A DNA stretch of 64,000 bases, from positions 1-64,000 of the forward strand of contig JAFGVD010000003.1 of NCBI GenBank assembly GCA_016938135.1. The letters are read 5' to 3'. This stretch comes from Coriobacteriia bacterium (GTDB lineage: Bacteria; Actinomycetota; Coriobacteriia; Anaerosomatales; Anaerosomataceae). Under the pieces are notes generated by a model, which was not told the origin of the DNA, searched no databases, and worked only from the letters and a program-made list of their open reading frames with translations. This document shows, piece by piece, positions 1 through 64,000 of the stretch. Made by a program: the position numbers and the translations under genes. Numbering within the stretch: position 1 is the first letter of the stretch; each line of letters begins with the position of its first letter.

Positions 1-215
1 CCCACCATGGCTTTCTCGCCAACCTGGATGACCGGAACGCCGTACTGACCGGTCATGGTGACCATTCGCTTGCGACCGCCCATGTCGGTGATGATGTTGA
101 CATCGGTGTAAGGGATCTTGTTCTCGGCGAAGTACCTCTTCGCGTATGTGCAGTACGGTCATGTGGGCGTCGTGTAGATCGTGACGCGCTTCGGTCGGGC
201 GGCCTTGGCCGTCAT
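1..215 (-). CDS. Glutaredoxin/NrdH-like selenoprotein (Sec at residue 19), C-terminus off window
   Basis: Read on the minus strand from ATG at 215 (GAGGAG ribosome site about 7 nt upstream), the frame encodes a thioredoxin-fold start, VTIYTTPT-x-PYCTYAKRYF, where x is an in-frame TGA at 161-159. After the TGA the same frame continues open to the window edge (71 codons) and keeps family features, including the cis-Pro segment TGQYGVPVIQVG. In glutaredoxin/NrdH proteins the position of the TGA is the first Cys of the CxxC redox motif, so the motif becomes UxxC. A 6-bp hairpin with a GG-containing loop follows the TGA, as expected of a bacterial SECIS. The role is probably thiol-disulfide exchange in the cytoplasm, for example reducing ribonucleotide reductase or peroxidases; the partner is unknown. 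It is transcribed divergently from the FAD dehydrogenase at 356. A simple nonsense mutation is possible but less likely given the hairpin and the intact downstream frame. Confidence 0.85.
127..143 (-). promoter_or_regulatory. Bacterial SECIS hairpin for UGA recoding
   Basis: On the mRNA the stem GCGAAG pairs perfectly with CUUCGC around the loop AGGUA. The loop GG lies 22 nt after the UGA at 161-159, inside the spacing at which SelB recognises bacterial SECIS elements, and a G in a small apical loop is typical. The hairpin lies within the coding sequence, as bacterial SECIS elements do. The structure is seen directly; its function is inferred from family knowledge. Confidence 0.8.
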
Positions 216-355
216 GGCGGGTCTCCTCTCGCAAGTGCGTGGTGCAGCAGCATGCCTGCATCAGATGTTACCTCCCCAAGGGGCACGCGCGAGAAACCCC
301 GTCGCCTTCGGGTACACTCATTGCTGTTGCGTCAGCAGCTTTGCAAGGAGGAGCG

Positions 356-1744
356 ATGGGCAAGGAACGCTACGACGTGATCGTTGTGGGGGCAGGCCCG
401 GCGGGCATCTTCGCCGCCATAGAGCTCATCCGTGCACGCAAAGACATGCGGATCTTGCTTGCCGAGCGGGGCAAGCCCATCCCCAAGCGCAGGTGCCCGG
501 CGCGCGAGACGCACTGTGTGAGCTGCGACACCTGTGCGATCATGACAGGCTGGGGCGGCGCGGGCGCGTTCTCCGACGGCAAGCTCACGCTCACCACCGA
601 GGTGGGCGGGTGGCTCGGCGAGTACGTGGGGCACGACGCGCTCGAGCGGCTGGTGGATGACGCCGACCGCATCTGGCTGGAGTTCGGCGCCACCACAGAG
701 GTGCATGCGCCGGACGCCGTGACCGCGGAGCGCCTCATGCGTGAGGCGACGCTTGCCGAGATGCGCCTCGTGCCCATGCGCATCCGGCACATCGGCACCG
801 ACCGCTCACCGCAGGTGCTGCAGGCGATGCACGACTACCTGGTGGCCAACGGCGTGGATGTGCGCACTGGCACGAAGGTGGCGCGGATCCTCTCGGAAAG
901 TGGACATGTCACCGGCGTGGAGCTGGAAGGCGGCGAGACCGTCATGGCGGACGCCGTGATAGCCGCGCCGGGCCGCGATGGCGCGGACTGGCTTGCGGAG
1001 CAGTCGCGCGAGCTTGGCATCCATCTGGTCAACAACGCTGTGGACATCGGCGTGCGCGTCGAGGTGCCCGCACCGGTGATGGAGCGCCTTACCGATCCGC
1101 TCTACGAGGCCAAGCTCATTTACTACTCGAAGCAGTTCGGAGACCAGGTGCGCACCTTTTGCATGAACCCCTACGGCGAGGTGACCACCGAGAGCTACGG
1201 CGATATCGTCACTGTGAACGGCCATTCCTTTGCCGAGCAACGCACCGGCAACACCAACTTCGCGGTGCTGGTCTCGCAGAGTTTCACGCACCCGTTCCAC
1301 GAACCCATCACGTACGGCTCGTCGATCGCGCGGCTGGCGAATCTGCTGGGCGAGGGCATCATCGTGCAGCGTCTGGGTGACCTGCGCGCCGGCCGCCGCT
1401 CCACCGCCAAACGCATCGCGCAGTCGGTCGTGAGGCCCACCATGCCCGCTGCCACGCCGGGCGACCTCAGCTTCGTGCTGCCGTACCGGCATCTGGCCGA
1501 CATCCTGGAGTTCCTGGACGCCATGGACGTGCTCGCTCCCGGCGTGGCAGGCGACGGCACGCTGCTCTACGGCATCGAGGTGAAGTTCTACTCCTCGCGC
1601 CTTGAGCTGGACTCCACGCTTCAGACTCAGGTTGCCGGGCTTTACGCGATCGGTGACGGCGCTGGTGTCACGCGCGGGCTGGTGCAGTCCAGCGCAAGCG
1701 GTCTGGTGGCGGCGCGTTCGGTGCTGCGCGGAGGAATCGGGTAG
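356..1744 (+). CDS. FAD-dependent dehydrogenase (COG2509-like)
   Basis: Protein of 462 residues. The N-terminus has a dinucleotide-binding motif VVGAGPAGIFAA (about residues 9-20), and the C-terminus has the second flavin motif GLYAIGDGAGVTRGLVQSSASG with the GD pair that contacts FAD ribityl. A Cys-rich segment CVSCDTC near residue 56, followed by GWGGAGAFSDGKL, is typical of this uncharacterised NAD(FAD)-dependent dehydrogenase family. The start was set at ATG 356 because AAGGAGGAG lies just upstream; the frame is open further upstream but has no comparable site. It sits divergently to the selenocysteine glutaredoxin, which may hint at redox work together, but its substrate is unknown. A soluble cytoplasmic enzyme is expected. 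Confidence 0.8.
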   Translation: MGKERYDVIVVGAGPAGIFAAIELIRARKDMRILLAERGKPIPKRRCPARETHCVSCDTCAIMTGWGGAGAFSDGKLTLTTEVGGWLGEYVGHDALERLVDDADRIWLEFGATTEVHAPDAVTAERLMREATLAEMRLVPMRIRHIGTDRSPQVLQAMHDYLVANGVDVRTGTKVARILSESGHVTGVELEGGETVMADAVIAAPGRDGADWLAEQSRELGIHLVNNAVDIGVRVEVPAPVMERLTDPLYEAKLIYYSKQFGDQVRTFCMNPYGEVTTESYGDIVTVNGHSFAEQRTGNTNFAVLVSQSFTHPFHEPITYGSSIARLANLLGEGIIVQRLGDLRAGRRSTAKRIAQSVVRPTMPAATPGDLSFVLPYRHLADILEFLDAMDVLAPGVAGDGTLLYGIEVKFYSSRLELDSTLQTQVAGLYAIGDGAGVTRGLVQSSASGLVAARSVLRGGIG

Positions 1745-1803
1745 AGGCCTGGGCTAAACGTGGGGCCGCTTGAGTCAGGCTGCCCGCTGTCCTCTCTTGC
1801 AGA

Positions 1804-2913
1804 TCAGATGCGGCGATACTTCCTCAAGGCGACTATGTTGCCGATGAAGAAAACCGCGGCAAAGACCCACAGCACAGCCAGTTCCGCCGCGACATCGCCA
1901 AAGCCGGCGCCGCGGAGCATCACCGCGCGCATCGCCTCGGCTCCGTAGGTCACCGGGAAGGCTTTGCCCAGCATCTGCATCCAGCCGGGCGTCTGAGACA
2001 GATCGAACATCCCTGAGAGCAGTATCTGTGGGATGACGATGATTTGCATGAGTTGCATGACCTGAAGCTCGGTGTTGGCGAACTCCGAGACCAAGATCCC
2101 CAGCGTCAGCGATACGAGCGCCATGGATAGGGCGATCAGTAGCACGAGCCAGAAGTTGCCCAGGTTGGGAAAGCCCACCCAGTAGATGCTGGCAGCGACC
2201 ACGATCGCGCTCTGCGCCAGCGTGAACAGGCCGAACCCTGCTACGTATCCCAGGACGAGTTCCCACCGGTGGATGGGAGTGGCCATCAGGCGCTCGAGGG
2301 TGCCACCGGTCCGTTCCCTGACGAAGCTGATGCCGCTAGTGATAAACACGTAGAAGAACACGAATACGCCTATGAACACCGGGCCATAGAAGTCGAACAC
2401 CCGCATATCCTCGGAGCCGTGGACGTAGGCCACCTCGGGAGCGGCAGGCGGCTCGAAGGAAGGGAGCGGCAGGTACTCGGTGACGTCTATCTCAAGGCCT
2501 CCCGGCAATGTGATGGGCTTGATATCGAGCTCGACCGACACGAGCGCCTCGATCTGCGCGACGTTGATCGCCCGCAGAACCGCGCCTGTCTTGGACGGGT
2601 CTGAGCCCTCGATCCAGACGCGCAGTACGTCTCCGTCCTGCGTGACGAAGGCGTCGGCCTCTCCTTGCTCGACAAGATCGAGCGCCTCGACGTCTGACGC
2701 CGTGGCGATGCGGGCGCCGGCGTCTTCAAGGGCGCTCACGAAGTCGCTCGGCATGTCTGCTGTGACGATCAGCGGCTCATAGTCCGGCGAGCCGAAGATG
2801 ACGTTCAGCAAGAACAGGGCGAGGACGGGCGCGACGATCATCATGAACAGAGTGCGGGGATCATGCTTGAACTGCCGAAGGATCCTCAGGCTCACGGCGT
2901 ATGCGTTACGCAT
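1804..2913 (-). CDS. ABC-2 type transporter permease
   Basis: Protein of 369 residues starting MRNAYAVSLRILRQFKHDPRT. It has an N-terminal membrane segment (ALFLLNVIFG), a long extracytoplasmic domain of about 150 residues, then a cluster of five hydrophobic helices ending near the C-terminus, the layout of YhgE/DrrB/YadH-type ABC-2 exporters. The conserved segment ERTGGTLERLMATPIHRWELVLGY before the helix bundle is diagnostic. Its start codon lies inside the end of the ATPase gene (ATGCGTAA, 8-nt overlap), so the two are translationally coupled. The likely role is export of a drug, lipid or polysaccharide; the substrate cannot be read from the sequence. Confidence 0.88.
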   Translation of the reverse strand: MRNAYAVSLRILRQFKHDPRTLFMMIVAPVLALFLLNVIFGSPDYEPLIVTADMPSDFVSALEDAGARIATASDVEALDLVEQGEADAFVTQDGDVLRVWIEGSDPSKTGAVLRAINVAQIEALVSVELDIKPITLPGGLEIDVTEYLPLPSFEPPAAPEVAYVHGSEDMRVFDFYGPVFIGVFVFFYVFITSGISFVRERTGGTLERLMATPIHRWELVLGYVAGFGLFTLAQSAIVVAASIYWVGFPNLGNFWLVLLIALSMALVSLTLGILVSEFANTELQVMQLMQIIVIPQILLSGMFDLSQTPGWMQMLGKAFPVTYGAEAMRAVMLRGAGFGDVAAELAVLWVFAAVFFIGNIVALRKYRRI

Positions 2914-3664
2914 GCGCGCCACCCCCTTCGGCCGTTGATGCCATCTCGACCCTGGCAAAGTACAGGAAGGCGTCTTCTAGAGTGGCCGCGCCAGCGCGCT
3001 GGCGGAGCTCATCGGGTGAGCCCATCGCGATGAACACGCCGTCCCGGATCATAGCCAGGCGATCGCAGCGTTCTGCCTCATCCATCACGTGTGTGGTCAC
3101 GATCATGGTCTTGCCCGTCTCGGCCATCTGTCGGAAGGCCTCCCAGATGTCCACGCGGTGCAGTGGATCCAGGCCTATTGTGGGCTCATCAAGGATGAGC
3201 AGATCGGGCTCGTGCAGGATGGCGGTGGCCAGCGACAGGCGGCGACGCATGCCGCCGGAGTACTCTCTGGCCAGCTTGCCTGGTTCCACCGTGAGGTGTG
3301 CCGTTTCAAGCGCTCTCTCGCCTGCGTGCTTGAGCGCGTTGCCGGTGAGCCCGTAGATAGCGCCGAAGAACGCGAGGTTCTCGGCGGCGGTGAGGTCTGT
3401 GTAGAGCGCATCGGACTGCGCCATGTAGCCCATACGCCGCATGAGTTGCAGCGACGGCATCGGCTTGCCGAACGCCTCCACGATGCCGGACTCGGGCTCG
3501 GTCACTCCGGCGATGACATTCACCAGTGTCGTCTTGCCTGCACCGGATGGTCCCAGTAGTCCCAGTATCTCGCCGCGCTCGACGCCTAACGAGACACCAT
3601 GCAGCACCTCTTGCTGGCCGAACCGTTGGACGATGTCACGGGCGCTTAGGATGGGCATATTCAC
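2906..3664 (-). CDS. ABC transporter ATP-binding protein (exporter type)
   Basis: Protein of 252 residues with a Walker A LLGPSGAGKTTL (near residue 37), Q-loop YMAQSDALY, signature YSGGMRRRLSLA, Walker B LLILDEPTIGLDP and H-loop TTHVMDEAERC. The signature and the DEPTIGLDP form place it among the ABC-2/DrrA-type exporter ATPases that pair with the permease gene overlapping its 3' end. Start at ATG 3664, with a second ATG two codons on. It is transcribed away from the divergent ornithine genes and has its own promoter region in 3665-3808. Confidence 0.92.
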   Translation of the reverse strand: MNMPILSARDIVQRFGQQEVLHGVSLGVERGEILGLLGPSGAGKTTLVNVIAGVTEPESGIVEAFGKPMPSLQLMRRMGYMAQSDALYTDLTAAENLAFFGAIYGLTGNALKHAGERALETAHLTVEPGKLAREYSGGMRRRLSLATAILHEPDLLILDEPTIGLDPLHRVDIWEAFRQMAETGKTMIVTTHVMDEAERCDRLAMIRDGVFIAMGSPDELRQRAGAATLEDAFLYFARVEMASTAEGGGAHA

Positions 3665-3808
3665 TCCTGGGCATTGATGGTGTTCTTTGACAGCCTACCC
3701 CGAGTGGCATTTGCCGAGAAGCCCGCGTGCTCTCGCACAAGCGATGGCTTCACGCTATCGTGATGCATAGGAACCGCGCACTTTTGAATCAATCCAAAGG
3801 AGAATCCG

Positions 3809-4819
3809 ATGATCAAGGTCGCTGTTTGGGGCACCGGGATGATGGGGCAGGGGCTCTTGGGCTTCCTGCTGGATAGGCCCAACGACGTAGAGATTGTTGG
3901 CGCCATCGTCACCAACCCCGCCAAAGAGGGCAAGACGATCGGCGAGTTGCTTCACCGTGACTGTGACGTTAAGATGACGACTGACTTCGCAGCCGTACTG
4001 GCCACCAGGCCGGATGTCGTATGCATCTGTACGCAGAGCAATCTTGATGAGATCACGGCACAAGTCGAGCCCAGCGTTCGCGCTGGTGCCAACGTGTTGT
4101 GTATCGCCGAGACGCTCTCATACCCGTGGGCGAGCGACGAGGAGTGGGCCGACCGCTTCGAGGAGTTGGCGCAGGAATACGACGTCTCGATCATGGGCAC
4201 GGGTATCAACCCCGGCTTCATCTTGGACGCGATGATCGTTGCATGGACCTCTATCTGCCTGAAGGTGGACAAGATCGAAGCGCAGCGAGTGAACGACCTT
4301 TCGCCCTTTGGCCCCACGGTCATGGCAAGCCAGGGCGTAGGCACCACCGTCGAAGAGTTCGAGGCCGGCGTTGCAGACGGGACCATCGTGGGCCACATAG
4401 GCTTCCCCGAGTCCATCGGCCTGATTGCGGATGCGCTCGGCTGGAAGATCGATCGCATCGAGGAGACGCGCGAGCCCATCGTCACGACTGTCGAGCGCTC
4501 TACTCCGCATGTGACAGTGAAGCCCGGCGACGTTGCCGGCTGCAAGCAGATCGGTCGCGGGTATGTGGGCGACGAGCTCAAGATCGAGCTCATCCATCCC
4601 CAGCAGATCCATCCCGAGAAGGCAGGCGTCAGCACCGGCGATTACATCAAGATCTTGGGCGATCCTGAAGTGAACATGGTGAACAGCCCAGAGATCCCCG
4701 GTGGCAAGGGTACCTACGCAAGCACCGGGAACTACATCCCGCTGCTCGTGGATGCGCCTGCAGGTCTGCTCACTGTTGTGGACATGCCGCTGCCAAGGTT
4801 CTGGGCCCCGACCGTCTAG
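3809..4819 (+). CDS. ord: 2,4-diaminopentanoate dehydrogenase
   Basis: Protein of 336 residues with an N-terminal Rossmann motif VWGTGMMGQGLLGFL. The rest matches the dihydrodipicolinate-reductase-like fold of Ord, with a central active-site segment MGTGINPGFILDAMI. In the oxidative branch of Stickland-type ornithine fermentation Ord oxidises 2,4-diaminopentanoate with NAD(P)+ to 2-amino-4-oxopentanoate and ammonia. Start ATG 3809 has AAAGGAGAA upstream. It heads a tight set with ortA (9 nt downstream) and ortB, the thiolase that uses its product. Identification rests on length, fold motifs and especially this gene order. Confidence 0.92.
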   Translation: MIKVAVWGTGMMGQGLLGFLLDRPNDVEIVGAIVTNPAKEGKTIGELLHRDCDVKMTTDFAAVLATRPDVVCICTQSNLDEITAQVEPSVRAGANVLCIAETLSYPWASDEEWADRFEELAQEYDVSIMGTGINPGFILDAMIVAWTSICLKVDKIEAQRVNDLSPFGPTVMASQGVGTTVEEFEAGVADGTIVGHIGFPESIGLIADALGWKIDRIEETREPIVTTVERSTPHVTVKPGDVAGCKQIGRGYVGDELKIELIHPQQIHPEKAGVSTGDYIKILGDPEVNMVNSPEIPGGKGTYASTGNYIPLLVDAPAGLLTVVDMPLPRFWAPTV

Positions 4820-4828
4820 AGGTGACCG

Positions 4829-5158
4829 ATGATGTCTGAAGCCGAGCGCTGTACTGTTGGTGACTGGGTGGAGATAGAGCGCGTCTTGCTCGAGCCCGCC
4901 GATCGCTCCACCAACTTGCCCGACGACACCGCGGCGCAACCGCTGCTCGTGTGGGTGAAGGGCTTCGCACGCGCCGACGCAGCTGTCGGTGCGGAGCTTG
5001 AGGTGGAAACGATGACGGGCCGTGTGGTGGCAGGGCGGCTGACCGAGGTCAACCCCGGCTACTTCCACACCTTCGGCAAGCCGGCGCCTGAGCTCACACA
5101 CGTGGGTCGTGACCTGCGTGCGCAGGTTGTGGCGTATCGCGCGAAGGCGGGTGAGTGA
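4829..5158 (+). CDS. ortA: 2-amino-4-oxopentanoate thiolase, alpha (small) subunit
   Basis: Protein of 109 residues (two possible ATGs at 4829 and 4832, after AGAGGTGA). It contains the conserved OrtA segment starting GDWVEIERVLLEP, then a tail GRLTEVNPGYFHTFGKP. OrtA and OrtB together cleave 2-amino-4-oxopentanoate with coenzyme A to alanine and acetyl-CoA, the energy-yielding step of ornithine oxidation. It lies between ord and ortB with 9-nt and 1-nt gaps, the order known from ornithine-fermenting clostridia. Confidence 0.9.
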   Translation: MMSEAERCTVGDWVEIERVLLEPADRSTNLPDDTAAQPLLVWVKGFARADAAVGAELEVETMTGRVVAGRLTEVNPGYFHTFGKPAPELTHVGRDLRAQVVAYRAKAGE

Positions 5159-5159
5159 C

Positions 5160-6569
5160 ATGGCGGGCCGCACCGAGGCGATCCTCGCGCGCAAGGGTGA
5201 GATCATGAAGCGCGCGCTGGGCATGGACTACGCCGAGTTCGAGCGCAGCCCCATCGCCTTCGACTACGAAGGTCTCATGGGCGCGCACGGCTACTCGCTG
5301 CAAGATATCATCGGCATCCAGCTGGCGGCCGGCGTGGGCTCAACGCCGCTGCTGGAGTTGCGTAACCTCACCGATCTCGTGCGTTCATACGCCGGGCCCG
5401 GTCACGGTGCGCGTATCTTCGTCAAAGACGAGGCGGCCAACATGGCTGGCTCGTTCAAGGACCGCCGCGCAAGCGTGAGCATCCACGTGGCAAAGGAGAA
5501 GGGCTACGAGGGCGTCATCGCCGCCACCAGCGGCAACTACGGTGCCGCCGTCTCCAGCCAGGCGGCACGCGCTGCGCTTAAGTGCATCATCGTGCAGGAG
5601 GCGTTCGACTCCCGTCACGTGGGTCAGCCCGAGATCATCGAGAAGTCGCGTATCTGCGAGGCGTTCGGCGCCGAGGTAGTGCAGCTTTCTGTGGGTCCGG
5701 AGCTCTTCAGCCACATGCTGGAGCTGTTGGATGAGACCGGCTATCTGGCCGCTTCGCTCTACTCGGCGTTCGGTGTGTCCGGCATCGAGACGCTTGGGTG
5801 GGAGCTTGCGCAGGAGATGACGGCGGTGACCGGGGCGCCTCCCACTCATGTGGTAGTCACGCACGCGGGCGGCGGCAATACCACCGGTACCGCACGCGGC
5901 CTGAAGCGTGCCGGCGCCACTACCGAGATAGTGAGCGCAAGCGTGGACCTTAGCGGCCTGCACATGGCGAGCGATCACGACTTCAACCGCAAGAGCTTTA
6001 CCACCGGGCACACGGGTTTCGGCGTGCCGTTCGCAACCTGGCCGGATCGCGCAGATGTGCCGAGAAACGCGGCACGTGCGCTGCGCTATATGGACCGGTA
6101 TCTCACGGTCAGCCAGGGCGAGGTCTTCTATGTGACCGAGGCGATGGCCAAGCTCGAGGGTCTTGAGCGCGGGCCGTCCGGCAACACCGCGATGGCTGCG
6201 GCGATGTCGCTTGCGCGAGACCTGCCTCGTGACGCTACCGTGGTGGTGCAGGAGACCGAGTACACCGGCGCGGGCAAGCACCACTGGGCGCAGCTCAACT
6301 TCGCGCGAGAGAACGGTGTGGAGGTGCGATCAGGCGACCCGGCGGACAACGTGCCTGGCAAGAGCATCATCATCCCCGAGCGTCCCGAGCAGATCCGCGC
6401 GAAGGACTTCGACCTGGGTAAGATGCGCCGCAGCTACGTGCGCAATGCGCTTGCGCATGCGCCTGAAGGCTACGTGCCCACCGCCGAAGACATCGTGTTC
6501 CTGGCCGAGGATGCCAACACCACGCCGGCCACGGTGGAGGAGATCATCGCCGGGTTGAAAAGCGCGTAA
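5160..6569 (+). CDS. ortB: 2-amino-4-oxopentanoate thiolase, beta (PLP) subunit
   Basis: Protein of 469 residues of the threonine-synthase-like fold-type II PLP family. The probable PLP lysine is K100 in AGSFKDRRAS, followed by the Asn-rich phosphate loop ATSGNYGAAVS and a Gly-rich segment THAGGGNTTGTARG. OrtB carries out PLP-dependent thiolysis of 2-amino-4-oxopentanoate with OrtA. Start ATG 5160 is one base after the ortA stop; the frame extends upstream inside ortA but the coupled start fits the family length. A hairpin terminator follows at 6598. Confidence 0.92.
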   Translation: MAGRTEAILARKGEIMKRALGMDYAEFERSPIAFDYEGLMGAHGYSLQDIIGIQLAAGVGSTPLLELRNLTDLVRSYAGPGHGARIFVKDEAANMAGSFKDRRASVSIHVAKEKGYEGVIAATSGNYGAAVSSQAARAALKCIIVQEAFDSRHVGQPEIIEKSRICEAFGAEVVQLSVGPELFSHMLELLDETGYLAASLYSAFGVSGIETLGWELAQEMTAVTGAPPTHVVVTHAGGGNTTGTARGLKRAGATTEIVSASVDLSGLHMASDHDFNRKSFTTGHTGFGVPFATWPDRADVPRNAARALRYMDRYLTVSQGEVFYVTEAMAKLEGLERGPSGNTAMAAAMSLARDLPRDATVVVQETEYTGAGKHHWAQLNFARENGVEVRSGDPADNVPGKSIIIPERPEQIRAKDFDLGKMRRSYVRNALAHAPEGYVPTAEDIVFLAEDANTTPATVEEIIAGLKSA

Positions 6570-6597
6570 GCGTCCCGAACCGTACTGCACACTTTGC

Positions 6598-6623
6598 GAA
6601 GGGTGCCGGAACCGGCGCCCTTC
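6598..6623 (+). terminator. Hairpin terminator after ord-ortA-ortB
   Basis: A 12-bp stem GAAGGGUGCCGG/CCGGCGCCCUUC (one U-G pair) with an AA centre sits 28 nt after the ortB stop. It lacks a clear U tract, so termination strength is uncertain. It separates the thiolase genes from the ArsR gene. Confidence 0.6.
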
Positions 6624-6688
6624 GTGTTGCGCGCTGATTCACCGCGGTGCGTGGGCCCGTCTTGCCGCGCGGACCGGCCGCCCGTAGA

Positions 6689-6706
6689 CTTCGAAGTACG
6701 TCGAAG
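6689..6706. promoter_or_regulatory. Inverted repeat upstream of the ArsR gene, probable operator
   Basis: CTTCGA and TCGAAG form 6-bp arms around a 6-nt spacer, about 18 nt before the arsR-type start. Position and symmetry fit an autoregulatory ArsR-family operator, which usually overlaps the promoter of the regulator. Not tested against a known consensus. Confidence 0.4.
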
Positions 6707-6723
6707 GCGTGAAGGGTGTGAAG

Positions 6724-7044
6724 ATGGACGTGACAAGCAGTGGTTTGGATGAAGCCGGGGTGGACGCCGCTCTGAAGGCGCTCGCTTCTGCGCAGCGCAG
6801 GGAGATCCTTCGCATGCTCACGTCGGACGCAGGGGCCTCGGCCAAGTCGTGTTGCGCTCCTGAAGAAGTGTGCGCCTGCAAACTCTCCGAGCACCTCGAC
6901 CTTGCGGCCAGCACGGTGTCTCACCACATGGCCATCCTCCGTGAGGCCGGTCTGGTGACCTCGCGCAAGAGCGGTACGTGGGTGTATTACACTGTGCGTA
7001 GAGATAGGCTTGCTGCTGTCTCTGAGGCGATTCTTGGACTCTGA
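6724..7044 (+). CDS. ArsR/SmtB family winged-helix regulator with Cys-rich sensor
   Basis: Protein of 106 residues (start ATG 6724 with AAGGG 7 nt upstream; a GTG at 6709 is an alternative). The HTH core is EHLDLAASTVSHHMAILREAGLVTSRKSGTWVYYT in two parts, the ArsR recognition helix and wing. Cys43, Cys44, Cys50 and Cys52 lie just before it (CC-APEEV-CAC), matching the ELCVCDL-type thiol sensor region of arsenic- or metal-responsive members. It probably represses itself and the membrane thioredoxin 22 nt downstream until a soft metal(loid) or oxidant modifies the Cys. It interrupts the ornithine genes and may be an insertion between ortB and oraS. Confidence 0.85.
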   Translation: MDVTSSGLDEAGVDAALKALASAQRREILRMLTSDAGASAKSCCAPEEVCACKLSEHLDLAASTVSHHMAILREAGLVTSRKSGTWVYYTVRRDRLAAVSEAILGL

Positions 7045-7066
7045 CCCCCCCCCGGAAGGGTGCCAT

Positions 7067-7552
7067 GTGAAGCAAGACAAACCGACGTTTCCCTCAGAAG
7101 TGGTGTCCCATACATCTAAGAACCGGACGGTTATCATCCTGATCGTCGCGATCATACTTCTGCTGCTGGTCATCTCCCAGCTTGTTCGCGGGAGTGCGGA
7201 ACCGGTCTCCTCGGCGGACAGCCGCGCGGATGCTGTTGTCGCGTACGAAGAGGCGCTGGATGCCAAGCGGCCCATTTACGTGATCTTCCATTCGCTCACT
7301 TGTGAACCTTGCATGACCATGATGGTCGCGGTGGGCGAGGTGATGCCCGAGTACAGTGATCGCGTGACGCTGGTCGATGTCTTGAGCGACACCCCGTCCG
7401 GAATCGAGCTGGCCCGGCGCTTCGGGTTCCAGTTCATCCCAACGTCGTACTTCCTTGCCCCCGACGGCACCGTGCTTGACTCCTACACAGGCGCGATGAG
7501 TGCTGAAGAACTGCGTGCCCGGCTGGACGCGCTCCTGGATTCTGCATCCTGA
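7067..7552 (+). CDS. Membrane-anchored thioredoxin-fold protein
   Basis: Protein of 161 residues starting at GTG 7067 (GGAAGGG 6 nt before). One N-terminal membrane helix (TVIILIVAIILLLLVISQLV, about residues 24-43) is followed by a thioredoxin domain facing outward, with redox Cys79 and Cys82 in LTCEPCM and a cis-Pro region FQFIPTSYFLAPDG. It probably reduces or relays electrons to exported proteins. It appears co-transcribed with the ArsR gene; a run of nine C (7045-7053) lies in the gap, a possible slippage site but outside both frames. Confidence 0.82.
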   Translation: MKQDKPTFPSEVVSHTSKNRTVIILIVAIILLLLVISQLVRGSAEPVSSADSRADAVVAYEEALDAKRPIYVIFHSLTCEPCMTMMVAVGEVMPEYSDRVTLVDVLSDTPSGIELARRFGFQFIPTSYFLAPDGTVLDSYTGAMSAEELRARLDALLDSAS

Positions 7553-7578
7553 CCTACCCCGCTGAGGGGCATGCCACT

Positions 7579-7606
7579 TTGACGCTATCTTCTCGGACGC
7601 TATGCT
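7579..7606 (+). promoter_or_regulatory. Probable sigma-70-type promoter for oraS-oraE
   Basis: TTGACG at 7579-7584 and TATGCT at 7601-7606 are separated by 16 nt, close to the -35/-10 consensus, and lie about 48 nt before the oraS start. This implies that oraSE is transcribed separately from the ArsR-thioredoxin pair. Confidence 0.55.
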
Positions 7607-7653
7607 TGCATCATCCGTGATACATTCTGCATATCCGGTTGAGAGGAGCCTAC

Positions 7654-8016
7654 GTGGCACGCGAGGATACCTTCCGAGAAGCGCGGCAGCATCTGCAGGG
7701 GATGAGTGATGCAGATCTTGAGGCGCGGTTCTGGCGTCTGACGGAAGAAGCCGTGACACCGCTGGTTGATCTGGCCCGGACCCACACCTCTCCCTCCATC
7801 GAGCGCAGTGTCCTCATGCGCATGGGGATCGACTCGCGCACCTGCATGGCTGTGGTGGCTGAGTGTGAGAAGCGGGGGCTTCTCGGCCATGGTGCGGGAC
7901 ACGTCGTGTACGTCTGCATGCAGGCGTGGGACTGCGATGCACCCGCAGCGGCGCGTCGTCTCGCCAAGGGCGACGGGTGGGAGATCGCAGACGCGAAGTG
8001 GGGTGGCGTGAGATGA
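7654..8016 (+). CDS. oraS: D-ornithine 4,5-aminomutase, S (small) subunit
   Basis: Protein of 120 residues. The start was chosen at GTG 7654 because GAGAGGAG ends 5 nt before it; a TTG 15 nt upstream is less likely. The segment REDTFREARQHL and the length match OraS, the small subunit of the adenosylcobalamin- and PLP-dependent mutase that converts D-ornithine to 2,4-diaminopentanoate. It overlaps oraE by 4 nt (ATGA). The product is the substrate of Ord encoded 3 kb upstream. Confidence 0.9.
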   Translation: MAREDTFREARQHLQGMSDADLEARFWRLTEEAVTPLVDLARTHTSPSIERSVLMRMGIDSRTCMAVVAECEKRGLLGHGAGHVVYVCMQAWDCDAPAAARRLAKGDGWEIADAKWGGVR

Positions 8017-10235
8017 GCCATCGCCTCCCGCCGCTTGATCCCAACGTGAAGCTCGATATCGAGGCGCTGCTCGACGGCCTGTCCGAGTACCGCCCGCGTC
8101 GCCATGGCTGGACGTGGCGCAAGCAGGTGCCGGACCAGCAGATGTATGAGTTCACCTACCATGAGACCTCCGAGCCGGTGGAACGCTCGATCCCGCTGCC
8201 GGCAGCACACTACTTCGAGAACATCGATCCGCAACCTGACTGCGTCATCACCACAGAGATTGCATCCGGACGCCCGGAGGACGACATCCGCCGCATGCGC
8301 ATGGCCGCCTGGCATGGCGCCGACCACATCATGGTGATCCGCACGGCGGGCCAGTCACACATCGACGGACTGCTCGAGGGCACCCCGGAGGGCGTGGGCG
8401 GCATCGCGGTGACGCGCAAGCAGTGCCGGTTGTCTCGGCGGGCGCTGGACCTCATCGAGGACGAGGTGGGGCGGCCCATCAACTACCACAGCTACGTGAG
8501 CGGCGTGGCGGGCCCGGAGATCGCGGTCATGTTCGCCGAGGAGGGCGTGAACGGCGCCCACCAGGACCCGCAATACAACGTGCTCTACCGCAACATCAAC
8601 ATGTATCGCAGCTTCGTGGACGCGGCCGTGGCCAAGCACATCATGGCGGCGGCTGACATCCTGCAGATCGATGGCGCGCACAACGCCAACGCCACGGCGG
8701 TCAAGGCGTGGAAGGTCATGCCTGAGCTGCTCGTACAGCACGCCATCAACTGCGCCTACTCGGTGGCGGTTGGGATGCCCAGGCAGAACATCGCGCTCTC
8801 CACGGTGCCGCCGGACGCGGCGCCTGCGCCGTGCATGCGCATGGACCTGCCGTACGCCATCGCGCTGCGAGACCTCTTCGGCGAGTACAAGATGCGCGCG
8901 CAGCAGAACACCCGCTACATGGAGTCTGATGGTCGAGACGCTACAGTCTCCCATGTCATGAACCTGATGATCTCCCGGCTGACTTCCGCCGACATCCAGT
9001 CCACGATCACGCCCGACGAGGGCCGCAACGTGCCGTGGCACTACAACAACGTGGCCGCGGTGGACACCGCCAAGCAGTCGCTGCTGGGGATGGATGGCCT
9101 GCGCGAGATGGTGAAGATCGACCGCGAGAACCCCGAGCTCAAGTCCCGCGTGCGCGAGATCAAGGAGCGCGCCGTGCTGTTCTTGGAGGCGATGATCGCC
9201 GACGGCGGGTACTTCGCCGGCGTGGAGGACGCGTACTTCGTCGACAGCGGCGAGTACCCGGAGACCAACGACGACGGCATCGCCCGTTGCAGTGACGGCG
9301 GAGTGGCCGAGGGGACCATCGTGTCCCGCGCCGACGACTACATGGCGCCGGTATGCCACCATTTCGGCGAGAACCATCTGCCTGAGGGCTTTCGCGGGCG
9401 CGCGTTCCAGGAGGCCGCACCGTGCGACCTCATAGGCGGATGCACGCTGTGCGATGACACCAAGGTGCCGTTCATCGGTGACCTGGACTCGGTGGACAAC
9501 GCGGAGACGCGGCTTACGCAGACTGCGGAAGAGCGCAAGCGCGGGCTTATCAGGCCCGAGGTGGAGTGGACCGGCGACGGCGTGGTGGTCGTGACTATGT
9601 TCCTGCCCGCGGGCGAGCAGGTGGCCGAGGCCGCCGCGCTGGAGCTTGGCCGCGCGATGAACCTCACCGACTGCGAGGTCATCCACAAGCGCGTGATGCA
9701 CCCGGCCGAGGGGACGCATCTGGAGCTCAAGGGTCGCCTGGACGTGGCGATCGACCCTGCGACACTCGTCATCCCCGAGCCGCCCGAGGTGCTCACCGAT
9801 GAGGAGATCCGCGAGTTCGTTGCCGAGCGTAACCTGCGCGTGGTGGCGGCGACTGTGGGCAGCGACGAGCACTCGGTGGGTATGCGCGAGATCATCGACA
9901 TCAAGCACGGTGGCCTGGAGAAGTGGAGCTTTGGCGTCACTTATCTGGGCACGAGCGTCCCTATCGACAAAGTGCTGGACGCGGCCATCGAGCACGCTGC
10001 CAGCGCGGTCCTCATCTCCACCATCATCACGCATGGCGAGATCCACCGCGTCATGATGGAGAAGCTGGCGGACCTGGCTGCCGAGAAAGGCGTCCGGGAC
10101 AAGCTGCTGCTCATCGCGGGCGGGACTCAGGTCACCGACGAGCTTGCGCGTGAGTGGGGCATGGACGCCGGGTTCGGTCGCAGGACCAAGGGCCTTGATG
10201 TGGCGAGCTTCATCGTGAAAGCAATGCGTGAGTGA
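8013..10235 (+). CDS. oraE: D-ornithine 4,5-aminomutase, E (large, B12/PLP) subunit
   Basis: Protein of 740 residues starting MSHRLPPLDPNVKLDIEALL at ATG 8013, inside the end of oraS. The N-terminal two-thirds is the mutase barrel; the C-terminal Rossmann domain carries the base-off cobalamin motif SDEHSVG with axial His620. Lys631 in DIKHGG lies 11 residues on, the same spacing as His618 and Lys629 (the PLP lysine) described for the Clostridium sticklandii enzyme. The subunit moves the terminal amino group of D-ornithine from C5 to C4 by a radical mechanism. All ligands appear intact. Confidence 0.95.
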   Translation: MSHRLPPLDPNVKLDIEALLDGLSEYRPRRHGWTWRKQVPDQQMYEFTYHETSEPVERSIPLPAAHYFENIDPQPDCVITTEIASGRPEDDIRRMRMAAWHGADHIMVIRTAGQSHIDGLLEGTPEGVGGIAVTRKQCRLSRRALDLIEDEVGRPINYHSYVSGVAGPEIAVMFAEEGVNGAHQDPQYNVLYRNINMYRSFVDAAVAKHIMAAADILQIDGAHNANATAVKAWKVMPELLVQHAINCAYSVAVGMPRQNIALSTVPPDAAPAPCMRMDLPYAIALRDLFGEYKMRAQQNTRYMESDGRDATVSHVMNLMISRLTSADIQSTITPDEGRNVPWHYNNVAAVDTAKQSLLGMDGLREMVKIDRENPELKSRVREIKERAVLFLEAMIADGGYFAGVEDAYFVDSGEYPETNDDGIARCSDGGVAEGTIVSRADDYMAPVCHHFGENHLPEGFRGRAFQEAAPCDLIGGCTLCDDTKVPFIGDLDSVDNAETRLTQTAEERKRGLIRPEVEWTGDGVVVVTMFLPAGEQVAEAAALELGRAMNLTDCEVIHKRVMHPAEGTHLELKGRLDVAIDPATLVIPEPPEVLTDEEIREFVAERNLRVVAATVGSDEHSVGMREIIDIKHGGLEKWSFGVTYLGTSVPIDKVLDAAIEHAASAVLISTIITHGEIHRVMMEKLADLAAEKGVRDKLLLIAGGTQVTDELAREWGMDAGFGRRTKGLDVASFIVKAMRE

Positions 10236-10247
10236 GGGCTGTAGGCT

Positions 10248-10856
10248 CTAGATCTCAGGCACCAGGTACACGTAGCCCAGGTGCCTCTCGGCGTCCGTTG
10301 AGATGTGGATCTGCAGATCCTCCTCCGGCCCGCCGAACAGGTAGTCGGCCTGCATGACGCCGCCGGTCGCCTTCCAGCTGTAGAGTTCGGCGATATCGCT
10401 TGCGTCCTTGCCCACGGCTTCGATCATCCGCTTGGCGAGCGCCATGAACTCGGTCTTCTCGGCGTCAGTGAACGCATCCGGAGTCACGCTGTCGATGTCG
10501 ACACCGTCGTCGGTGTAGGTCCACTCCCACTCGCCGTTGATGTCGCGGTGCGTGATGGTGATCGACATGTCCTCTTTGGTCCACATGATCGTGCCGTACC
10601 CCTCCATGCTGGTCATCACCGTGAAGGTGCCGTCCTCGATCGTGAGGTCGTAGCGCTCCAGGCCGATCGCCAGCAACGAGCGGAAGGCGTCTTCGTTCTC
10701 GAGCGGGAGCATCTTCTCGGCGGCAGGAGCCTCATCGGATACAGCCGGCTCAGTTGCTGCGGGCTCCGTAGTCTGGCCGCTGCACGCGCAGCCGCTCAGG
10801 GAGGTGAGTGACAGGACGCAGGCAAGCGTCAGGACGAGCAGTGTTCGAGTGCGCAC
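10248..10856 (-). CDS. Lipoprotein of unknown function
   Basis: Protein of 202 residues with a type II signal: basic start MRTRTLLVLTLACVLSLTSL then lipobox LSGC. The mature part begins with a Thr/Pro/Glu linker and carries an acidic domain of about 150 residues with no family I recognise. It is expected on the outer face of the membrane. It converges on oraE with 12 nt between them and no clear terminator. Confidence 0.75.
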   Translation of the reverse strand: MRTRTLLVLTLACVLSLTSLSGCACSGQTTEPAATEPAVSDEAPAAEKMLPLENEDAFRSLLAIGLERYDLTIEDGTFTVMTSMEGYGTIMWTKEDMSITITHRDINGEWEWTYTDDGVDIDSVTPDAFTDAEKTEFMALAKRMIEAVGKDASDIAELYSWKATGGVMQADYLFGGPEEDLQIHISTDAERHLGYVYLVPEI

Positions 10857-10935
10857 GTGTGTCCCCCGTTCGTCGTGGTCGCTCCAAGTCTAGCGGAACT
10901 GTTCTTTCGACGTTGGGTCGGACCGGGGAATCTGC

Positions 10936-11787
10936 TTAGACCGCGTGGCGCAAGGTGGCAAGCTTACGGAGCAAGGTCCGCTTTCCGTAGCAGCCGAAGT
11001 CGATCGTGATGGTCTCATCGCTCACCTTGAGGACGTTGCCCGTCCCCCAGCTCGCGTGAAAGACGTACTCTCCTGTTTCAATAGGATCAGTGGGGTTGAT
11101 CTCGGCAGAACTCGAGTGCTCGTTCGGTGCAAGCGCCGCCAGGAACTTGAGCGCCGCGGCATTCTGCTTACCCTCAAGGCTCTCGGCGAGTTTGGAGACC
11201 GAGTTCGCCAGGCTGGCAACCTCGTTCTCGCCGAGATCCCACACGACGGCCGGTTTGAGTCGCCGGACGACGTAGAGTTTCAGAGTGTCCCTCACGGAGT
11301 CAAAGGCTCGCACAAGAACCAGAGCGCCACCCAGACCCTGTTTCGCCAGGCAGTTCACGGCTGCTTCCGAGAGGTTGGAGCGCCTGCCCGCCGCCACAAC
11401 GGCGACTGCCGGACCCACAAGCGGATCATCGTGGCGGTGGTCGTCCCCCATCGCTTCGGCATCGATCGACGCGGTGATCCGACTCGTGATCACCCGGAGA
11501 CACTCGCTCATGAGCTTCATCATGGTCTCGTCATCGGCGGGTGCTTTTTTGAACATGGCGTCCAGCACCGCGCATGAGGCCTCGGGCGATAGCCCCGGCT
11601 TCTGACGGGCGGCCTGTATCACTACAGGAGCAAACGTCGTTGCGTTCTCTTTGAGCCAGAGCGCAAGAAGCGACATGGACTCCTCGTCATGTGCCAGGAG
11701 GAGGTCGAGGGGAGAGTCGTCCTCGGTGATTTCGCTGGGGGCAGGCTCCGCGACGCCGCTGGCGTCGATGGGTTCTTTGTGGGCCAT
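10936..11787 (-). CDS. Uncharacterised protein with C-terminal Tudor-like/DUF3553-like domain
   Basis: Protein of 283 residues. The first 200 residues are helical and unrecognised. The last 60 contain GEYVFHASWGTGNVLKV followed by IDFGCYGKRTLL, the pattern of the small beta-barrel found at the C-termini of UvrD/PcrA helicases and in DUF3553/CarD-like proteins (GDxVxHxxxGxGxVxxxxxxxxxxxFxxxGxKxL). That domain usually contacts RNA polymerase or nucleic acid. No signal peptide. Its link to neighbours is unclear; it is divergent from the kinase-like gene at 11997. Confidence 0.65.
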   Translation of the reverse strand: MAHKEPIDASGVAEPAPSEITEDDSPLDLLLAHDEESMSLLALWLKENATTFAPVVIQAARQKPGLSPEASCAVLDAMFKKAPADDETMMKLMSECLRVITSRITASIDAEAMGDDHRHDDPLVGPAVAVVAAGRRSNLSEAAVNCLAKQGLGGALVLVRAFDSVRDTLKLYVVRRLKPAVVWDLGENEVASLANSVSKLAESLEGKQNAAALKFLAALAPNEHSSSAEINPTDPIETGEYVFHASWGTGNVLKVSDETITIDFGCYGKRTLLRKLATLRHAV

Positions 11788-11996
11788 AGTTGTTTCGCCT
11801 CTAAGGCTTGTGGTGTGGCGTCACTGCATCAGAACCCCTGCTTGCGGGGAAGCTCCCCATGGAGGCGTTCTGAGACGCTGGATACTACATTCTACCACCT
11901 GGGCGACCTTGAGTGGACGGTGACGGGTCGAATCGCTGACAATGCTCTTGGTTGGATTCGCCTGGACGGTCAGCAGCGGGGGCGGACGGAACGGAC

Positions 11997-12701
11997 ATGT
12001 CACAAGAGATGACACCTGCAAAGAGCTCCGCGATAGAGCAGCGCACGTTGTCTGATGTCGCAGAAGACCTGCGTACGTCCCTGAACGTCGTGGCCGGCTT
12101 GAGCGCCAAGATGCTTGATGAGCTCTCGGGGACCGTCTCGGAAGAACAGTCGGTACAGCTCAAGATGGCGCTGGAGGCTAGCTCGTATCTGTGCGAGCTT
12201 GTGGACAGCGCTATCCAGCCCGGCGATCTGCCGCCCCTGAGCGCGGTTGACGCGGCGGCCGTCTGTCAGTCTGTAGCGGGTTGGATGAAGCCGCGCGCCG
12301 AGGCCAAAGGGCTGCTGTTTCGCGCCGACATCGCAGGATCCGGGGCCGTGGCCCGCACAGACAGGCTGTCTTTGACTCGAGTGCTGGTGAACCTGCTCGA
12401 CAACGCGATCAAGTTCACCCAGACGGGCAGCGTCGTTGTCTCTCTTCGCGTCTGCGACGATACGCTGATCCTGGTGGTGACCGACACAGGGGTGGGCATT
12501 GCGCCTGAGCGCCTGAGCGAGGTCTTCAAGGAGTCCTTCCAGGCGGACCCGCAGGCGTCAGCAGGCGTGGGGCATGGTCTCGCGGTGAGCCGTCGTCTTG
12601 TGGAGGCCATCGGCGGCCGGCTCACCGTGGACAGCGTGGTCGGCCAGGGTTCGACGTTCACGGTGCGGTTCCCGGCAGTCTCTGATGCGCAGCGCCCCTG
12701 A
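11997..12701 (+). CDS. Histidine-kinase-like protein lacking the phosphoacceptor His
   Basis: Protein of 234 residues (ATG 11997; a weak TTG lies 45 nt upstream). The dimerisation region reads AEDLRTSLN where active kinases have SHELRTPLN, so Glu23 occupies the His position. The ATPase domain is well kept: N box NLLDNAIKFT, G1 DTGVGIA, and GVGHGLAVSRRLVEAIGG (G2). There is no sensor or membrane segment. It may be an ATP-binding pseudokinase, an adaptor, or a kinase acting on another protein. The adjacent reductase gene converges on it with 10 nt between. Confidence 0.75.
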   Translation: MSQEMTPAKSSAIEQRTLSDVAEDLRTSLNVVAGLSAKMLDELSGTVSEEQSVQLKMALEASSYLCELVDSAIQPGDLPPLSAVDAAAVCQSVAGWMKPRAEAKGLLFRADIAGSGAVARTDRLSLTRVLVNLLDNAIKFTQTGSVVVSLRVCDDTLILVVTDTGVGIAPERLSEVFKESFQADPQASAGVGHGLAVSRRLVEAIGGRLTVDSVVGQGSTFTVRFPAVSDAQRP

Positions 12702-12711
12702 ACCCGGCGAT

Positions 12712-13578
12712 CTACTTCGCTGCTACGCGCTCCGTCATCAGCTCCCGCATGCTCCTGGGCGGTGTGCCCGTGATGCGCTCGATAGCGCCGAGACGGACCT
12801 CCATCCTCTTCTCGGCGATGGAGATGTACATCGTCGCAAGGATGGTCGCCAGCTCTTCGGAGACACCTTCCTCAAGGCATATCTCCACGTAGTCGCCGGC
12901 CTCGGCCGGGACGTAGACGACGGCCTCCCCGGTCACCTCGGCCACGGTCTTGCATAGGTCCTCGGTGCTCAGCAGCTCGGGGCCGACCAGGTCGTATATC
13001 TTGCCGGTGTGGTTCTCACCAACCAAGATCGTCGCAGCGGTGCGTGCGATGTCGTCTCGCGAGACATAACCCGCCTTCCCGTTGCCGGTGGGATAGGGGA
13101 CGGTGCCCAGTTCGATGATCGACGGCAACCAGTCCACCACTTCGTCAGCGTAGGGACCGTTGCGCATGATCGTCCATGCAATACCGCTTTGAAACAGCGA
13201 CATCTCGGCGTAGACGAGTGCGGGGTTGATGGCAAACGGATTGCCGGGAGACGTGCCGGACACCGTGAAGGTCAGCAGGTGCTTCACGCCGGCATGACGC
13301 GCTGCGCGGACAGCATTGTCCTGCTGCTCACGGCGCTCGGCGGGCACGGCCTTGGAAGGCACCAGCAGCAGCCGTTCCACTCCCTGGAACGCCGCGATCA
13401 ACGATTCCTCGTCTTCGTAGTCGCCATGACGCACGTCCACGCCCCGTTCGGCATGCGCAGCCAGCGTCTCAGGCGTGCGAGTGATCGCGATGATGTCTTC
13501 GGCAGCAGCGAGGTTCATCAGGTGGTCGAGCACAAGGCGACCGAGTTTGCCGCTAGCGCCGATGATGCCGATCTTCAC
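12712..13578 (-). CDS. NmrA-like NAD(P)-binding reductase (QOR2 type)
   Basis: Protein of 288 residues from GTG 13578 (AAGGAGG 8 nt before); upstream codons in the same frame are not needed. The start VKIGIIGASGKLG is the Rossmann nucleotide motif, followed by the short-chain-like atypical SDR pattern of NAD(P)H:quinone oxidoreductase 2/NmrA proteins (GDYEDEESLIAAFQGVERLLLV, then a segment AARHAGVKHLLTFTVSG). It probably binds NADPH and either reduces quinones or senses redox state. Cytoplasmic. Stands alone. Confidence 0.82.
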   Translation of the reverse strand: MKIGIIGASGKLGRLVLDHLMNLAAAEDIIAITRTPETLAAHAERGVDVRHGDYEDEESLIAAFQGVERLLLVPSKAVPAERREQQDNAVRAARHAGVKHLLTFTVSGTSPGNPFAINPALVYAEMSLFQSGIAWTIMRNGPYADEVVDWLPSIIELGTVPYPTGNGKAGYVSRDDIARTAATILVGENHTGKIYDLVGPELLSTEDLCKTVAEVTGEAVVYVPAEAGDYVEICLEEGVSEELATILATMYISIAEKRMEVRLGAIERITGTPPRSMRELMTERVAAK

Positions 13579-13703
13579 GGTAGCCTCCTTGATGGGTGTC
13601 GCGCACAGCGTACCGCATCCGACGCGCCGGTGGCGAAGCACTCGTTTCGCCGAGAGGAGGATCCCGCCAGGCTGCTGCTATCGGCAACCCGGCGGGGTGG
13701 TTC

Positions 13704-14744
13704 TTAGAAGACGTGGACTGACGAACTCTTGAACGTGGCCCAGACCTGTGCGCCTGCGGCGAGGTCTTGCTGCTCCAGTGATTGCGTCGTCACGAAGCTC
13801 ACCAGCGGGACACCCACATCTACGGTGACACGCGCCAGTACGCCCTGAAGTGCAACCTCGGTCACGGTGCCCTTGAACGAATTCCGTGCCGATGATTCAA
13901 GCTCTTCGTAGGAGAGCAGTATGTCTTCCGGACGGACTGCCAGGTTGACCTGGCCGCTGCGGTCTCCGCAGGATGCGGCTACGCGCAGCCCTTCATTCAG
14001 AACGACCTCGTCCGCACCATCTGCTAGACCCATATATATGTTTTCCATGCCAACGAACTCGGCTAGTGCGCGGTTGCAGGGTCGGCGGAAGACCTCTGTG
14101 GGAGTGCCCACCTGCACGATAGACCCGTCGTGCATCAGCGCGATGCGGTCTGCAAGGCTGAGCGCTACCGAGAAGTCGTGCGTCACATGGATGACCGTTG
14201 GCTTCAGCAGCTGGTGCACTCGCTTGAGCTCACGTTTGAAGCTCTCTTTGCTGCGTGGATCCAGCGCTGAGAGAGGCTCGTCCAGAAGCAGTATCCGCGG
14301 TTCCACCATCAGTGCGCGTGCTATGGCCGCACGCTGCTGTTCGCCGCCGCTCAGTGTGCCCGGGTAGCGATCAAGCAGGTGAGCGATCCCGAAAAGCCCG
14401 GCGATCTGCTCCACCTTCGCTCGTATCTCGGTGGTGTCTTGTTTTCTGAGCTTCAGCCCAAAGCCGATGTTCTCTCCCACACTGAGGTGCGGGAACAAGG
14501 CGTAGTCTTGATACACGAAGCCGATATCACGCTCTTCCGGCGGGACGTTTTGGAGGTCTCTACCCGCATGGCTGATGGAGCCGCCATCCGGCCGATAAAG
14601 GCCCGCGATCGTCTCCAGGATGAGCGTCTTGCCGGTACCGGTGGCGCCGAGGATGACGAAGTACTCGCCGGGCTCCACCGCCAGGTTGATGTCTTTGAGG
14701 TGGAAGACGCCCAGATGCTTCTGCACGTTTTTGAGTTCGATCAT
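13704..14744 (-). CDS. Molybdate/tungstate ABC importer ATPase
   Basis: Protein of 346 residues beginning MIELKNVQKHLGVFHLKDI at ATG 14744, overlapping the permease by 4 nt. Walker A GATGTGKTL, signature LSGGEQQRAAIARAL, Walker B ILLLDEPLSALDP and the H-loop THDFSVAL are intact. The last 110 residues form the TOBE region (NLAVRPEDILLSYEEL) used for anion-dependent regulation in ModC/WtpC. An open frame runs 774 nt upstream but reads through the permease out of frame and is not a fusion. With two aldehyde oxidoreductases in the window, tungstate is a likely cargo. Confidence 0.88.
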   Translation of the reverse strand: MIELKNVQKHLGVFHLKDINLAVEPGEYFVILGATGTGKTLILETIAGLYRPDGGSISHAGRDLQNVPPEERDIGFVYQDYALFPHLSVGENIGFGLKLRKQDTTEIRAKVEQIAGLFGIAHLLDRYPGTLSGGEQQRAAIARALMVEPRILLLDEPLSALDPRSKESFKRELKRVHQLLKPTVIHVTHDFSVALSLADRIALMHDGSIVQVGTPTEVFRRPCNRALAEFVGMENIYMGLADGADEVVLNEGLRVAASCGDRSGQVNLAVRPEDILLSYEELESSARNSFKGTVTEVALQGVLARVTVDVGVPLVSFVTTQSLEQQDLAAGAQVWATFKSSSVHVF

Positions 14745-15589
14745 CTCGACCTCCAGCCTGTACCGCGCGTGATGCCGGCGGGTGAGCCACCCATCGCTTC
14801 GAAGATGAAGAGCGACAGCACCGAGATGACGATGAGGATGGATGCGGCCGCAAGCGCAAGTTCTAGGTCTCCGCACGACATGTTGAGGTACAGCGAGACA
14901 GGAAGCGTCTCGGTCTTGAGTCGCGTGGCGCCTACCAGCATGAGCGCGGCACCGAACTCGCCTAGCGCCCGGGCCCACGTGATGACCGCGCCGGCCACGA
15001 GACCATTCTTGGAGAGCGGCAGGGTGACTTTGAAGAAGGCCTGCGATCGGGAGCATCCCAGGGTGCGTGCGACGAACTCCATCCGCGCGTCGATGTCTTC
15101 GAAGGTGGAGCGCATGACCCGCAGCATGTAGGGCATGTTCACGAAGAACTGCGCTACGACGATGCCCTGGACGGTGAAGACCAGAGGAAGTCCTATTGCA
15201 GTCAGCCATCTGCCGAACGCGGTAGTCCCGAACAGTAGGAGCAGCGCCACACCGGAGACGATAGGGGGCAGCGCCATAGGGATATCCATGATCATGCTGA
15301 GGACGCCACCGCCCTTGATGTTGAAGCGTGTGAGGCCGTACGCCACGGGCACTGCGAACAGGACGCAGAGGGCGGTGGATGCGAGCGAGGTGAGCAGACT
15401 CAGCTTCATCGCAAACATGATCTCTGCGGTGTGAAGGCTGGCCCACAGGTTGGGTAACCCGCGGGCCAGCACCATATACAACGCAAGGACGATGAAGCCG
15501 GCCAAGATCGCGATGCACAGTGACACGATCGCCGAGAAGACGGCGTTCTTTCTTTGTGTGGGCTTGATCTTGTTGGCTTCTGCGGTCAT
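14741..15589 (-). CDS. Molybdate/tungstate ABC importer permease
   Basis: Protein of 282 residues with about six membrane helices and the ModB/CysT family coupling motif near the third quarter (EFVARTLGCSRSQAFFKVTLP) plus the preceding MDIPMALPPIVSGVAL. These are typical of WtpB/ModB inner-membrane permeases. It begins 1 nt after the binding-protein stop and overlaps the ATPase gene by 4 nt, so the three are one operon. Confidence 0.9.
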   Translation of the reverse strand: MTAEANKIKPTQRKNAVFSAIVSLCIAILAGFIVLALYMVLARGLPNLWASLHTAEIMFAMKLSLLTSLASTALCVLFAVPVAYGLTRFNIKGGGVLSMIMDIPMALPPIVSGVALLLLFGTTAFGRWLTAIGLPLVFTVQGIVVAQFFVNMPYMLRVMRSTFEDIDARMEFVARTLGCSRSQAFFKVTLPLSKNGLVAGAVITWARALGEFGAALMLVGATRLKTETLPVSLYLNMSCGDLELALAAASILIVISVLSLFIFEAMGGSPAGITRGTGWRSR

Positions 15590-15590
15590 G

Positions 15591-16433
15591 TTACTCGATC
15601 ACCCTGAAGCCATGCTTCGTGTAGATATCCTTGCCTGCGGCGCTTGTCACGTAGTCTGCGAACGCCTGTGCAAGCTCGTGGTTGGTCGTGCTCGTGAGAA
15701 CGCAGATCGGGATGGTCTGGATCTTGTTCTGGTCCTCAGCGATCTCCACGATCTCGGCGTCTTCCACACCCACGACGTTGTCTTCCCAGATGATCGCAGC
15801 GTCCGCCTGCTTCATGGAGACGTACACGACGAGTTCGTTGACGGTGGCGGTCTGAGCGACAATGTTCTTGCTCACTGACTCCCACAGGCCAAGGTTCTCA
15901 AGCATCTTCTTGCCTGTCTTGCCGATAGAGGCTGATTCCGGGTCTCCCAGAACGACTTTGACGCCGTCTTTACCCAGGTCCTCAAGACAGGTGATCCCGG
16001 CCGGGTTGCCCTTTGGAACCGCGATGACCGGGATGTGATAGGCGATGTCGGTGCCTTCTTCGGCAAGGCCCTTCTCAACGGCGGAGTCCGAGTAGTAGAT
16101 GTCGCCGGGGACGTATAGGTCACCTTCACCACTCAGTTCGATCTGTGACAGGTTCTGTGCAGAGCCTGCGTAGCTGTACTGCACCGTACAGCCGGTCTCT
16201 TCTTTGAAGACCTCACCGATCTCATCCATGGGCTTTCGCATACCGGCACCGACGTAGACCATGAGCGTCTCGCCCTCGTAGGGCAGTGCTTCAGCTGCGG
16301 TGGTTTGGTCCACTGCATCTGCAGCTGGCTCCTCAGCATTCGCCGAGCAGCCAGCAAGGCATGCGAGAGCCAGAAGATAGACGATAAGGATGGATCCGAT
16401 ACGAGCGATCGGTCGATGCTTCCCTGTGTGCAT
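15591..16433 (-). CDS. Molybdate/tungstate-binding lipoprotein
   Basis: Protein of 280 residues starting at ATG 16433 (AAGGGG 8 nt before). A signal helix ends in the lipobox CLAGC at about residues 25-29, so it is a lipid-anchored binding protein as in Gram-positives. The mature part follows the ModA/WtpA pattern: YVGAGMRKPMDEI, then GSAQNLSQIE, a segment GDLYVPGDIYYSD, and VVLGDPESASIGKTGKKML. It captures the oxyanion and delivers it to the permease. Tungstate is favoured by context, but molybdate cannot be excluded. Confidence 0.87.
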   Translation of the reverse strand: MHTGKHRPIARIGSILIVYLLALACLAGCSANAEEPAADAVDQTTAAEALPYEGETLMVYVGAGMRKPMDEIGEVFKEETGCTVQYSYAGSAQNLSQIELSGEGDLYVPGDIYYSDSAVEKGLAEEGTDIAYHIPVIAVPKGNPAGITCLEDLGKDGVKVVLGDPESASIGKTGKKMLENLGLWESVSKNIVAQTATVNELVVYVSMKQADAAIIWEDNVVGVEDAEIVEIAEDQNKIQTIPICVLTSTTNHELAQAFADYVTSAAGKDIYTKHGFRVIE

Positions 16434-16504
16434 AGTGCGCCCCTTAATCCCGATGGTAGATTCCAACGCGACAAAGGACGGCATGCCCTCAAAAGGGTAC
16501 CTGT

Positions 16505-16590
16505 GATGCAGGCACTCCCATGAGCGTCTTCGCTCCAGTCGGCTCCTTTTCAAACACGGGAGGCGACGACGTTTCCATCGGCACCCTATC
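16505..16590 (-). promoter_or_regulatory. Candidate Moco/Tuco-type riboswitch in importer leader
   Basis: The transcript upstream of the binding-protein gene can fold as a closed multi-stem element: CUCCC (16562-16558) with GGGAG (16519-16515), enclosing a hairpin GAGCG-AAGA-CGCUC (16535-16522). Unpaired blocks UUUGAAAAGGAGCC and GGGAGUGCC resemble what I recall of the molybdenum-cofactor RNA motif, but I could not run a covariance model. The location before a molybdate/tungstate importer fits exactly. The RNA would lie about 80 nt upstream of the start codon. Confidence 0.5.
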
Positions 16591-16708
16591 GGCCAAACAC
16601 CATGATCTTGGGATTTTAGGCGTGTTGGCTCGGAGCAGACCGTCCACTATCACTAAACCTTAGCTGATACAAAGGCTAATACAAAGTATGTTCGATGTCA
16701 TTTCGTTA

Positions 16709-16766
16709 GTTCCTGCTCGAAGTCGTCGGATCGCTTCGCTCGTCAAAGCAGCGATCCGCGAGGAAC
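16709..16766. repeat. Long imperfect hairpin
   Basis: GTTCCT/AGGAAC forms the outer arm, followed by the perfect inner arm GGATCGCT (16728-16735) with AGCGATCC (16750-16757). The palindrome lies midway between two divergent transcription units. It could be a terminator of an antisense transcript, a regulator site or a relic of a small mobile repeat; no copy was noticed elsewhere in the window. Confidence 0.5.
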
Positions 16767-16979
16767 CTGAAGGCGCATCCTCTGTCTGAACGTTGTTGGA
16801 GAGGGATGAGGGTTCATGATGGGACAGGGGGCATGATTCAGCAGCTTAGCGGCCTGTTTGCAGGTGCATGTGTGGAGCTTGCGGCCGCTCATCAGGAATC
16901 AACTCATCTTCGGTTACAGGCAATCATTCCTGGGTCAACACAATCCTGAGGCCGATTCACGGCTGATGAGGGCGTAGAT

Positions 16980-17053
16980 CTGCCGGATCACACGGTCACC
17001 GCATATCCGGCAGGGAGCGAATGGTGAGACCGACTCAGAGCGATGGGTCGGTC
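16980..17053 (+). promoter_or_regulatory. Two-stem leader with terminator-like second stem
   Basis: Stem 1 is CTGCCGGAT (16980-16988) with ATCCGGCAG (17005-17013), 9 perfect pairs. Stem 2 is GACCGACTCA (17028-17037) with TGGGTCGGTC (17044-17053), 10 pairs with one G-U, followed by TTT and a later TTTTT at 17062-17066. A purine-rich linker GGAGCGAATGGTGA joins them. The layout of an aptamer-like stem then a terminator-like stem about 100 nt before the start codon suggests a riboswitch or attenuator; I do not recognise the class. Confidence 0.5.
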
Positions 17054-17154
17054 TTTGCGCCTTTTTATGAAAGCGCATGCGGTGGAGGGCCGCGTGTAGC
17101 TGGGCTGCCCGGGAGGACGAACGCCCTGGCAACAGCATGTCGAGGGAGGGGACC

Positions 17155-20100
17155 ATGAGGTCGTTGGGTGCTTCAGCCATCTCGCGAAGAGGTCGATCTC
17201 GGAGAGTGATTTCGGCATTGCTCGCACTGGTACTTGTGTTCTCGGTTGTTCCAGTGGTCTTTGCCGAGGATGTGACCGAGCCCGCCGACTACGGATCGGG
17301 CAAGTATACGGCGGATCTACTCGCGGGGGCGAAGCAGCTGGATGTGGGGGAGGTCGAGGTCTTCAACGACCAGAACAACCTCTACATCGACATACTTCCC
17401 GATGGCTGGGAGATCAAGAAGGTCCAGATATACGTCGGCTTTGATGCGATCCCCGTGCACTCAAAGACGGGCCAGCCACTGTTCCAGGACTTCCCGTATC
17501 AGACCCTGTACAAAGAGCTCGCGGCTGAGCATCACGAGGAGCTCAAGCTCAAGGTGGACCTCGATATCCCATGGGGTCGTCCGTTCGAGGCCCGACGCAC
17601 GCAGAACATCGCGGTGCGTGTGGAGATCGTGAACAAGACGACCAAGATATCGGAGAGCGCCTGGATGGGGGCGCCACGGTGGTTTGTGGAGACCAAAGCT
17701 GCTTCGACTCCCAAATCCAACGGCCTGCCGGTATCCAACAATCACGGCATGTGGATGCGCTATTACATAGACAAGCCTACGCGTGGCCACTTTGTGGACT
17801 CCCCGGTTGGCGGGTTGGAGTACAAGACCAAGACCTTCAAAGTCACAACTGATGAGACAGGGTCGTTTTTGTACTTCCCAGGTGAGAGTGTGGAGTTCGC
17901 TCTGGCTGGCTATCCGATCGGAAGCTCTGCCACGAAGTTCCGTGTGACACCTCTTGATTTGTTCGGCACCTCTGACATAGGCGATCCGCGTGTCGGCAAC
18001 CTGGCTCGTCTTCTGCAGAGCCTTGATGCCGACGGCAACCCCCGGGACCGCATCTTCATCCCGCAGTCGGTTCAAGACGCGCTTGCAGCGACCATTGTTG
18101 AATGGGCGGATGCGGAAGACGATGGTGAGTTCGCGGGCTATGACTTCACTGATTATCAGATGATCGAGTTCCTCATCGATGGCACCATTGCCAAGATGGA
18201 GGGAGTCGAGGGTGTCACGCTCACCAAGGTGAGCACGGAAGAGGCGCTCGCCAACCTCGCCAAGACCCTCGAATCCACCAACGTCAAGTTCCAGAAGAAC
18301 ATATCGAAGACCGAAGACCTCTACACGACGAAGTCCCGTATCATGCCTGCGGACTTCTATGTGCCTGCGAGGCAGTCAAATGGGGAATCGACAGAGATCG
18401 AGTACTACGACGAGTACGGAGACCTGATCGAGACCCGTGATGAGGCTCAGCCGATCGTCGTGGCGTATCTCGACGAGCACCCCGACGTGGAGGGCTCCCT
18501 GGACGTCTACGCAGCGGTCTCGCTCGATGATGGCAGTACGTGGAAACGTCGGAACATCTCGCGCACGGCCGACATCTCTTCGTTCACACTGGCCAATGGC
18601 GAGGAGTACCCGGGTACTTGCGAGAAACCGTCGCTGCACGTCAAGGACAACAAGATCCTTATCGTGTGGACAAGCAAGTACGCCAAGGGAGGTCGTCCTC
18701 GCTACTCGATCGAAACAAGTGCGACCGATCCCACCGACACGTATCCGTACGACGACCCCTACTACACGGAGGACATCTGGGGAGTTGGCGGACCGCAGCG
18801 CTCCACGGACTATGCGGAGCTTGGCTTTGAAGAAGTGGGGGAGCTTCCCTACAACGCTGTGTGGACTCAGCGTGGCGTGATCGACAAAGACACGGGCGAT
18901 GTGACCTGGTACAAACCGGAGCGCCTCACTTCTGCTCGTCGCAATGCCATGCAGCTGGTGGAGGCCGCTGCGGGCAATCTGGCGGGCTTCGCCGTTGCCT
19001 GGCAAGAGGATCCGGAGGGCATCCGGCCAGGTCAGGGCAAGGGCTCCGGAGTGGGCTGGAGTGGAGCGATCGCCAGCCACGGTACCGACATCTGGTACAG
19101 CTACATCTCCATGGAAGATTTCGATGACGTGGACACCAACTGGGTGTCACCGGGTGAATCGAAGCACGACGAGGATTCTGATATCGTCGGCAGGCTCAAG
19201 GTACTCGTGCCGTTCTCGCTGCCTGTGCGCCTTACGGACAACGAGACCATCAACACAGACAACATCAAAGTCGAGCTGGGTGAGGATGGGTATCCGGTCG
19301 GGGAGGAAAACGACCCAACCACCTGGACTCCGCTGCTTGATGAGGACGGCAAGGAGATCGGGACACACAGCTACGCGTACAAGCTGAACAAGATCGCCGA
19401 CTGGTACGAAACAGTGAACAAGAAGGGTGTTCCTAAGAAGGTCGCGATAACCGCCGACGGACGTCTGCTCGACGGCGATACGGCCTCAACGCGCCCAGCA
19501 CTGTTCTTGCAAGGCTACAAGAAGTCGGATGGGACGCTCAGCGCCTGGGCGATCGTGGGTTACGAAGAGAGTAAGGGGTTGGGTGGTGGCATGCCCAACG
19601 CTCACAGTGATACCGATGACCCTGACTTCGAGGAGGGAGACTACGTCGAGTCGGATTGTGACGACGTGCTGGAGACGGAGTCCTGCTCTGATTGTCACGG
19701 GATAGTCCACGAAGGCAAGTACGATGAGGAGCAGTGCTACAGCTGCCATGGGATAGTCCATGAAGACCAGGTCTCGGAAGAACCGGAGCACGACGGCAGC
19801 GGTAGTGGCAGATACAAGCCTGACATCGGCAAGAACATCGTGTACCACAGCTTCGACTGGAAGGCACCGGAGACCGTAAGCGGAGGTACTATTCTCAACC
19901 TGCAGGCGACCGATCCTGACACGCTTGAGCCGGCATGGGTCCTCAATGAGGATGGAACGCAGATGCTGGACTGGCTGGGGGAGCCGATTCCGGCGTATGA
20001 GAACGCTCGCCGTCCGCGCTTCCTGGTGCAGGGGAAGGAGCTGGCCCTCAAGAAGAACACGATCACCAAGCCCAAGGGTACCGTGATGGTCATGGTCTAC

Positions 20101-21162
20101 AAGCAGGGCGAAGCCGGTCGTGGTGGTCCCTCGGACATCTACATCCGACGGTGGGAGATACCAAACACCGCCAAAGACAATCCGTACTCAACGAAGTACG
20201 TCGTGCCTGGAGCCACCAACGTTAGCGCGGTCACGCCAACGGAGTTCTGGGAGAACCCGGATCAGCTGGATGACCCCGACAAGGGCATCAAGCTGATCCG
20301 ATGGACCCAGGACGAAAGCAACCTGGCCGACTACTCATGGGAGTACGCCAACGACAACGCGCAGGCTCAACGAGGTTATCTGCGAGGAGACCTGCTGGTC
20401 CTTGGCTACACCTGGACTCCCAACTGGAAGTCGGCGCGCAACGGAAATGACGTCTACAACCTCTACATCCGCCGTTCGTTTGATGGCGGCGCGACGTTCA
20501 CGACCACGCCGGCCAGCGACCCGTACGGCGTTTACGAGTACAACGGTCAGGGCGCTACCTGGTCCGAGGTCTTCCGCAACCCGCAAGAGGGGACTACGGA
20601 GGTTGTGGAGGAGTTCATCGCTGCGGGTGATTTTGAGCCCGCGCGCAACATCACAACTCTGACCAACAACAAGGTGAACATCATCGAGCCGCGGATCGTG
20701 CCGCCAGGGTCGCCGATCGCCGATTCAGGTCACCCCGAGGACGAGCAGGACTTCTCGGCGATGTGGTTGACCTGGGGTACCGGCGAAGTGAACGCCATCT
20801 CGCACGGCGAGGACGGCGATGAAGAGGAAGACGTCGGCAAGGTCCCGCTCGACTTGCAGTACACCTACAGCCTGAACTGGGGCGATACGTGGGTCTTTGA
20901 GGAGAAGACCGTGCCGACAGACAGCCTTGGCAATCATGCCGGCGAGACCGTCTTCCGGCCCTTCTACCTGGCCAAGGGCGATTCGAGCCAGGGAGAAGTG
21001 CAGGTCAAGCTCAGCGCAGACGCGTCCAAGGCCTACATGGTGTGGAACGACGAAGGGCCAAAGGGAGTCGGTGAGATGGACGTGCACTTCCGTCGGATCA
21101 TGCCCTACGCGTTCGACCACAACCGGTCTGAAGCGCCGGCTATCACGCAGCTGATCCCGTAG
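17155..21162 (+). CDS. Large exported protein with two c-type haem motifs (sialidase-like repeats)
   Basis: Protein of 1335 residues. Start ATG 17155 follows GAGGGAGGGG; an ATG 18 nt earlier is weaker. The signal peptide spans residues 1-37 (RR-rich start, hydrophobic core, cleavage after VFA). Two CxxCH haem-binding motifs occur 17 residues apart, Cys844-His848 (CSDCH) and Cys861-His865 (CYSCH), each followed by GIVHE, which offers a second His. Elsewhere are blocks such as DDGSTWKRRNIS, SFDGGATFTTTP and LNWGDTWVFEE that look like Asp-box/BNR-type beta-propeller blades. No C-terminal membrane anchor is seen. It is probably a secreted or wall-associated electron-transfer or sensing protein; the substrate is unknown. 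A structured leader precedes it and a strong terminator follows. Confidence 0.78.
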   Translation: MRSLGASAISRRGRSRRVISALLALVLVFSVVPVVFAEDVTEPADYGSGKYTADLLAGAKQLDVGEVEVFNDQNNLYIDILPDGWEIKKVQIYVGFDAIPVHSKTGQPLFQDFPYQTLYKELAAEHHEELKLKVDLDIPWGRPFEARRTQNIAVRVEIVNKTTKISESAWMGAPRWFVETKAASTPKSNGLPVSNNHGMWMRYYIDKPTRGHFVDSPVGGLEYKTKTFKVTTDETGSFLYFPGESVEFALAGYPIGSSATKFRVTPLDLFGTSDIGDPRVGNLARLLQSLDADGNPRDRIFIPQSVQDALAATIVEWADAEDDGEFAGYDFTDYQMIEFLIDGTIAKMEGVEGVTLTKVSTEEALANLAKTLESTNVKFQKNISKTEDLYTTKSRIMPADFYVPARQSNGESTEIEYYDEYGDLIETRDEAQPIVVAYLDEHPDVEGSLDVYAAVSLDDGSTWKRRNISRTADISSFTLANGEEYPGTCEKPSLHVKDNKILIVWTSKYAKGGRPRYSIETSATDPTDTYPYDDPYYTEDIWGVGGPQRSTDYAELGFEEVGELPYNAVWTQRGVIDKDTGDVTWYKPERLTSARRNAMQLVEAAAGNLAGFAVAWQEDPEGIRPGQGKGSGVGWSGAIASHGTDIWYSYISMEDFDDVDTNWVSPGESKHDEDSDIVGRLKVLVPFSLPVRLTDNETINTDNIKVELGEDGYPVGEENDPTTWTPLLDEDGKEIGTHSYAYKLNKIADWYETVNKKGVPKKVAITADGRLLDGDTASTRPALFLQGYKKSDGTLSAWAIVGYEESKGLGGGMPNAHSDTDDPDFEEGDYVESDCDDVLETESCSDCHGIVHEGKYDEEQCYSCHGIVHEDQVSEEPEHDGSGSGRYKPDIGKNIVYHSFDWKAPETVSGGTILNLQATDPDTLEPAWVLNEDGTQMLDWLGEPIPAYENARRPRFLVQGKELALKKNTITKPKGTVMVMVYKQGEAGRGGPSDIYIRRWEIPNTAKDNPYSTKYVVPGATNVSAVTPTEFWENPDQLDDPDKGIKLIRWTQDESNLADYSWEYANDNAQAQRGYLRGDLLVLGYTWTPNWKSARNGNDVYNLYIRRSFDGGATFTTTPASDPYGVYEYNGQGATWSEVFRNPQEGTTEVVEEFIAAGDFEPARNITTLTNNKVNIIEPRIVPPGSPIADSGHPEDEQDFSAMWLTWGTGEVNAISHGEDGDEEEDVGKVPLDLQYTYSLNWGDTWVFEEKTVPTDSLGNHAGETVFRPFYLAKGDSSQGEVQVKLSADASKAYMVWNDEGPKGVGEMDVHFRRIMPYAFDHNRSEAPAITQLIP

Positions 21163-21188
21163 CTGCAGGTACGCCGGTCCAACAACAG

Positions 21189-21218
21189 AGCGCCCCCTGC
21201 CATTAGGCGGGGGGCGCT
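21189..21218 (+). terminator. Strong hairpin terminator
   Basis: A 13-bp stem AGCGCCCCCUGCC/GGCGGGGGGCGCU (one U-G) with loop AUUA lies 27 nt after the haem protein stop. It sits between convergent genes and could serve both strands; U tracts are short. Confidence 0.75.
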
Positions 21219-21248
21219 TCTGATGTGCAGTGCCTGGGGTCGAGTGCC

Positions 21249-22178
21249 CTATTCCGTCTCAGGGATCACGATCACGCTACCCAGTCCTACGTGCACGAAT
21301 CGCTCCCCGTAGGACTCCGCGAACAGGGTTCGGCCGCGATCACCCGTACAGTGCGTGGGCGCGACCCGCACTACGCCCAGTTGCTCCAGCTTCGCTATGA
21401 CCGAGGCGATCTGTGCGTCGCTTGAGTCCTTGAGGTGGAAACCGCCCATTACCAGGGCGAGGCCGTCTTTCTCGGCTATGCGGGTAGCGATCTTTGCGAT
21501 GCCGGGGTGGGCACAGCCGGTGATGAGGGCGGGGCCGTCGGCGGTCTGCACCACGATTCCCTGCTCGATGATGGACGAGCCCATCTCTCCCGTGCTGGTG
21601 ATCCCCGGGGCGATCTCTGTGGGTCCCGTGACCTCTACGACACGCATTCGCTCGCCTAGCTGTGCTTTGAACTCGGCGGGGAACGCCTGTGGCATGAAGA
21701 CGGAGTCCGGCGTGCAGGCGTCAAGCAGCGCGGCAAGCCCACCGGTGTGATCGCTGTGGAAGTGCGAGAGCACCACGATGTCGATGGAAGCCGGGTCGAC
21801 GCCGAGCTCCTGCATGTTGTGCAGCAAGGTGGGGCCGTCACCCCCGGTGTCGAAGAGCACCACGGTGCCGGTCGTCTCGACCAGGCATGAGAAGCCCCAG
21901 GCTGTTCTCAGAGCGTCGCCTCCGTCCGTGACGGGTGTGTTGTTGTCATAGACGATGGTGAGTGTGGTCGTCTGAGACGGTTGCATAGGGGTCTCCTCTT
22001 CGGTAGTGGTCGTCGTGAGTGGTGCCGCGGCGACGGTGGTATCGGGTGTCGTCTTTTCGCGGACAGGCGGTATGGGCTCGGTCCCGCTGCAGCCCGCCGG
22101 TACGAGCGCAGCGATGCACAGCGTCAGGATGGCGAATACGCGTAGCAGCGGTCTCAAGTCCTCACCCCCGGCGTCCAT
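21249..22178 (-). CDS. Metallo-beta-lactamase-fold lipoprotein (COG1237-like)
   Basis: Protein of 309 residues. The signal ends at lipobox PAGC (about residue 30), followed by a Thr-rich linker. The hydrolase core has HFHSDHTGG (the HxHxDH metal site), GCAHPG, GGFHL and PTHCTG, spaced as in the dihydropterin-phosphate-synthase-like MBL family (COG1237). A two-metal hydrolase outside the membrane is implied; the substrate is unknown. The ATG at 22178 is taken as start; a TTG 21 nt downstream after GGGGGTGAGG is possible. It is divergent from the MutL-like gene. Confidence 0.8.
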   Translation of the reverse strand: MDAGGEDLRPLLRVFAILTLCIAALVPAGCSGTEPIPPVREKTTPDTTVAAAPLTTTTTEEETPMQPSQTTTLTIVYDNNTPVTDGGDALRTAWGFSCLVETTGTVVLFDTGGDGPTLLHNMQELGVDPASIDIVVLSHFHSDHTGGLAALLDACTPDSVFMPQAFPAEFKAQLGERMRVVEVTGPTEIAPGITSTGEMGSSIIEQGIVVQTADGPALITGCAHPGIAKIATRIAEKDGLALVMGGFHLKDSSDAQIASVIAKLEQLGVVRVAPTHCTGDRGRTLFAESYGERFVHVGLGSVIVIPETE

Positions 22179-22275
22179 TATGTCACCGCGGTGCAAGCGG
22201 TCGCAGTGCGAGAGGTTGCCCTGCTGCCTCGGAAGGTATGGAATAGAGGTGCACATCCCGCCGAGAGGAGAGCGT

Positions 22276-23619
22276 GTGACGCCCGGGTCCGGACGCATCG
22301 ATGCACTGGTTGCCGAGATAGGCTCCACCACCACCGTGGTGAGCGCGTTCGACGGGCTTGCACACCACCCGGAGACGATGCCGTGCCTTCTGGGGCAGGG
22401 CTTTGCGGCCACAAGTGTGGCGCAAGGCGACGTGGGCCTTGGGATAGACGCCGCGCGAGCCATGCTGGAAGCGAAGCTGGGGCCGCTGGCTCCTGACATC
22501 ACCGTGGCGACCTCCTCGGCAGCTGGCGGTCTGCGCATGACCGTGCACGGCCTCACACAGAAGATGACCGCGATGGCGGCGCGCGAGGCGGCGCTTGGCG
22601 CGGGCGCCGTGGTGCGCTATCAGACCGCCGGCAAGCTGCGCGACGCGGATCTGCGCGAGATAGAGGCGGTCTGCCCCAACCTGGTCTTGCTTGCCGGGGG
22701 AGTCGAAGGTGGCGACGCCGAGGTGGCGCTCTTTAACGCCCGGCGACTTACTGAGCTGGTGGTGCGTCCGGTGGTCGTCTATGCGGGAAACTCCGTGGCC
22801 GCAGGGGAGGTCCGCACTCTGCTGGAGAGTGCGGGTTTCCGTGTGCGCGTCACCCGCAACGTCTACCCTGCTGTGGATGAGCTTGATATCTTGCCGGCGC
22901 GCCTTGTCATCCACGACGCGTTTGAAGAGCACATCATCCACGCACCCGGTATGGAGCGCATCGGCGAGTGGGTCACGGGACGCATCCTGCCTACGCCCGG
23001 CGCTGTTCTGATCGCCGCCGAGCTGTTGTCTGACGTCGAGGGAGACCTCGTTGTTGTGGACGTGGGAGGCGCCACCACCGATGTCCACTCGGTCACCGAC
23101 GGCAGCCCCGAGATCGCGGTGATGGCGCTGGATCCTCAGCCGCACGCCAAGCGCACTGTTGAGGGCGACCTGGGGACATTCGTGAGCGCCGCCACTGTGG
23201 CCGAGCTGTTGCCTGCCGAGCAGCGCCCGGATCCGTTGCCGTCTGCGCTGCCGGTGACCCCCGAAGACATCGCGGCCGCCTCGTTGTTGGCGGTCACCGC
23301 CACGGTCACTGGCATGCATCGTCACGCGGGCGCGCTCACGCATCTGTACACACCCACGGGCCGCAAGACCGTCGCGCGCGGTCGTGACCTCACCGCGTGT
23401 CGGGTGGTGGTGGGCACCGGCGGCGCGCTCACGCGGCTGCCCGATGGCGAGGGGATGCTGCGTGCCGCTATCGGCGATCATGCCGAGCGGTTGCTGCCGC
23501 CCGTGGACGCGCGCATCGCTCTTGACCGGGACTACGTCTTCGCGTGTTGTGGCGCGCTGTCCGCGCACTTCTCGGCGGAGGCCGTGGTCGCGCTTATGCG
23601 TCGGAGCATGGGGGAGTAG
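22276..23619 (+). CDS. MutL/GlmL-type ASKHA protein of the ornithine pathway
   Basis: Protein of 447 residues from GTG 22276 (GAGAGGAGA 4 nt before). Phosphate-loop-like motifs of the actin/Hsp70 ATPase superfamily are present: VAEIGSTTTVVSAFDG at the start, VVDVGGATTDVHSV centrally and VVGTGGAL near the end. This family (GlmL/MutL, or-2/or-3 type in ornithine clusters) accompanies B12-dependent aminomutases and is thought to reactivate or chaperone them. Here it would serve OraSE, whose genes are 12 kb upstream. It has no operon partner. Confidence 0.85.
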   Translation: MTPGSGRIDALVAEIGSTTTVVSAFDGLAHHPETMPCLLGQGFAATSVAQGDVGLGIDAARAMLEAKLGPLAPDITVATSSAAGGLRMTVHGLTQKMTAMAAREAALGAGAVVRYQTAGKLRDADLREIEAVCPNLVLLAGGVEGGDAEVALFNARRLTELVVRPVVVYAGNSVAAGEVRTLLESAGFRVRVTRNVYPAVDELDILPARLVIHDAFEEHIIHAPGMERIGEWVTGRILPTPGAVLIAAELLSDVEGDLVVVDVGGATTDVHSVTDGSPEIAVMALDPQPHAKRTVEGDLGTFVSAATVAELLPAEQRPDPLPSALPVTPEDIAAASLLAVTATVTGMHRHAGALTHLYTPTGRKTVARGRDLTACRVVVGTGGALTRLPDGEGMLRAAIGDHAERLLPPVDARIALDRDYVFACCGALSAHFSAEAVVALMRRSMGE

Positions 23620-23636
23620 CCGGTCCCGGGACACGA

Positions 23637-23670
23637 ACAGGGCGCCCCGCTTGATCGCGGAACGCCCTGT
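23637..23670 (+). terminator. Hairpin between convergent genes
   Basis: ACAGGGCG pairs with CGCCCUGU (8 bp), and an inner CCGC/GCGG can extend it. It lies between the MutL-like gene and the RND gene ends. Confidence 0.6.
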
Positions 23671-23688
23671 GGTTGTGAGTTTGAAGTC

Positions 23689-26600
23689 CTACTCGGCGGT
23701 TGCCGGTTGCGCCTTGCCTGCCAGATGCAGCAGGCGTTCCTTCTGCGTCTCGAGCAGGTCGTAGACGACCGGCACCACAATCAGCGTCAGTGCCGTGGAG
23801 GTGGTTAGACCGCCAACCACGATGATCGCCAGCGACTGCGAGGACATCGCGCCGCTACCCATACCGGTGGCCATCGGGATGAGCGCCATGATGGTGGTGA
23901 GCGCTGTCATCAGGATGGGCCGCATGCGGTTGGTCCCCGCGTCGAGGAGCGCGTCTCGGCGTGATAGCCCGTCGCCGAGCCTCTGGTTCACGCGTTCGAT
24001 GAACATGATGGCGTTGGTGGTTACCAGACCGATCAGCATGAGCGCGCCGATCATGGCCGGCATGTCCAGCGGAAGGCCGGTCACGAACAGACCGATGATG
24101 CCGCCGATGACCGCCAGCGGCAGCGAGAACATGATGGCGAGCGGGGCGATGGCCTCGCCGAAGGTCAGAACCATCACCAGGTAGACCGCAGCGATGGCGA
24201 TGAGCATCGCTATACCCAGCTGCCGGAAGCTCTCGTTCATCATGCTTGCGATGCCCGAGGTCTCAACCTCAACGCCTGCCGGCAGGTCCAGCTCGGCAAC
24301 CGCGTCCTCCACCGCGCTGATGACGGTGCTGGTGTCGCGTACGGTGACCGCGGCCGAGACGGAAGCGAACTCCCGCTCGTCGCGCGTCAGGACCGAGACC
24401 GGCGTCTCGATGACCTCGACTTTGGCGATATCGCCAATGCGCACCGTGTCGCCCAGCGGCGTGCTCAGCGTGTGGTCCGCGATGGTGTCCACCGACGACA
24501 CGTCGCCTAGCTGCGTGATGTAGACGACCTCGGTGTCGCGTCCCTCAAGCTCGATGAACCCGGCGCTTTGCTCGGCCACGTAGCCGCGCACCATGCCCGC
24601 GACCATTGCGGCGTTCAGGCCTACACGCGCCGAGGCGACCTGGTCCACGTCGATCGTGATCTGTGGGCGCGTCTCGCTCAGGTTGGTGGTCACGTTCTGG
24701 AGGCCGTCGAGGCCTGAGATGGCGTCTTCGATCTGAACGGTCGCTTCGCCGATAGCTTCGATCGACGGACCGGTGACCACCAGGTCGACCGAGTTGGCCG
24801 AGCCGCCCATCGATGAGATCTCGCCCACCTTTACCTCTGCGCCGTCGTTGGCGAGCGGATCGGCCAGGGCGTGCATCCGCTTTCCCGCGTCTTCCATGTC
24901 CGAATCGGGATCGAAGGCGACGAAGATGGTGCCGCGGTTGCCGCTGATCACGCCGCCCCCGGCCATGTTGAAGCCGCCCGCGCTGCTGACGTTGGTCGTG
25001 TAGAAGATGACCTCGTCGTCTTTCTCCAGTCCTGTTTCGATGGACTTGAGCGCGTTGTCCACGTCCGCCGCGTTGTAGCCGGCGGGGTATTCCACGTCTA
25101 TCTGGATGTAGGGCTCAGACATCGAGCTCATGAAGCCCATTCCCACCGCCGGTATGAGGGCGAGCGAGCCCACCAGCATCAATGCGGCGGTCACCATGAC
25201 CGTGCCCTTGTGGTCGAGTGCCCACTCAAGCGTGTTGCGGTACCAGCGTCCGGAGCGCGTGTTGGCCTCGTCGCGGTCGTGGACTTTCGCATCCAGTAGC
25301 GACCACTTCGCCAGCAGCGGGACGACCGTCACCGAGACGAGCAGCGAGGCTGCCAGTGCGACCGCCACCGTCAGCGCGAACGGCGTGAAGATCTTGCCTA
25401 CGATGCCTTCCACAAGCGCCATGGGCGCGAAGACCGCCATCGTCGTGATGGTGGACGACGTGATCGCGCCGGAGACCTCTGCGGTTGCGGCGCGGATCAT
25501 CTCGGGAGTGCGCTCAGCGCCCGCCTGGATGTGGTTGAAGATGTTCTCGATGACCACGATGGAGTCGTCGACCACCCGCCCGATGGCAACGGTGAGTCCG
25601 CCAAGGGTCATGATGTTCATGGTGACGCCAACAGCTTTCATGGCCAGAAGCGCGATGATGACCGAGAGCGGGATCGATATCGCCGAGATGATCGTCGATC
25701 GCCAGTTGCGCAAGAAGAGCAAGATCACCAGGAAGGCGAACAGCGCGCCCATGAGTCCTTCACGGATCATGTCTGATATCGAATCCTCGATGATCACCGA
25801 GCCGTCGTATGTGTAGGTGAACTCGGTGTCCGCGGGGAGCTGGTCGCGCACCTCGTCCAGAGCAGCCCGTACGTCCGCGGCGGTATCCACGGTGTTGGCT
25901 TCCTGCGTCTTCACGATGTCGAACAGCACCGCCGGCTTGCCGCCTGCGCGGCTGAAGGAGCCGGACGAGCCGTCGTCATAGCTGATGTCCGCCAGCTCTC
26001 CAAGCGAGACCAGCTCGATGGTGGGCTCGGCCATCTCCATGTCTGAGGAGGCACTTGCCGAACCGGATGGCATCGACATCGATGGCATGCTCGCCGAGGA
26101 GGACGGTGTGTTGGCCGCAGAGGACTGGAGCGCCGCAAGCTGGGCCTTGAGCCCGTCCACCGCGGCGGTCAGTCCCGGGATCGCCTGGGTCTCAAGCGCG
26201 TTGACGGTTGCCTCGGCGGTCATGTACTCAGGGGTGTTCGTGGCGTTCTGGCTCTCCAGGTCGCGCATGAGCGAGCTTGCGTCGGCCACCTGGATCTTCG
26301 CGTCCAGCAGCTGCGCCTGGACGTCTTGCAGCGCAGCCACCATGCCCGCCTGCATGCCCAGACCTTCGGCCATGTCGCCCATGCCCGTGCCGATATCGCC
26401 CACGGCGCTGCCCAAAGCGCCTACGCCTTCACCCAGTTGTCCCACGGCGCTGCCCAAAGCGCCCATGCCCTCGCCCATCTGTGCGAAGGCGTCAGCGTAC
26501 AGCGCGTTCGTGTTGGGGTAGATGGCGATCTGCAGGTCTTCAAGGTCTTCGAGGCTGCCTATGTTGCCACCGACGCGGATGGGGTTGTCTACCGAGTCGA

Positions 26601-27255
26601 TCTCAACGGAGCCGATGGGGAACGAGAGGTTGGTGGCCTGCAGCTGCTGGATCACCGTCGACTCCGTGAGCCCCTTCTCGTCCAGGACATCGGCCTTGAA
26701 CTCGATCTTCACCGCGCCGGCGGTGTCAGAGCTGCTGTTGATCTCGCCGACGCCGTCTACGGATTCCAGCGCAGGAACGACGACGCTGCGAACAGCGGAC
26801 TGGAGCTCTTCGGCAGAAGTGCCGCCCGACACGGCGAACTTGAGGATGGGCTGCGAGCCCATGCTCACGCGAGACGTCGTGGAGTCCATGACGTTCTCCG
26901 GCAGTTCGAGCCCTTTGAGCACCTCGTTGATGTCGGTCTCGGCCACATCCATGTTTGCCGAGTAGCTGAACTCCGCCACGACGACCGAGACCGAGTCGCT
27001 GGATGTGGACTGGACCATCTTCAGCCCTTCGACCTGCCCGAGGGCCTGCTCGATGGGCTCGGTCACCTTGTCGTGGACGTCTGCCGGCGCCGCGCCGGGA
27101 TACGGCGTGACGATGGCCACGATGGGGATGGAGACATCCGGCATCGTTTCTTTCTTCAGCAGCGTGGATGAGTAGAGACCTCCTACCACTACCATGATGG
27201 CCGCCATGATGATGACGGCGGCGTTCTTCAGACTGAAGCCAGTGAGACGATCCAT
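23689..27255 (-). CDS. RND-superfamily efflux pump (HAE1/SwrC-like)
   Basis: Protein of 1188 residues with the RND layout: one N-terminal helix, a large extracytoplasmic loop, a helix bundle, a second loop and a second bundle. Family signatures include FLVILLFLRNWRSTIISAISIPLSVI and GGLTVAIGRVVDDSIVVIENI. The first loop has an extra segment of about 150 residues with repeated GALGSAVG blocks and a predicted coiled coil. The pump uses the proton gradient to export drugs, lipids or surfactants. No membrane-fusion or outer-membrane partner is adjacent, as usual for Gram-positive RND pumps. MarR lies 60 nt upstream and probably controls it. Confidence 0.9.
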   Translation of the reverse strand: MDRLTGFSLKNAAVIIMAAIMVVVGGLYSSTLLKKETMPDVSIPIVAIVTPYPGAAPADVHDKVTEPIEQALGQVEGLKMVQSTSSDSVSVVVAEFSYSANMDVAETDINEVLKGLELPENVMDSTTSRVSMGSQPILKFAVSGGTSAEELQSAVRSVVVPALESVDGVGEINSSSDTAGAVKIEFKADVLDEKGLTESTVIQQLQATNLSFPIGSVEIDSVDNPIRVGGNIGSLEDLEDLQIAIYPNTNALYADAFAQMGEGMGALGSAVGQLGEGVGALGSAVGDIGTGMGDMAEGLGMQAGMVAALQDVQAQLLDAKIQVADASSLMRDLESQNATNTPEYMTAEATVNALETQAIPGLTAAVDGLKAQLAALQSSAANTPSSSASMPSMSMPSGSASASSDMEMAEPTIELVSLGELADISYDDGSSGSFSRAGGKPAVLFDIVKTQEANTVDTAADVRAALDEVRDQLPADTEFTYTYDGSVIIEDSISDMIREGLMGALFAFLVILLFLRNWRSTIISAISIPLSVIIALLAMKAVGVTMNIMTLGGLTVAIGRVVDDSIVVIENIFNHIQAGAERTPEMIRAATAEVSGAITSSTITTMAVFAPMALVEGIVGKIFTPFALTVAVALAASLLVSVTVVPLLAKWSLLDAKVHDRDEANTRSGRWYRNTLEWALDHKGTVMVTAALMLVGSLALIPAVGMGFMSSMSEPYIQIDVEYPAGYNAADVDNALKSIETGLEKDDEVIFYTTNVSSAGGFNMAGGGVISGNRGTIFVAFDPDSDMEDAGKRMHALADPLANDGAEVKVGEISSMGGSANSVDLVVTGPSIEAIGEATVQIEDAISGLDGLQNVTTNLSETRPQITIDVDQVASARVGLNAAMVAGMVRGYVAEQSAGFIELEGRDTEVVYITQLGDVSSVDTIADHTLSTPLGDTVRIGDIAKVEVIETPVSVLTRDEREFASVSAAVTVRDTSTVISAVEDAVAELDLPAGVEVETSGIASMMNESFRQLGIAMLIAIAAVYLVMVLTFGEAIAPLAIMFSLPLAVIGGIIGLFVTGLPLDMPAMIGALMLIGLVTTNAIMFIERVNQRLGDGLSRRDALLDAGTNRMRPILMTALTTIMALIPMATGMGSGAMSSQSLAIIVVGGLTTSTALTLIVVPVVYDLLETQKERLLHLAGKAQPATAE

Positions 27256-27315
27256 GTGATTCCTTTCGGTGACAGGCTGCCGCCTGCGGACGAGATGTAT
27301 CGGTGCAAGGGCGGC

Positions 27316-27792
27316 CTAGCCGTTCTCTGCCGCCATGGAGTCGATCAGTGTGCGCATGATGCGCGCCATCGTGCGAAGGTCTTCCGCCGGGAGCATGGCG
27401 GTATAGCGGCGCATCGTCTCGCGTCGCTCTTGTTCTGCATCCTCAAGCCGTGCAAGTCCTGCATCGCTGAGCGTGACGTACACGACCCTGCGGTCGGACT
27501 CGTCATGTTGCCGGGAGATGAGCTGGCGTTCCTCAAGCGCCTGCAGCGCCATGGAGACCGCAGAGTTCTTCATCCCGCATGACTCGGCAACGTCCGAGAC
27601 ACGCATGGGGCCCACATCGCGCAGCGTGCGCAGGAGGAGGTAGTGGGGAAGCGCCAGATCGGTTGAGGCCGAGCCCAGACCGTAGCGCCCGTTCATCATC
27701 CGCGCCATGACGATGGCCCCCGCGCCGATCTCATCGAGCAAGGCGTTGGGATCCATGTCCTCGAAGTTAGGTTCATCGTTTGAATTGTTCAT
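27316..27792 (-). CDS. MarR family transcriptional regulator
   Basis: Protein of 158 residues beginning MNNSNDEPNFEDMDPNALL at ATG 27792. The winged helix includes MRVSDVAESCGMKNSAVSMALQALEERQLI and the wing ESDRRVVYVTLSDAG, the MarR pattern. It probably represses itself and the RND pump in one transcript until a ligand binds. Two tandem operator-like palindromes overlap its start. Confidence 0.9.
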   Translation of the reverse strand: MNNSNDEPNFEDMDPNALLDEIGAGAIVMARMMNGRYGLGSASTDLALPHYLLLRTLRDVGPMRVSDVAESCGMKNSAVSMALQALEERQLISRQHDESDRRVVYVTLSDAGLARLEDAEQERRETMRRYTAMLPAEDLRTMARIMRTLIDSMAAENG

Positions 27793-27801
27793 GCGTTGAA
27801 C
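27771..27801. promoter_or_regulatory. Two tandem MarR-type operator palindromes
   Basis: GTTCA-TCGTT-TGAAT (27771-27785) and GTTCA-TGCGT-TGAAC (27787-27801) repeat with a 16-nt period. They cover the translation start of marR, so binding would block transcription or initiation. Confidence 0.55.
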
Positions 27802-27831
27802 TATATGGCTGTTGAAGTGTCCTTGCAAGAG

Positions 27832-27863
27832 AAGAGCGCCCCGCGTGCTTGCGGGACGCTCTT
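27832..27863 (-). terminator. Hairpin terminator after the AOR gene
   Basis: AAGAGCG/CGCUCUU (7 bp) closes around an inner CCGC/GCGG stem, 29 nt after the AOR stop. It separates the AOR from marR on the same strand. Confidence 0.65.
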
Positions 27864-27891
27864 GAACCAGACAGCGAGTCCGGTTTCGACG

Positions 27892-29748
27892 CTAGACGAC
27901 GTCGGCCAGACCGAGGCGCTCGACCGTTTCGGCGGTGGGAAGACCGGTCGTCAGATCCCAGCCCATTGCCGTATAGAAGCTGTCGAGCGAGACGTCTATG
28001 TTCGCAACCTGTCCTTCGCCACGTCCATCGGGAGCAGGCTCAGTGGTGAGGCGTACGGGTAGGGTGTCGTCAGCACGCGTGAAGCCGAACTTCGCGTTCG
28101 CGAGACGCTCAAGGTCGATGACCCTCTCGGCGGCTTTGAGCAAGCGCTCCTTGTCCCAATCCGCACCTGTGGCGGCCGAGAGGAGCGCCGCGTACGTCGA
28201 TGGCTGGATAGCCAGGGTGATCACCGAGAAGAGGCACGTACCCAGGAGGTTGGTGGTCATCGAGAACTCCATGAACGGCTTGACCCACCACTGGTTGTCG
28301 TCATCCAGGAAGTCGATGTCGCCCTCGATACCCAACTCGGAGTTGCGATACGCGAACGCATCGACAACCGACGCGTAGGGACGCAGATGGTCGGCACCGC
28401 GCGGTGAGACCGCATGGCTGATGCCCTCGCCTTTGCTTGCGCGGACTCCGCAAGACGCCAGCTCCACGCCTTTCACCGTCATCACGTAGTCTGCCGCGTC
28501 TCCGCCCAAGGCCTCAGCCGCACGCTTTGATCCCTTCGCGAGCAGGTCGCCGATGCCGTCGCGACGTGCGATCTTGTCCAGCAGCACGGGGAGAACAGCG
28601 CCGTTGCCCCAGGAGAGATCCAGGCCGTCGGCCTTCTCGGCGGGGAGGATGCCCTTCTCCTGCCATTCCATCGCGGTGGCGATGACCTGGCCGGACGCGA
28701 TCGTGTCCAGACCGAGGTCGTTGCACAGGTGACCCGCTTTTGCGATCGCGCGGATGTCGTCTACCAGGCATTTTGAGCCGAAGGCACCCATCGTCTCGTA
28801 CTCGGGGCCGCCGCCATGGCTGCCGGCGAACGGGCCGTCCTTCACGGTGGTCACACGCCCGCAGGCAACGGGGCAGCCGGAGCACGCGTAGGGCTTCACT
28901 TCGAGGATCTCGTGGTACGCGGCGTGGCCGACCTTGTCCATCGTCTCGTCCCAGGTCGTCCGTCGCCAGTTCTGCGTCGGCAGTAGGCCAAGGGCGCTGA
29001 TCGAGTCGTAGAAGCTGGGTGTGCCAAAGGGCTTCATCTCGTCTTTGACGAACTCCTCGGACAGCAGCTCTTCACGTGCCTTCTTCGCAACCTCTTTGAG
29101 CCTGTCCGGATCCGCCGTGGGCAGCGCTCTTGTCCCGCGCACGATGATCGCCTTGAGGTTCTTGGAGCCCATGGCGGCGCCGCCGCCTCCGCGACCGGCT
29201 GCACGTTCGCCGTCCGTCATGATGGCCGAGAACATCACGCCGTTCTCGCCTGCCGGACCGATGGACGCGATCTGGAACGCCTTGCTGTCCACTGTGGCCT
29301 TGAGCGCGGCCTCGGTATCGGTCACGCCAAGTCCCCAGAGTTCGGCGGCGTCTTTGATCTGGATGACGTCGTCGTCGATGTGCACGTAGACGGGTTTCTC
29401 GGCACGACCGGTGAACGCGATCATGTCATAGCCGGTCTTCTTGAGCGCGGGCGAGAGATGCCCGCCCACGTTCGCAAGTCCCAGGCCGCCGGATGCGGGG
29501 GAGCGGAAGACAATGCAGGTCCTGCCCGAGGTGGGCGCGGCGGTCCCGGTGAGGGGGCCGGTGGTGAAGATCAGGGGCTGAGAGGGATCGAGCGGTGGCT
29601 TGTCCGTGTCCGCAAGATCCATGAAGCTGCGGACTCCGATGCCTTCACCGCCCACGTAGTCCTCGAACCATTCGTTGGGCACATCATGAGTTTGGATAGT
29701 GCCGTCGGAGAGGTTCACGAGCAACGAACGATGCCAGTAACCATCCAT
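27892..29748 (-). CDS. Aldehyde ferredoxin oxidoreductase (tungstopterin)
   Basis: Protein of 618 residues. Start ATG 29748 with AAGGAG 8 nt before. The N-terminal domain shows YVGGEGIGVRSF, TGPLTGTAAPTSGR, and GERAAGRGGGGAAMGSKNLKAI, the pterin-binding signatures of AOR. A CSGCPVACGR segment supplies Cys ligands of the [4Fe-4S] cluster. It oxidises aldehydes to acids with ferredoxin, for example aldehydes formed from amino acid fermentation. No partner subunit is adjacent, so a soluble homodimeric AOR is likely. It stands alone with its own terminator. Confidence 0.92.
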   Translation of the reverse strand: MDGYWHRSLLVNLSDGTIQTHDVPNEWFEDYVGGEGIGVRSFMDLADTDKPPLDPSQPLIFTTGPLTGTAAPTSGRTCIVFRSPASGGLGLANVGGHLSPALKKTGYDMIAFTGRAEKPVYVHIDDDVIQIKDAAELWGLGVTDTEAALKATVDSKAFQIASIGPAGENGVMFSAIMTDGERAAGRGGGGAAMGSKNLKAIIVRGTRALPTADPDRLKEVAKKAREELLSEEFVKDEMKPFGTPSFYDSISALGLLPTQNWRRTTWDETMDKVGHAAYHEILEVKPYACSGCPVACGRVTTVKDGPFAGSHGGGPEYETMGAFGSKCLVDDIRAIAKAGHLCNDLGLDTIASGQVIATAMEWQEKGILPAEKADGLDLSWGNGAVLPVLLDKIARRDGIGDLLAKGSKRAAEALGGDAADYVMTVKGVELASCGVRASKGEGISHAVSPRGADHLRPYASVVDAFAYRNSELGIEGDIDFLDDDNQWWVKPFMEFSMTTNLLGTCLFSVITLAIQPSTYAALLSAATGADWDKERLLKAAERVIDLERLANAKFGFTRADDTLPVRLTTEPAPDGRGEGQVANIDVSLDSFYTAMGWDLTTGLPTAETVERLGLADVV

Positions 29749-29869
29749 GCTGCAGCTCCTTCACTCGCGTGCTGATATTGCATAAAGCACCGGATCCCCT
29801 GTATGTCGTACATACCCTTACATGCGGGTACACTGGTTGGCACGGAGGGTTTTTCTGGAGAGGACGCCC

Positions 29870-30931
29870 ATGTCCGAGAAGGCCACCATCACCATCGATC
29901 TGGCCAAGATCACCGAGAACGCGCGCCGTGTCATCGACGCGCTTGGCGGGCGCGAGGTCATCGGCGTCACAAAGGTAACGTGCGGGTCTCCTGAAGTCGC
30001 TCGTGCGATGCTGCTTGGCGGCGTGAGCGGACTTGCGGACTCGCGGCTGGAGAACCTCGCCGGCCTTCGCGCGGCGGGCATCACCGCACCGTTGTGGCTG
30101 CTGCGCGCTCCCGTTCCTGCACTTGCCGAGAAGACCGTGAGCCTTGCTGATGTCTCGCTTGAAAGCGAGATCGAGACGGTGGTGGCGCTTGATGCTGCGG
30201 CCGGGCGTCTGGGCAGGTCGCACTCTGTCGTGGCGATGGTGGACCTGGGCGACCTGCGCGAAGGCATGATGCCCGGGGAGCTGCCGGCGTTCGTGAAGCG
30301 CGTCGAGGCGCTTCCCAACATCGTTCTTCACGGCATTGGTGTGAGCCTCACCTGTTATGGAGCCATCGTGCCCACAGCCGAGAACCTCGGCGAACTCATC
30401 CAGCTTACGCAGACTGCAGAAGCGCTCACCGGGCGCCATCTCAACGTGAGCGGAGGCATGTCGAGCTCGCTGGACGCGCTCGTGGAGGGCACGCTGCCAA
30501 AGCGGATGGACGGTCTTCGCATCGGCGAGAGCATCATCCTGGGCGTGAGCACCGTGACTCGAGAACCCATCCTAGGCCTGCACACTGACGCGATCATCGC
30601 CGAGGCACCCGTTATCGAGGTCATGCGCAAGCCTAGCAAGCCTCGCGGCATCAGCGCACAGGATGCCTTCGGCGGTCGGCCGGTCTTCGAGGACTGCGGC
30701 GAACGGTTGCGTGCTATCTGCGCTGTCGGCCGCCAGGATGCGCCTCCCGAGGGGCTGCGACCCCTGGATGCCGGCGTAGAGGTGCTTGGTGCCTCAAGCG
30801 ATCATCTCGTGCTGGATGTAGACGCGATGTCTACGCCGCCGCGCGTTGGCGACACACTGCGCTTCGTGCCCGACTACAGCGCGACCTTGCGGTTGTTCAC
30901 CTCGCAGTATGTGGACCAACGATTCATCTGA
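29870..30931 (+). CDS. orr: Ornithine racemase (PLP fold type III)
   Basis: Protein of 353 residues, start ATG 29870 (GGAGAGGA upstream). The N-terminal pattern TIDLAKITENARRVIDAL followed by GVTKVTCGSPEVARAML places the PLP lysine in GVTKV, as in YhfX/Orr members of the alanine-racemase-like group. L-ornithine must be racemised before OraSE acts on the D-form. Context with ord, ortAB and oraSE in the same window supports this over alanine racemase. It is divergent from the AOR. Confidence 0.87.
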   Translation: MSEKATITIDLAKITENARRVIDALGGREVIGVTKVTCGSPEVARAMLLGGVSGLADSRLENLAGLRAAGITAPLWLLRAPVPALAEKTVSLADVSLESEIETVVALDAAAGRLGRSHSVVAMVDLGDLREGMMPGELPAFVKRVEALPNIVLHGIGVSLTCYGAIVPTAENLGELIQLTQTAEALTGRHLNVSGGMSSSLDALVEGTLPKRMDGLRIGESIILGVSTVTREPILGLHTDAIIAEAPVIEVMRKPSKPRGISAQDAFGGRPVFEDCGERLRAICAVGRQDAPPEGLRPLDAGVEVLGASSDHLVLDVDAMSTPPRVGDTLRFVPDYSATLRLFTSQYVDQRFI

Positions 30932-31129
30932 TCTCTTCTCGGCAAATGCTCGCCGTATGAATGACCCAGCGTGAACGAGCCGTTCAGGCTTGGATAGATT
31001 CGCGCTGCGGCGCGTGCCTGCCTCCCTCCTCGGGTACCAACTGGATTACTCACGCTTCTAGGCTCGCAATCGCAGGAGGGGCGCGCCGTAGGCCGCGGTC
31101 AGCGGCGCATGGCACGTGGGGAGGCTCGT

Positions 31130-33394
31130 ATGCGAGGAAGAATCAGGCAGTTCGTTGCGCTGGTGGCTGTACTGGCGCTCATCGTTCCTGCAGCCGCCAT
31201 GGCTGCGGTGCCCAGAGATGTGGTGGACACACCGGGCTGGAAGGTGAAGAGCGACAAGCGCTCGCACCCGCTGGGGGACAAACAGGCCGACCTCAAGAAG
31301 CGAGCGGTTGCGGCCTTGCTCAGCGGCAAGGCGAGCGGTGGCGTCTACGAGGTTGAGGAAGGTGAGTTCGTAGAGCTTACGCGTGAGGGTGAAGGCGAAG
31401 TGTGGACCGTGCCCGGTGAGTTCGCCGACTATCTGCACAACTCCATTCCGGAGCCCGACCGCACCGTGGACAACTCTACGATCTGGGTCAGCGACTTCAG
31501 CCGGGACTACTATCTCGATCTGTTGTTCGCCGAGGGCGACGAGGCCAACTCGATGCGCGAGTTCTTCCTTGAGCAGTCCAGCGGTGCTTACACCGTGAAG
31601 GGCGATGTGACCGAGTGGGTCCCGGTTCCCGGCGACGCGGTGGAATACGATGACGGCGACCCGGGTCCCGGCACGGCCACCAACGTGTGGCAGTTCCTGG
31701 CGGACTCGCTCGACGGCTGGTATGACATGCAGATCGCGGCCGGGATGTCGGATGCGGAGATCGACGCATACCTGGCTGGATTCGACGTTTGGGACCGCTA
31801 TGACTTCGACGGTGACGGCAACTTCGATGAGCCCGATGGTTACATCGACCACTTCCAGAGCCTGCACTCCGGCGAGGGCAACGAGGCCGGCGGTGGCGAG
31901 CTGGGCGACGACTCCATCTGGAGCCACAGCTGGTATGCGTACTACACGTTGATTGGCCAGGAGGGGCCGATCGTCCCCAACCCTGACGACCCGACCGAAC
32001 CGCAGGAGAACTTCTACGGCGGTATCCAGATCGGGGACAGCGACTACTGGATCGGTGATTACACCATCCAGCCCGAGAACGGCGGCGTGGGCGTGTTCAC
32101 GCACGAGTTCACCCACGACCTGGGTCTTCCGGACCTCTACGACACCTCCGGCACCGGCGAGAACTCGACCGGTTTCTGGACGCTCATGTCATCGGGTTCG
32201 TGGCTCTCGGACAACGAGTACGATATCGGTTCCATGCCGAGTCATCTCGGTCCATGGGAGAAGCTGCAGTTGGGGTGGCTCAACTACGCGCAGACTGACT
32301 CCACAGCGCCTTCGGTACATACACTCGGTCCGGTGGAGTTCAACAACACCAAGGCGCAGGCGCTTGTGGTGAATCTGCCTGACAAGCTGGTTGAGGAGAA
32401 TATCGGAGAGCCGTACGCGGGCGAGTGGTTCTACTGGAGCGGGACCGGCGATGACCTGGACAACTACATGTACAAGGCCATGACGCTGCCCGCGGGTGCC
32501 ACCTTCACCGCGAAGGCGTTCTATCAGATAGAGCTTGACTGGGACTACGCGTATCTTGTGGTCTCCACAGACGATGGTGCCACCTGGGAGAGTGTGGAGA
32601 CGAACAAGTCCACCACCACCGACCCCAACGGTCAGAACTTCGGTTTCGGTATCACGGGTTCTACGAAGAAGTGGACCAGGCTCACTGCGGATCTCTCGGC
32701 GTACGCAGGAGACGTGCTGCTGGGCTTCAGGTACTGGACCGACGGTGCGATGACCGAGCCCGGCTTCATGGTGGACGACATCGCTATCACCGGTATGGCT
32801 GTGGATGGCGCTGAGAGCGAGGCAGACTGGACATTCGATGGCTTCAAGCGGACGACCGGCCACGAGTCTGGTCTGTATACCAACTACTACCTGGCCGAGT
32901 TCAGGCAGTACTGGGGCTATGACAAGACGTTGGCTAATGTCTACAATTTCGGGTTCTTGAAGGGCAAGGACGCGGCGGTCAACTGGGTGGAGCGCTTCCC
33001 GTATCAAGATGGGCTCCTTGTCTGGTACTGCGATGATTCGCAGGCCGACAACAATGTGGGCGTGCATCCCGGCAGCGGTTTCGCGCTACCCGTTGATGCG
33101 CACCCCGTGCCGCTGCTAAGGCCCGACAAGAAGGTGTGGCGCAACAGGGTGCAGACCTATGACGCGACGTTCGGTCTGGATCGCACCGAGTCGATCACGC
33201 TGCACTACAACAGCCGTGCGTCCTATATCCCGAAGCTTGCCGCGGTGCCGGTTTTCAATGACACGCTATCGTATTGGAGTGCGAGCAACCCCACCGGTAG
33301 TGTGATCACGCCGAATACGGGAACCCAGATAGAGGTTCTGGGTGTGAGCCGTGACAACATGTATATGGACGTCCGAGTGGCGCCGGTGAACTGA
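31130..33394 (+). CDS. Secreted M6-family metalloprotease (immune inhibitor A-like)
   Basis: Protein of 754 residues, start ATG 31130 with GGGGAGG 6 nt before. A Sec signal peptide ends near AMAA (residue 26). The zinc site is His325-Glu-Phe-Thr-His329-Asp in VFTHEFTHDLGLPDLYD, with the M6 extension DLYDTSG. The C-terminal half has a MAM/jelly-roll type domain as in InhA (AYLVVSTDDGATWE, DVLLGFRYWTDG). It degrades extracellular proteins or peptides, which would feed amino acid fermentation. A strong terminator follows. Confidence 0.9.
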   Translation: MRGRIRQFVALVAVLALIVPAAAMAAVPRDVVDTPGWKVKSDKRSHPLGDKQADLKKRAVAALLSGKASGGVYEVEEGEFVELTREGEGEVWTVPGEFADYLHNSIPEPDRTVDNSTIWVSDFSRDYYLDLLFAEGDEANSMREFFLEQSSGAYTVKGDVTEWVPVPGDAVEYDDGDPGPGTATNVWQFLADSLDGWYDMQIAAGMSDAEIDAYLAGFDVWDRYDFDGDGNFDEPDGYIDHFQSLHSGEGNEAGGGELGDDSIWSHSWYAYYTLIGQEGPIVPNPDDPTEPQENFYGGIQIGDSDYWIGDYTIQPENGGVGVFTHEFTHDLGLPDLYDTSGTGENSTGFWTLMSSGSWLSDNEYDIGSMPSHLGPWEKLQLGWLNYAQTDSTAPSVHTLGPVEFNNTKAQALVVNLPDKLVEENIGEPYAGEWFYWSGTGDDLDNYMYKAMTLPAGATFTAKAFYQIELDWDYAYLVVSTDDGATWESVETNKSTTTDPNGQNFGFGITGSTKKWTRLTADLSAYAGDVLLGFRYWTDGAMTEPGFMVDDIAITGMAVDGAESEADWTFDGFKRTTGHESGLYTNYYLAEFRQYWGYDKTLANVYNFGFLKGKDAAVNWVERFPYQDGLLVWYCDDSQADNNVGVHPGSGFALPVDAHPVPLLRPDKKVWRNRVQTYDATFGLDRTESITLHYNSRASYIPKLAAVPVFNDTLSYWSASNPTGSVITPNTGTQIEVLGVSRDNMYMDVRVAPVN

Positions 33395-33417
33395 CCCTAG
33401 CGTCACTGCCTGGGATG

Positions 33418-33452
33418 GACGAGACCCCCGGATGGAAGTCGGGGGTCTCGTC
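33418..33452. terminator. Strong bidirectional hairpin terminator
   Basis: GACGAGACCCCCG pairs perfectly with CGGGGGUCUCGUC (13 bp). It lies between the convergent protease and PQQ-fold lipoprotein genes. Confidence 0.8.
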
Positions 33453-33472
33453 GCATCCTCTTGCGTTTTGGT

Positions 33473-34723
33473 CTATTGCGCCACGATGCGGTAGATCGTG
33501 CCGCCGCTGATATCCACGACGTAGAGCTCGCCGTCATCGTCTTCCCCAAAGCTTGTAAGCGGCATGCCGGTCTCCAGTAGCAGGCGGTTTTCAATCGTAC
33601 CGTCGCTTGCGCGCCGCAGCCCCCACAGCGAGCCACTCCCATAGTCGCCGTAGAGGTAGGTGCCCCACATCGCTTCATATGCCGCACCACGATAGACGTA
33701 GCCGCCGGTGATCGACTGCCCGGCTTTGCGGCCGTACTCGATGACCGGTGGCGTGAAATCGCCGGAGGCAGCCGTCGCTCCGGGCGGATAGGGGTGTGTG
33801 GCTTCGTAGAGGTCCCAGCCGTAGTTCTCCCCGCCTGCTGAGGAGGCCGGCGCGAAGTCGATCTCTTCGTACGCGTTTTGCCCTACATCGCCGATCCACA
33901 GGTCGCCCGTGAGGCGGTCGAAGGAGAAGCGCCAAGGGTTGCGGAGCCCGTATGCCCAGATCTCCGGTCGCGCACCGCTGGTGTCCACGAAGGGGTTGTC
34001 GTCCGGCACGGCATACCCGGTGTTCCGCGTCTGGCTGCCGTCGCGCGCCACGTCGATGCGCAACATCGCGCCAAGCAGCGTGCCCAGATCTTGCCCGTTG
34101 CCTTCCGGGTCGCCCCGACTGCCGCCGTCGCCCATGCCTATATAGAGGTCGCCGTCGGGTCCAAAGGTGATCATCCCGCCGTTGTGGTTGCTGTAGGGCT
34201 GCGGGATGGTCAGCAGCCTCTCCTCGCTGGTGCGATCAGCCACGCCGTCGCTTGAGAGGAATCGGGAGACGGTGGTGGCGCCATCACGATCCGTGTAGTT
34301 CACGAAGAACATGCCGTCCTCGGCATATGACGGCGAGAAGGCGATACCCAGCAGTCCTCGCTCGCTTTCGGTGCTCACAACGTCGCTCAGGTCCAGGAAC
34401 GGCTCTGCCGAGCGGATCCCGTCGCTGACTATCCACGCACGGCCGGTCTTCTCCAGCACATATAGCTGGCCGGTTTCGTCTCCGGCGCTCGTTACGTAGA
34501 GCGGGAACTCGAAGCCGTCGACCACCGGATCCAGCGAGATGGTGAGCTGATCCAGCGGCATGGGTTGCGGTTCGTCGGGCTCAGGGGTGGGAGTGGATGT
34601 GGGTTCGGTCGGCGTCGGCGTCACGACCACCGGTACGCTCTCTCCTCCACCGCATCCCGCGAGTGCGACCAGTAGCCCCGTGGTCAGCGCCGCCAAGAGT
34701 ACGTTTCTTCGTATCGTCGTCAT
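33473..34723 (-). CDS. PQQ-dependent sugar dehydrogenase-fold lipoprotein
   Basis: Protein of 416 residues, start ATG 34723 (GGAGG 5 nt before; an ATG at 34735 is alternative). The lipobox LAGC ends the signal, followed by a Thr/Pro/Glu linker. Blades of a soluble glucose dehydrogenase propeller follow, with ERGLLGIAFSPSYAEDG, NHNGGMITFGPDGDLYIGMGDGG and GLRNPWRFSFD. In sGDH/YliI relatives these hold PQQ and calcium. It would oxidise a sugar or aldose-like group outside the cell. No PQQ synthesis genes are in the window. It is divergent from the Cys-rich precursor gene. Confidence 0.85.
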   Translation of the reverse strand: MTTIRRNVLLAALTTGLLVALAGCGGGESVPVVVTPTPTEPTSTPTPEPDEPQPMPLDQLTISLDPVVDGFEFPLYVTSAGDETGQLYVLEKTGRAWIVSDGIRSAEPFLDLSDVVSTESERGLLGIAFSPSYAEDGMFFVNYTDRDGATTVSRFLSSDGVADRTSEERLLTIPQPYSNHNGGMITFGPDGDLYIGMGDGGSRGDPEGNGQDLGTLLGAMLRIDVARDGSQTRNTGYAVPDDNPFVDTSGARPEIWAYGLRNPWRFSFDRLTGDLWIGDVGQNAYEEIDFAPASSAGGENYGWDLYEATHPYPPGATAASGDFTPPVIEYGRKAGQSITGGYVYRGAAYEAMWGTYLYGDYGSGSLWGLRRASDGTIENRLLLETGMPLTSFGEDDDGELYVVDISGGTIYRIVAQ

Positions 34724-34910
34724 GTCTACCTCCATACCGGGCCGCCTAGTGGCGGCAACCGCGGCTCTTCAGGGAGTATGTTCCCAAGCGAATCGCGCGG
34801 ATTCCGCTGCCAAGCACGGTGGTATAGTCGGAATATCAATTCATCCGGGTGCAGAGGGGCGCCGAGATGATCGCCTCCTCTAATACCTGGGCACATGGGC
34901 GGAGGAGACC

Positions 34911-35315
34911 ATGGACGAGGATCCCAAGGACGTCGCGGCAGACTCTGAAGAACCGAAGGTGTTCCGCATCGCGCAGATCGACACTCCTGGCAGCTCGAAG
35001 ATGGATCGGCGCAAGTTTGTCAAGGCGACCGTGGCAGGTGTCGGAGTGGCTGCGGCCGCCACGATGCTCTCGGGATGTGATCCAGAGCCCGATGACGAGC
35101 CGGCGGCGGAACCGATCGAACCGGTCGAACCGATGGAGCCCGTCGAAGAGGAGGCGCCGATCGCCGAGGAGCCCGAGGAGGAAGAACCCAGCGACGAGGA
35201 CAGCGACACCATCGGGATCATCTGCACGTGTGACACCGAAGGGTGCAGTTGTGTGGGGAACTGCACGTGCAACGCGGTCAGCACCCCGGGCAGCCACTAC
35301 TGGTACCCGAGCTGA
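34911..35315 (+). CDS. Precursor-like Tat lipoprotein with three CxC pairs
   Basis: Protein of 134 residues, start ATG 34911 after GGAGGAG. Residues 1-30 form an acidic leader. Residues 31-56 are an embedded Tat/lipoprotein signal: DRRKFVK, a hydrophobic stretch rich in Ala/Val, then lipobox MLSGC with Cys56. Residues 57-99 are a Pro/Glu linker. The tail 101-134 holds Cys105/107, Cys112/114 and Cys118/120 (three CxC pairs) and ends GSHYWYPS. It is the first gene of a seven-gene run with five radical SAM genes, as expected of a RiPP-type substrate. I infer that the tail is modified in the cytoplasm, then exported folded by Tat and lipidated. No known family recognised. Confidence 0.75.
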   Translation: MDEDPKDVAADSEEPKVFRIAQIDTPGSSKMDRRKFVKATVAGVGVAAAATMLSGCDPEPDDEPAAEPIEPVEPMEPVEEEAPIAEEPEEEEPSDEDSDTIGIICTCDTEGCSCVGNCTCNAVSTPGSHYWYPS

Positions 35316-35343
35316 GACCCGGGATGTGCACGCGGGGGGCGAG

Positions 35344-36666
35344 ATGAGCGTCTCATGGCGACCGCTCGGTGATACCACCTTCCTGATCACGCGACAGTCC
35401 CGTCTGCCATTGCTGTATGCGCCACTGCAGGATCTTGTCATGGAGGTGAACGACGCCTACGTGCGCTGTTTCCAGGCTGCGTTGGACGGAGATGCGGAGT
35501 CTGCTCGAGCCATCGGAGTCGAACCAGGGATGATGGAGGCGTTCGCGGTCGTCTCGCCCAAGGTGCGCAAGAAGTTCGACCCGTCGTGGCCGGAAGCGTT
35601 CGAGCCCACTTCGGTCACGCTCTTCCTGACCCACAAGTGCACGCTGCGCTGCGCGTACTGCTACTGCGAGGGCGGCTCCGGCCGCGATATCGACTGGCCG
35701 GTGCTTGAGGCATCGGTTCTGTTCGCCCTGGAGAATGCGGTCCGTCTCGGCCGCGAGCTCACTGTCGCATTTCACGGCGGGGACGTGGGCGCGGTCTGGC
35801 CGCTGTTCCAGCGGGCCATTGAGTTCATAGAGGCAGCCGCCGCCCAGGCGGGCGTGAAAGTGACGATGAACACCGGCACGAACGGCTTCTACTCCGCGTC
35901 TCAGGCGGCCTACATCGCGGAGCACATGCACAGCGCCACCGTCTCGATCGACGGGTTGCCCGAGGTGCACGATCGCTATCGCGTGACGCCCGGGTCGGGT
36001 CCCTCGCTGGAGACGGTCCTGCGATCGGTGCGTATCTTCGAGGAGAACGGGCTTGCGTACACCATCAGGATGACAGTGACTGCCGAGTCGCTGCCGCTAC
36101 TGGCCGAGAGTGTCGAGTACCTGTGCGAGCACACCAAAGCACAGGTCATCCGTGCTGAGCCGATGTACTCACGGGGCCGTGCGAGCGTCTCGGAGCTGGA
36201 GACACCCGAGCCCCATGCGTTCGTCGAGGCGTTTCGCGAGGCAGGTATCGTCGCGCAGACCCGTGGCCGCCTACTCACCTATTCCGGTGCGCGCCCCGGC
36301 GGTGTCGTGCCGGCATTCTGCACCTATCCCAGTCCCACCTTCGGTGTCACGCCCGATGGTGATCTTAGCTGCTGCTACGAGGTCCTTCGCCCCGATGACC
36401 CGCTCTCAGGGGAGTTCTTTTACGGCCATGTCGAGGCGGACGGCTCGGCGATCTGTGTCGACCGCTCTCGGATCGCTGCCATCCGCAACGTTGCCGCCCA
36501 GCGTCGTTCGGCGTGCGCCGAGTGCTTCTGCGTGTTCTCATGCGCCGGCGACTGTGCGGCCAAAGCGTTCGACAGTGGCAGGCTTGCAGGTGAGATGTCC
36601 TCGCGCTGCGAGATCACCCGGGCGCTCGTGCTCGACATGCTTGAAGCCGCGCTTGGGGGTGCGTGA
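35344..36666 (+). CDS. Radical SAM/SPASM maturase 1
   Basis: Protein of 440 residues, ATG 35344 (28 nt after the precursor stop, GGGGGGCGAG before). Residues 1-85 form an N-terminal region that could bind a leader. The radical SAM cluster motif is Cys99-x3-Cys103-x2-Cys106 (CTLRCAYC), followed by a GGD segment. The C-terminus has a SPASM-like set of Cys (AFC, SCCYE, CAECFCVFSCAGDC, RCEITRAL) for auxiliary [4Fe-4S] clusters, as in peptide-modifying enzymes (sactisynthase/PqqE/AnSME type). It probably acts on the precursor. The gene overlaps the next by one base. Confidence 0.85.
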   Translation: MSVSWRPLGDTTFLITRQSRLPLLYAPLQDLVMEVNDAYVRCFQAALDGDAESARAIGVEPGMMEAFAVVSPKVRKKFDPSWPEAFEPTSVTLFLTHKCTLRCAYCYCEGGSGRDIDWPVLEASVLFALENAVRLGRELTVAFHGGDVGAVWPLFQRAIEFIEAAAAQAGVKVTMNTGTNGFYSASQAAYIAEHMHSATVSIDGLPEVHDRYRVTPGSGPSLETVLRSVRIFEENGLAYTIRMTVTAESLPLLAESVEYLCEHTKAQVIRAEPMYSRGRASVSELETPEPHAFVEAFREAGIVAQTRGRLLTYSGARPGGVVPAFCTYPSPTFGVTPDGDLSCCYEVLRPDDPLSGEFFYGHVEADGSAICVDRSRIAAIRNVAAQRRSACAECFCVFSCAGDCAAKAFDSGRLAGEMSSRCEITRALVLDMLEAALGGA

Positions 36667-37745
36667 TGGATACAGTCGCGATGATGTTCCAGCCGGAGTG
36701 CCTCACCGTGTTTCTCAGTAACCGGTGCAACCTCGCTTGCAGCTACTGTCACTCGGTAGCATCGGCTAGACGGGAGCCGCCACTCTCGAGCGAGGTCGTG
36801 GCCGATGCGGCCCGAATCGTCGCCCGGTCGTGCGCCGAGCGCGGAGTGCCTATGACGCTGGTGTTGCACGGGGGTGGCGAGCCGCTGTTGGACCGGGAGG
36901 ACGCGGCGCGCGTGCTGGGCATCGTGTGCTTGCAGGCCGAGAGTGCCAGGGTGGCGCTTAGCACCTATGTCGCCACCAACGGGGTTCTGCCCGAGGCGAC
37001 CGTGCGATGGGCTGCCGCCGGGTTCGATCTCATTGGCTTATCGTGCGATGGCCCAGCTGACGTGCAAGACGTGCAGCGCCCGCGCCGCGACGGCGGATCC
37101 ACATCGACGATCGTCGAGCGTACGGCGGCGATCTTGCGAGAGGGCGGTGCGCACTTCCACGTACGCGCGACTATCACAGCGGCCACGCTCACCAGGCAAC
37201 GAGACGTGGTGGCGTATGCCATCGAGGTGCTGAAGCCGGCCGAAGTGCGCCTGGAACCCGTGTACGACAACCCGTCCCGGGTGCCGGGTCTCATGGCCGA
37301 GGACGCCTCTGCTTTCGTGGAAGGCTTCTTGGAGGCCCGGCGTTACGGTGCGGAGCTGGGGGTGCCGGTGACGACGTCGTTGCTGCGGCCCGAGGAGCCG
37401 CACGGCCCCTACTGTAATGTGCTGCGCCACGTGGTGAACCTGGCACCGGGCGACTTTGCGACGGGGTGCTTTGTGGAGTCGCGCGCTCAAGGCGCGCTCA
37501 GGCGCGGCGTGCACATCGGCTCCGTGGGCATCTCGGGTCGCTTCGAACTGGACGACGCGCGCATTGCGGCGCTGATCGCCGTTTGTGGTCGCGTGCCGGA
37601 GGAGTGCATGGGCTGCCCCATCGAGCACGCCTGTTCGCGCGGCTGCCCGGACGTGTGCATCGCCATGCAGGACGCCGTACGCCTGCACGATACGTTCCGC
37701 TGCCGCGCTCAGCGGCTGTTGGCGGGAGAGGTGGCGCTCGCATGA
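36666..37745 (+). CDS. Radical SAM/SPASM maturase 2
   Basis: Protein of 359 residues. ATG 36666 shares a base with the previous stop; a GTG at 36663 is possible. The cluster motif CNLACSYC has Cys21, Cys25 and Cys28, and LHGGGEPLLD supplies the SAM-binding Gly motif. A SPASM-like C-terminus includes YCNVL, GCFVES, CMGCPIEHACSRGCPDVC and a final FRCRAQRLL. It lacks an N-terminal leader-binding domain, so it may act after maturase 1. Its end overlaps the third radical SAM gene by 4 nt. Confidence 0.83.
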   Translation: MDTVAMMFQPECLTVFLSNRCNLACSYCHSVASARREPPLSSEVVADAARIVARSCAERGVPMTLVLHGGGEPLLDREDAARVLGIVCLQAESARVALSTYVATNGVLPEATVRWAAAGFDLIGLSCDGPADVQDVQRPRRDGGSTSTIVERTAAILREGGAHFHVRATITAATLTRQRDVVAYAIEVLKPAEVRLEPVYDNPSRVPGLMAEDASAFVEGFLEARRYGAELGVPVTTSLLRPEEPHGPYCNVLRHVVNLAPGDFATGCFVESRAQGALRRGVHIGSVGISGRFELDDARIAALIAVCGRVPEECMGCPIEHACSRGCPDVCIAMQDAVRLHDTFRCRAQRLLAGEVALA

Positions 37746-39133
37746 GCCACACGACTCCCCATATCGACCCCGAAGAGGTGTACGTGCTCCCGCTCGCGGA
37801 CCGCTGGCTCGTCTTCGCGCCCGGGACCTGGAGCGTTGCCGTCGTCAATCACCTTGCTCTCGGCGAGTTGGCGCAGTGCTGCGAGCCGGGACACGTGGCA
37901 CCGTCGCTGGACTCGCTGGAGCTGTGGCAGGCGCTCACGATTCCCACGACCGACTCGTCCCGGCACCGCCCGCCAGAAGGTGGCAAGCTCGTCATCATGC
38001 CCACCCGGGCGTGCAACATCAGCTGTGTCCATTGCGACTTCGGCTGTCCCGATGCTCCGCTCACCGTGCTTGATCCGCGGCTCGCCTATCCGCTGATCGA
38101 CCGGGTCCTCGCGCAGGCGGTCCGCAATGGCGAGCCGGTCATGCGTGTTCACTTCTTCGGCGGTGAACCGCTCGTGGCGAGGCGGTCGGTGGAGGCGATC
38201 GTCGCCTACACGCGCCGAGCGTGCGCGAAGGCGCACATCACACCGTGGTTCGAGCTCACCACGAACGGCGTGTGTGGCCCGGATGCGGTGGAGTTTCTTG
38301 GCAATGAGATCGATTCTGTGGTCGTGTCGCTGGATGGGGACGAGGGGCTTCACAACAGCCTACGCCGGCATCGCGACGGGCGCGGGACGTATACGGAGGT
38401 GGCCGAGACGCTCCGCCAGCTGGGGCGCTACCCGTGTGAGCTGTGCGTGCGGATGTGCGTTACCGATCTGTCGGTGGGCGCCTTGCCCGATCTGGCCGAG
38501 AAGTTCTGCTCAGAGTTCGACCTCAGCGTGCTCGCGTTCGAGACGCTGGCTGAGACACTCAGGTCCACCGCGGCGGGGCTGTACGCGCCGAGCCCGTATG
38601 ACTTCGCGCTGAACTTCATGGAGGCTGAGGCTGTCGGTGCCGAGCACGGCGTCCGCGTTGTGCACGGGCCGTCCGAGCTCGAGGGACCGCGCTCGACGTC
38701 GTGTCCGCTGGGCACCGGTTCGCTCATGCTGTGGCCGGACGGCGCCATCACCGGGTGCTATCTGGAGCCCGAGCGGTGGCGTGCGCGCGGTCTTGAGCTA
38801 TCGTTCGGACATGTGGACGAGGCGGGTGCGGTGTATGTCGACGAGCGGCAGATCGCGAAGATCGCGAAGAAGCTGGAGCGCAAGCCGCGATGCGAGCGCT
38901 GCTTCTGTCGCTACACATGCGCGGGCGGCTGTCGCGTGGAGCAGACCCCGCCGCGCTGCAGCCGGTTCTACGACGAGCGATGCCATGCTATCCGCCTTAT
39001 CACGGCGAGTCGGCTGCTACTGAGTGTGGGTGCAACTGCGGAAGCCGCTGCGCTACTGGTGAACGAGATGGCCGCTGCGGGGTTGGCGTCCAATGCCGAC
39101 GACCGGCTGCGCTCGTGGGCCAAGGTCGTGTGA
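37742..39133 (+). CDS. Radical SAM/SPASM maturase 3 with long N-terminal domain
   Basis: Protein of 463 residues from ATG 37742. The first 85 residues form a domain with YVLPLADRWLVFAPG, resembling the leader-recognition regions that precede peptide-modifying radical SAM enzymes. The cluster motif CNISCVHC has Cys91, Cys95 and Cys98; FFGGEPLVA follows. The C-terminal cysteines (SCPLG, GCYLEP, CERCFCRYTCAGGC, CSRF, CHAIRL) give a full SPASM. The substrate is presumably the same Cys-rich precursor. An additional tail of about 45 residues follows the SPASM region. Confidence 0.85.
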   Translation: MSHTTPHIDPEEVYVLPLADRWLVFAPGTWSVAVVNHLALGELAQCCEPGHVAPSLDSLELWQALTIPTTDSSRHRPPEGGKLVIMPTRACNISCVHCDFGCPDAPLTVLDPRLAYPLIDRVLAQAVRNGEPVMRVHFFGGEPLVARRSVEAIVAYTRRACAKAHITPWFELTTNGVCGPDAVEFLGNEIDSVVVSLDGDEGLHNSLRRHRDGRGTYTEVAETLRQLGRYPCELCVRMCVTDLSVGALPDLAEKFCSEFDLSVLAFETLAETLRSTAAGLYAPSPYDFALNFMEAEAVGAEHGVRVVHGPSELEGPRSTSCPLGTGSLMLWPDGAITGCYLEPERWRARGLELSFGHVDEAGAVYVDERQIAKIAKKLERKPRCERCFCRYTCAGGCRVEQTPPRCSRFYDERCHAIRLITASRLLLSVGATAEAAALLVNEMAAAGLASNADDRLRSWAKVV

Positions 39134-39134
39134 G

Positions 39135-40070
39135 ATGGCGAATCTGTCCATCACACGACGGTGTGAGCGCGATTGTGCTTTCTGTTTCGCGGCCGAGGAG
39201 CGCCGTCGCGAGCCGCTCGACATGTCGGCCGAGACCTTCGAACGCGCGATGGATCTCCTGGAGCGCTCGGGTATTCCCGATGCGCGGCTGCTGGGGGGAG
39301 AGCCTACGCTGCATCCGGACTTCGCGTCTCTTTCGGATCGCGCGCTGGAGCGGGGCTTTGCGCTCACGGTCATGACTGGCGGCCTCGTGCCCGATGACGT
39401 GCTCGCATATCTGGCGTCGCTGCCTACCGATCACATGACCGTCTTCCTCAACGCCGCGACACCGGGCGTAGACGGAGATTCACTTGTCGGCGCGCAGGAG
39501 CACGTGTGCAAGACGCTGGGGGAGTGCGTAGAGCTCGGCGTAACGATTGTCTCGGCGGACACGGATCAAAGCTTCCTGCTGGAGATCATCGAGCGCCACG
39601 GCCTGCGTCGTAGCGTGCGCATCGGCGTTGCGCACCCTATTGTTGGCGGTGCGAACGCGAGTGTGCCCACACGCGACTTGCGTGGGGTGGGTGTGAGCAT
39701 CGAGGCGTTCGTGACACAAGCGGAGGCGCACGGGGTGAGCGTGGGTTTCGACTGCGGCATCACGCCGTGCATGTTTTCCGAGGAGTTCGCTGCGGCGCAT
39801 CCCGATGTTATCGAGAGCGTGGGCACGCGCTGCGGGCCCATCGTGGACGTGCTCCCCGAAGGCGATGCGATTGCGTGCTACGCGCTTGCGTCGCTGGTGC
39901 GGCTGCCACTCGATGGATACGCGACACGCCGCGAGTTGATCGCCACATTCACTGAGGCGCTGGGCGACGGGCCGCCCTGGATCTTCGAGGAGTGCGCGGA
40001 GTGTACGCACCGAGCGGCCGGGCGCTGCACAGGCGGTTGCCGGGCACGTCGGATGAACGGGGGCGCGTGA
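39135..40070 (+). CDS. Radical SAM enzyme 4 (short, SPASM-like tail)
   Basis: Protein of 311 residues, ATG 39135, one base after the previous stop. The cluster motif is right at the start, Cys10, Cys14 and Cys17 in CERDCAFC, followed by LLGGEPTLHPDF (SAM binding). The C-terminus has CGPIVDV, ACYALASLV and CAECTHRAAGRCTGGC, a reduced SPASM. The short N-terminus distinguishes it from maturases 1 and 3. The next ATG shares the last base of its stop. Confidence 0.82.
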   Translation: MANLSITRRCERDCAFCFAAEERRREPLDMSAETFERAMDLLERSGIPDARLLGGEPTLHPDFASLSDRALERGFALTVMTGGLVPDDVLAYLASLPTDHMTVFLNAATPGVDGDSLVGAQEHVCKTLGECVELGVTIVSADTDQSFLLEIIERHGLRRSVRIGVAHPIVGGANASVPTRDLRGVGVSIEAFVTQAEAHGVSVGFDCGITPCMFSEEFAAAHPDVIESVGTRCGPIVDVLPEGDAIACYALASLVRLPLDGYATRRELIATFTEALGDGPPWIFEECAECTHRAAGRCTGGCRARRMNGGA

Positions 40071-40990
40071 TGCGCTGGGTGCTGCCCTATATCGACCAAC
40101 CTCCGGAGTTCTGGGCCCGTGTGGCCGACGTGGTCGCGCCGGACACGGCGAGCGTCTACTTCCCCATGCCTGCGAGCCCCATCGGCTCCGGGCGTCCGCC
40201 GCTACGTGCGGAGCACCTGCAGGCGTTTCTCGGCGTAGATGGCGTTGAGAAGTCGGTGTTGCTGAACCCGGTCGTGCACGAGGGTCCGGCTGCACGCGCG
40301 TTCGCGATGGTCAAGCCATACGTGCGCGAGCTCGTCGAGGAGTTCGGTGTGGCCGAGGCGGTTGTTGGGAGCCTGGGTCTCGCGCGGTTGTTGCGTGAGG
40401 CGTTCCCGGAGCTTCGGCGGGCGGCATCAACTCTGCTCGACGTCCGTACGCCCGCGCAGGTCGTCTACCTGGAAGGTGTGTTTGATTCGCTCACTCCGGG
40501 CGGTGGCGTCATGCGCGACCTGCCCGCGCTGCGCGAGCTGCGCGAGGCATGGCCGCGCGCACTGCGGCTGATGGTGAACGAGGGGTGTTTGCCCGGCTGC
40601 GTCTACCGCACGCAGCACTTCTTCGAGATGAACTCGGCAGACCCGATGCCGGCGTCGCTGTGCGCGGGACTGCTGGAGCGGGAGCCGTGGCTGGTGCTCA
40701 CCGGCGCGTGGGTGCTGCCCCAGCACCTCGATCTGTTCGAGGGTCTCTATGATGAGCTCAAGCTGGACGGACGCGTGACGCTCGCCGAGCCGGAGCACTA
40801 CCTGCGTGTTTTGTCCGCCTACGCGCATCGTACGCCGCTTGATCTGGCCGAGATAGGCGGTGGCCCTGCAACCGCACCGGGTGTGCCGCCTATCAGTCGC
40901 GAGTTCTATGCGCATACGCTGACCTGTGCGAAGACGTGTGCGAGTTGCGACGTGTGCCGCGAGTACCTCGCGAACGAGGGGCGGCCGTAG
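40070..40990 (+). CDS. Peptidase U32-like protein with six-Cys cluster motif
   Basis: Protein of 306 residues, ATG 40070. A TIM-barrel-like body carries LRLMVNEGCLPGCVYR (Cys173, Cys177) and a tail CAKTCASCDVC (Cys286, Cys290, Cys293, Cys296). U32 relatives such as UbiU/UbiV, RlhA and TrhP bind [4Fe-4S] clusters through Cys and carry out oxygen-independent hydroxylations, so a hydroxylase-like role on the peptide is one option; this is inference from weak family resemblance. It is coupled between radical SAM 4 and the HemW-like gene. It could instead be a structural partner. Confidence 0.62.
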   Translation: MRWVLPYIDQPPEFWARVADVVAPDTASVYFPMPASPIGSGRPPLRAEHLQAFLGVDGVEKSVLLNPVVHEGPAARAFAMVKPYVRELVEEFGVAEAVVGSLGLARLLREAFPELRRAASTLLDVRTPAQVVYLEGVFDSLTPGGGVMRDLPALRELREAWPRALRLMVNEGCLPGCVYRTQHFFEMNSADPMPASLCAGLLEREPWLVLTGAWVLPQHLDLFEGLYDELKLDGRVTLAEPEHYLRVLSAYAHRTPLDLAEIGGGPATAPGVPPISREFYAHTLTCAKTCASCDVCREYLANEGRP

Positions 40991-40992
40991 CC

Positions 40993-42282
40993 GTGGAGGA
41001 CTCGCGTCGCGCATGGGAGCGGGCACGCGAACGCTATCCGGCTGACGCGCATCTGCCGCTGCCGAGATGGGCGACCCGCGGGCTACCCGACGGACCCGCC
41101 ATCGCGTGGGAGGAAATCGCGCGCATCTCGGCGGAACGCTCCGGAGCGATTTCGGTGTATGTGCACATCCCGTTCTGCGAGACGCGCTGCCCGTTTTGCG
41201 ACTGCCACGCCACGATTGCGTCGCGCAGCGCACGTGAAGCTGTCGATCACTACGTCGAGACGCTGACCAGCGAGATCGCGGCTTTCGCAGCACTTCCCGG
41301 TCTTGCCGAGCGACCTGTCACCACCGTACACTTCGGCGGCGGCACGCCGCTCGCAGTCGGTGCCGAGATGTTCGAGCGCGTGGTGCGCATACTGCACGAC
41401 TCCCTGGCCACACACAAAGCGACGGAGTGGGCGCTTGAGTCAACGTCGCGACTCCTCGACGACGCCCACCTCGCACTGCTTGGCGGGCTCGGCTTTACGC
41501 GCATACACGTGGGCGTTCAGTCGATGCAGCCACAGCTGCGACAGATTCTCGGCCGCCGTGAGCAGCCGCACAAAGTGCTGGAGCGCATTGCCGCATGCCT
41601 GGAGCACGGATGGGTGGTCTCGGCGGACCTGCTCTACGGCCTACCAGGCCAAAGTGCCGCTATGCTGCGCGAGGACATCGCGCTGCTTGCCCGCGCCGGC
41701 ATTCACGGCGTCTCGCTCTACCACCTCAACGCCGGGCCGCACAACGTGCGCTTCATGAAGCAGCACGGGTTGGCGGAGCGTGACGAGACACGGCTGCGTG
41801 AGGATTTCACGGTGCTTGCTGAGGGGGCCGCGCTGCTCGAGAAGCTTGGTTTCCCGCGCAACCACGTTACGCACTTCGCGCGGCCGCAGGACACTAACCT
41901 GTACTCGCGACACGCGCTTCGAGGCGAGGATCTACTGGCGATTGGCTCGTCGGCCGACGGTGTGATGGGGCCGTACTTCTACCGGCATGTGGAGTTGGAC
42001 GGCTATGGCAACGGGTCCTCACTGCTCGCCGGGGGCGGCGTCTACACGCCTACCGAGGAGCGAGCCCGGCCATTGGTGACGCGCCTGATGGCTGCTGAGG
42101 TTATGCCTGACGGCCTCGACGACGTTGCACTCGCGTTCTGCGCGGAGCTTGAAGCGGCGGGGTTGTTGGAGCGCGCGAATGGCGGCGGCGCGTGGCGCCT
42201 CACGACAGCGGGTTCCTGGTTCTCGGGTGCGATGTGCGCCCAGACATGGGGTCTTTACGACGACGCTAGAACCAGCCGATAA
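40993..42282 (+). CDS. HemW/HemN-like radical SAM protein
   Basis: Protein of 429 residues from GTG 40993, 2 nt after the U32-like stop. The motif VYVHIPFCETRCPFCDC has Cys62, Cys66, Cys69 and Cys71, the CxxxCxxCxC form of coproporphyrinogen dehydrogenase-like proteins; HFGGGTP and GVQSMQ follow, with HemN_C-like winged region near the end (EVMPDGLDDVAL). HemW relatives bind haem or methylate substrates with two SAM molecules. Its place last in the precursor operon makes a role in maturation or cofactor delivery likely, rather than general haem synthesis. Confidence 0.82.
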   Translation: MEDSRRAWERARERYPADAHLPLPRWATRGLPDGPAIAWEEIARISAERSGAISVYVHIPFCETRCPFCDCHATIASRSAREAVDHYVETLTSEIAAFAALPGLAERPVTTVHFGGGTPLAVGAEMFERVVRILHDSLATHKATEWALESTSRLLDDAHLALLGGLGFTRIHVGVQSMQPQLRQILGRREQPHKVLERIAACLEHGWVVSADLLYGLPGQSAAMLREDIALLARAGIHGVSLYHLNAGPHNVRFMKQHGLAERDETRLREDFTVLAEGAALLEKLGFPRNHVTHFARPQDTNLYSRHALRGEDLLAIGSSADGVMGPYFYRHVELDGYGNGSSLLAGGGVYTPTEERARPLVTRLMAAEVMPDGLDDVALAFCAELEAAGLLERANGGGAWRLTTAGSWFSGAMCAQTWGLYDDARTSR

Positions 42283-42649
42283 GCCCCAGTCCGCGGTTCG
42301 CGCATATCGTGAAGAAGCACTGCAGGCTCATCATCTCGTCCGCGTTGGTGGGCGATCCGGTGTAGCGAGTGCGCGCGTAGTCGTTGGTCTCGGCGAGCTT
42401 ATCGGGCGTGATCGCGTTGAGCTTGGCCGCCATCTCGCGGACGGTCTCGGGTGGTATCCACTCGGTCATCAGGCTTCTGTCGGTGACCTCGAGCACGACG
42501 TCGGCGTACACTTTGCCGCGGAACGACGCACCGTCACCGCTGAAGAGACCTCCGCACAGTTCGATTCCGGCGTTGAAGAACGCACGCTCGTCCTCTTTGG
42601 TGAGCACGACGTCGTCCGGCGAGCGCGACGCGTACGTGTCCAGTCCCAT
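42266..42649 (-). CDS. Uncharacterised small protein
   Basis: Protein of 127 residues starting MGLDTYASRSPDDVVLTKED at ATG 42649 with GGGGAGG 6 nt before. No signal peptide or known domain. Two Cys near the ends (ELCGG, FTICANRG). It overlaps the end of the HemW-like gene by 17 nt on the other strand, so the precursor operon ends here. Confidence 0.65.
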   Translation of the reverse strand: MGLDTYASRSPDDVVLTKEDERAFFNAGIELCGGLFSGDGASFRGKVYADVVLEVTDRSLMTEWIPPETVREMAAKLNAITPDKLAETNDYARTRYTGSPTNADEMMSLQCFFTICANRGLGLIGWF

Positions 42650-42734
42650 GGCAGACCTCCCCTGAGAGATCTTTCGTACCCACCACTATACGCGCAGCTC
42701 CGGCGGCGGGACGACGGTTGCCGGAGGAGGCAGC

Positions 42735-43022
42735 ATGCTCCTCCAACGTGGAGTCCGCGGAGGGGGAGCGCAGGGCCTGCTGCCGCTTGCAACATCTCTT
42801 GATGAGGTGATGGGGACGCTTGGCAAGTCTCCGCTCACGCTTCGCGACATCGAGCTCATCGAGCCGCAGCTGCTGCTGGCCGGTATGCATTTCCGCACTC
42901 AGCTGCCCGAGCAACGCAGCGACGCGTTCAGACTTGTTGCGAACCGGGTGTCGTCGTCGGTTGCTGTTCGGGTGACCGAGCTTCTCCAGCAGGGCGTTGC
43001 TGAGCGGACCTCGGCTCCCTAG
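42735..43022 (+). CDS. Soluble paralogue of the unknown domain in the 50-51 kb membrane proteins
   Basis: Protein of 95 residues, ATG 42735 (GGAGGAGG before). Residues 20-90 match the C-terminal 70 residues of the two proteins at 49971 and 50622: pattern L-x-E-x2-x-x-L-x4-L-T-x2-D-x-E, then F-x3-x-P-x2-R-x2-A-F-x-L-V and a terminal VAxRVxxLLxxG. The membrane part of those proteins is absent. It ends 4 nt inside the convergent Fic gene. Function unknown. Confidence 0.6.
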   Translation: MLLQRGVRGGGAQGLLPLATSLDEVMGTLGKSPLTLRDIELIEPQLLLAGMHFRTQLPEQRSDAFRLVANRVSSSVAVRVTELLQQGVAERTSAP

Positions 43023-44290
43023 CTCAGCTTTTTGTTGAGCTTCTTCTCGGCATCCTGCGCAAGGCGGAACTCGAAGGCCTTGCCCTTCTTGCGTTGCTCC
43101 AGATAGCCTGGCTCCACGAGCCTGAGGAAGTCCTGGCGCGCCGTCTCGTAGGCTAGCTCCCTCGTGCGGGCGTGGTGCTTGATCGTGAACGTGGTGTCGG
43201 GGTTATTCAGCGCGCGGTCCAAGATGAGCGCCTGGCGATGGTTGATGCCCAGCGCTTCGAAGCGGGCGGTGACTTCCTTGTACCGGATGACCCGGCGTTC
43301 CAGTTCTCGTGCGCCTAGCTCTTTGGACGCGTGGATGACTTTGAGCTGCCGGATCATCACGGAGGTGAGGTCGCCACTGTCCTGCGGGAGCTCTTTGAGT
43401 TCTCCGGGCGATCCCAGGATGCCGGTCACATGATACCCGTGGCGGAGTGCGTACGCCATGGATACCAGACGGCTGACCAGGTAGTTGTATTGGTCGAACG
43501 GTTGGACACGCCGTATCCACCAGGCAAGCGCAAGCGCCTTGATCAGCGGGTGGACGAAAGGCACGTCTTGGCTGTCGGTGTAGGATTGCATCGCCTGCAG
43601 CTCGCCCATGATCCGGGCGGGAGCGGTCGTGGCTGAGCGATCGCCAAGCGGAGGGATGTCGCTTGCCCTCAGCATGCCTGCATCGGGTTCACCTTCTTTG
43701 AGCAGCCGATGCACCTCGGCGATGTAGTTGGGTGTGATGGGTTGGAAGCGTGCATCCGGCAAGGAGCGCATCGTGCGATAGAAGCGCATGGCGACCACGC
43801 CGGCGGGGCTGGTAGGGGGTACATCGTCGTAGAGCGTGGCGATGACCTCGGCACGGGCATAGTTGAGATCGGACTTTGTGGGTTCGCCCTCCCCGGTCTT
43901 GCTAAGGGCCACGCGCACCGCTTCTTCCACCAAGAGACGGTCCTGGACGATCCACTCCTCGTCAGAGGGAAGCCCGGTCTTTCCTGCCATGTTGCGCGCT
44001 TCCCACGTGTCGATCTGGTAGAGGGCTTCCATGAGTTGCGCGGTAGGCGTCACGCGGACCTGGAAATCACCCCATGCGCTTTCAAGCACCAGCAGCCCGG
44101 TGGCCATTCGTATCGCCGAGATGAGACGCCACACTGACTCCCGGGGCACACCCACGCCAAAACGAAGAGCGTTGAAGCCCTCGCGATCGTAGTACTCAGT
44201 GTTCGCTTCGGTGAAGAGCTGGTCGAGGCGACCAGACTCAAACACTTCGAACACCTTTGCGGCTTCAGACGGGTCTATGTCCCGAGTCAA
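43019..44290 (-). CDS. Fic-family protein with degenerate catalytic motif
   Basis: Protein of 423 residues from TTG 44290 (AGGGGGA before). A Fic core can be seen: ITPNYIAEVHRLLKEG, a segment APARIMGELQAM and VHPLIKALALAWWIRRVQPFDQYN. The HPFxDGNGR motif of active AMP-transferases reads QPFDQYNYL at 263-271, with His and both Gly lost, so AMPylation is unlikely. A helix-turn-helix-like tail (INHRQALILDRALNN) follows. The same fold remains as a fragment at 49064-49525. It may act as a DNA-binding or scaffold protein. Confidence 0.7.
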   Translation of the reverse strand: MTRDIDPSEAAKVFEVFESGRLDQLFTEANTEYYDREGFNALRFGVGVPRESVWRLISAIRMATGLLVLESAWGDFQVRVTPTAQLMEALYQIDTWEARNMAGKTGLPSDEEWIVQDRLLVEEAVRVALSKTGEGEPTKSDLNYARAEVIATLYDDVPPTSPAGVVAMRFYRTMRSLPDARFQPITPNYIAEVHRLLKEGEPDAGMLRASDIPPLGDRSATTAPARIMGELQAMQSYTDSQDVPFVHPLIKALALAWWIRRVQPFDQYNYLVSRLVSMAYALRHGYHVTGILGSPGELKELPQDSGDLTSVMIRQLKVIHASKELGARELERRVIRYKEVTARFEALGINHRQALILDRALNNPDTTFTIKHHARTRELAYETARQDFLRLVEPGYLEQRKKGKAFEFRLAQDAEKKLNKKLS

Positions 44291-44678
44291 TCGTCCCCCT
44301 GCTTTCTTCAGATGTAGTACCTGATGCTTGGATGAAGAATATCACGCACCTTCCGGGTACCGGCAGTGCGGTGACGCGATTGCCCTAAGGGCTTGGTGTG
44401 TGATTGCGACGTACTGCTTTGTGGGAAAACGGTGCGAACGACGTTACTCTTTCCGGCGGTAAACGTTTGCGGCTGTCTTATGCAAGCGTTCACAAACTAA
44501 GAATCACACAAGCAGTAACGCGAGAATCCCCTCGCCCCGATGGTATTGTACGCCAAAAATATGTCTGCGTGCAACCTCTTGCTACTAAATTGACCTTGAC
44601 TAGTAAGAACGACCCTGCTTTGCTGAAATCAGGCTAATGGCCCATAGGGGGCCGGAGGTAAGGGAAAGGGGAGTGAAC
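44291..44678. other. 388-nt promoter region with nested inverted repeats
   Basis: No gene seen. Between 44398 and 44520 several arms pair: GTGTGATT (44398-44405) with AATCACAC (44502-44509), ACTGCTT (44413-44419) with AAGCAGT (44510-44516), CGTTACT (44442-44448) with AGTAACG (44514-44520), and CGTTTGC with GCAAGCG in the centre (one mismatch). The region is AT-richer than its surroundings and feeds the cytochrome b-ferredoxin-AOR operon. It probably holds its promoter and regulator sites. Confidence 0.6.
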
Positions 44679-45467
44679 ATGCAAAGAGAGCTTCTGTTCG
44701 ACTCAGCCACATGGCTTGTGTGGCTGGCGCCGTTTATCGGTGTGCTTGCGGCAGGGCTCACCAAACGGCGTGATCCGGCAATCGAGGGTGATCGGGTGCT
44801 TCGGCACGACACGGCTGCCATCATCGAGCACTGGGCGCACGGTATCGGTACGGCGGTGCTGTTGGTGAGCGGCATCGCACTGGGAGTCTGGTTCTTGCCC
44901 GCGCTCGTCGGGAGCGGCGATCCGGTCTGGAACATGATGGACGTGCACTATGTGGCAGTGGTCGTGTTTCTGTTCGGCACCTTCTATTACGGTGCGAACA
45001 CGCTTCTGGCGATGAAGCGCTTCAGGGAGCACCTGCCCACCAAAGACGCTGTCGAATACACCAAGCGTCACTACGGACTGCTGCTGGGCTTCAAGAAGTT
45101 CACCATGCCTCCGGAGCGCAAGTACTTCGAGTCCGAGAAGATGGCCTACATCCTCGCGCTAGCATCAACAAGCGTCATCATCCTGACCGGGCTCATCAAG
45201 GTTGCGGCTCACGCGATCGATCTGCCCGCAGGACTCATGGCTGTTGTCACACCCGCGCACGACATCGCCACCGTGGCGATGCTGGCGTTCTTCCTCGCGC
45301 ACGTCTTCTTCGCGGCGATTCTGCCCATGAGCTGGCCGGTACTGCGCTCCATGTTCACCGGTTACGTGGATCTGGAGTACGCCAAGCATGAGCATGCCGG
45401 ATGGCTGAGAGAGCTTGGCTATGAGGCCGGCAAGGCCGAAGCGGCGTCGGAAGAGACTGCCGCCTAG
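44679..45467 (+). CDS. Membrane cytochrome b subunit (formate dehydrogenase gamma-like)
   Basis: Protein of 262 residues, ATG 44679 (AAGGGGAG before; an upstream ATG at 44637 has no site). Four to five membrane helices with conserved His in IIEHWAHGIG, MMDVHYVAVV, VAAHAIDL and LAFFLAHVFF that fit a dihaem cytochrome b. It likely takes electrons from the AOR and ferredoxin encoded next and passes them to menaquinone, or the reverse. It begins the operon: 31 nt to the ferredoxin gene. Confidence 0.8.
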   Translation: MQRELLFDSATWLVWLAPFIGVLAAGLTKRRDPAIEGDRVLRHDTAAIIEHWAHGIGTAVLLVSGIALGVWFLPALVGSGDPVWNMMDVHYVAVVVFLFGTFYYGANTLLAMKRFREHLPTKDAVEYTKRHYGLLLGFKKFTMPPERKYFESEKMAYILALASTSVIILTGLIKVAAHAIDLPAGLMAVVTPAHDIATVAMLAFFLAHVFFAAILPMSWPVLRSMFTGYVDLEYAKHEHAGWLRELGYEAGKAEAASEETAA

Positions 45468-45498
45468 GGGCGTGCACGAGAACCCGAAAGGAAACACG

Positions 45499-46260
45499 AT
45501 GGTTGATAAGGACATTAACTCCATAGAGGAGATAGTACCTGCCGAGGAGAAGAGCACGATTTCTCGCCGGCAATTCATCACCGGGATGGGTGGCATCGGC
45601 GTAGGTATCGTCCTGGGCGGAACGCTGTTCAAGGGCTTCCTGCTGCCGGACGAGGTCATAGCGATCCCGGCGTCCGGAGGCTACCTGTTGGTGGACTCCA
45701 AGAAGTGCCAGGGCTGCAACACGTGTATGATGGCGTGCTCGCTCACGCATCACGGCGTGGAGAACCTGTCGCTCTCGCGCATCCAGATCGTCCAGGATCC
45801 GTTCGCTTGCTTCCCTGACGACAAGATGATCACACAGTGCCGTCAGTGCGCGGACCCCAAGTGCGTCTCGGCATGTCCCACGGGCGCCATGCACGTGGAC
45901 AAGGAGACGGGTGTAAGGACCGTAGACACCGCCAAGTGCATCGGCTGCCAGGAGTGCGTGAACGCATGCGAACTCAACTTGAGCGGCGCGGGCTGGAATT
46001 TTGAAGAGAAGCACGCCCAGAAGTGCGATCTGTGCCTCGATACGCCGTTCATGGACGCGGACGGCGGCCCCGGCGGGCAGCAGGCGTGCGTGGCTGTATG
46101 TCCTACGGGTGCCATCAGTTTCACCACCGAGATCCCGGTGCAGACTGACGCCGGCTACGAGGTCAACCTGCGTGACGAGGGTTGGGCAGCTCTGGGATAT
46201 CCCATCGACGATGAAGGCAAGGTCAGCCCTGCTGCGGCCGCCGCGGCGTCCGGATACTAG
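45499..46260 (+). CDS. Tat-signal polyferredoxin (four-cluster electron transfer subunit)
   Basis: Protein of 253 residues, ATG 45499 (AAAGGAAA before). A Tat-type start ISRRQFITGMGGIGVGIVLGG (residues 21-41) precedes four Cys sets: CQGCNTCMMAC, CRQCADPKCVSACP, CIGCQECVNAC and CDLC with CVAVCP, as in the DmsB/HybA class. It should bind four [4Fe-4S] clusters and link the AOR to the cytochrome b. The Tat motif implies that the complex faces outward; the helix may stay as an anchor. Confidence 0.88.
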   Translation: MVDKDINSIEEIVPAEEKSTISRRQFITGMGGIGVGIVLGGTLFKGFLLPDEVIAIPASGGYLLVDSKKCQGCNTCMMACSLTHHGVENLSLSRIQIVQDPFACFPDDKMITQCRQCADPKCVSACPTGAMHVDKETGVRTVDTAKCIGCQECVNACELNLSGAGWNFEEKHAQKCDLCLDTPFMDADGGPGGQQACVAVCPTGAISFTTEIPVQTDAGYEVNLRDEGWAALGYPIDDEGKVSPAAAAAASGY

Positions 46261-46314
46261 GACCACGCGACTGCATGCACAGCGACTCAATATGACTGAC
46301 CAGGAGGTAGTGAA

Positions 46315-48393
46315 ATGGCAACAGGTGGATACGTCGGTAAGATCCTAAGAGTGGATCTCACCGCTCGCGAGACCTCGGTCATCGAGACCGAGAAGTACAC
46401 AGAATGGGGAGGCGGTCACGGTATCGGCTCGGCCCTCTTCTGGGACTTGTGCAAGGACAAGACGGTGTCGGGCCGTGACCCCGGAAACATTCTCACGTTC
46501 ATGACGTCGCCCCTCTCGGGAACGATGGCTCCCTCGGCCTCGGGCCGTGTGGAGGTTCAGGGTATAGGCACTGCCGGATACCCCGTCAACTGGTTCACGC
46601 GCTCCAACTTCGGCGGTCGTTTTGGCGGCCAGCTCAAGTACGCCGGCTGGGACGGCATCGCGCTGGAGGGCAAGGCTGACGTTCCCGTATGGCTCGACAT
46701 CATCAATGGCAAGGTCGAGTTCCGCGATGCTGCCGACCTGTGGGGCAAAGACACCCAGGAGACGCAGAAGCTCATCTGGGAACTCAAGGAGAACGAGGAG
46801 CACGGCTGGACCGAGATAGGCAAGACACGTGACTCCGGCCGCACCACGCAGAAGCCGGCTATCATCACCATCGGTCCCGCCGGTGAGAACCAGTCCTCGC
46901 TGGGTTGTCTGGTGCACGATGCCGGTAACGCCGCGGGTCAGGGCGGCTTCGGTGCCGTCTTCGGTTCCAAGAACCTCAAGGCGATCAGCGTGGTGGGTAC
47001 GGGTTCCATTCCTGTAGCGGATCCCGCAGGCCTTCTGAATGCACGCATCTGGGCCAAGGAAGAGTATGCGGCTGCACCCGGCCAGCGAGTCGAGCCCAAC
47101 GGTCCCACCTTCGGTGTGGATCCGGCTCCGGTCTTCCTGTACGCGAAGAACCCTGATGGCCCCATGGGTCCGCAGGCTTGCCAGGGATGCATCAATGGCT
47201 GTCGCGCCCGGTTCGACACGGGAATCGCGAACGAGTCCAGCTGCCAGGAGACATCGATGTACAAGGCGTTCGACACCTTGGCACATGGTGAGGGTACCGA
47301 CGCATCTTACATAGCCACCGACCTGGTGCAGAAGATGGGCGTCAACTCCTACGAGCTGATGCAGGGCATCGGCTATCTCTATGCGCTCAGCAAGATGGGT
47401 GTTCTGGGCAAAGGGCTTGAGATCGACACGGACCTTGATATGTCGCGTGTGGGCGAGGCTGATTTTGCGATCGATCTGATCACCAAGATCTCCAACCGTG
47501 AGGACATCGGCGAGGACCTGGCCGACGGCTTCGTCCGTGCCGCCGAGAAGTGGGGCCGTCTGGAGCAGGACTACGCCATCGGCATCCTGGACTTCCCGTA
47601 CTGGGGCTATGCCAACCACGGCTATGACCCGCGCGCCGAGACCGAGTGGGGCTACAGCTCCATCATGGGCGACCGCGACATGAACGAGCATGGCTTCAAC
47701 GCCAACTTCTGGAGTGTCATCAAGCACATGATGGCCGGCCTGGAGATGCCTGTCTCGGCAGAGGAATACGCCAAGATCACCACCGCCAAGATGGTGCCCT
47801 ACGACGATGATCCGAACATGGTGGACTACAGCACTGAGAACATCTACTCGGAGTCGTTTGCCAAGCTGGTCGTGTGGCAGCGCCACTACACCCGCTTCTG
47901 GAAGCAGAGCGCGCTGTACTGCGACTTCCGGTATCCGGACTTCACCAACTACAACCGCGAGGACAATGTAGGCATCACTGGCGACGGCGAGCCGAAGTTC
48001 TGGAATGCCATCACCGGTCAGGACATCACCTTCCTTGACGGTATCGAGCTGGGTCGACGCATCTGGACGCTGGACAACGCGATATGGATCTTGCAGGGCA
48101 GGCACCGTGACATGGTGCAGTTCGCGTCCTACATCTACGACATCCCGCTGGAGAACAGCCTGGTTGGCCCGTACTACCCCATGGCGGGCAAGGTCGACGG
48201 ACAGTACGCCTACATCAACGTCCTCGGTCGGTCGATCGACCGCGATGGCTTCGAAGAGTGGAAGACGCACTTCTACAACCTTGAAGGTTGGGACCCGGCA
48301 TCCGGTTGGCCGACGCGCGAGACGCTTGAGAGCCTGAATCTGGCATTCGTGGCGGACGCTCTCACAGAAGCCGAGAAACTCGGAGGCGAGTAA
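46315..48393 (+). CDS. Aldehyde oxidoreductase catalytic subunit (tungstopterin, membrane-linked)
   Basis: Protein of 692 residues, ATG 46315 with CAGGAGG 8 nt before. It has the AOR pterin motifs (YTEWGGGHGIGSALFW, TSPLSGTMAPSASGRVE, NAAGQGGFGAVFGSKNLKAI) and the cluster Cys segment CQGCINGCRARFD. It is longer than the AOR at 27892 and belongs to the branch with an Fe-S and cytochrome partner. It has no signal peptide of its own although the ferredoxin does. The likely reaction is aldehyde oxidation or acid reduction with quinone-linked electrons; substrate unknown. Confidence 0.9.
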   Translation: MATGGYVGKILRVDLTARETSVIETEKYTEWGGGHGIGSALFWDLCKDKTVSGRDPGNILTFMTSPLSGTMAPSASGRVEVQGIGTAGYPVNWFTRSNFGGRFGGQLKYAGWDGIALEGKADVPVWLDIINGKVEFRDAADLWGKDTQETQKLIWELKENEEHGWTEIGKTRDSGRTTQKPAIITIGPAGENQSSLGCLVHDAGNAAGQGGFGAVFGSKNLKAISVVGTGSIPVADPAGLLNARIWAKEEYAAAPGQRVEPNGPTFGVDPAPVFLYAKNPDGPMGPQACQGCINGCRARFDTGIANESSCQETSMYKAFDTLAHGEGTDASYIATDLVQKMGVNSYELMQGIGYLYALSKMGVLGKGLEIDTDLDMSRVGEADFAIDLITKISNREDIGEDLADGFVRAAEKWGRLEQDYAIGILDFPYWGYANHGYDPRAETEWGYSSIMGDRDMNEHGFNANFWSVIKHMMAGLEMPVSAEEYAKITTAKMVPYDDDPNMVDYSTENIYSESFAKLVVWQRHYTRFWKQSALYCDFRYPDFTNYNREDNVGITGDGEPKFWNAITGQDITFLDGIELGRRIWTLDNAIWILQGRHRDMVQFASYIYDIPLENSLVGPYYPMAGKVDGQYAYINVLGRSIDRDGFEEWKTHFYNLEGWDPASGWPTRETLESLNLAFVADALTEAEKLGGE

Positions 48394-48758
48394 TGGCCGA
48401 GTTCACAGAGATGACAGTGGCGGCAGCCGAGATGCTGCGCGCAGAGCAGCCGTACGAGCACCGTATCCACGTGAGCCTGGTAGGCAAGCACGGAGGGTTC
48501 CAGCCGGTGCCGGTCCTCTCGGCGAGTGACTTCGTGAAGGTGACCACCGGGCTGAACCCGGTGTTCTCCACCGATGTGCTCGCGCGCTGGGTGACCGAGC
48601 GGTTGGGTGACGCCGAGCTGGGCGAGGCGATAGTGGCCGAGTGCAAGGACCTGGCGTTGTTCGACCAGGCGTCGGTGGCAAGCAAGCTGGTTGCCGAGCG
48701 ACTTGCTCAGGCCAACGAGGTACTGGGCATCGCCGAGCCGGCGATGGCCGAAGCGTAA
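48393..48758 (+). CDS. Small protein coupled to the membrane AOR operon
   Basis: Protein of 121 residues whose ATG overlaps the AOR stop (TAATG). The sequence MAEFTEMTVAAAEMLRAEQP leads into a helical protein without Cys-rich motifs or membrane segments. It may be an assembly chaperone or a small subunit of the AOR complex, by analogy with other molybdo/tungsto-enzyme operons; no family recognised. A strong hairpin follows. Confidence 0.65.
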   Translation: MAEFTEMTVAAAEMLRAEQPYEHRIHVSLVGKHGGFQPVPVLSASDFVKVTTGLNPVFSTDVLARWVTERLGDAELGEAIVAECKDLALFDQASVASKLVAERLAQANEVLGIAEPAMAEA

Positions 48759-48771
48759 GAGAAGAACGGAC

Positions 48772-48804
48772 GTGGGGCCGGCATCGAGCCGGTGTCGGCC
48801 CCAC
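48772..48804 (+). terminator. Hairpin terminator of the AOR operon
   Basis: GTGGGGCCG pairs perfectly with CGGCCCCAC (9 bp), 13 nt after the operon's last stop. No U tract is visible. Confidence 0.65.
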
Positions 48805-48834
48805 GGCACTGCTTGCGTGAGGTGCTCGTAGGCC

Positions 48835-49063
48835 CCACACAGCACGGCTCGCAATGCCGGACCGTGCTGTGTGGAGTCAACGTGGTCTTCGCACGTGACT
48901 CTGGATGTCCGCTGGCGCCCCCCGCCAGCACGGCCGATCTTGCCCGTACTTGCGGCTTGCCGACCGCAAGTGCACCTCCTTGGGAGATCGGCGTGTGGGC
49001 CCCACCCTTACCCCGGGGGGTGGCTGTGCGGAGTGAACTGGGCCGGGTCGAAAGACCCGGCCC
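48835..49063. repeat. Run of hairpins in a gene-poor stretch
   Basis: Four further inverted repeats follow the terminator. CCACACAGCACGG/CCGTGCTGTGTGG at 48835-48874 is 13 bp. ACTTGCGG/CCGCAAGT lies near 48948-48972. CCACCC/GGGTGG lies at 49002-49023. GGGCCGGGTC-GAAA-GACCCGGCCC at 49040-49063 is perfect with a GNRA loop. Open frames here are chance. The run may mark decayed mobile DNA or multiple terminators. Confidence 0.6.
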
Positions 49064-49525
49064 TATCTCCTTCTCCTGCAGCTCCAGAAGGTCTCTGCGC
49101 GCGGCGGTGTACGCCACGTTGTGGTTGGTCTGGTGGTACCGAATGCGAAACTCCGCTTTCGGAGAACGAAGCGCGCGAGCCAGGATGGAGCGTTGCCTCT
49201 GGTTGAGCAGAGGCTCGTGACGCAAGATCTCTCGCATCTCGTCGTCACGCTGCTCCCATTGCGCGATGTAGCGCTGAATGGTCTGAAGCGTGTAGAGGGT
49301 GAGTTCCAGCGCGACGGTCTGGTGCGGTGTCAGGTCGCCCATGCTGCGCTCCCGGAGCATTGCGAACTCCCGCGGATCGAGCGAGACGTGGGGCGGCTTG
49401 ATCTTGCCCATCTCCCAGTCCAGTTTCGCGCGTGAGATGGGGAGGAGCCCAAGCACAGGCAGTCCTTGCTTGATGGCATACAAGCGCCCGCACAGCCGTC
49501 CCACCTGGCTAGAGACAAGACCCAG
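49064..49525 (-). pseudogene. Remnant of a second Fic-family gene
   Basis: The frame resembles the C-terminal 150 residues of the degenerate Fic protein at 43019-44290: LVSSQVGRLCGRLYAIKQGL aligns to its YLVSRLVSMAYALRHGY, and ARALRSPKAEFRIRYHQTN with AYTAARRDLLEL aligns to its DRALNNPDTTFTIKHHART with AYETARQDFLRL. The 5' part with the Fic core is missing, an in-frame stop lies at about 49541, and similarity stops near 49064 at a hairpin. It is best read as a truncated relic. Confidence 0.7.
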
Positions 49526-49545
49526 GCGTGGAGTACCACTTCAAC

Positions 49546-49970
49546 TTGAGCATGAACATTCCGCACACGTACGCTGACTGACCTTCGCACGCTCCAGACT
49601 CCCCTTGCGGAAACTCGTGATTCCGCCTCGGCATACTGCTGCGCGCTTACCTGCGGTTATGCCGAGAAGGAAACTCCCCGTGCGCACTCGGAATTGTGAC
49701 GCCGCGTTGTGGTGAGGCATCGTATGCGTACGGCGCACGTCACGGAAGGAGTCTGCGAGTCGATCAGAGGGTAGGACGCTTGGACGACGATCATGCCGGT
49801 GGTCTCCAGGCGAGCGCTTCGTCCTTCACGCCTGGGCTCCCCCATAACCCCTCAGTGTGAATGGTTCCCCCTTCCAGAGGCTGCACCTACCCTCTGATCG
49901 GCTTGCAGGCACCGACGAAAGCTCTCGACGCCTTTGCGCGCGCGTGGGACGATAGCGGCGGAGGTATCAC
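49546..49970. other. 425-nt region without genes, nested inverted repeats
   Basis: No convincing frame. CTCGGCATA (49627-49635) pairs with TATGCCGAG (49658-49666). The 15-nt CGATCAGAGGGTAGG (49761-49775) is the exact reverse complement of 49886-49900, and within it CCAGGCG/CGCCTGG forms an inner stem. This could be a structured RNA or the leader of the membrane protein pair that begins at 49971; alternatively a small repeat element's ends. Confidence 0.55.
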
Positions 49971-50606
49971 ATGCTGATCGTCGCCATCGCCGCAGTACTG
50001 GCATCATGCGCCACCGCGTATCTTGTCGGGTACGCGGTCGTCGCGCCCGGCGAAGCGTTCGTGCGAACTAAGTTCGGCATCTACGTGCTGGTAGCGCTGG
50101 GGCTGAGCTTTCTGTTCCTGCCTCCCCAGCTCACCGCGATGGATACTTCTGTGGCTTCTCTGGGCACGCAGGTGCCTTCAGGTCTTGCCGCTTCGCTCGC
50201 CTGGCCATCGGGGCTCGGCCGCGGCCTCTATCTGGCAAGCTGGATCATCCTCACCGTCGCAAGCCTGCTCGTGGGCATGCGTATCTGGGACGCCGGCAAG
50301 CCCGGGTGGAGAGCGGACTCCCGCGGACGCGGCGAGTCCTCGGCAGAGCGCGCTCGCGGTCTCATGACGCTGGCATCCTCGCTGGAAGAGGCGCTGCAGA
50401 CGCTAAGCGCAGCCAACCTCACGCCTCGCGATATGGAGGTGTTGGAGCCCAACCTGCGCCTGGCGGGAGCGCGTTTCTCAGCAGAAGTCCCGGTCAAGCG
50501 TAGCGAAGCGTTCAGCCTGGTCGTGAGATATGTCCCAACCTCGGTGGCTGCGCGCGTTGCGGCGTTGCTCTCCGAGGGTGCGGAGGGACGGCGCGCGGCC
50601 GGATAA
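49971..50606 (+). CDS. Two-helix membrane protein with unknown C-terminal domain, copy 1
   Basis: Protein of 211 residues, ATG 49971 (GGAGG 7 nt before). Starts MLIVAIAAVLASCATAYLVG, then helices near residues 36-55 and 87-103; an N-out membrane anchor region precedes a soluble domain from about 125. That domain (SLEEALQTLSAANLTPRDME ... EAFSLVVRYVPTSVAARV) is shared with the proteins at 50622 and 42735. Function unknown; the downstream paralogue begins 15 nt later. Confidence 0.7.
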   Translation: MLIVAIAAVLASCATAYLVGYAVVAPGEAFVRTKFGIYVLVALGLSFLFLPPQLTAMDTSVASLGTQVPSGLAASLAWPSGLGRGLYLASWIILTVASLLVGMRIWDAGKPGWRADSRGRGESSAERARGLMTLASSLEEALQTLSAANLTPRDMEVLEPNLRLAGARFSAEVPVKRSEAFSLVVRYVPTSVAARVAALLSEGAEGRRAAG

Positions 50607-50621
50607 CGGGGGAGGGCGCGG

Positions 50622-51203
50622 ATGTACGGCATGCTCATTGCGGCAGTGGTGCTCTCCGGAGTGCTTGCGTATCTGGTGGGCTACGCGTTCAGAGCGCCCG
50701 GTGGCTCGTTTTTCCGCTCCATGACCGGCGGTCTGGCTCTGGCGATGTTCGTCCTGGTCATCTTGCTGCTTCCTCCAACGCTGATGAGCTTTGCCGGTGA
50801 TGGCGGCTTGCTGGCGTGGCCCAGCGGTCTGGATCGCGGCCTCTACCGCGCGCTGTGGATCGCGGCGACGGCCGGCGGGTTGCTCGCAGGCCTTCGCGTA
50901 TGGCGCATGCGGGACTTCTTCCGACGTGGCATCACCCTGGATGAGTCGCCGGTCAGTCGCGCCGAAGCACAGCTGCTGCTGGTGGATTCACTGGAAGAAG
51001 CGCTTAGTATCCTTGGCCGAGAGAAGCTCACCGCTAAAGACCTGCAGCACTGCGCCAAGCACGTCCGGCACGTGGGTAACCGCTTCTGGAATCAGGTGCC
51101 CGAGCGTAAAGCCGACGCCTACAAGCTGGTCGCAGAGCACGTGCCGGCCGTACTTGCGGCGAGCGTGACCGGGTTGCTGCTGGAGGGCGCTGCACGCAAG
51201 TAG
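50622..51203 (+). CDS. Two-helix membrane protein with unknown C-terminal domain, copy 2
   Basis: Protein of 193 residues, ATG 50622 after GGGGGAGGG. N-terminal half MYGMLIAAVVLSGVLAYLVG and WPSGLDRGLYRALWIAATAGG is clearly homologous to copy 1 (WPSGLGRGLYLASWIILTVA), so the pair arose by tandem duplication. The C-terminal domain is the same 70-residue module. No catalytic motif visible. Confidence 0.7.
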   Translation: MYGMLIAAVVLSGVLAYLVGYAFRAPGGSFFRSMTGGLALAMFVLVILLLPPTLMSFAGDGGLLAWPSGLDRGLYRALWIAATAGGLLAGLRVWRMRDFFRRGITLDESPVSRAEAQLLLVDSLEEALSILGREKLTAKDLQHCAKHVRHVGNRFWNQVPERKADAYKLVAEHVPAVLAASVTGLLLEGAARK

Positions 51204-51220
51204 TGAACGTCGGCCCCGAC

Positions 51221-51616
51221 TCAGCGTATGCGGAGGTACTCGCCGGGAAGCATCACCCGCACGGCGTGCACGACTCCGCCGAGGCAGCCGCCGAAGTGCG
51301 TGATATCGCCAGTGAGCAATACGTTTGCGCACGCCACGATTGCTGCGAGCAGTACAGGACGATCCTTGGCGGGCAAGTCCGGGTCGTCCTCGATCTCGAA
51401 GTCCGCAGGTTCGGCGGGAAGCACTGCAAGCGCATCGATCAGGCGCTCCAACCGCGCGATGGCTTCCGGCGCGCTCACATTGCGACGGGCCTCAGCGAGC
51501 ACGTAGGGTGAGCCGAGTAGCCGTACGTCATTCAGCGACCAAAGCGACGCCAGTCGTGAGTCCGGCTTCAATGCGGCCGACACCAGCACGTTTGCGTCGA
51601 GAAAGACCCGCTCCAC
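51221..51616 (-). CDS. PIN-domain toxin (VapC-like)
   Basis: Protein of 131 residues from GTG 51616, directly after the antitoxin stop. VFLDANVLVSAAL at the start and DRPVLLAAIVACANVLLTGDITHFGG in the second half supply the acidic PIN residues (Asp7 and the later Asp/Glu positions) for metal-dependent RNA cleavage. Toxins of this type cut tRNA or rRNA under stress. It forms a toxin-antitoxin pair with the gene just upstream. Confidence 0.85.
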   Translation of the reverse strand: MERVFLDANVLVSAALKPDSRLASLWSLNDVRLLGSPYVLAEARRNVSAPEAIARLERLIDALAVLPAEPADFEIEDDPDLPAKDRPVLLAAIVACANVLLTGDITHFGGCLGGVVHAVRVMLPGEYLRIR

Positions 51617-51919
51617 CTATGACTCCGGGCGTGGCTGATGGGGGATCGTGGCGGGATCGAGTCCTAGCGACTGCACCTCGACGAGCGCCGCGTCGTACTC
51701 GGCAGCGGTCACGGCGTTGTTCAGCAGGAACTCGGCTGAACGCTTAGGTGTGTAGACTTCGACCTCGTACGCCCGGGTCGGCTTGAGCAGCAGCCCGGCG
51801 GCGGTCTCCTCCATCACGAGCATCTCGCCTTCATCGAGCCCCAGCCGCCGGCGTGTCTCGGCAGGGATCACCACGGTCCCGCGTTTGCCTATGCGCATGT
51901 ACTCCACCACAACGATCAC
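51617..51919 (-). CDS. AbrB-type antitoxin (VapB/MazE-like)
   Basis: Protein of 100 residues. The swapped-hairpin core is MRIGKRGTVVIPAETRRRLGLDEGEMLVMEE, in two parts, typical of AbrB-type DNA-binding antitoxins. The start is uncertain among GTGs at 51919, 51910 and 51907 and ATG 51898; all keep the domain. The C-terminal half should bind and inhibit the PIN toxin. A palindrome over the promoter probably gives autoregulation. Confidence 0.83.
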   Translation of the reverse strand: MIVVVEYMRIGKRGTVVIPAETRRRLGLDEGEMLVMEETAAGLLLKPTRAYEVEVYTPKRSAEFLLNNAVTAAEYDAALVEVQSLGLDPATIPHQPRPES

Positions 51920-51948
51920 CTCATTTGTCGCTTGCTATCAGTATAGCA

Positions 51949-51963
51949 GAATGTCTGACATTC
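51949..51963. promoter_or_regulatory. Palindromic operator of the toxin-antitoxin pair
   Basis: GAATGTC-T-GACATTC is a perfect 7-bp palindrome. A TATACT -10-like element lies just downstream on the minus strand (near 51940). The pair would be repressed by the antitoxin-toxin complex. Confidence 0.5.
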
Positions 51964-52034
51964 AGACGCCGATGCCGCCCGCAGGCAGCTGAACTGGGTA
52001 TCAACACGCTAAGCCGTTCCCAGGGGTGAACTGT

Positions 52035-53131
52035 ATGTCGCTTCACGCGATCTATGGCCGAGAAGACCCGACGCCGTGGCTGCTTGCAGCCGACGAGCCG
52101 CAGGCGCGCTGGATCGCGCTGGCGAGCGGCGCGGACGCGCCCGACGCCGCCGCGCTTGAGACCGCGCACGCGGAGGTGCTCGCACATCCGGCCACTGCGC
52201 GGCTGCTGGACATGCTGCCCGCAAGCTGGGAGGAGCCGGCCACCGCGAGCGGCACAATAAGCCTGAGCTTGCCACCAACGTGCTGGACCTGCTCGCCGAG
52301 TTTGGCGTGCGCGAAGCCGACGACCCGCGCATCGGCACGCTGCTGGACGGCATGTTGGCGCACACCGACGCTGACGGCCGCTTCCTCGCGCACGGCGCGC
52401 AGCGCAGCGGCCCGCCCGTGTGGGGATGCGTGCCTTGCGACACGCACGCGATCGCCGACGTGCTCTGCCGCTTCGGGCGCGCGGGCGACCCGCGCGTGCG
52501 GCGCGCGCTCGCCGCCGCCGAGAGCGACCTCATGCAAACCGACCTCGGCCTTGCGTGGGGATGTCGTCCCGATCCCGCCACGGGTTTCCGCGGCCCCGGC
52601 CGCACGGGCGAGCCCTGCCCGCAGACGACGCTGGAGGCGCTGCGAGCGTTCAGCTGGCTGCCCGCTGGCGAGCGCCCGGCGCAGCTGGCGGAGGCGGCGC
52701 ACACCGCGCTCGAAGTCTGGCGGCAGCGCCCCGCGCGCAAGCCCTACATGATGGGGCACGGCCGGCAGTTCAAGACCGTGAAGTGGCCGCCGGCGTGGTA
52801 CGGCGCATACGAAGTGGTGGACACCCTCGGCCGCATGCCGGAGCTGTGGCGCGGCGTGCCGGAGGACCGCATCTGTATGGCCGAGATAACCGCGTGCCTG
52901 CTTGCCTACAACGTGGCGGCCGACGGGCGTGTCACGCCGCAGTCCGCGTTCAAGGGCTGGGAGTGGCTGAGCCTGGGACAGAAGAAGCTGCCGAGCCCGA
53001 TCGCCACCGCGATGGTGTGGGCGCGTCTGCAGCGCCTTGACTGGCTTGCCGAGGAGATCGCTGCGGTCGACGTCATGCGCCTGGGGAGCAGCAAAGGCGG
53101 CAGTGGCACGCCGCTGGAGCCAAGGGCGTAG
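52035..53131 (+). pseudogene. Frameshifted GHNKP-type uncharacterised gene
   Basis: The first frame from ATG 52035 encodes SLHAIYGREDPTPWLLAADE through SWEEPATASG. It then loses the frame near 52250, and a second frame continues HNKPELATNVLDLLAEFG and further to 53131. Joining the two at AGCGG would give SGHNKPEL, so one base appears to be missing. The product would be about 365 residues, helical, unlike any enzyme I can name. It may be a real mutation, a sequencing error or, less likely, programmed frameshifting. A terminator follows. Confidence 0.65.
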
Positions 53132-53151
53132 CGTCCATGATGCACTCGCAC

Positions 53152-53185
53152 ACAGACCACCGACGCTAGTGCGCCGGTGGTCTGT
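53152..53185. terminator. Hairpin between convergent genes
   Basis: ACAGACCACCG pairs perfectly with CGGTGGTCTGT (11 bp). It ends the frameshifted gene and the lipoprotein gene on the opposite strand. Confidence 0.7.
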
Positions 53186-53209
53186 CGTACCGAGTCTCTT
53201 CTGTTGTTG

Positions 53210-54820
53210 CTAGTTGTAGGCCTCGATGGTGAACGCCAGAGTCCCGGCCTCGTAAGCGCTGGCGTCGTAGAGCCCGCCGATGTCACTGCCGGTGGCTGTG
53301 CCGTCGACGTAGACGTTGTACTCGGTCCCGGCCTCAAGCTCGGGCGAGGAGAACGACATTGCCGCAAAGTCCTTGGCGGACTCGAAGGTGAGCACGCTCT
53401 CGCCATCGGCGGTCTCCACGTGAATCAGCGTGCCTGCGCTCACGACTCCATCCACCACTATGCGGATCGCTGCTTGATCGACCAGGGAATCGACGACCTT
53501 GGACTCTCGAGAACCATTGTCGACGGCTACGAGAACGCCGCCGGAGAGTTCGAAGGTCCAGCCGTAGTCGATGGCCCCTTCGGCCCTTCCTGAGGTGCCG
53601 GTGGGTCCGTGGATGATGACCGTGCCGCCGGTCATAGTGACATAGCCGTTGGAGTCGATGCCGTCGCCCTCGGATTCGATCACGATGGTGCCGCCGTTGA
53701 TGTAGATGTAGTAGTCGCCGGTTGCTCCGGCGTCGCCGCCACCGCCGTTGCCACGCCTGCTGAAGGTGTCGTCGGCGGTCGTGCCGTCCGCGGTCACCTC
53801 ACCGGAGCCGTCGACGCCGCCAGCCGCGTTGAGACCGTCATTGCTGGCGACGATCGTTATGTCGCCGTCGTCGATGGTGATGGTCCCTGATTCTAGGCCT
53901 TCGTAGGATTCGGTCACGTCGATGGTGCCGCCGCCAACCCACAGGTCGACATCGGCGTGCACGGCGTCATCGCCCGTGGCGAGGAGCAGCGAGCCGTCAC
54001 TGATGGCGACGCTGTTGTCAGAGTGAATGGCGTCGCCGGTCGCGTCCACGGTGATGTCGCCACCTTCGATCAACACGAACTCCGTGCTCTTCAGGCCCAT
54101 GGCTCCTGCGGTCACGTCGACCAAGCCGTCCTTGACCACTACGTAGTCGGTGCCACGGATGGCGTCATCGACCGCCGCCACGGTGATGTCGCCACCGTTG
54201 ATGATGAGGCCGTCTTTGCTCACGATGCCGTCTGCGTACTCTCCGGTCACGACCAGCGAACCGTCGCCTGCAATGGTGAGGTCGGCCTTGCTGAAGATCA
54301 CGCCGTTCGGCTCGCCCTCTTCTGCGTCCACAAGGTCGTACTCGGCTCCATCGGTAAGCGTGTTCTGCGTGCCGTCTTCCAGTATCACCACGACCTTCTC
54401 GCCGGACGCCACGTAGATGGGCGAGCTGTCGGCGCACGTGATGTCTACGTCGTCGAGCACCAGGCGCACGGTCTCTTCGCTGGCGGTGTCCACGATGATC
54501 TGCCCGTCGTCGAGCGTGCCGGTGATCCTGTACGTGCCGGCCTGCGTCAGCCGGATCGTGCCGCCGTCTGTGGCGGCGCCGGCGGCATCTGTGGAGATCG
54601 AGTCGCCTTCAAGCGAGACCAAGATCTCATCGGCGGCATCCCACACGTAGTCGGCGGGGTCGTCGTGATCGCCTTCGAACTCGGTGCTCTCGGCTGTGGT
54701 CGTCATGGTTGAATCAGACTCGACGAGCGAGCTCGTGATCGAGTCCACGGAGGCGCACCCGGCTAGCAGGGACGCCGCCAGCAGCAATGCGATAAGGGAA
54801 AGCGTCATTGTGCGTCTCAT
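53210..54820 (-). CDS. DUF4353-type carbohydrate-binding-domain lipoprotein
   Basis: Protein of 536 residues. Signal and lipobox LLAGC (Cys about residue 22) precede a Thr/Glu linker. The rest is a right-handed beta-helix type sequence with repeated SGGDITV/INGGTIVI/DDGDITI blocks, as in the DUF4353 proteins near VTC and DUF4956 genes. It probably lies on the cell surface and may bind or cleave glycan. Start ATG 54820 (GGAAGG 8 nt before) lies 107 nt inside the end of the VTC gene. Confidence 0.82.
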   Translation of the reverse strand: MRRTMTLSLIALLLAASLLAGCASVDSITSSLVESDSTMTTTAESTEFEGDHDDPADYVWDAADEILVSLEGDSISTDAAGAATDGGTIRLTQAGTYRITGTLDDGQIIVDTASEETVRLVLDDVDITCADSSPIYVASGEKVVVILEDGTQNTLTDGAEYDLVDAEEGEPNGVIFSKADLTIAGDGSLVVTGEYADGIVSKDGLIINGGDITVAAVDDAIRGTDYVVVKDGLVDVTAGAMGLKSTEFVLIEGGDITVDATGDAIHSDNSVAISDGSLLLATGDDAVHADVDLWVGGGTIDVTESYEGLESGTITIDDGDITIVASNDGLNAAGGVDGSGEVTADGTTADDTFSRRGNGGGGDAGATGDYYIYINGGTIVIESEGDGIDSNGYVTMTGGTVIIHGPTGTSGRAEGAIDYGWTFELSGGVLVAVDNGSRESKVVDSLVDQAAIRIVVDGVVSAGTLIHVETADGESVLTFESAKDFAAMSFSSPELEAGTEYNVYVDGTATGSDIGGLYDASAYEAGTLAFTIEAYN

Positions 54821-55619
54821 TGTTCTGTCCTTCCAAAGCGAGGTTGGTGGTCTGTGCTATTTCGGTGACGAAGTGCCTGTTGAGCACCCGGTGCCACTTG
54901 TTGGAGGGGAGGGAGGGGTCGATGGCCGCAAGTCCGGTGCCGTACTTGGAGATCTTCACGGGCCGGCAGTGCATCCGCCAAAGCAGATGGTCGAAGCGGC
55001 TGGGCGGACCGGCCGACTTGGTTTCCACGATCGCGAGGCCGGGGATGCCGGTGAACGCGCCGGAGGGGTGCGCACAGACCAGGTTCGTGTCGATCGTGAT
55101 CCGGCTGTGCGACGCGGTCTCCAGCAGCGTGGTGCGGTCGTATCGGGTGGTGAGCGTGCGTGCGAGATCCTCTTTCACCTTCGCAACACGATCAAACCCG
55201 CCGAGAAAATCAAGCGCGTCCCGGGTCAGCAGGCTACGGTCGTCCAGCTGGTAGGGCATGTGCTCTTTGACCGTAAGGCCCCGTCCGTTGCGGTGCTTGA
55301 ACTCGAGCAAGCACGTTCCGCTGTCCAGGTAGGAACGGGTGCGCACCTTGAAGCGGTGGGGCCTGCGATAAGCGGCGGCACGGTATGCATTCAGACCGGG
55401 GGTGTCGAAGTAGTTCGACTCGTATCGGAAGGTCCGACGTCCGTCGATTTCCAGCACGCACGCCTCGTCTGCCACCTCGGCAAGGAGGGCGTTGATCCCC
55501 GCGTAGGGAACCACGTACTTACGGTCCCTGCGAGTCTGCAGCGAGGCATCGGCTTTGAGCTCGGGCAGGGTCACGGGGTCCAGGTCCCGGATGACGGGAT
55601 TCAGTGGAAGCGTGCTCAT
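54714..55619 (-). CDS. VTC-domain protein (polyphosphate polymerase-like)
   Basis: Protein of 301 residues, ATG 55619 overlapping the DUF4956 stop by 4 nt. The VTC tunnel residues can be recognised: RRDRKYVVP, FRYESNYFDTP, HRFKVRTRSY, LLEFKHRNG and IVETKS, Lys/Arg/Glu-rich strands that bind the polyphosphate in the yeast Vtc4 domain. The reaction may be polyphosphate synthesis from nucleotide or a modified use of that fold. The last 35 residues run over the next gene's start. Confidence 0.82.
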   Translation of the reverse strand: MSTLPLNPVIRDLDPVTLPELKADASLQTRRDRKYVVPYAGINALLAEVADEACVLEIDGRRTFRYESNYFDTPGLNAYRAAAYRRPHRFKVRTRSYLDSGTCLLEFKHRNGRGLTVKEHMPYQLDDRSLLTRDALDFLGGFDRVAKVKEDLARTLTTRYDRTTLLETASHSRITIDTNLVCAHPSGAFTGIPGLAIVETKSAGPPSRFDHLLWRMHCRPVKISKYGTGLAAIDPSLPSNKWHRVLNRHFVTEIAQTTNLALEGQNNETHNDAFPYRIAAGGVPASRVRLRGLDHELARRV

Positions 55620-56221
55620 GATCGGCCTCCTATCATCTTGGTCAGCGGGGTTGCCTCGGCGGTGTCGGTCTGGACGGGCTGCTCGAAGCGGACCTCGACT
55701 GAAGTGGTGTCGTTGACCAGGTCCACCTTGCGTACGGTCACCTGGTGGATGCGCGCACCCAGCATCTGCTGCAGATGAGATGCGAGCTCCGCTTCGTCGG
55801 TGAAGGCGCGATCGAGGTTGATCACCTGGATACGGTGCCTGGGGAAGAGCGCGGGGTGATCCCCGATCCACAGGACCGCGATCACTGCCACCATGAGCGT
55901 GGGCGTGACCCATGAGGGGGAGACGCTTACGCCGGCCAGCAGACCCAGCGCAAGAGCGGCGAAGTAGTACGCGACCTCGGCTTGATCCAGCTGCTCCGAG
56001 CGAAGACGGATGATCGAAAGAATGCCGAAAAGCCCCAGACCGAGCCCGGCACCTACGGTGGAGGAGGCGAGGACGTCCGCCACGGCCACGACCCCGATGT
56101 TGGCGGTCAGGTAGGCGACGATCATGTCCTTGCGACGATGGCGCGGGAAATACAGGACGAACGTGAGAATCCCGATGGCCACAAGGTCAAGTGCGAATAG
56201 AATTGCTCTCGTTGGTTCCAT
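55616..56221 (-). CDS. DUF4956 membrane protein
   Basis: Protein of 201 residues with four membrane helices in the first 125 residues, then a cytoplasmic ferredoxin-like domain (HRIQVINLDRAFTDEAELASHL). It is the usual partner of VTC and DUF4353 genes in bacteria. It starts the operon at ATG 56221 and overlaps the VTC gene. Its job is unknown; it may tether the VTC enzyme to the membrane. Confidence 0.85.
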   Translation of the reverse strand: MEPTRAILFALDLVAIGILTFVLYFPRHRRKDMIVAYLTANIGVVAVADVLASSTVGAGLGLGLFGILSIIRLRSEQLDQAEVAYYFAALALGLLAGVSVSPSWVTPTLMVAVIAVLWIGDHPALFPRHRIQVINLDRAFTDEAELASHLQQMLGARIHQVTVRKVDLVNDTTSVEVRFEQPVQTDTAEATPLTKMIGGRS

Positions 56222-56313
56222 GTCATGCTCCCAGGTAGAGATCGGCTGTCATCAACCGTTATACGTTCCGAACCTGGGAGTTTTCTGAGAGCCGGATGTG
56301 GAGTAGCTGAGAG

Positions 56314-57729
56314 CTACTCGACCGCGTTGCCGGGCGTGGTGGTGGCAGGGACGCGCGGCAGTGTTATCACGAACCGGGCACCGTGGCCAGGCTCGTTTGA
56401 GGCAGTCACTGTGCCGCCGTGAGCGTTGACTATCCCCGCTACGATGGCGAGCCCAAGCCCGCTGCCGCCGCTTGAGCGGGCGCGCGAGGAATCGACGCGG
56501 TAGAAGCGGTCGAAGACCTTGTCTACGGCATCAGCGGGCAGGCCCGGGCCGTCGTCAATGATGTCCAAAGACACGTTCGTGTCGTTTGCGGTCAACGTCA
56601 ACGATACCGCCGTGCCCGCGGGTGTATGCGCTCTGACGTTTCCAAGGAGGTTGCCTACAACCTGCCCCAGCAGCTGCGCGTCGCCCGTCACATGTGCGGA
56701 CTTTGGTGCATCTACCGTGATGTGTCGGTCCGGGTCGATGGCGCGACAGTCGGTGACGGCGTCGCTTAGGATGCCCACCATGTCCACGGACTTCATCTCC
56801 ATGGGCCGGCCCTGATCGAGGTTGGCGAGCATCAGGAGGTCAGCGACCAGTTGCTGCATGCGCGAGGCCGAGCCGCCGATGCGCTCCATCGCGGCCTTGA
56901 TGCCTTCGTCGTCGCCCAGCGCGCCCTTACGGTAGAGCTCCGTGAAGCCCTGGATGGTGGCGATAGGCGTGCGGAGTTCGTGCGAAGCGTCGGCGACGAA
57001 CAGTTTGAGACGCTCCTGGGCGGCCTGTTCGTGCGCGAAGGCGTCCTCGATGCGCGCGAGCATCTCGTTCAGCGCGATCCCCAGCTGTCCAAGCTCGGTG
57101 CCGGGAGGCACGTCAGGCACACGCGCCGTCAGGTCGCCCGCAGCGATAGCCGTAGCGGTCTCCACCATCTGGTCAACGGGACGCAGGCCGGAGCGCAGCG
57201 TCCCCCACGTGATCCCTGCTCCAATGAGGGTGACGGTGACTCCGGCAAGGACCAGGACGCCGAGAAGGTCGTCGACGGCGGCGTCGACCTCGTCTAGAGG
57301 AGCAGCCCAGACCTCTATGTCGCCTTGTCGTGTTTCGGTGGCAAAGGCGCGGTATTCAAGATCACCGTCGATAGAAGGAACGGTGGAGATGTCTCCTTCT
57401 TCAAGGAGCGAGTCAATAGCCGAGATGTCCGGCAGCGGGTCCGGGTCATCGATGAAGCCTGAAGCTGCCGAGAAGCGAAGGGTACCCTCGGCGGTCACTA
57501 TAAGTTGAGCCACGTTTCGCTCGAAGGGGTCGTCTCCACGTTCTGTGGGCACGGAAGTCAGGAAGCGCTCGGGCTCTCTTGTGATCCGCTGCTGGATACC
57601 TTCGAGTTCCTCGTCAACCTGAGCAGTGAGCAGGGTGCGCGTGGAGCCCGTCGCTACGATCCCCACGGTCACAATGACCCCGAGCAAGAGGAGGGTGAAG
57701 GCTATGGTGAGACGAGTCTTGATCTGCAT
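56314..57729 (-). CDS. Membrane sensor histidine kinase
   Basis: Protein of 471 residues, ATG 57729, 7 nt after the regulator stop. One membrane helix (residues 7-30), an extracytoplasmic sensor of about 120 residues, a second helix near 150-170, a HAMP domain, then HisKA with the active [16 protein letters not shown] and a complete ATPase ([25 protein letters not shown]). It autophosphorylates on His and passes the phosphate to the regulator encoded upstream. The signal is unknown; neighbour DUF4956/VTC genes are candidates for control. Confidence 0.92.
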
Positions 57730-57736
57730 CGTGGCC

Positions 57737-58447
57737 TCAGGAAGATGATTGACGGACCATGTAGCCAACGCCGCGCACGGTTCTGAGGCATGACGAGCCC
57801 TTTTCCCCGAGCTTTTTGCGCAGGTAGCTCACGTATGTCTCAACCACCGCGGAGTTGCCGTCAAAATCGTACTCCCACACGTAGTCGAGGATCTGCAGTT
57901 TTGAGAGTACGCGTCCTTGGTTGAGCATGAGATAGCGCAGCAGCCGGAACTCGGTAGGGGACAGTTCAACCTCGCTCCCATCGACGAACACCTGGTGCGT
58001 GTCTTCGTCTAAGAGGAGGTCTCCGCACGCGAGCCGATGATCGTCCACATCGTCACTGTGCGTTCGACGCAGGATGGCCTGGATGCGCAACGACAGCTCT
58101 TCAAGGCTGAAAGGTTTGGTGAGGTAGTCGTCGCCGCCGCCCCTGAAGCCGCTGCGCATGTCGTCGGGGCTATCGCGGGCCGTGAGGAAGATGACGGGCG
58201 TATTGATGCCTTCATGCCGGAGGCGGCTGCAGACCTCGAACCCGTCCACGTCTGGCAGTCCAACGTCCAAGACGATGAGATCCGGGTTTCCCGTCCGCGC
58301 ACCCTGGAGCGCTTCAAGCCCGGTCGATGCGGTTACTACATCGAATCCGGTGAACCTGAGCGCGGTGCGCAGCATATCGACGAGCGACTCCTCGTCGTCG
58401 ACCACAAGAACCGTGTATGCGGGTGCGTCAGCGCCCCTGGGGTTCAT
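57737..58447 (-). CDS. OmpR-family response regulator
   Basis: Protein of 236 residues starting [20 protein letters not shown] at ATG 58447 (AAAGGAG 7 nt before). The receiver keeps the Asp pair (VVDDEE), the phospho-Asp in [13 protein letters not shown] and Lys in LTKPF. The C-terminal OmpR winged helix has [22 protein letters not shown] and [12 protein letters not shown]. It forms a two-component pair with the kinase. Confidence 0.93.
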
Positions 58448-58631
58448 CGTGATCTCCTTTGTACGGGATGAGCTTAGTGCCGATTCTCGCATCATACCCT
58501 TAAAGTTTGCTGAGAGAATTCTGTGCGTTCGCCGAGGAGGGATGGGGCGCATTGCCGAGTCTCAAGCCAACACGGCGGCTCGCCGATACAGTCATATACT
58601 GTATGGATTGTCCAGTTGCAGGGGGAGCAAC

Positions 58632-59657
58632 ATGGCGAGAGTCATTGGCGTTCCGGGGGAGAGCGCTGCTGCGCGTGGCGCGTGGTTGCTAGGTGGAGTA
58701 GTAGTGCTCCTCGGTTTGGGTTTGGGCGGCCTATCGCTGTTCGCTATTACCTACTTGTCCAGCCGGTTGGGATGGGTAGGGCTGCTCTTTGCGGTTGCCA
58801 TGCTTGGTTTCTACGGCAGGCTCATTCGCAATGACTTGCGTGATGGCGTAGACCTCTTCAAGGAGGGGAGTCACTACCTCAAGGGCGCCTCAGGGGAGCT
58901 CCGTGTTGGTGAGGTGCTGAAGCGTCTACCCGAAGAGTTCATCGTCTTCCATGATTTCCACCCGCGTGACGCCAACGGATCGGCAGCGCGCTGGAACGTG
59001 GACCATATCGTGATTGGTCCTACCGGAGTCTTCGTCATTGATGCCAAGAACTACGGGAGACCGTACGTTGCATCAGCCAAGCGTAGCTCGTTCTCACGCA
59101 AGAACATCCAGCAGACTCAGCGAAATGCGGTGGAGTTGAAGGAGAAGCTGGACAGGTGGTCTGGCGGCGGGCTGAGCGGGTTGTTCGTGGTTCCCGTGGT
59201 GGTCTACACGCAGCCGAATGCCCGGTTAGAGACACTTAGGGAAGGCAGTGTCCGTACTCTTCCACTTAAGTTGCTTGAGCGTGAGATTCTCAGTCACAAG
59301 GATGGATGTATCGATCAGGAGCGAGCGGGCCGCATTGCGCGTGTGCTCTTCACGCAGTTGCCGTCTGACTCCCAGTATCACTTCAAGGCTGAATTCGACG
59401 CTTACGGTCAGCTTTCGAAGGCGGCACGCTATGAAGCGCGTGACGCGCGTGTTGCAGCGAGGAAGACCGTGGAGTTCGCTGTTGCTGCCGCAGCGGGTGC
59501 CGCTCTGCCTGAGGTGTGTCCCATGTGCGGAGGCAAGCTTGTGCGAAGGACTGCTCGCACCGGCGTTCGCGCCGGGAAGGACTTCTTGGGGTGTGAGAAC
59601 TTCAGGGCGACCGGGTGTAAGTACTGTTTCAACCTGGATGAAGCATGCGCCTCATAA
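58632..59657 (+). CDS. NERD-domain protein with topoisomerase-type zinc finger
   Basis: Protein of 341 residues, ATG 58632 (GGGGGAG before). Two membrane helices near residues 17-60 precede a NERD domain (GASGELRVGEVLKRL, then HDFHPRDANGSAARWNVDHIVIGPTGVFVIDAKNYG), a nuclease-like fold. The C-terminus CPMCGGKLVRR with GCENFRATGCKYC is the Cys4 finger seen in topoisomerase I. A membrane-bound DNA-processing or defence role is possible. It overlaps the decayed nuclease gene by 13 nt. Confidence 0.83.
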   Translation: MARVIGVPGESAAARGAWLLGGVVVLLGLGLGGLSLFAITYLSSRLGWVGLLFAVAMLGFYGRLIRNDLRDGVDLFKEGSHYLKGASGELRVGEVLKRLPEEFIVFHDFHPRDANGSAARWNVDHIVIGPTGVFVIDAKNYGRPYVASAKRSSFSRKNIQQTQRNAVELKEKLDRWSGGGLSGLFVVPVVVYTQPNARLETLREGSVRTLPLKLLEREILSHKDGCIDQERAGRIARVLFTQLPSDSQYHFKAEFDAYGQLSKAARYEARDARVAARKTVEFAVAAAAGAALPEVCPMCGGKLVRRTARTGVRAGKDFLGCENFRATGCKYCFNLDEACAS

Positions 59658-60135
59658 GCTGGAACTGCGGAGGAGGCTTCGCTAAGAAGGCGGCGTACCT
59701 TGACCCGCTTGAGCCCGACGTCATCGTCATCCCTGAGAGCGCTCCGCCTGAGAAGCTGGGCAACGCGCTCGCCAGCTACGACTACTACGAGTGGGTGGGC
59801 GACAGGACACCGCATGGCAAGGGCCTGCTCGTCGCCACGCATGAACCGTACACTCTCACCCGCCTCGACGCGTACAACCCGGTGCACCGCCACATATTGC
59901 CGAGAGAGACGTCGTGAGCCTCTATCACGAGTAGACTGGCGAGTCTCAGGGGCAGGAGAGTACGCCGACGTTCTACCAGAAGCGCAGGACGTTGGAGGGG
60001 CAGTATCACCTGGACTATGCGTTTGCGCCGGGGTCGCTGCGCGAGGTGGGAGCAAGGCTCGAGGTGCTTCCCGCCGAGGAATGGGTGGCCAGCGGATGGA
60101 GCGATCACGTGATGCTCAGCGTCGAGTGGCGGTGA
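59645..60135 (+). pseudogene. Decayed endonuclease/exonuclease/phosphatase gene
   Basis: The frame from ATG 59645 gives RLISWNCGGGFAKKAAYL and PDVIVIPE, the start of an EEP (DNase I/AP endonuclease-like) enzyme, and stops at 59917. In another frame 59920-60135 encodes SLYHE, a TAG, then TGESQGQESTPTFYQKRR ... HLDYAF ... SGWSDH, the C-terminal half with the catalytic SDH. Most of the middle (about 100 residues) is missing and one nonsense codon is present. The gene is inactive. Confidence 0.78.
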
Positions 60136-60136
60136 C

Positions 60137-60601
60137 CTAGCCGCTCGTCCGCAGCCGGTTCACCATTCTCTGAATCAGTCGTCGATCCTCGTCGCTCAAC
60201 TCCAGCCACCCTTCCGGTCCCGGCGGCATGGGATTGCCTGCGAGTACGCCGAGAGCGGCGTCGATCTGCTCTAGGTTGCCAATAGCTTCAGAGACTTCTC
60301 TCAGTTGCCCGGAAGTGAGGTACTTCGCCAGTACGTCGTAGCCCCGTACCATGTACGCGAGAGAGTGGACTTGTTCCTCGGGCATGCGATCTCGTAGGAG
60401 ATCCTCCACCACCTGTGCCATCGGTATGCCGAGGGCCACAACGAGGGATTGCATGACTTTCTCGCTCGGCACTCGGTGACCGTTCTCTATCTGAGTCAGG
60501 TATGGCCGAGAGATGCCCACGGCTTCCGCCAGCGCGACCTGGGACAGGCCGCGCTCCTTGCGATGCTTCGCGATGTACAGCCCGAACTCGTCGACTTCCA
60601 C
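60137..60601 (-). CDS. XRE-family transcriptional regulator
   Basis: Protein of 154 residues from GTG 60601 (TTGGAGGG before); an ATG at 60631 is possible. The HTH is LYIAKHRKERGLSQVALAEA and VGISRPYLTQIENGHR, the Cro/C1 type. The C-terminal half is helical without a recognised ligand domain. It is divergent from the small membrane peptide at 60716 and may regulate it or the restriction genes. Confidence 0.85.
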   Translation of the reverse strand: MEVDEFGLYIAKHRKERGLSQVALAEAVGISRPYLTQIENGHRVPSEKVMQSLVVALGIPMAQVVEDLLRDRMPEEQVHSLAYMVRGYDVLAKYLTSGQLREVSEAIGNLEQIDAALGVLAGNPMPPGPEGWLELSDEDRRLIQRMVNRLRTSG

Positions 60602-60715
60602 TAACCCTCCAAAGATGTAGCAGACTTTATACATGCTACATGTGGCACAAACGGGTATCAAGAGGTAAGTCTTGTATGTTGTTTGATACTTCGGATCTGA
60701 AGGGAGGTGATATTC

Positions 60716-60895
60716 ATGCTCGGACTATCCATGCCTGAAATGATAGGTCAGCTGACTGACATACTGGCAGCGGCTGGGGTTGCGCTCTGGGATGCGGTCG
60801 CGGCTGAACCGAAGCTGCAGCTGATACTGCTCGGGTTCGTCGCGCTGACTCTTCTGAAAGGGGAGCTTCGTGGCAGAACGCGTCGCGCACGCTAG
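60716..60895 (+). CDS. Small membrane peptide
   Basis: A 59-residue frame from ATG 60716, with an ideal GGAGGTGA 6 nt before it. It has a hydrophobic helix LQLILLGFVALTLL and an Arg-rich tail GRTRRAR. The divergent regulator and the following terminator support a real transcript. No homology recognised; a toxin or signalling peptide is conceivable. Confidence 0.55.
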   Translation: MLGLSMPEMIGQLTDILAAAGVALWDAVAAEPKLQLILLGFVALTLLKGELRGRTRRAR

Positions 60896-60915
60896 ACAGG
60901 ATAGAGCAGACTAAG

Positions 60916-60945
60916 CGGCGTCTTGCCCAATCGGGCGGGGCGCCG
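60916..60945 (+). terminator. Rho-independent terminator
   Basis: CGGCGUCUUGCCC pairs with GGGCGGGGCGCCG (13 bp with several G-U), loop AAUC, then UUU. It ends the small peptide transcript 20 nt after the stop. Confidence 0.7.
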
Positions 60946-61035
60946 TTTGCATTCGGGTACTCGCCGTCACATGTCACTGAGACACGCTAGAATGACAACA
61001 GTTACCATGCTTCAACAGGGGAGGAACACTTCGCC

Positions 61036-62604
61036 ATGGCTCCAGCCACCAAGGAAGCGCAGCGCGCCGAGCTTCACAAGACGATATGGCGGATCGCCAA
61101 CGCCCTTCGCGGGTCCGTCGATGGATGGGACTTCAAGACCTACGTCCTTGGTATCCTCTTCTACCGGTTCATCTCTGAGAACCTCACCGCCTATCTCAAC
61201 ATCCAGGAGCGCGCAGCGGGGCGTGCTGACTTCGACTACGCAAAGCTCTCGGATTCAGACGCTGAGTTCGGTCGCAGTGAGACGGTTGCCGAGAAGGGCT
61301 TCTACATTCTGCCGAGTGAGCTGTTCGTGAACGTTCGCAAGCATGCCGCACGCGACGAGAACCTCAACGAGACCCTCGAGCGGGTCTTCCGCAATATCGA
61401 GGGTTCGGCCGTGGGCGCCGACAGCGAAGATGATCTTAAGGGTCTCTTCGACGATCTTGACGTTAACAGCGCCAAGCTTGGTCAAAGCGTGGCCAAGCGC
61501 AACGAGAAGCTGGTCAAGCTGCTCGACGCGATCGGCGAGCTCGGGCTGGGCAACTTCGAGGACCACACCATCGATGCCTTTGGTGACGCGTATGAGTACC
61601 TTATGCAGATGTACGCGTCGAGCGCCGGCAAGTCGGGCGGCGAGTACTACACGCCGCAGGAAGTGGGCGAGCTACTCGCCCGCATCACCGTTGTGGGCAA
61701 GACCGAGGTAAACAAGGTCTACGACCCGGCGTGCGGCTCGGGGTCTCTGCTGCTGAAGTTCGCGAAGGTGCTGGGCAAGGAGAACGTCCGACAGGGCTTC
61801 TTTGGCCAGGAGATCAACCTGACCACGTACAACCTCGCGCGGATCAACATGTTCCTCCACGACGTGAACTACGAGCAGTTCGACCTCGCGCACGGCGACA
61901 CACTGACCGACCCGGCGCACTGGGACGACGAGCCGTTTGAGGCGATCGTCTCCAACCCGCCCTACTCCATCAAGTGGGATGGCAACGCCAACCCGCTCCT
62001 CATCAACGACCCGCGCTTCGCCCCGGCAGGCGTGCTGGCGCCCAAGTCCAAGGCGGACCTCGCCTTCACGATGCACATCCTGAGCTGGCTGTCGGTCGAC
62101 GGCACCGCGGCCATCGTCGAGTTCCCCGGCGTCCTCTACCGCGGCGGCGCGGAGCGCAAGATCCGCAAGTACCTCATCGACAACAACTACGTGGACACGG
62201 TCATCCAGCTCCCGCCGGACCTGTTCTTCGGCACCACCATCGCGACCTGCATCATCGTGCTCAAGAAGTCGAAGACCGACAATGCGACGCTCTTCATCGA
62301 CGCATCCGCCGAGTTCGTTCGAGGCGGCAACAAGAACAAACTCACCGAGGCAAACCGGCAGAAAGTCCTGGACGCCTTCGCCGCTCGCGAAGACGCCCAG
62401 TACTTCGCTCGCCTCGTTCCGAATACCGAGATCGCCGAGAACGACTACAACATCGCGGTGTCGTCGTACGTTGAACAGGAAGACACGCGCGTCGCGGTGG
62501 ACATCACCGTGCTGAACGCTGAGATCGCCCGCATCGTCATACACCAAACCGAGCTGCGCACCCAGATTGACGCAATTGTCGCGGACTTTGAGGGTACGTC
62601 GTGA
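61036..62604 (+). CDS. hsdM: Type I restriction-modification methyltransferase subunit
   Basis: Protein of 522 residues, ATG 61036 after GGGGAGGAA. The N-terminal helical domain (LHKTIWRIANALRGSVDGWDFK) and the methylase motifs GGEYYTPQEVGEL, YDPACGSGSLLL and NPPYSIKW define the adenine-N6 HsdM family. It methylates the sequence chosen by HsdS. The next gene starts inside its stop (GTGA). Confidence 0.95.
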   Translation: MAPATKEAQRAELHKTIWRIANALRGSVDGWDFKTYVLGILFYRFISENLTAYLNIQERAAGRADFDYAKLSDSDAEFGRSETVAEKGFYILPSELFVNVRKHAARDENLNETLERVFRNIEGSAVGADSEDDLKGLFDDLDVNSAKLGQSVAKRNEKLVKLLDAIGELGLGNFEDHTIDAFGDAYEYLMQMYASSAGKSGGEYYTPQEVGELLARITVVGKTEVNKVYDPACGSGSLLLKFAKVLGKENVRQGFFGQEINLTTYNLARINMFLHDVNYEQFDLAHGDTLTDPAHWDDEPFEAIVSNPPYSIKWDGNANPLLINDPRFAPAGVLAPKSKADLAFTMHILSWLSVDGTAAIVEFPGVLYRGGAERKIRKYLIDNNYVDTVIQLPPDLFFGTTIATCIIVLKKSKTDNATLFIDASAEFVRGGNKNKLTEANRQKVLDAFAAREDAQYFARLVPNTEIAENDYNIAVSSYVEQEDTRVAVDITVLNAEIARIVIHQTELRTQIDAIVADFEGTS

Positions 62605-63605
62605 GCAGCGAGATCGTTCTCTACCAACGCGATGACGGCACTACGGCGATTGAGGTCCGGCTCGAGGACGATACCGTCTGGGTCACCCAGGCTCAGCTAG
62701 TCGAGCTGTTCCAGAGTTCGAAGGCAAACATCAGTGAGCACATCAAGAACATCTTCCACGAGGGCGAACTGGATACTGAAGCAACTGTTCGGGATTTCCG
62801 AACAGTTCGCCAAGAGGGATCACGCCAGGTAGAACGCACACTCACCTATTACAACCTCGATGTGATTCTTTCGGTCGGCTACCGCGTCAAGAGCAGGGTC
62901 GCAACTCAGTTCCGCATCTGGGCCACCGAGCGTCTGCGTGAGTACCTCATCAAGGGCTTCATGATGGACGACGCCAAGCTTAAGAACCTTGGCGGCGGTG
63001 CCTACTGGCGCGAACTGCTTGAGCGTATCCGCGATATCCGCAGCAGCGAGAAGGTGCTCTACCGGCAGGTGCTTGACCTTTACGCAACAAGCGTCGACTA
63101 CGACCCGACAGCCGAAGAGACGGTGGAGTTCTTCAAGATCGTCCAGAACAAGCTGCACTACGCGGCCCATGGTCATACTGCCGCAGAGGTCATCGCCACG
63201 CGCGCCGATGCAAGCCGGCCCGATATGGGACTGACCTCCTTCGCGGGGGAGCACCCGCGCAAATCGGACGTGACTGTTGCGAAGAACTATCTGAATGAGA
63301 GCGAGCTCAAGAAGCTGAACACCCTGGTTTCCGCGTACTTCGACGCTGCTGAGTTTCGCGCCCAGAGCCACGAGCCTACACGCATGGGGGACTGGCTCGC
63401 GCATCTCGATCGCCTGATAGCCGCGATGGAAGCTCCGGTACTCACGAGTGCGGGCTCCGTCAGCCACAAACAGGCTGTCGCCAGAGCCGAGGGTGAGTAC
63501 GAGAAGTACCGGACGCTGTCAGAATCGGAGCACTCGGATGTCGAGCGCGCGTATCTTGACGCGGTGAAGCGCGCCCAGCACCGGCTCGAAGGGGGGCAGC
63601 AATGA
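62601..63605 (+). CDS. RhuM-family protein in the restriction locus
   Basis: Protein of 334 residues from GTG 62601, overlapping hsdM by 4 nt. The start EIVLYQRDDGTTAIEVRLEDDTVWVTQAQLVELF leads into a helix-turn-helix-like Fic-associated/RhuM domain (NISEHIKNIFHEGEL, YNLDVILSVGYRVKS). These genes often lie inside type I systems between hsdM and hsdS. Its role is unknown; it may be a regulatory or anti-phage component. It overlaps hsdS by 4 nt (ATGA). Confidence 0.85.
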   Translation: MSSEIVLYQRDDGTTAIEVRLEDDTVWVTQAQLVELFQSSKANISEHIKNIFHEGELDTEATVRDFRTVRQEGSRQVERTLTYYNLDVILSVGYRVKSRVATQFRIWATERLREYLIKGFMMDDAKLKNLGGGAYWRELLERIRDIRSSEKVLYRQVLDLYATSVDYDPTAEETVEFFKIVQNKLHYAAHGHTAAEVIATRADASRPDMGLTSFAGEHPRKSDVTVAKNYLNESELKKLNTLVSAYFDAAEFRAQSHEPTRMGDWLAHLDRLIAAMEAPVLTSAGSVSHKQAVARAEGEYEKYRTLSESEHSDVERAYLDAVKRAQHRLEGGQQ

Positions 63606-64000
63606 GCCGCATCGACGAGCTGATCAGGGAGCTATGTCCGAACGGAACCCCGTTCGAGTCGATCGGAGCCGTCGTCTATCGCGGAAGCACAATCCGCTGG
63701 GGTGACGTCGCCGGCGAAGAGTTCCAGTACATCGACCTTACGTCAGTCGATCGCGTCACACATGCAATCACCGAAACCCAGACGATCTCCAGCAAAGATG
63801 CGCCGAGCCGAGCCCAGCAAATCGTGCGCGAGGGGGATGTGATCTTCGGAACGACTCGCCCGATGTTGAAGCGATACACCGCGATACCGGCTGAGTACGA
63901 CGGACAAATCGCCAGCACTGGGTACTGTGTTCTGCGGCCGCAACAAGAGCGCATCCTCACGAACTTCCTATTCCACTTGCTCGGCACGGCTGAGTTCTAT
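63602..64000 (+). CDS. hsdS: Type I restriction specificity subunit, partial
   Basis: The frame from ATG 63602 remains open to the right edge (133 codons). RIDELIRELCPNG at the start and REGDVIFGTTRPMLKRY in the first target-recognition domain are typical of HsdS. It gives the DNA sequence specificity of the complex. The second domain and any hsdR gene would lie beyond the window. Confidence 0.88.
   Translation, partial: MSRIDELIRELCPNGTPFESIGAVVYRGSTIRWGDVAGEEFQYIDLTSVDRVTHAITETQTISSKDAPSRAQQIVREGDVIFGTTRPMLKRYTAIPAEYDGQIASTGYCVLRPQQERILTNFLFHLLGTAEFY

Follow-up and report, generated by a model that had tools for sequence, protein, structure and literature searches.

The window analysed here, a 64,000-nt stretch of the genome of a subsurface Coriobacteriia bacterium (2.13 Mb, 99% complete), contains a single tight operon of seven genes on the plus strand (34911-42282), all of which are present as open reading frames. 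From the first gene to the seventh, neighbouring genes are separated by a gap of 28 nt, overlap by 4 nt twice, are separated by 1 nt and finally overlap by 4 and 10 nt. The initial annotation of the locus had noted this close joining and had described the first product as a 134-residue protein with a Tat signal and a Cys-rich tail; both statements hold, the latter on the basis of an alignment of five orthologues. The following features were recognized:

34911..35315 (+): precursor, a 134-aa Tat-type lipoprotein with a CxC tail and a GHYWYP-type C-terminus (alignment of five orthologues, Tat model, tail pattern in the operon genomes)
34947..34976 (+): leader motif EEPKVFRIAQ, upstream of the twin-arginine signal, a proposed docking site (nearly invariant in the five orthologues)
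35007..35078 (+): twin-arginine signal, RRKFVKA... to the lipobox LSGC (Cys56) (sequence, alignment, TatC in the genome)
35223..35270 (+): CxC core, aligning with 10-11 CxC units in orthologues
35295..35309 (+): C-terminal HYWYP, invariant in orthologues
35344..36666 (+): R1, radical SAM/SPASM protein (CTLRCAYC, full SPASM; PapB as best NCBIfam match, CteB as best solved structure)
36663..37745 (+): R2, radical SAM/SPASM paralogue without an N-terminal domain, seen only in the Anaerosomatales family (profile scores, synteny, tree, motifs)
37742..39133 (+): R3, radical SAM/SPASM protein with a Chlorohelix orthologue at 33% identity (tree)
39135..40070 (+): R4, compact PqqE-like radical SAM protein with a partial SPASM region and a Chlorohelix orthologue at 34% identity (match scores)
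40067..40990 (+): U32-like protein with a conserved GCLPGCVYRTQHF and a C-terminal CX3CX2CX2C (weak Pfam score, orthologues)
40981..42282 (+): R5, HutW/HemN-superfamily radical SAM protein (CETRCPFCDC), candidate class C methyltransferase (profile scores, solved relatives)

The precursor consists, in order, of the leader EEPKVFRIAQ, the RRKFVKA signal, the lipobox LSGC, an acidic linker, the core CTCDTEGCSCVGNCTC and the GSHYWYPS end, and all of these parts are retained in the four orthologous precursors. The hallmarks of a Tat-exported lipoprotein are in place: the signal is of the RRxFxK type, the lipobox follows and TatC is encoded in the genome (179 bits). The TIGR01409 Tat model gives the window precursor 16.3 bits versus a cut-off of 16.7, and the orthologues score at or over the cut-off; beyond the Tat signal, no NCBIfam or Pfam model was found for the precursor. 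Only three CxC units are present in the window tail. Across the five orthologues, conserved flanks enclose anywhere from 3 to 11 of these units, a variation in number that would be expected of an iteratively processed substrate. Most units take the form of the hexapeptide VC[TS]C[DE]x, and the Cys content reaches 24 per protein, with two of the five precursors retaining only seven. In the precursor orthologues, 73 of the 96 CxC units are directly followed by D/E; the CX3D/E motif targeted by PapB is absent from the core in the window. As regards the leader-dependent core modification that serves as a criterion for RiPPs, a conserved leader motif is present, and no leader-binding (RRE) domain could be demonstrated in the window. 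The product may not be aptly called a 'peptide', since the tail is probably never released from the protein that bears it.

The same order of seven genes is found in four other genomes of the Anaerosomatales family (G025, G007, G013 and G014), where the enzymes share 60-86% protein identity with those of the window. Purifying selection acts on each of the seven genes, dN being much smaller than dS (dN/dS of about 0.1-0.2 versus G025); for the precursor, the ratio relative to its G025 orthologue is about 0.13 over the whole protein and 0.07 over the tail. Given the synteny in four other genomes and the low dN relative to dS in every gene, the operon is real rather than a chance arrangement. It occurs patchily, in 5 of 27 family genomes, and is absent from the other species of its genus. 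Of the 69 genomes of the order, five have both the tail and the operon and the others have neither; these five are also exactly those that carry the U32 gene. A DNA pattern that encodes HYW[YH]P, a single further codon and then a stop, applied to 199 genomes of the class, recovered these five genomes plus one match without the stop. A search for R4 over 396 genomes of the phylum found it only in the window, a scan of genome contigs returned three Anaerosomatales/Coriobacteriia loci only, the viral contigs scanned yielded no relative, and the short tail, used as a tblastn query against plasmids, produced only a chance match. In G007, an additional radical SAM gene, weakly HxsC-like, lies between R1 and R2 (L015 9368-10630).

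The initial annotation attributed CxxxCxxC motifs and SPASM-like ends to four of the six downstream proteins. CX3CX2C is in fact present in five of the six (R1-R4 and R5), and the SPASM assignment stands for R1, R2 and R3, which carry the complete set of Cys residues characteristic of SPASM peptide maturases, and in part for R4, whose SPASM region is preserved in its first half and degenerate in its second. The best match of R1, R2 and R3 is PapB, followed by SCIFF, QhpD, nif11 and related maturases, all far under the respective cut-offs; the PapB model (NF047865, cut-off 340 bits) gives 95.2 bits for R1, 63.1 for R2 and 93.6 for R3. The closest solved structure of R1 is 5WGG, that is, CteB (PMC7876137). 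R4 scores 37-44 bits versus cut-offs of 265-381 for PqqE/mycofactocin-type models; its translation most likely starts at 39135 (MANLSITRRC) rather than at 39093, judging from the conserved start of its orthologues. PADLOC matches to viperin were rejected as evidence of identity, as they reflect the radical SAM core common to both.

Some resemblance of the sixth product to U32 proteins, as initially proposed, is retained, but it is weak, with a PF01136 score of 19.9 bits, below the gathering score of 22.4. U32 oxidases, which hydroxylate without O2, carry the motif CX6CX15CX3C (PMC11574389), which is absent from the window protein, where Cys residues are at positions 174, 178, 199, 287, 291, 294 and 297. 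No sequence relatives of the U32 alignment were found among solved structures, and the AlphaFold models of R1 and the U32-like protein are of too low quality (mean pLDDT 46 and 57) to reveal a leader-binding domain in the former or a U32 fold in the latter. The last gene had been called HemW-like, which we correct to HutW-like: the best family for R5 is HutW/ChuW (TIGR04107, 191.8 bits versus a cut-off of 400), whereas the HemW model (TIGR00539) gives only 113 bits versus a cut-off of 205.4 and a true HemW is encoded elsewhere in the genome (212 bits). The solved relatives of R5 are HemN and the methyltransferase NocN. Overall, the operon enzymes miss the threshold of every named family tested, and since all of them fall far below equivalog cut-offs, the reaction types considered below are extrapolated.

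R1-type enzymes also accompany CxC sequences outside the operon. A search of the class with the precursor profile revealed, in a second Coriobacteriia family, Cys-rich peptides that share the VCTC units but have a different leader and lack a Tat signal or any other signal peptide. In all seven loci inspected in this family, an R1 homologue lies directly beside the peptide gene together with a TPR lipoprotein, and the six loci on longer contigs also encode a UbiU-like U32 protein (47 bits) and a radical SAM protein of the B12-binding type. These clusters (L053 5279-11259 and L055-L059) are related to the window operon but distinct from it. On a plasmid of Caballeronia sp. NK8 (NZ_AP024325.1; L084 4887-6868), an R1-type gene overlaps the gene for a Tat protein with CSCNKESGCACVGHERCVC, in which the CxC core lies mid-protein and is followed by a DUF1344-like C-terminal domain. 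A plasmid of Methylocystis iwaonis (NZ_CP143316.1; L097 2710-4300) carries an R1-type radical SAM gene and then an unannotated CxC-rich open reading frame (KCECDLDPPECSCECEDYVCQC...), which is probably another precursor of the same kind. Plasmids of Edwardsiella tarda (L096 2794-4330) and Salmonella (L086 5028-6264) encode a radical SAM protein and a peptide of 57-59 aa with a CCRGG end and a Gly-rich stretch with a terminal W, adjoining an ABC transporter and an S8 protease; this is a different, bacteriocin-like cluster.

The plasmid search with the R1 homologue of the second Coriobacteriia family further led to Candidatus Chlorohelix allophototropha, a member of the Chloroflexota, in which one gene run on a plasmid encodes R3, a PqqD-like protein (PF05402 as best match, E 0.025, below cut-off), R4, two Tat precursors and R1. 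Both precursors carry the leader in the same place as in the window (EEKPQVFAVSKK) and terminate in CTCNC...THYWYPN and CTCDAQCTC...YHYWHPN, respectively. With about 400 residues each, they are far from small: the tail is fused to a WD40 propeller in one and to another domain in the other, and the latter, the middle domain of the second precursor, has a tail-less paralogue with a Sec-like signal encoded about 5 kb upstream. The HYWYP tail is thus a module, fused to differing exported proteins in Chlorohelix, and the initial idea of one small substrate applies to the window but not to these larger proteins. In the phylogenetic tree, the R3 proteins of Chlorohelix and the window group with 100/100 support and the R1 proteins with 91/91, the latter on long branches. 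R4 of the window matches that of Chlorohelix at 163 bits, and the plasmid record ranking next reaches 75. The annotation of the Chlorohelix run includes no U32 gene, and HYWYPN is present. The association of a Tat lipoprotein bearing a Cys-rich tail with a radical SAM set, as first surmised, is a conserved one, within the family and across phyla; a precursor that is absent or unconserved beside homologous radical SAM sets, named at the outset as the observation that would speak against the proposal, was looked for and not encountered.

From the synteny, the purifying selection, the co-occurrence of tail and operon, and the conservation of tail and leader in two phyla, we infer, with a probability of roughly 0.6, that the operon specifically serves to mature the C-terminal tail of a lipoprotein exported by Tat, with R1 acting on the CxC units and R3/R4 on HYWYP. 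This division of labour is suggested by gene content, since R1-type enzymes accompany CxC sequences with or without HYWYP, whereas R3 together with R4 accompanies HYWYP: R1-type loci lacking R3/R4 have no HYWYP, and those with both enzymes do. The pattern draws on two HYWYP lineages and on the R1 tree join of 91/91 with its long branches, and the assignment is accordingly a prediction. The small number of CxC units in the window tail, three, and its lack of the CX3D/E motif also weigh against the proposal. In the proposed pathway, the leader motif EEPKVFRIAQ would hold the precursor in the cytoplasm, where R1, perhaps with R2, would cross-link the CxC cysteines, most likely through thioethers to nearby residues, given the kinship of R1 to PapB, CteB and QhpD (PMC9413430, PMC7876137). 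R3 and the PqqE-like R4 would act on the aromatic HYWYP end, and R2 may provide an additional step in Anaerosomatales. The U32-like protein, a possible O2-independent hydroxylase, and R5, a possible class C methyltransferase, might contribute tailoring steps peculiar to the Anaerosomatales family. The Tat pathway carries folded proteins, and the finished protein would be exported by this route and then lipid-anchored, possibly to act outside the cytoplasm as a redox centre, a metal centre or a surface device. With modification preceding Tat export and lipid anchoring, neither an ABC exporter nor a leader protease would be needed, and their absence, already remarked upon in the initial annotation, extends from the operon to its four syntenic copies.

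Since the tail and three of the enzymes recur in an unrelated phylum, the system appears to represent a mode of chemical decoration of exported proteins that has not been described before. That it does not belong to a described RiPP class, as initially suspected, agrees with the lack of precursor models beyond the Tat signal and with the openly licensed literature, where we found no description of it and nothing relevant on HYWYP, on U32 proteins with RiPPs or on Tat with radical SAM RiPPs. The known cases of radical SAM maturation mainly concern free peptides, along with a small number of cofactor precursors. In the present case, the conserved leader, the Tat signal and the CxC/HYWYP tail are features of complete exported proteins from two phyla, and a single substrate would be served by as many as six enzymes of the radical SAM or U32 type. 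If the tail is indeed modified, it would represent an added class of post-translational modification for exported proteins, in which several radical reactions converge on one short sequence, and the EE.K/P-V-F leader and the HYW[YH]P end would provide sequence handles for genome mining.

Several known systems resemble the operon in part. Like the ranthipeptides PapA/PapB and SCIFF/CteB, it combines SPASM maturases (best matches of R1, R2 and R3) with a Cys-rich core preceded by a leader. PapB-type cores, however, carry CX3D/E cross-link motifs (PMC9413430), which the window tail lacks, the similarity of 63-95 bits is remote from the 340-bit cut-off, and the window has several maturases per precursor and a Tat lipoprotein as substrate. 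In the QhpC/QhpD system, through which the gamma subunit of quinohemoprotein amine dehydrogenase matures, a SPASM enzyme acts in the cytoplasm, as proposed here, on a whole protein and not on a free peptide before export takes place, with an aromatic residue near the cross-links; the window operon nevertheless includes no dehydrogenase subunits, subtilisin-like protease or flavoprotein, and QhpD is only distantly related in the tree. The parallel with PQQ and mycofactocin biosynthesis (PqqE, MftC) lies in the compact PqqE-like R4 and the PqqD-like protein beside its Chlorohelix orthologue, but the scores are far lower than the cut-offs and the putative substrate is a lipoprotein tail. For R5, the likeness is to HutW/ChuW and to class C methyltransferases, with NocN being one of two solved relatives, although 192 bits fall short of the 400-bit cut-off and no heme-uptake genes were seen in the operon. 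Finally, bufferins, which are MNIO-modified exported RiPPs, derive, as the window product may, from a metal-binding modified precursor with a signal peptide (PMC12452194); the window differs in enzyme class, in its Tat lipoprotein signal and in the HYWYP end.

The last comparison raises the possibility that the CxC tail is mainly an extracytoplasmic metal-binding or buffering device, metallothionein- or bufferin-like, tuned by radical SAM modification. The regular hexapeptide spacing of the CxC units, with up to 24 Cys per protein, and the existence of copper-chelating bufferins with a signal peptide (PMC12452194) fit this explanation, but the persistence of HYWYP and the enzyme set in the two precursors with only seven Cys would be odd for a bulk metal sink, and neither a transporter nor a sensor for metals was observed within the conserved block, so that we regard it as unlikely, though not negligible. 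It is decidedly unlikely, in our estimate, that the mature tail is an anaerobic protein-derived redox cofactor, in which thioethers would stiffen the chain and the Trp/Tyr of HYWYP would be cross-linked and hydroxylated to a quinone-like group, with the U32-like protein replacing the O2-using hydroxylase of cysteine tryptophylquinone biogenesis. There is a precedent in QhpD, which forms Cys-Asp/Glu thioethers in QhpC while a partner flavoprotein dihydroxylates a QhpC Trp, all in the cytoplasm (PMC7876137); moreover, R1 and R3 score with the QhpD model, U32 oxidases can hydroxylate without O2 (PMC11574389), a UbiU-like homologue is encoded in the second Coriobacteriia cluster and HYWYP is invariant. 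Against it, the window U32 protein lacks CX6CX15CX3C and stays under the Pfam cut-off, the Chlorohelix run has HYWYPN despite its lack of an annotated U32 gene, and no dehydrogenase subunit is linked to the operon, the neighbouring PQQ-type GSDH being a core gene (22 of 27 family genomes). A fuller version, in which radical SAM enzymes cross-link both CxC and the HYWYP aromatics, a U32-type enzyme hydroxylates with a non-O2 donor, and the tail is exported through Tat as a plug-in module that anaerobes attach to lipoproteins and to propeller proteins, would constitute an O2-independent route to a quinone-type cofactor and is best regarded as a long shot.

The relationship of the SPASM maturases to the ranthipeptide enzyme PapB, the Cys-rich core and the patchy occurrence in 5 of 27 family genomes, including absence from a congener, could also be explained if an antimicrobial ranthipeptide-like peptide were cleaved from the lipoprotein and secreted. 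This appears very improbable, as the five syntenic operons lack an ABC exporter, a protease and an immunity gene, the Tat signal and lipobox would keep the product attached, and in Chlorohelix the tail forms part of proteins some 400 residues long. The mere proximity of genes is weak evidence, and the precursor might be an unrelated small lipoprotein located by chance ahead of radical SAM genes with small-molecule substrates; yet the same tail and leader stand beside orthologous enzymes in another phylum, and tail and operon coincide in the same 5 of 69 order genomes, which renders coincidence scarcely credible. Maturation of the exported tail by the operon enzymes is therefore the reading we prefer.

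The surroundings of the operon are less constant. The PQQ-type GSDH lipoprotein encoded next to the operon was considered as a functional partner and discarded, as its gene is found in 22 of 27 family genomes with or without the operon. The flanking genes for a racemase, MutL and an aminomutase were discarded as well, as they represent a genomic context common to several relatives, not including G025. A secreted M6 (immune inhibitor A-like) metallopeptidase is encoded just upstream (31109-33394, plus strand) and was not found next to the operon in any of the four syntenic genomes. The region is flanked by two aldehyde ferredoxin oxidoreductase genes (27895-29748, minus strand, and 46315-48393, plus strand), the second of which is preceded by genes for cytochrome b561 and a Tat-type ferredoxin (44637-46260).

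Follow-up and report, generated by a model that had tools for sequence, protein, structure and literature searches.

What does the open reading frame at the head of a radical SAM operon in this 64,000-nucleotide stretch of DNA (the window) encode: a RiPP precursor whose leader lies ahead of a Tat lipoprotein signal, or an ordinary exported lipoprotein? The frame at 34911-35315 translates as MDEDPKDVAADSEEPKVFRIAQIDTPGSSKMDRRKFVKATVAGVGVAAAATMLSGC..., then an acidic linker, then ICTCDTEGCSCVGNCTCNAVSTPGSHYWYPS and a stop. An earlier note had described a leader, a twin-arginine motif, a lipobox, a linker and three CxC pairs here, and its coordinates, its frame and every motif that it named were found in the sequence. 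The gene and its upstream region contain the following features.

34823-34828, + strand: -10-like TATAGT, from the aligned upstream regions of five homologues
34854-34864, + strand: conserved box GAGGGGCGCCG, from the same aligned regions
34901-34907, + strand: ribosome binding site GGAGGAG ahead of the ATG at 34911, read from the sequence
34911-35315, + strand: precursor gene, 134 aa, stop included
34911-35003, + strand: residues 1-31, presumed maturase recognition leader, with KV[FY]RIAQ in 5/5
34956-34976, + strand: residues 16-22, KVFRIAQ in the leader, kept as KV[FY]RIAQ in 5/5 homologues
35007-35024, + strand: residues 33-38, twin-arginine motif RRKFVK (RR[KT]FVK in 5/5)
35067-35078, + strand: lipobox LSGC with the predicted lipidated Cys56 (lipobox pattern in 5/5)
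35079-35222, + strand: residues 57-104, acidic, Pro-rich linker, by composition
35223-35270, + strand: residues 105-120, three CxC pairs (3-11 pairs among homologues)
35289-35312, + strand: residues 127-134, C-terminal GSHYWYPS (G[GS]HYWYP in 5/5)

The mature part of the window precursor is 30% D/E and contains no K/R. Its cysteines are spaced C105xC107, x4, C112xC114, x3, C118xC120. When residues 57-134 were shuffled 200000 times, the pattern C.C.{3,4}C.C.{3,4}C.C arose once, so this spacing is not a chance product of composition.

Precursors were found in 5 of 61 genomes at E <= 1e-6, the window's own included, and the other four share 78, 60, 51 and 50% aligned identity with the window ORF. 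For G002, the precursor was taken from the second ATG (L025:5296) of an ORF that opens at 5290. All five keep the leader core P-K-V-[FY]-R-I-A-Q, the motif RR[KT]FVKAT and the tail G[GS]HYWYP, and their lipoboxes read MLSGC, IVGGC, SMTGC, VLGGC and VLGGC. Homologues without the RR motif, the lipobox or the CxC pairs, which the earlier note had named as evidence against its reading, did not appear; all three elements are kept in 5/5. The mature parts contain 25-36% D+E and 0-1 K/R. Pair counts are 3, 3, 10, 10 and 11, so that CxC pairs are a shared property, as claimed, but a count of exactly three holds for only two precursors, the window's among them, and the exact spacing did not extend across the five. 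The invariance of the aromatic tail was confirmed by alignment, with HYWYP in every homologue. Since the pair count runs from 3 to 11 with leader and tail fixed, three pairs represent one state of a variable repeat. The long arrays repeat a hexad, C-x-C-[DE]-x-x, whose fourth position is D or E in 31/31 units; in the short arrays an acid follows the CxC pair in 2/6 units.

Translation from Met31 would give an ordinary Tat lipoprotein with no leader, and Met31 does stand two residues ahead of the RR in four of the five homologues. However, codon 31 of the G006 precursor is ATC (Ile31), and over codons 1-30 pS exceeds pN in 10/10 precursor pairs, one of which is nearly identical. In addition, GGAGGAG precedes the ATG at 34911, and the 20 bases ahead of codon 31 in the window gene showed no such site. 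A start at Met31 is highly improbable. Given the ATC codon and the excess of pS, residues 1-30 are, on codon evidence, translated and conserved as protein. The 30-residue N-terminal extension that had been called a leader is thus genuinely coding. Its PKV..RIAQ core is invariant, and the extension would act as the recognition leader for the maturases.

Upstream of the gene, the stretch 34823-34864 forms a weak hairpin, with z values of -2.06 and -1.09 for the two sequences folded. The GAGGGGCGCCG box lies ahead of an ATG in several genomes. In G012 the precursor ATG itself comes immediately 3' of the box. A shift of start site is therefore possible, as is a short upstream ORF.

Tat motifs and lipoboxes were assigned by pattern rules. 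All five precursors match the Tat substrate pattern, in which a hydrophobic segment comes after RRx-F-[LV]-K. The Tat-signal model TIGR01409 also matched all five at E <= 1 (best 6.4e-4), scoring the window protein at 16.3 bits, just under its cut-off of 16.7. Of the genomes tested, TatC was found in 6/6, including one that lacks the operon cassette, and LspA in 5/5. Both are general functions, so they permit the model and do not single it out. These signals would fit Tat export and lipidation of the precursor and make signal peptidase II a plausible leader-removing protease. Removal of an N-terminus by this enzyme has already been proposed for DybA and NedA, according to the available part of a preprint (PMC12636315).

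The precursor heads a seven-gene operon, in which six genes on the same strand follow from 35344 to 42282 with overlaps or short gaps.

35344-36666, + strand: rS1, radical SAM/SPASM maturase, 440 aa; PF04055; PapB-like NF047865 at E 4.3e-27, below cut-off
36663-37745, + strand: rS2, radical SAM/SPASM maturase, 360 aa; family-model matches and invariant Cys
37751-39133, + strand: rS3, radical SAM/SPASM maturase, 460 aa; family-model matches and invariant Cys
39093-40070, + strand: rS4, radical SAM, TIGR04317/PqqE-like; TIGR04317 9.5e-12 and PqqE 1.7e-11, both below cut-off
40070-40990, + strand: U6, distantly U32-like, 7 invariant Cys; PF01136 at 20.0 bits, cut-off 22.4
40984-42282, + strand: rS7, HemN/HutW-like radical SAM; TIGR04107 1.7e-56, below cut-off

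Four other genomes of the family contain all seven genes in the same order. The CxxxCxxC motif and SPASM cysteines of rS1 are invariant in 5/5, and full SPASM cysteine sets are invariant in rS1-rS3, completeness being judged by the SPASM spacing. NF047865 (PapB) is the best match for rS1 and rS3, and the solved structure nearest to rS1 is 5wgg. Nevertheless, the PapA/PapB ranthipeptide model NF047865 gave 95.2, 63.1 and 93.6 bits for rS1, rS2 and rS3 against a cut-off of 340. The SCIFF model TIGR03974 gave 75.8, 50.4 and 77.3 bits against 425, the Cys-every-fifth (CefA/CefB) model NF038107 gave 43.0, 42.7 and 56.9 bits against 600, and the ChuW/HutW model TIGR04107 gave 191.8 for rS7 against 400. 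With scores far below the curated cut-offs of these named families, the maturases were filed under none of them. The closest models to rS4 are those of the tungsten-cofactor maturase (W-cofactor) and PqqE, and solved relatives of rS7 are 1olt (HemN) and 9p2u (NocN methyltransferase). The Pfam matches of rS1 include no PqqD-type leader-binding domain. Single-sequence structure models of U6 (pLDDT 36) and rS1 (pLDDT 43) were too poor for fold reading. G006 has an extra radical SAM gene (PF04055) between rS1 and rS2, at L023:6368-7630 (+), for which no NCBIfam match was found at E <= 1e-10.

PF01136 was matched by 4/5 U6 members. U6 was rejected as an ordinary U32 enzyme (UbiU/UbiV, RlhA), as it scores 20.0 bits against 22.4 and its cysteine spacings, CX3CX20C and CX3CX2CX2C, differ from the U32 four-cysteine motif, given as CX6CX15CX3/4C or CXnCX12CX3C in the available text of PMC6747719. 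The same text places O2-independent hydroxylases in the U32 family. This makes U6 suggestive, but by score and Cys spacing it does not qualify for membership.

Our preferred reading, with a probability of about 0.58, is a radical SAM-matured, Tat-exported RiPP-lipoprotein hybrid whose leader lies ahead of the signal peptide, both being cut off by signal peptidase II. The six enzymes encoded downstream would act on the precursor, an assignment that seven-gene synteny and motif retention in five genomes support. We infer leader recognition, chemistry, export route, lipidation and function as follows. Maturases in the cytoplasm would bind the N-terminal PKVFRIAQ leader, which precedes the twin-arginine motif, and would modify the CxC tract, the HYWYP tail or both. 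The likeliest chemistry would be Cys thioether cross-linking by PapB/ScfB-like SPASM enzymes, together with further radical steps. After the modified domain had left, folded, via Tat, the general lipoprotein pathway would acylate the lipobox Cys, and a single cut by signal peptidase II would take off leader and signal peptide. What remains would be a surface lipoprotein, acidic, Cys-paired and anchored in the membrane, whose probable role is metal binding or electron transfer.

Cys-Xn-Asp motifs with n = 0-6 are substrates of PapB (PMC9413430), so thioether rings within the CxC tract are chemically reasonable. A uniform PapB-type Cys-Asp/Glu link is doubtful because the acid present in every long-array hexad (31/31) is absent from most short-array units (2/6 have it). 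None of the characterised RiPP precursor families matched the precursor; the matches were to Tat-signal models and weak low-complexity ones.

The same arrays could instead belong to an unmodified, metallothionein-like Tat lipoprotein that holds metal or Fe-S through its CxC pairs, with the radical SAM operon making a separate small cofactor that the lipoprotein carries. The CxC count ranges between 3 and 11 over nearly constant enzymes, as in metal buffers, and an acidic mature part holding 0-1 K/R fits as well. Tat suits metal-loaded proteins, which also speaks for this alternative. However, it leaves the conserved stretch before the RR and the invariant HYWYP tail unaccounted for, and three enzymes resembling SPASM peptide maturases are encoded in the same operon. 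We consider it unlikely.

Within the preferred reading, modification may also, or mainly, fall on the invariant tail. Taken as the main target, the HYWYP aromatics would be turned by oxidation or cross-linking into a redox cofactor carried on the peptide, with the CxC tract serving as a metal or Fe-S wire. This would fit a tail that is invariant in 5/5 next to an array that varies, an rS4 nearest to the W-cofactor and PqqE maturases, and a U6 resembling U32 proteins, whose family has O2-independent hydroxylases (PMC6747719, available part). The resemblances of rS4 and U6 are all weak, though, and U6 does not have the U32 Cys spacing given in that source, which makes the proposal improbable. 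Still more speculative, and decidedly improbable, is a leader-dependent, many-step radical SAM RiPP with a Tat checkpoint. Here the maturases would hold the leader just ahead of the RR so that only modified, folded peptide is exported, and U6, as an O2-independent hydroxylase, would together with rS4 convert HYWYP to a redox cofactor that connects with a metal array of CxC pairs on the membrane-anchored lipoprotein.

The closest known counterparts of the hybrid are the DAG-RiPPs, RiPP-lipoprotein hybrids named in a 2025 preprint, with the MNIO products DybA and NedA (PMC12636315). Its authors anticipate short, leader-independent pathways and point to a competition between modification and export; nowhere in the text do the words Tat, twin-arginine or radical appear. 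As in DAG-RiPPs, a precursor with a lipobox signal peptide (5/5) is encoded beside modifying enzymes (cassette in 5/5), and modification is proposed to precede export, with signal peptidase II removing the N-terminus. Where those systems use MNIO enzymes, the present one has six different ones; it also adds an RR motif and conserved residues ahead of the signal peptide. The exit logic would thus be shared, and because the enzymes differ, the export route is probably different and the leader is separate, we regard the system as a variant on the DAG-RiPP theme. With ranthipeptides (PapA/PapB, SCIFF) it shares SPASM radical SAM maturases and many regularly spaced cysteines, but it has CxC hexads rather than Cys-X3-Asp, three SPASM enzymes and a lipoprotein signal. 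In NapA/NapD the epitope for the maturation factor overlaps the Tat signal (PMC3712460, available part). Binding near the twin-arginine motif, with export after maturation, is likewise proposed here; there a chaperone is paired with an enzyme, while in the present system the presumed peptide maturases would be paired with a small substrate rich in Cys. In a term search of a review of RiPP leader proteases (PMC10885120), Tat, twin-arginine, lipoprotein and lipobox were all absent, and no Tat-exported RiPP was found described in the titles and abstract openings of the open-licence papers that the literature searches listed. If the preferred reading is correct, a precursor that is routed to Tat, has conserved residues ahead of its signal and is served by six enzymes would be another way round the race between modification and export. 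The five precursors also constitute natural test constructs with 3 to 11 repeat units and nearly one enzyme set.

The U6 marker was found in 5/27 family genomes and 5/69 order genomes, within one family and four genera, and these are the same five genomes that have the precursor. Draws of 396 phylum genomes, neither of which gave a match in any of the four other cassette genomes, yielded no further cassette. Alignment A1 matched 27/396 at E <= 0.001 (best besides the window's own, 1.8e-6); these and the weaker rows of the precursor search were judged from their coordinates to be Tat or linker matches and rejected as homologues. Alignment A2 matched 5/396 at E <= 1e-5, those besides the window's own reaching at most 45 bits versus 462-698 for cassette copies. 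No relative was found in viral contigs. The sole match in the contig collection, L002, was rejected because the similarity is confined to the Tat stretch of a 371-aa protein, presumably a solute-binding protein.

The racemase gene near the cassette is present in 25/27 family genomes. In G006 the racemase and a Fic-like gene flank the cassette and are ~9 kb apart; at the cassette-free site G023:C33:62856-62920, the racemase and Fic-like matches are separated by 64 bases. The cassette lies between racemase and GSDH in G002 and G012, and these two genes are adjacent in the cassette-free G008. In G014 cassette and racemase are on different contigs. The cassette enzymes nearest to the window's are those of G014 (75-87% identity, versus 60-69% for the others), whereas the racemase is 72% identical in G014 and 78% in G006. 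The cassette-free sites and this mismatch suggest gain and loss of the cassette and, probably, its horizontal transfer as a unit. A link to the neighbouring GSDH lipoprotein was rejected, as PF07995 is found in 43/61 relatives and lies beside the racemase where the cassette is missing (for example in G008); for the same reasons, the racemase-GSDH neighbourhood looks ancestral.

Elsewhere in the window, an aldehyde ferredoxin oxidoreductase adjoins an ornithine-racemase-like gene (27892-30931; NF040742, below cut-off), and the gene separating racemase from GSDH (31109-33394) encodes an immune inhibitor A-like M6 metalloprotease that has MAM and VEG domains. A 127-aa ORF with no family (42266-42649, - strand) flanks the cassette in G014 as well, at 83% identity.
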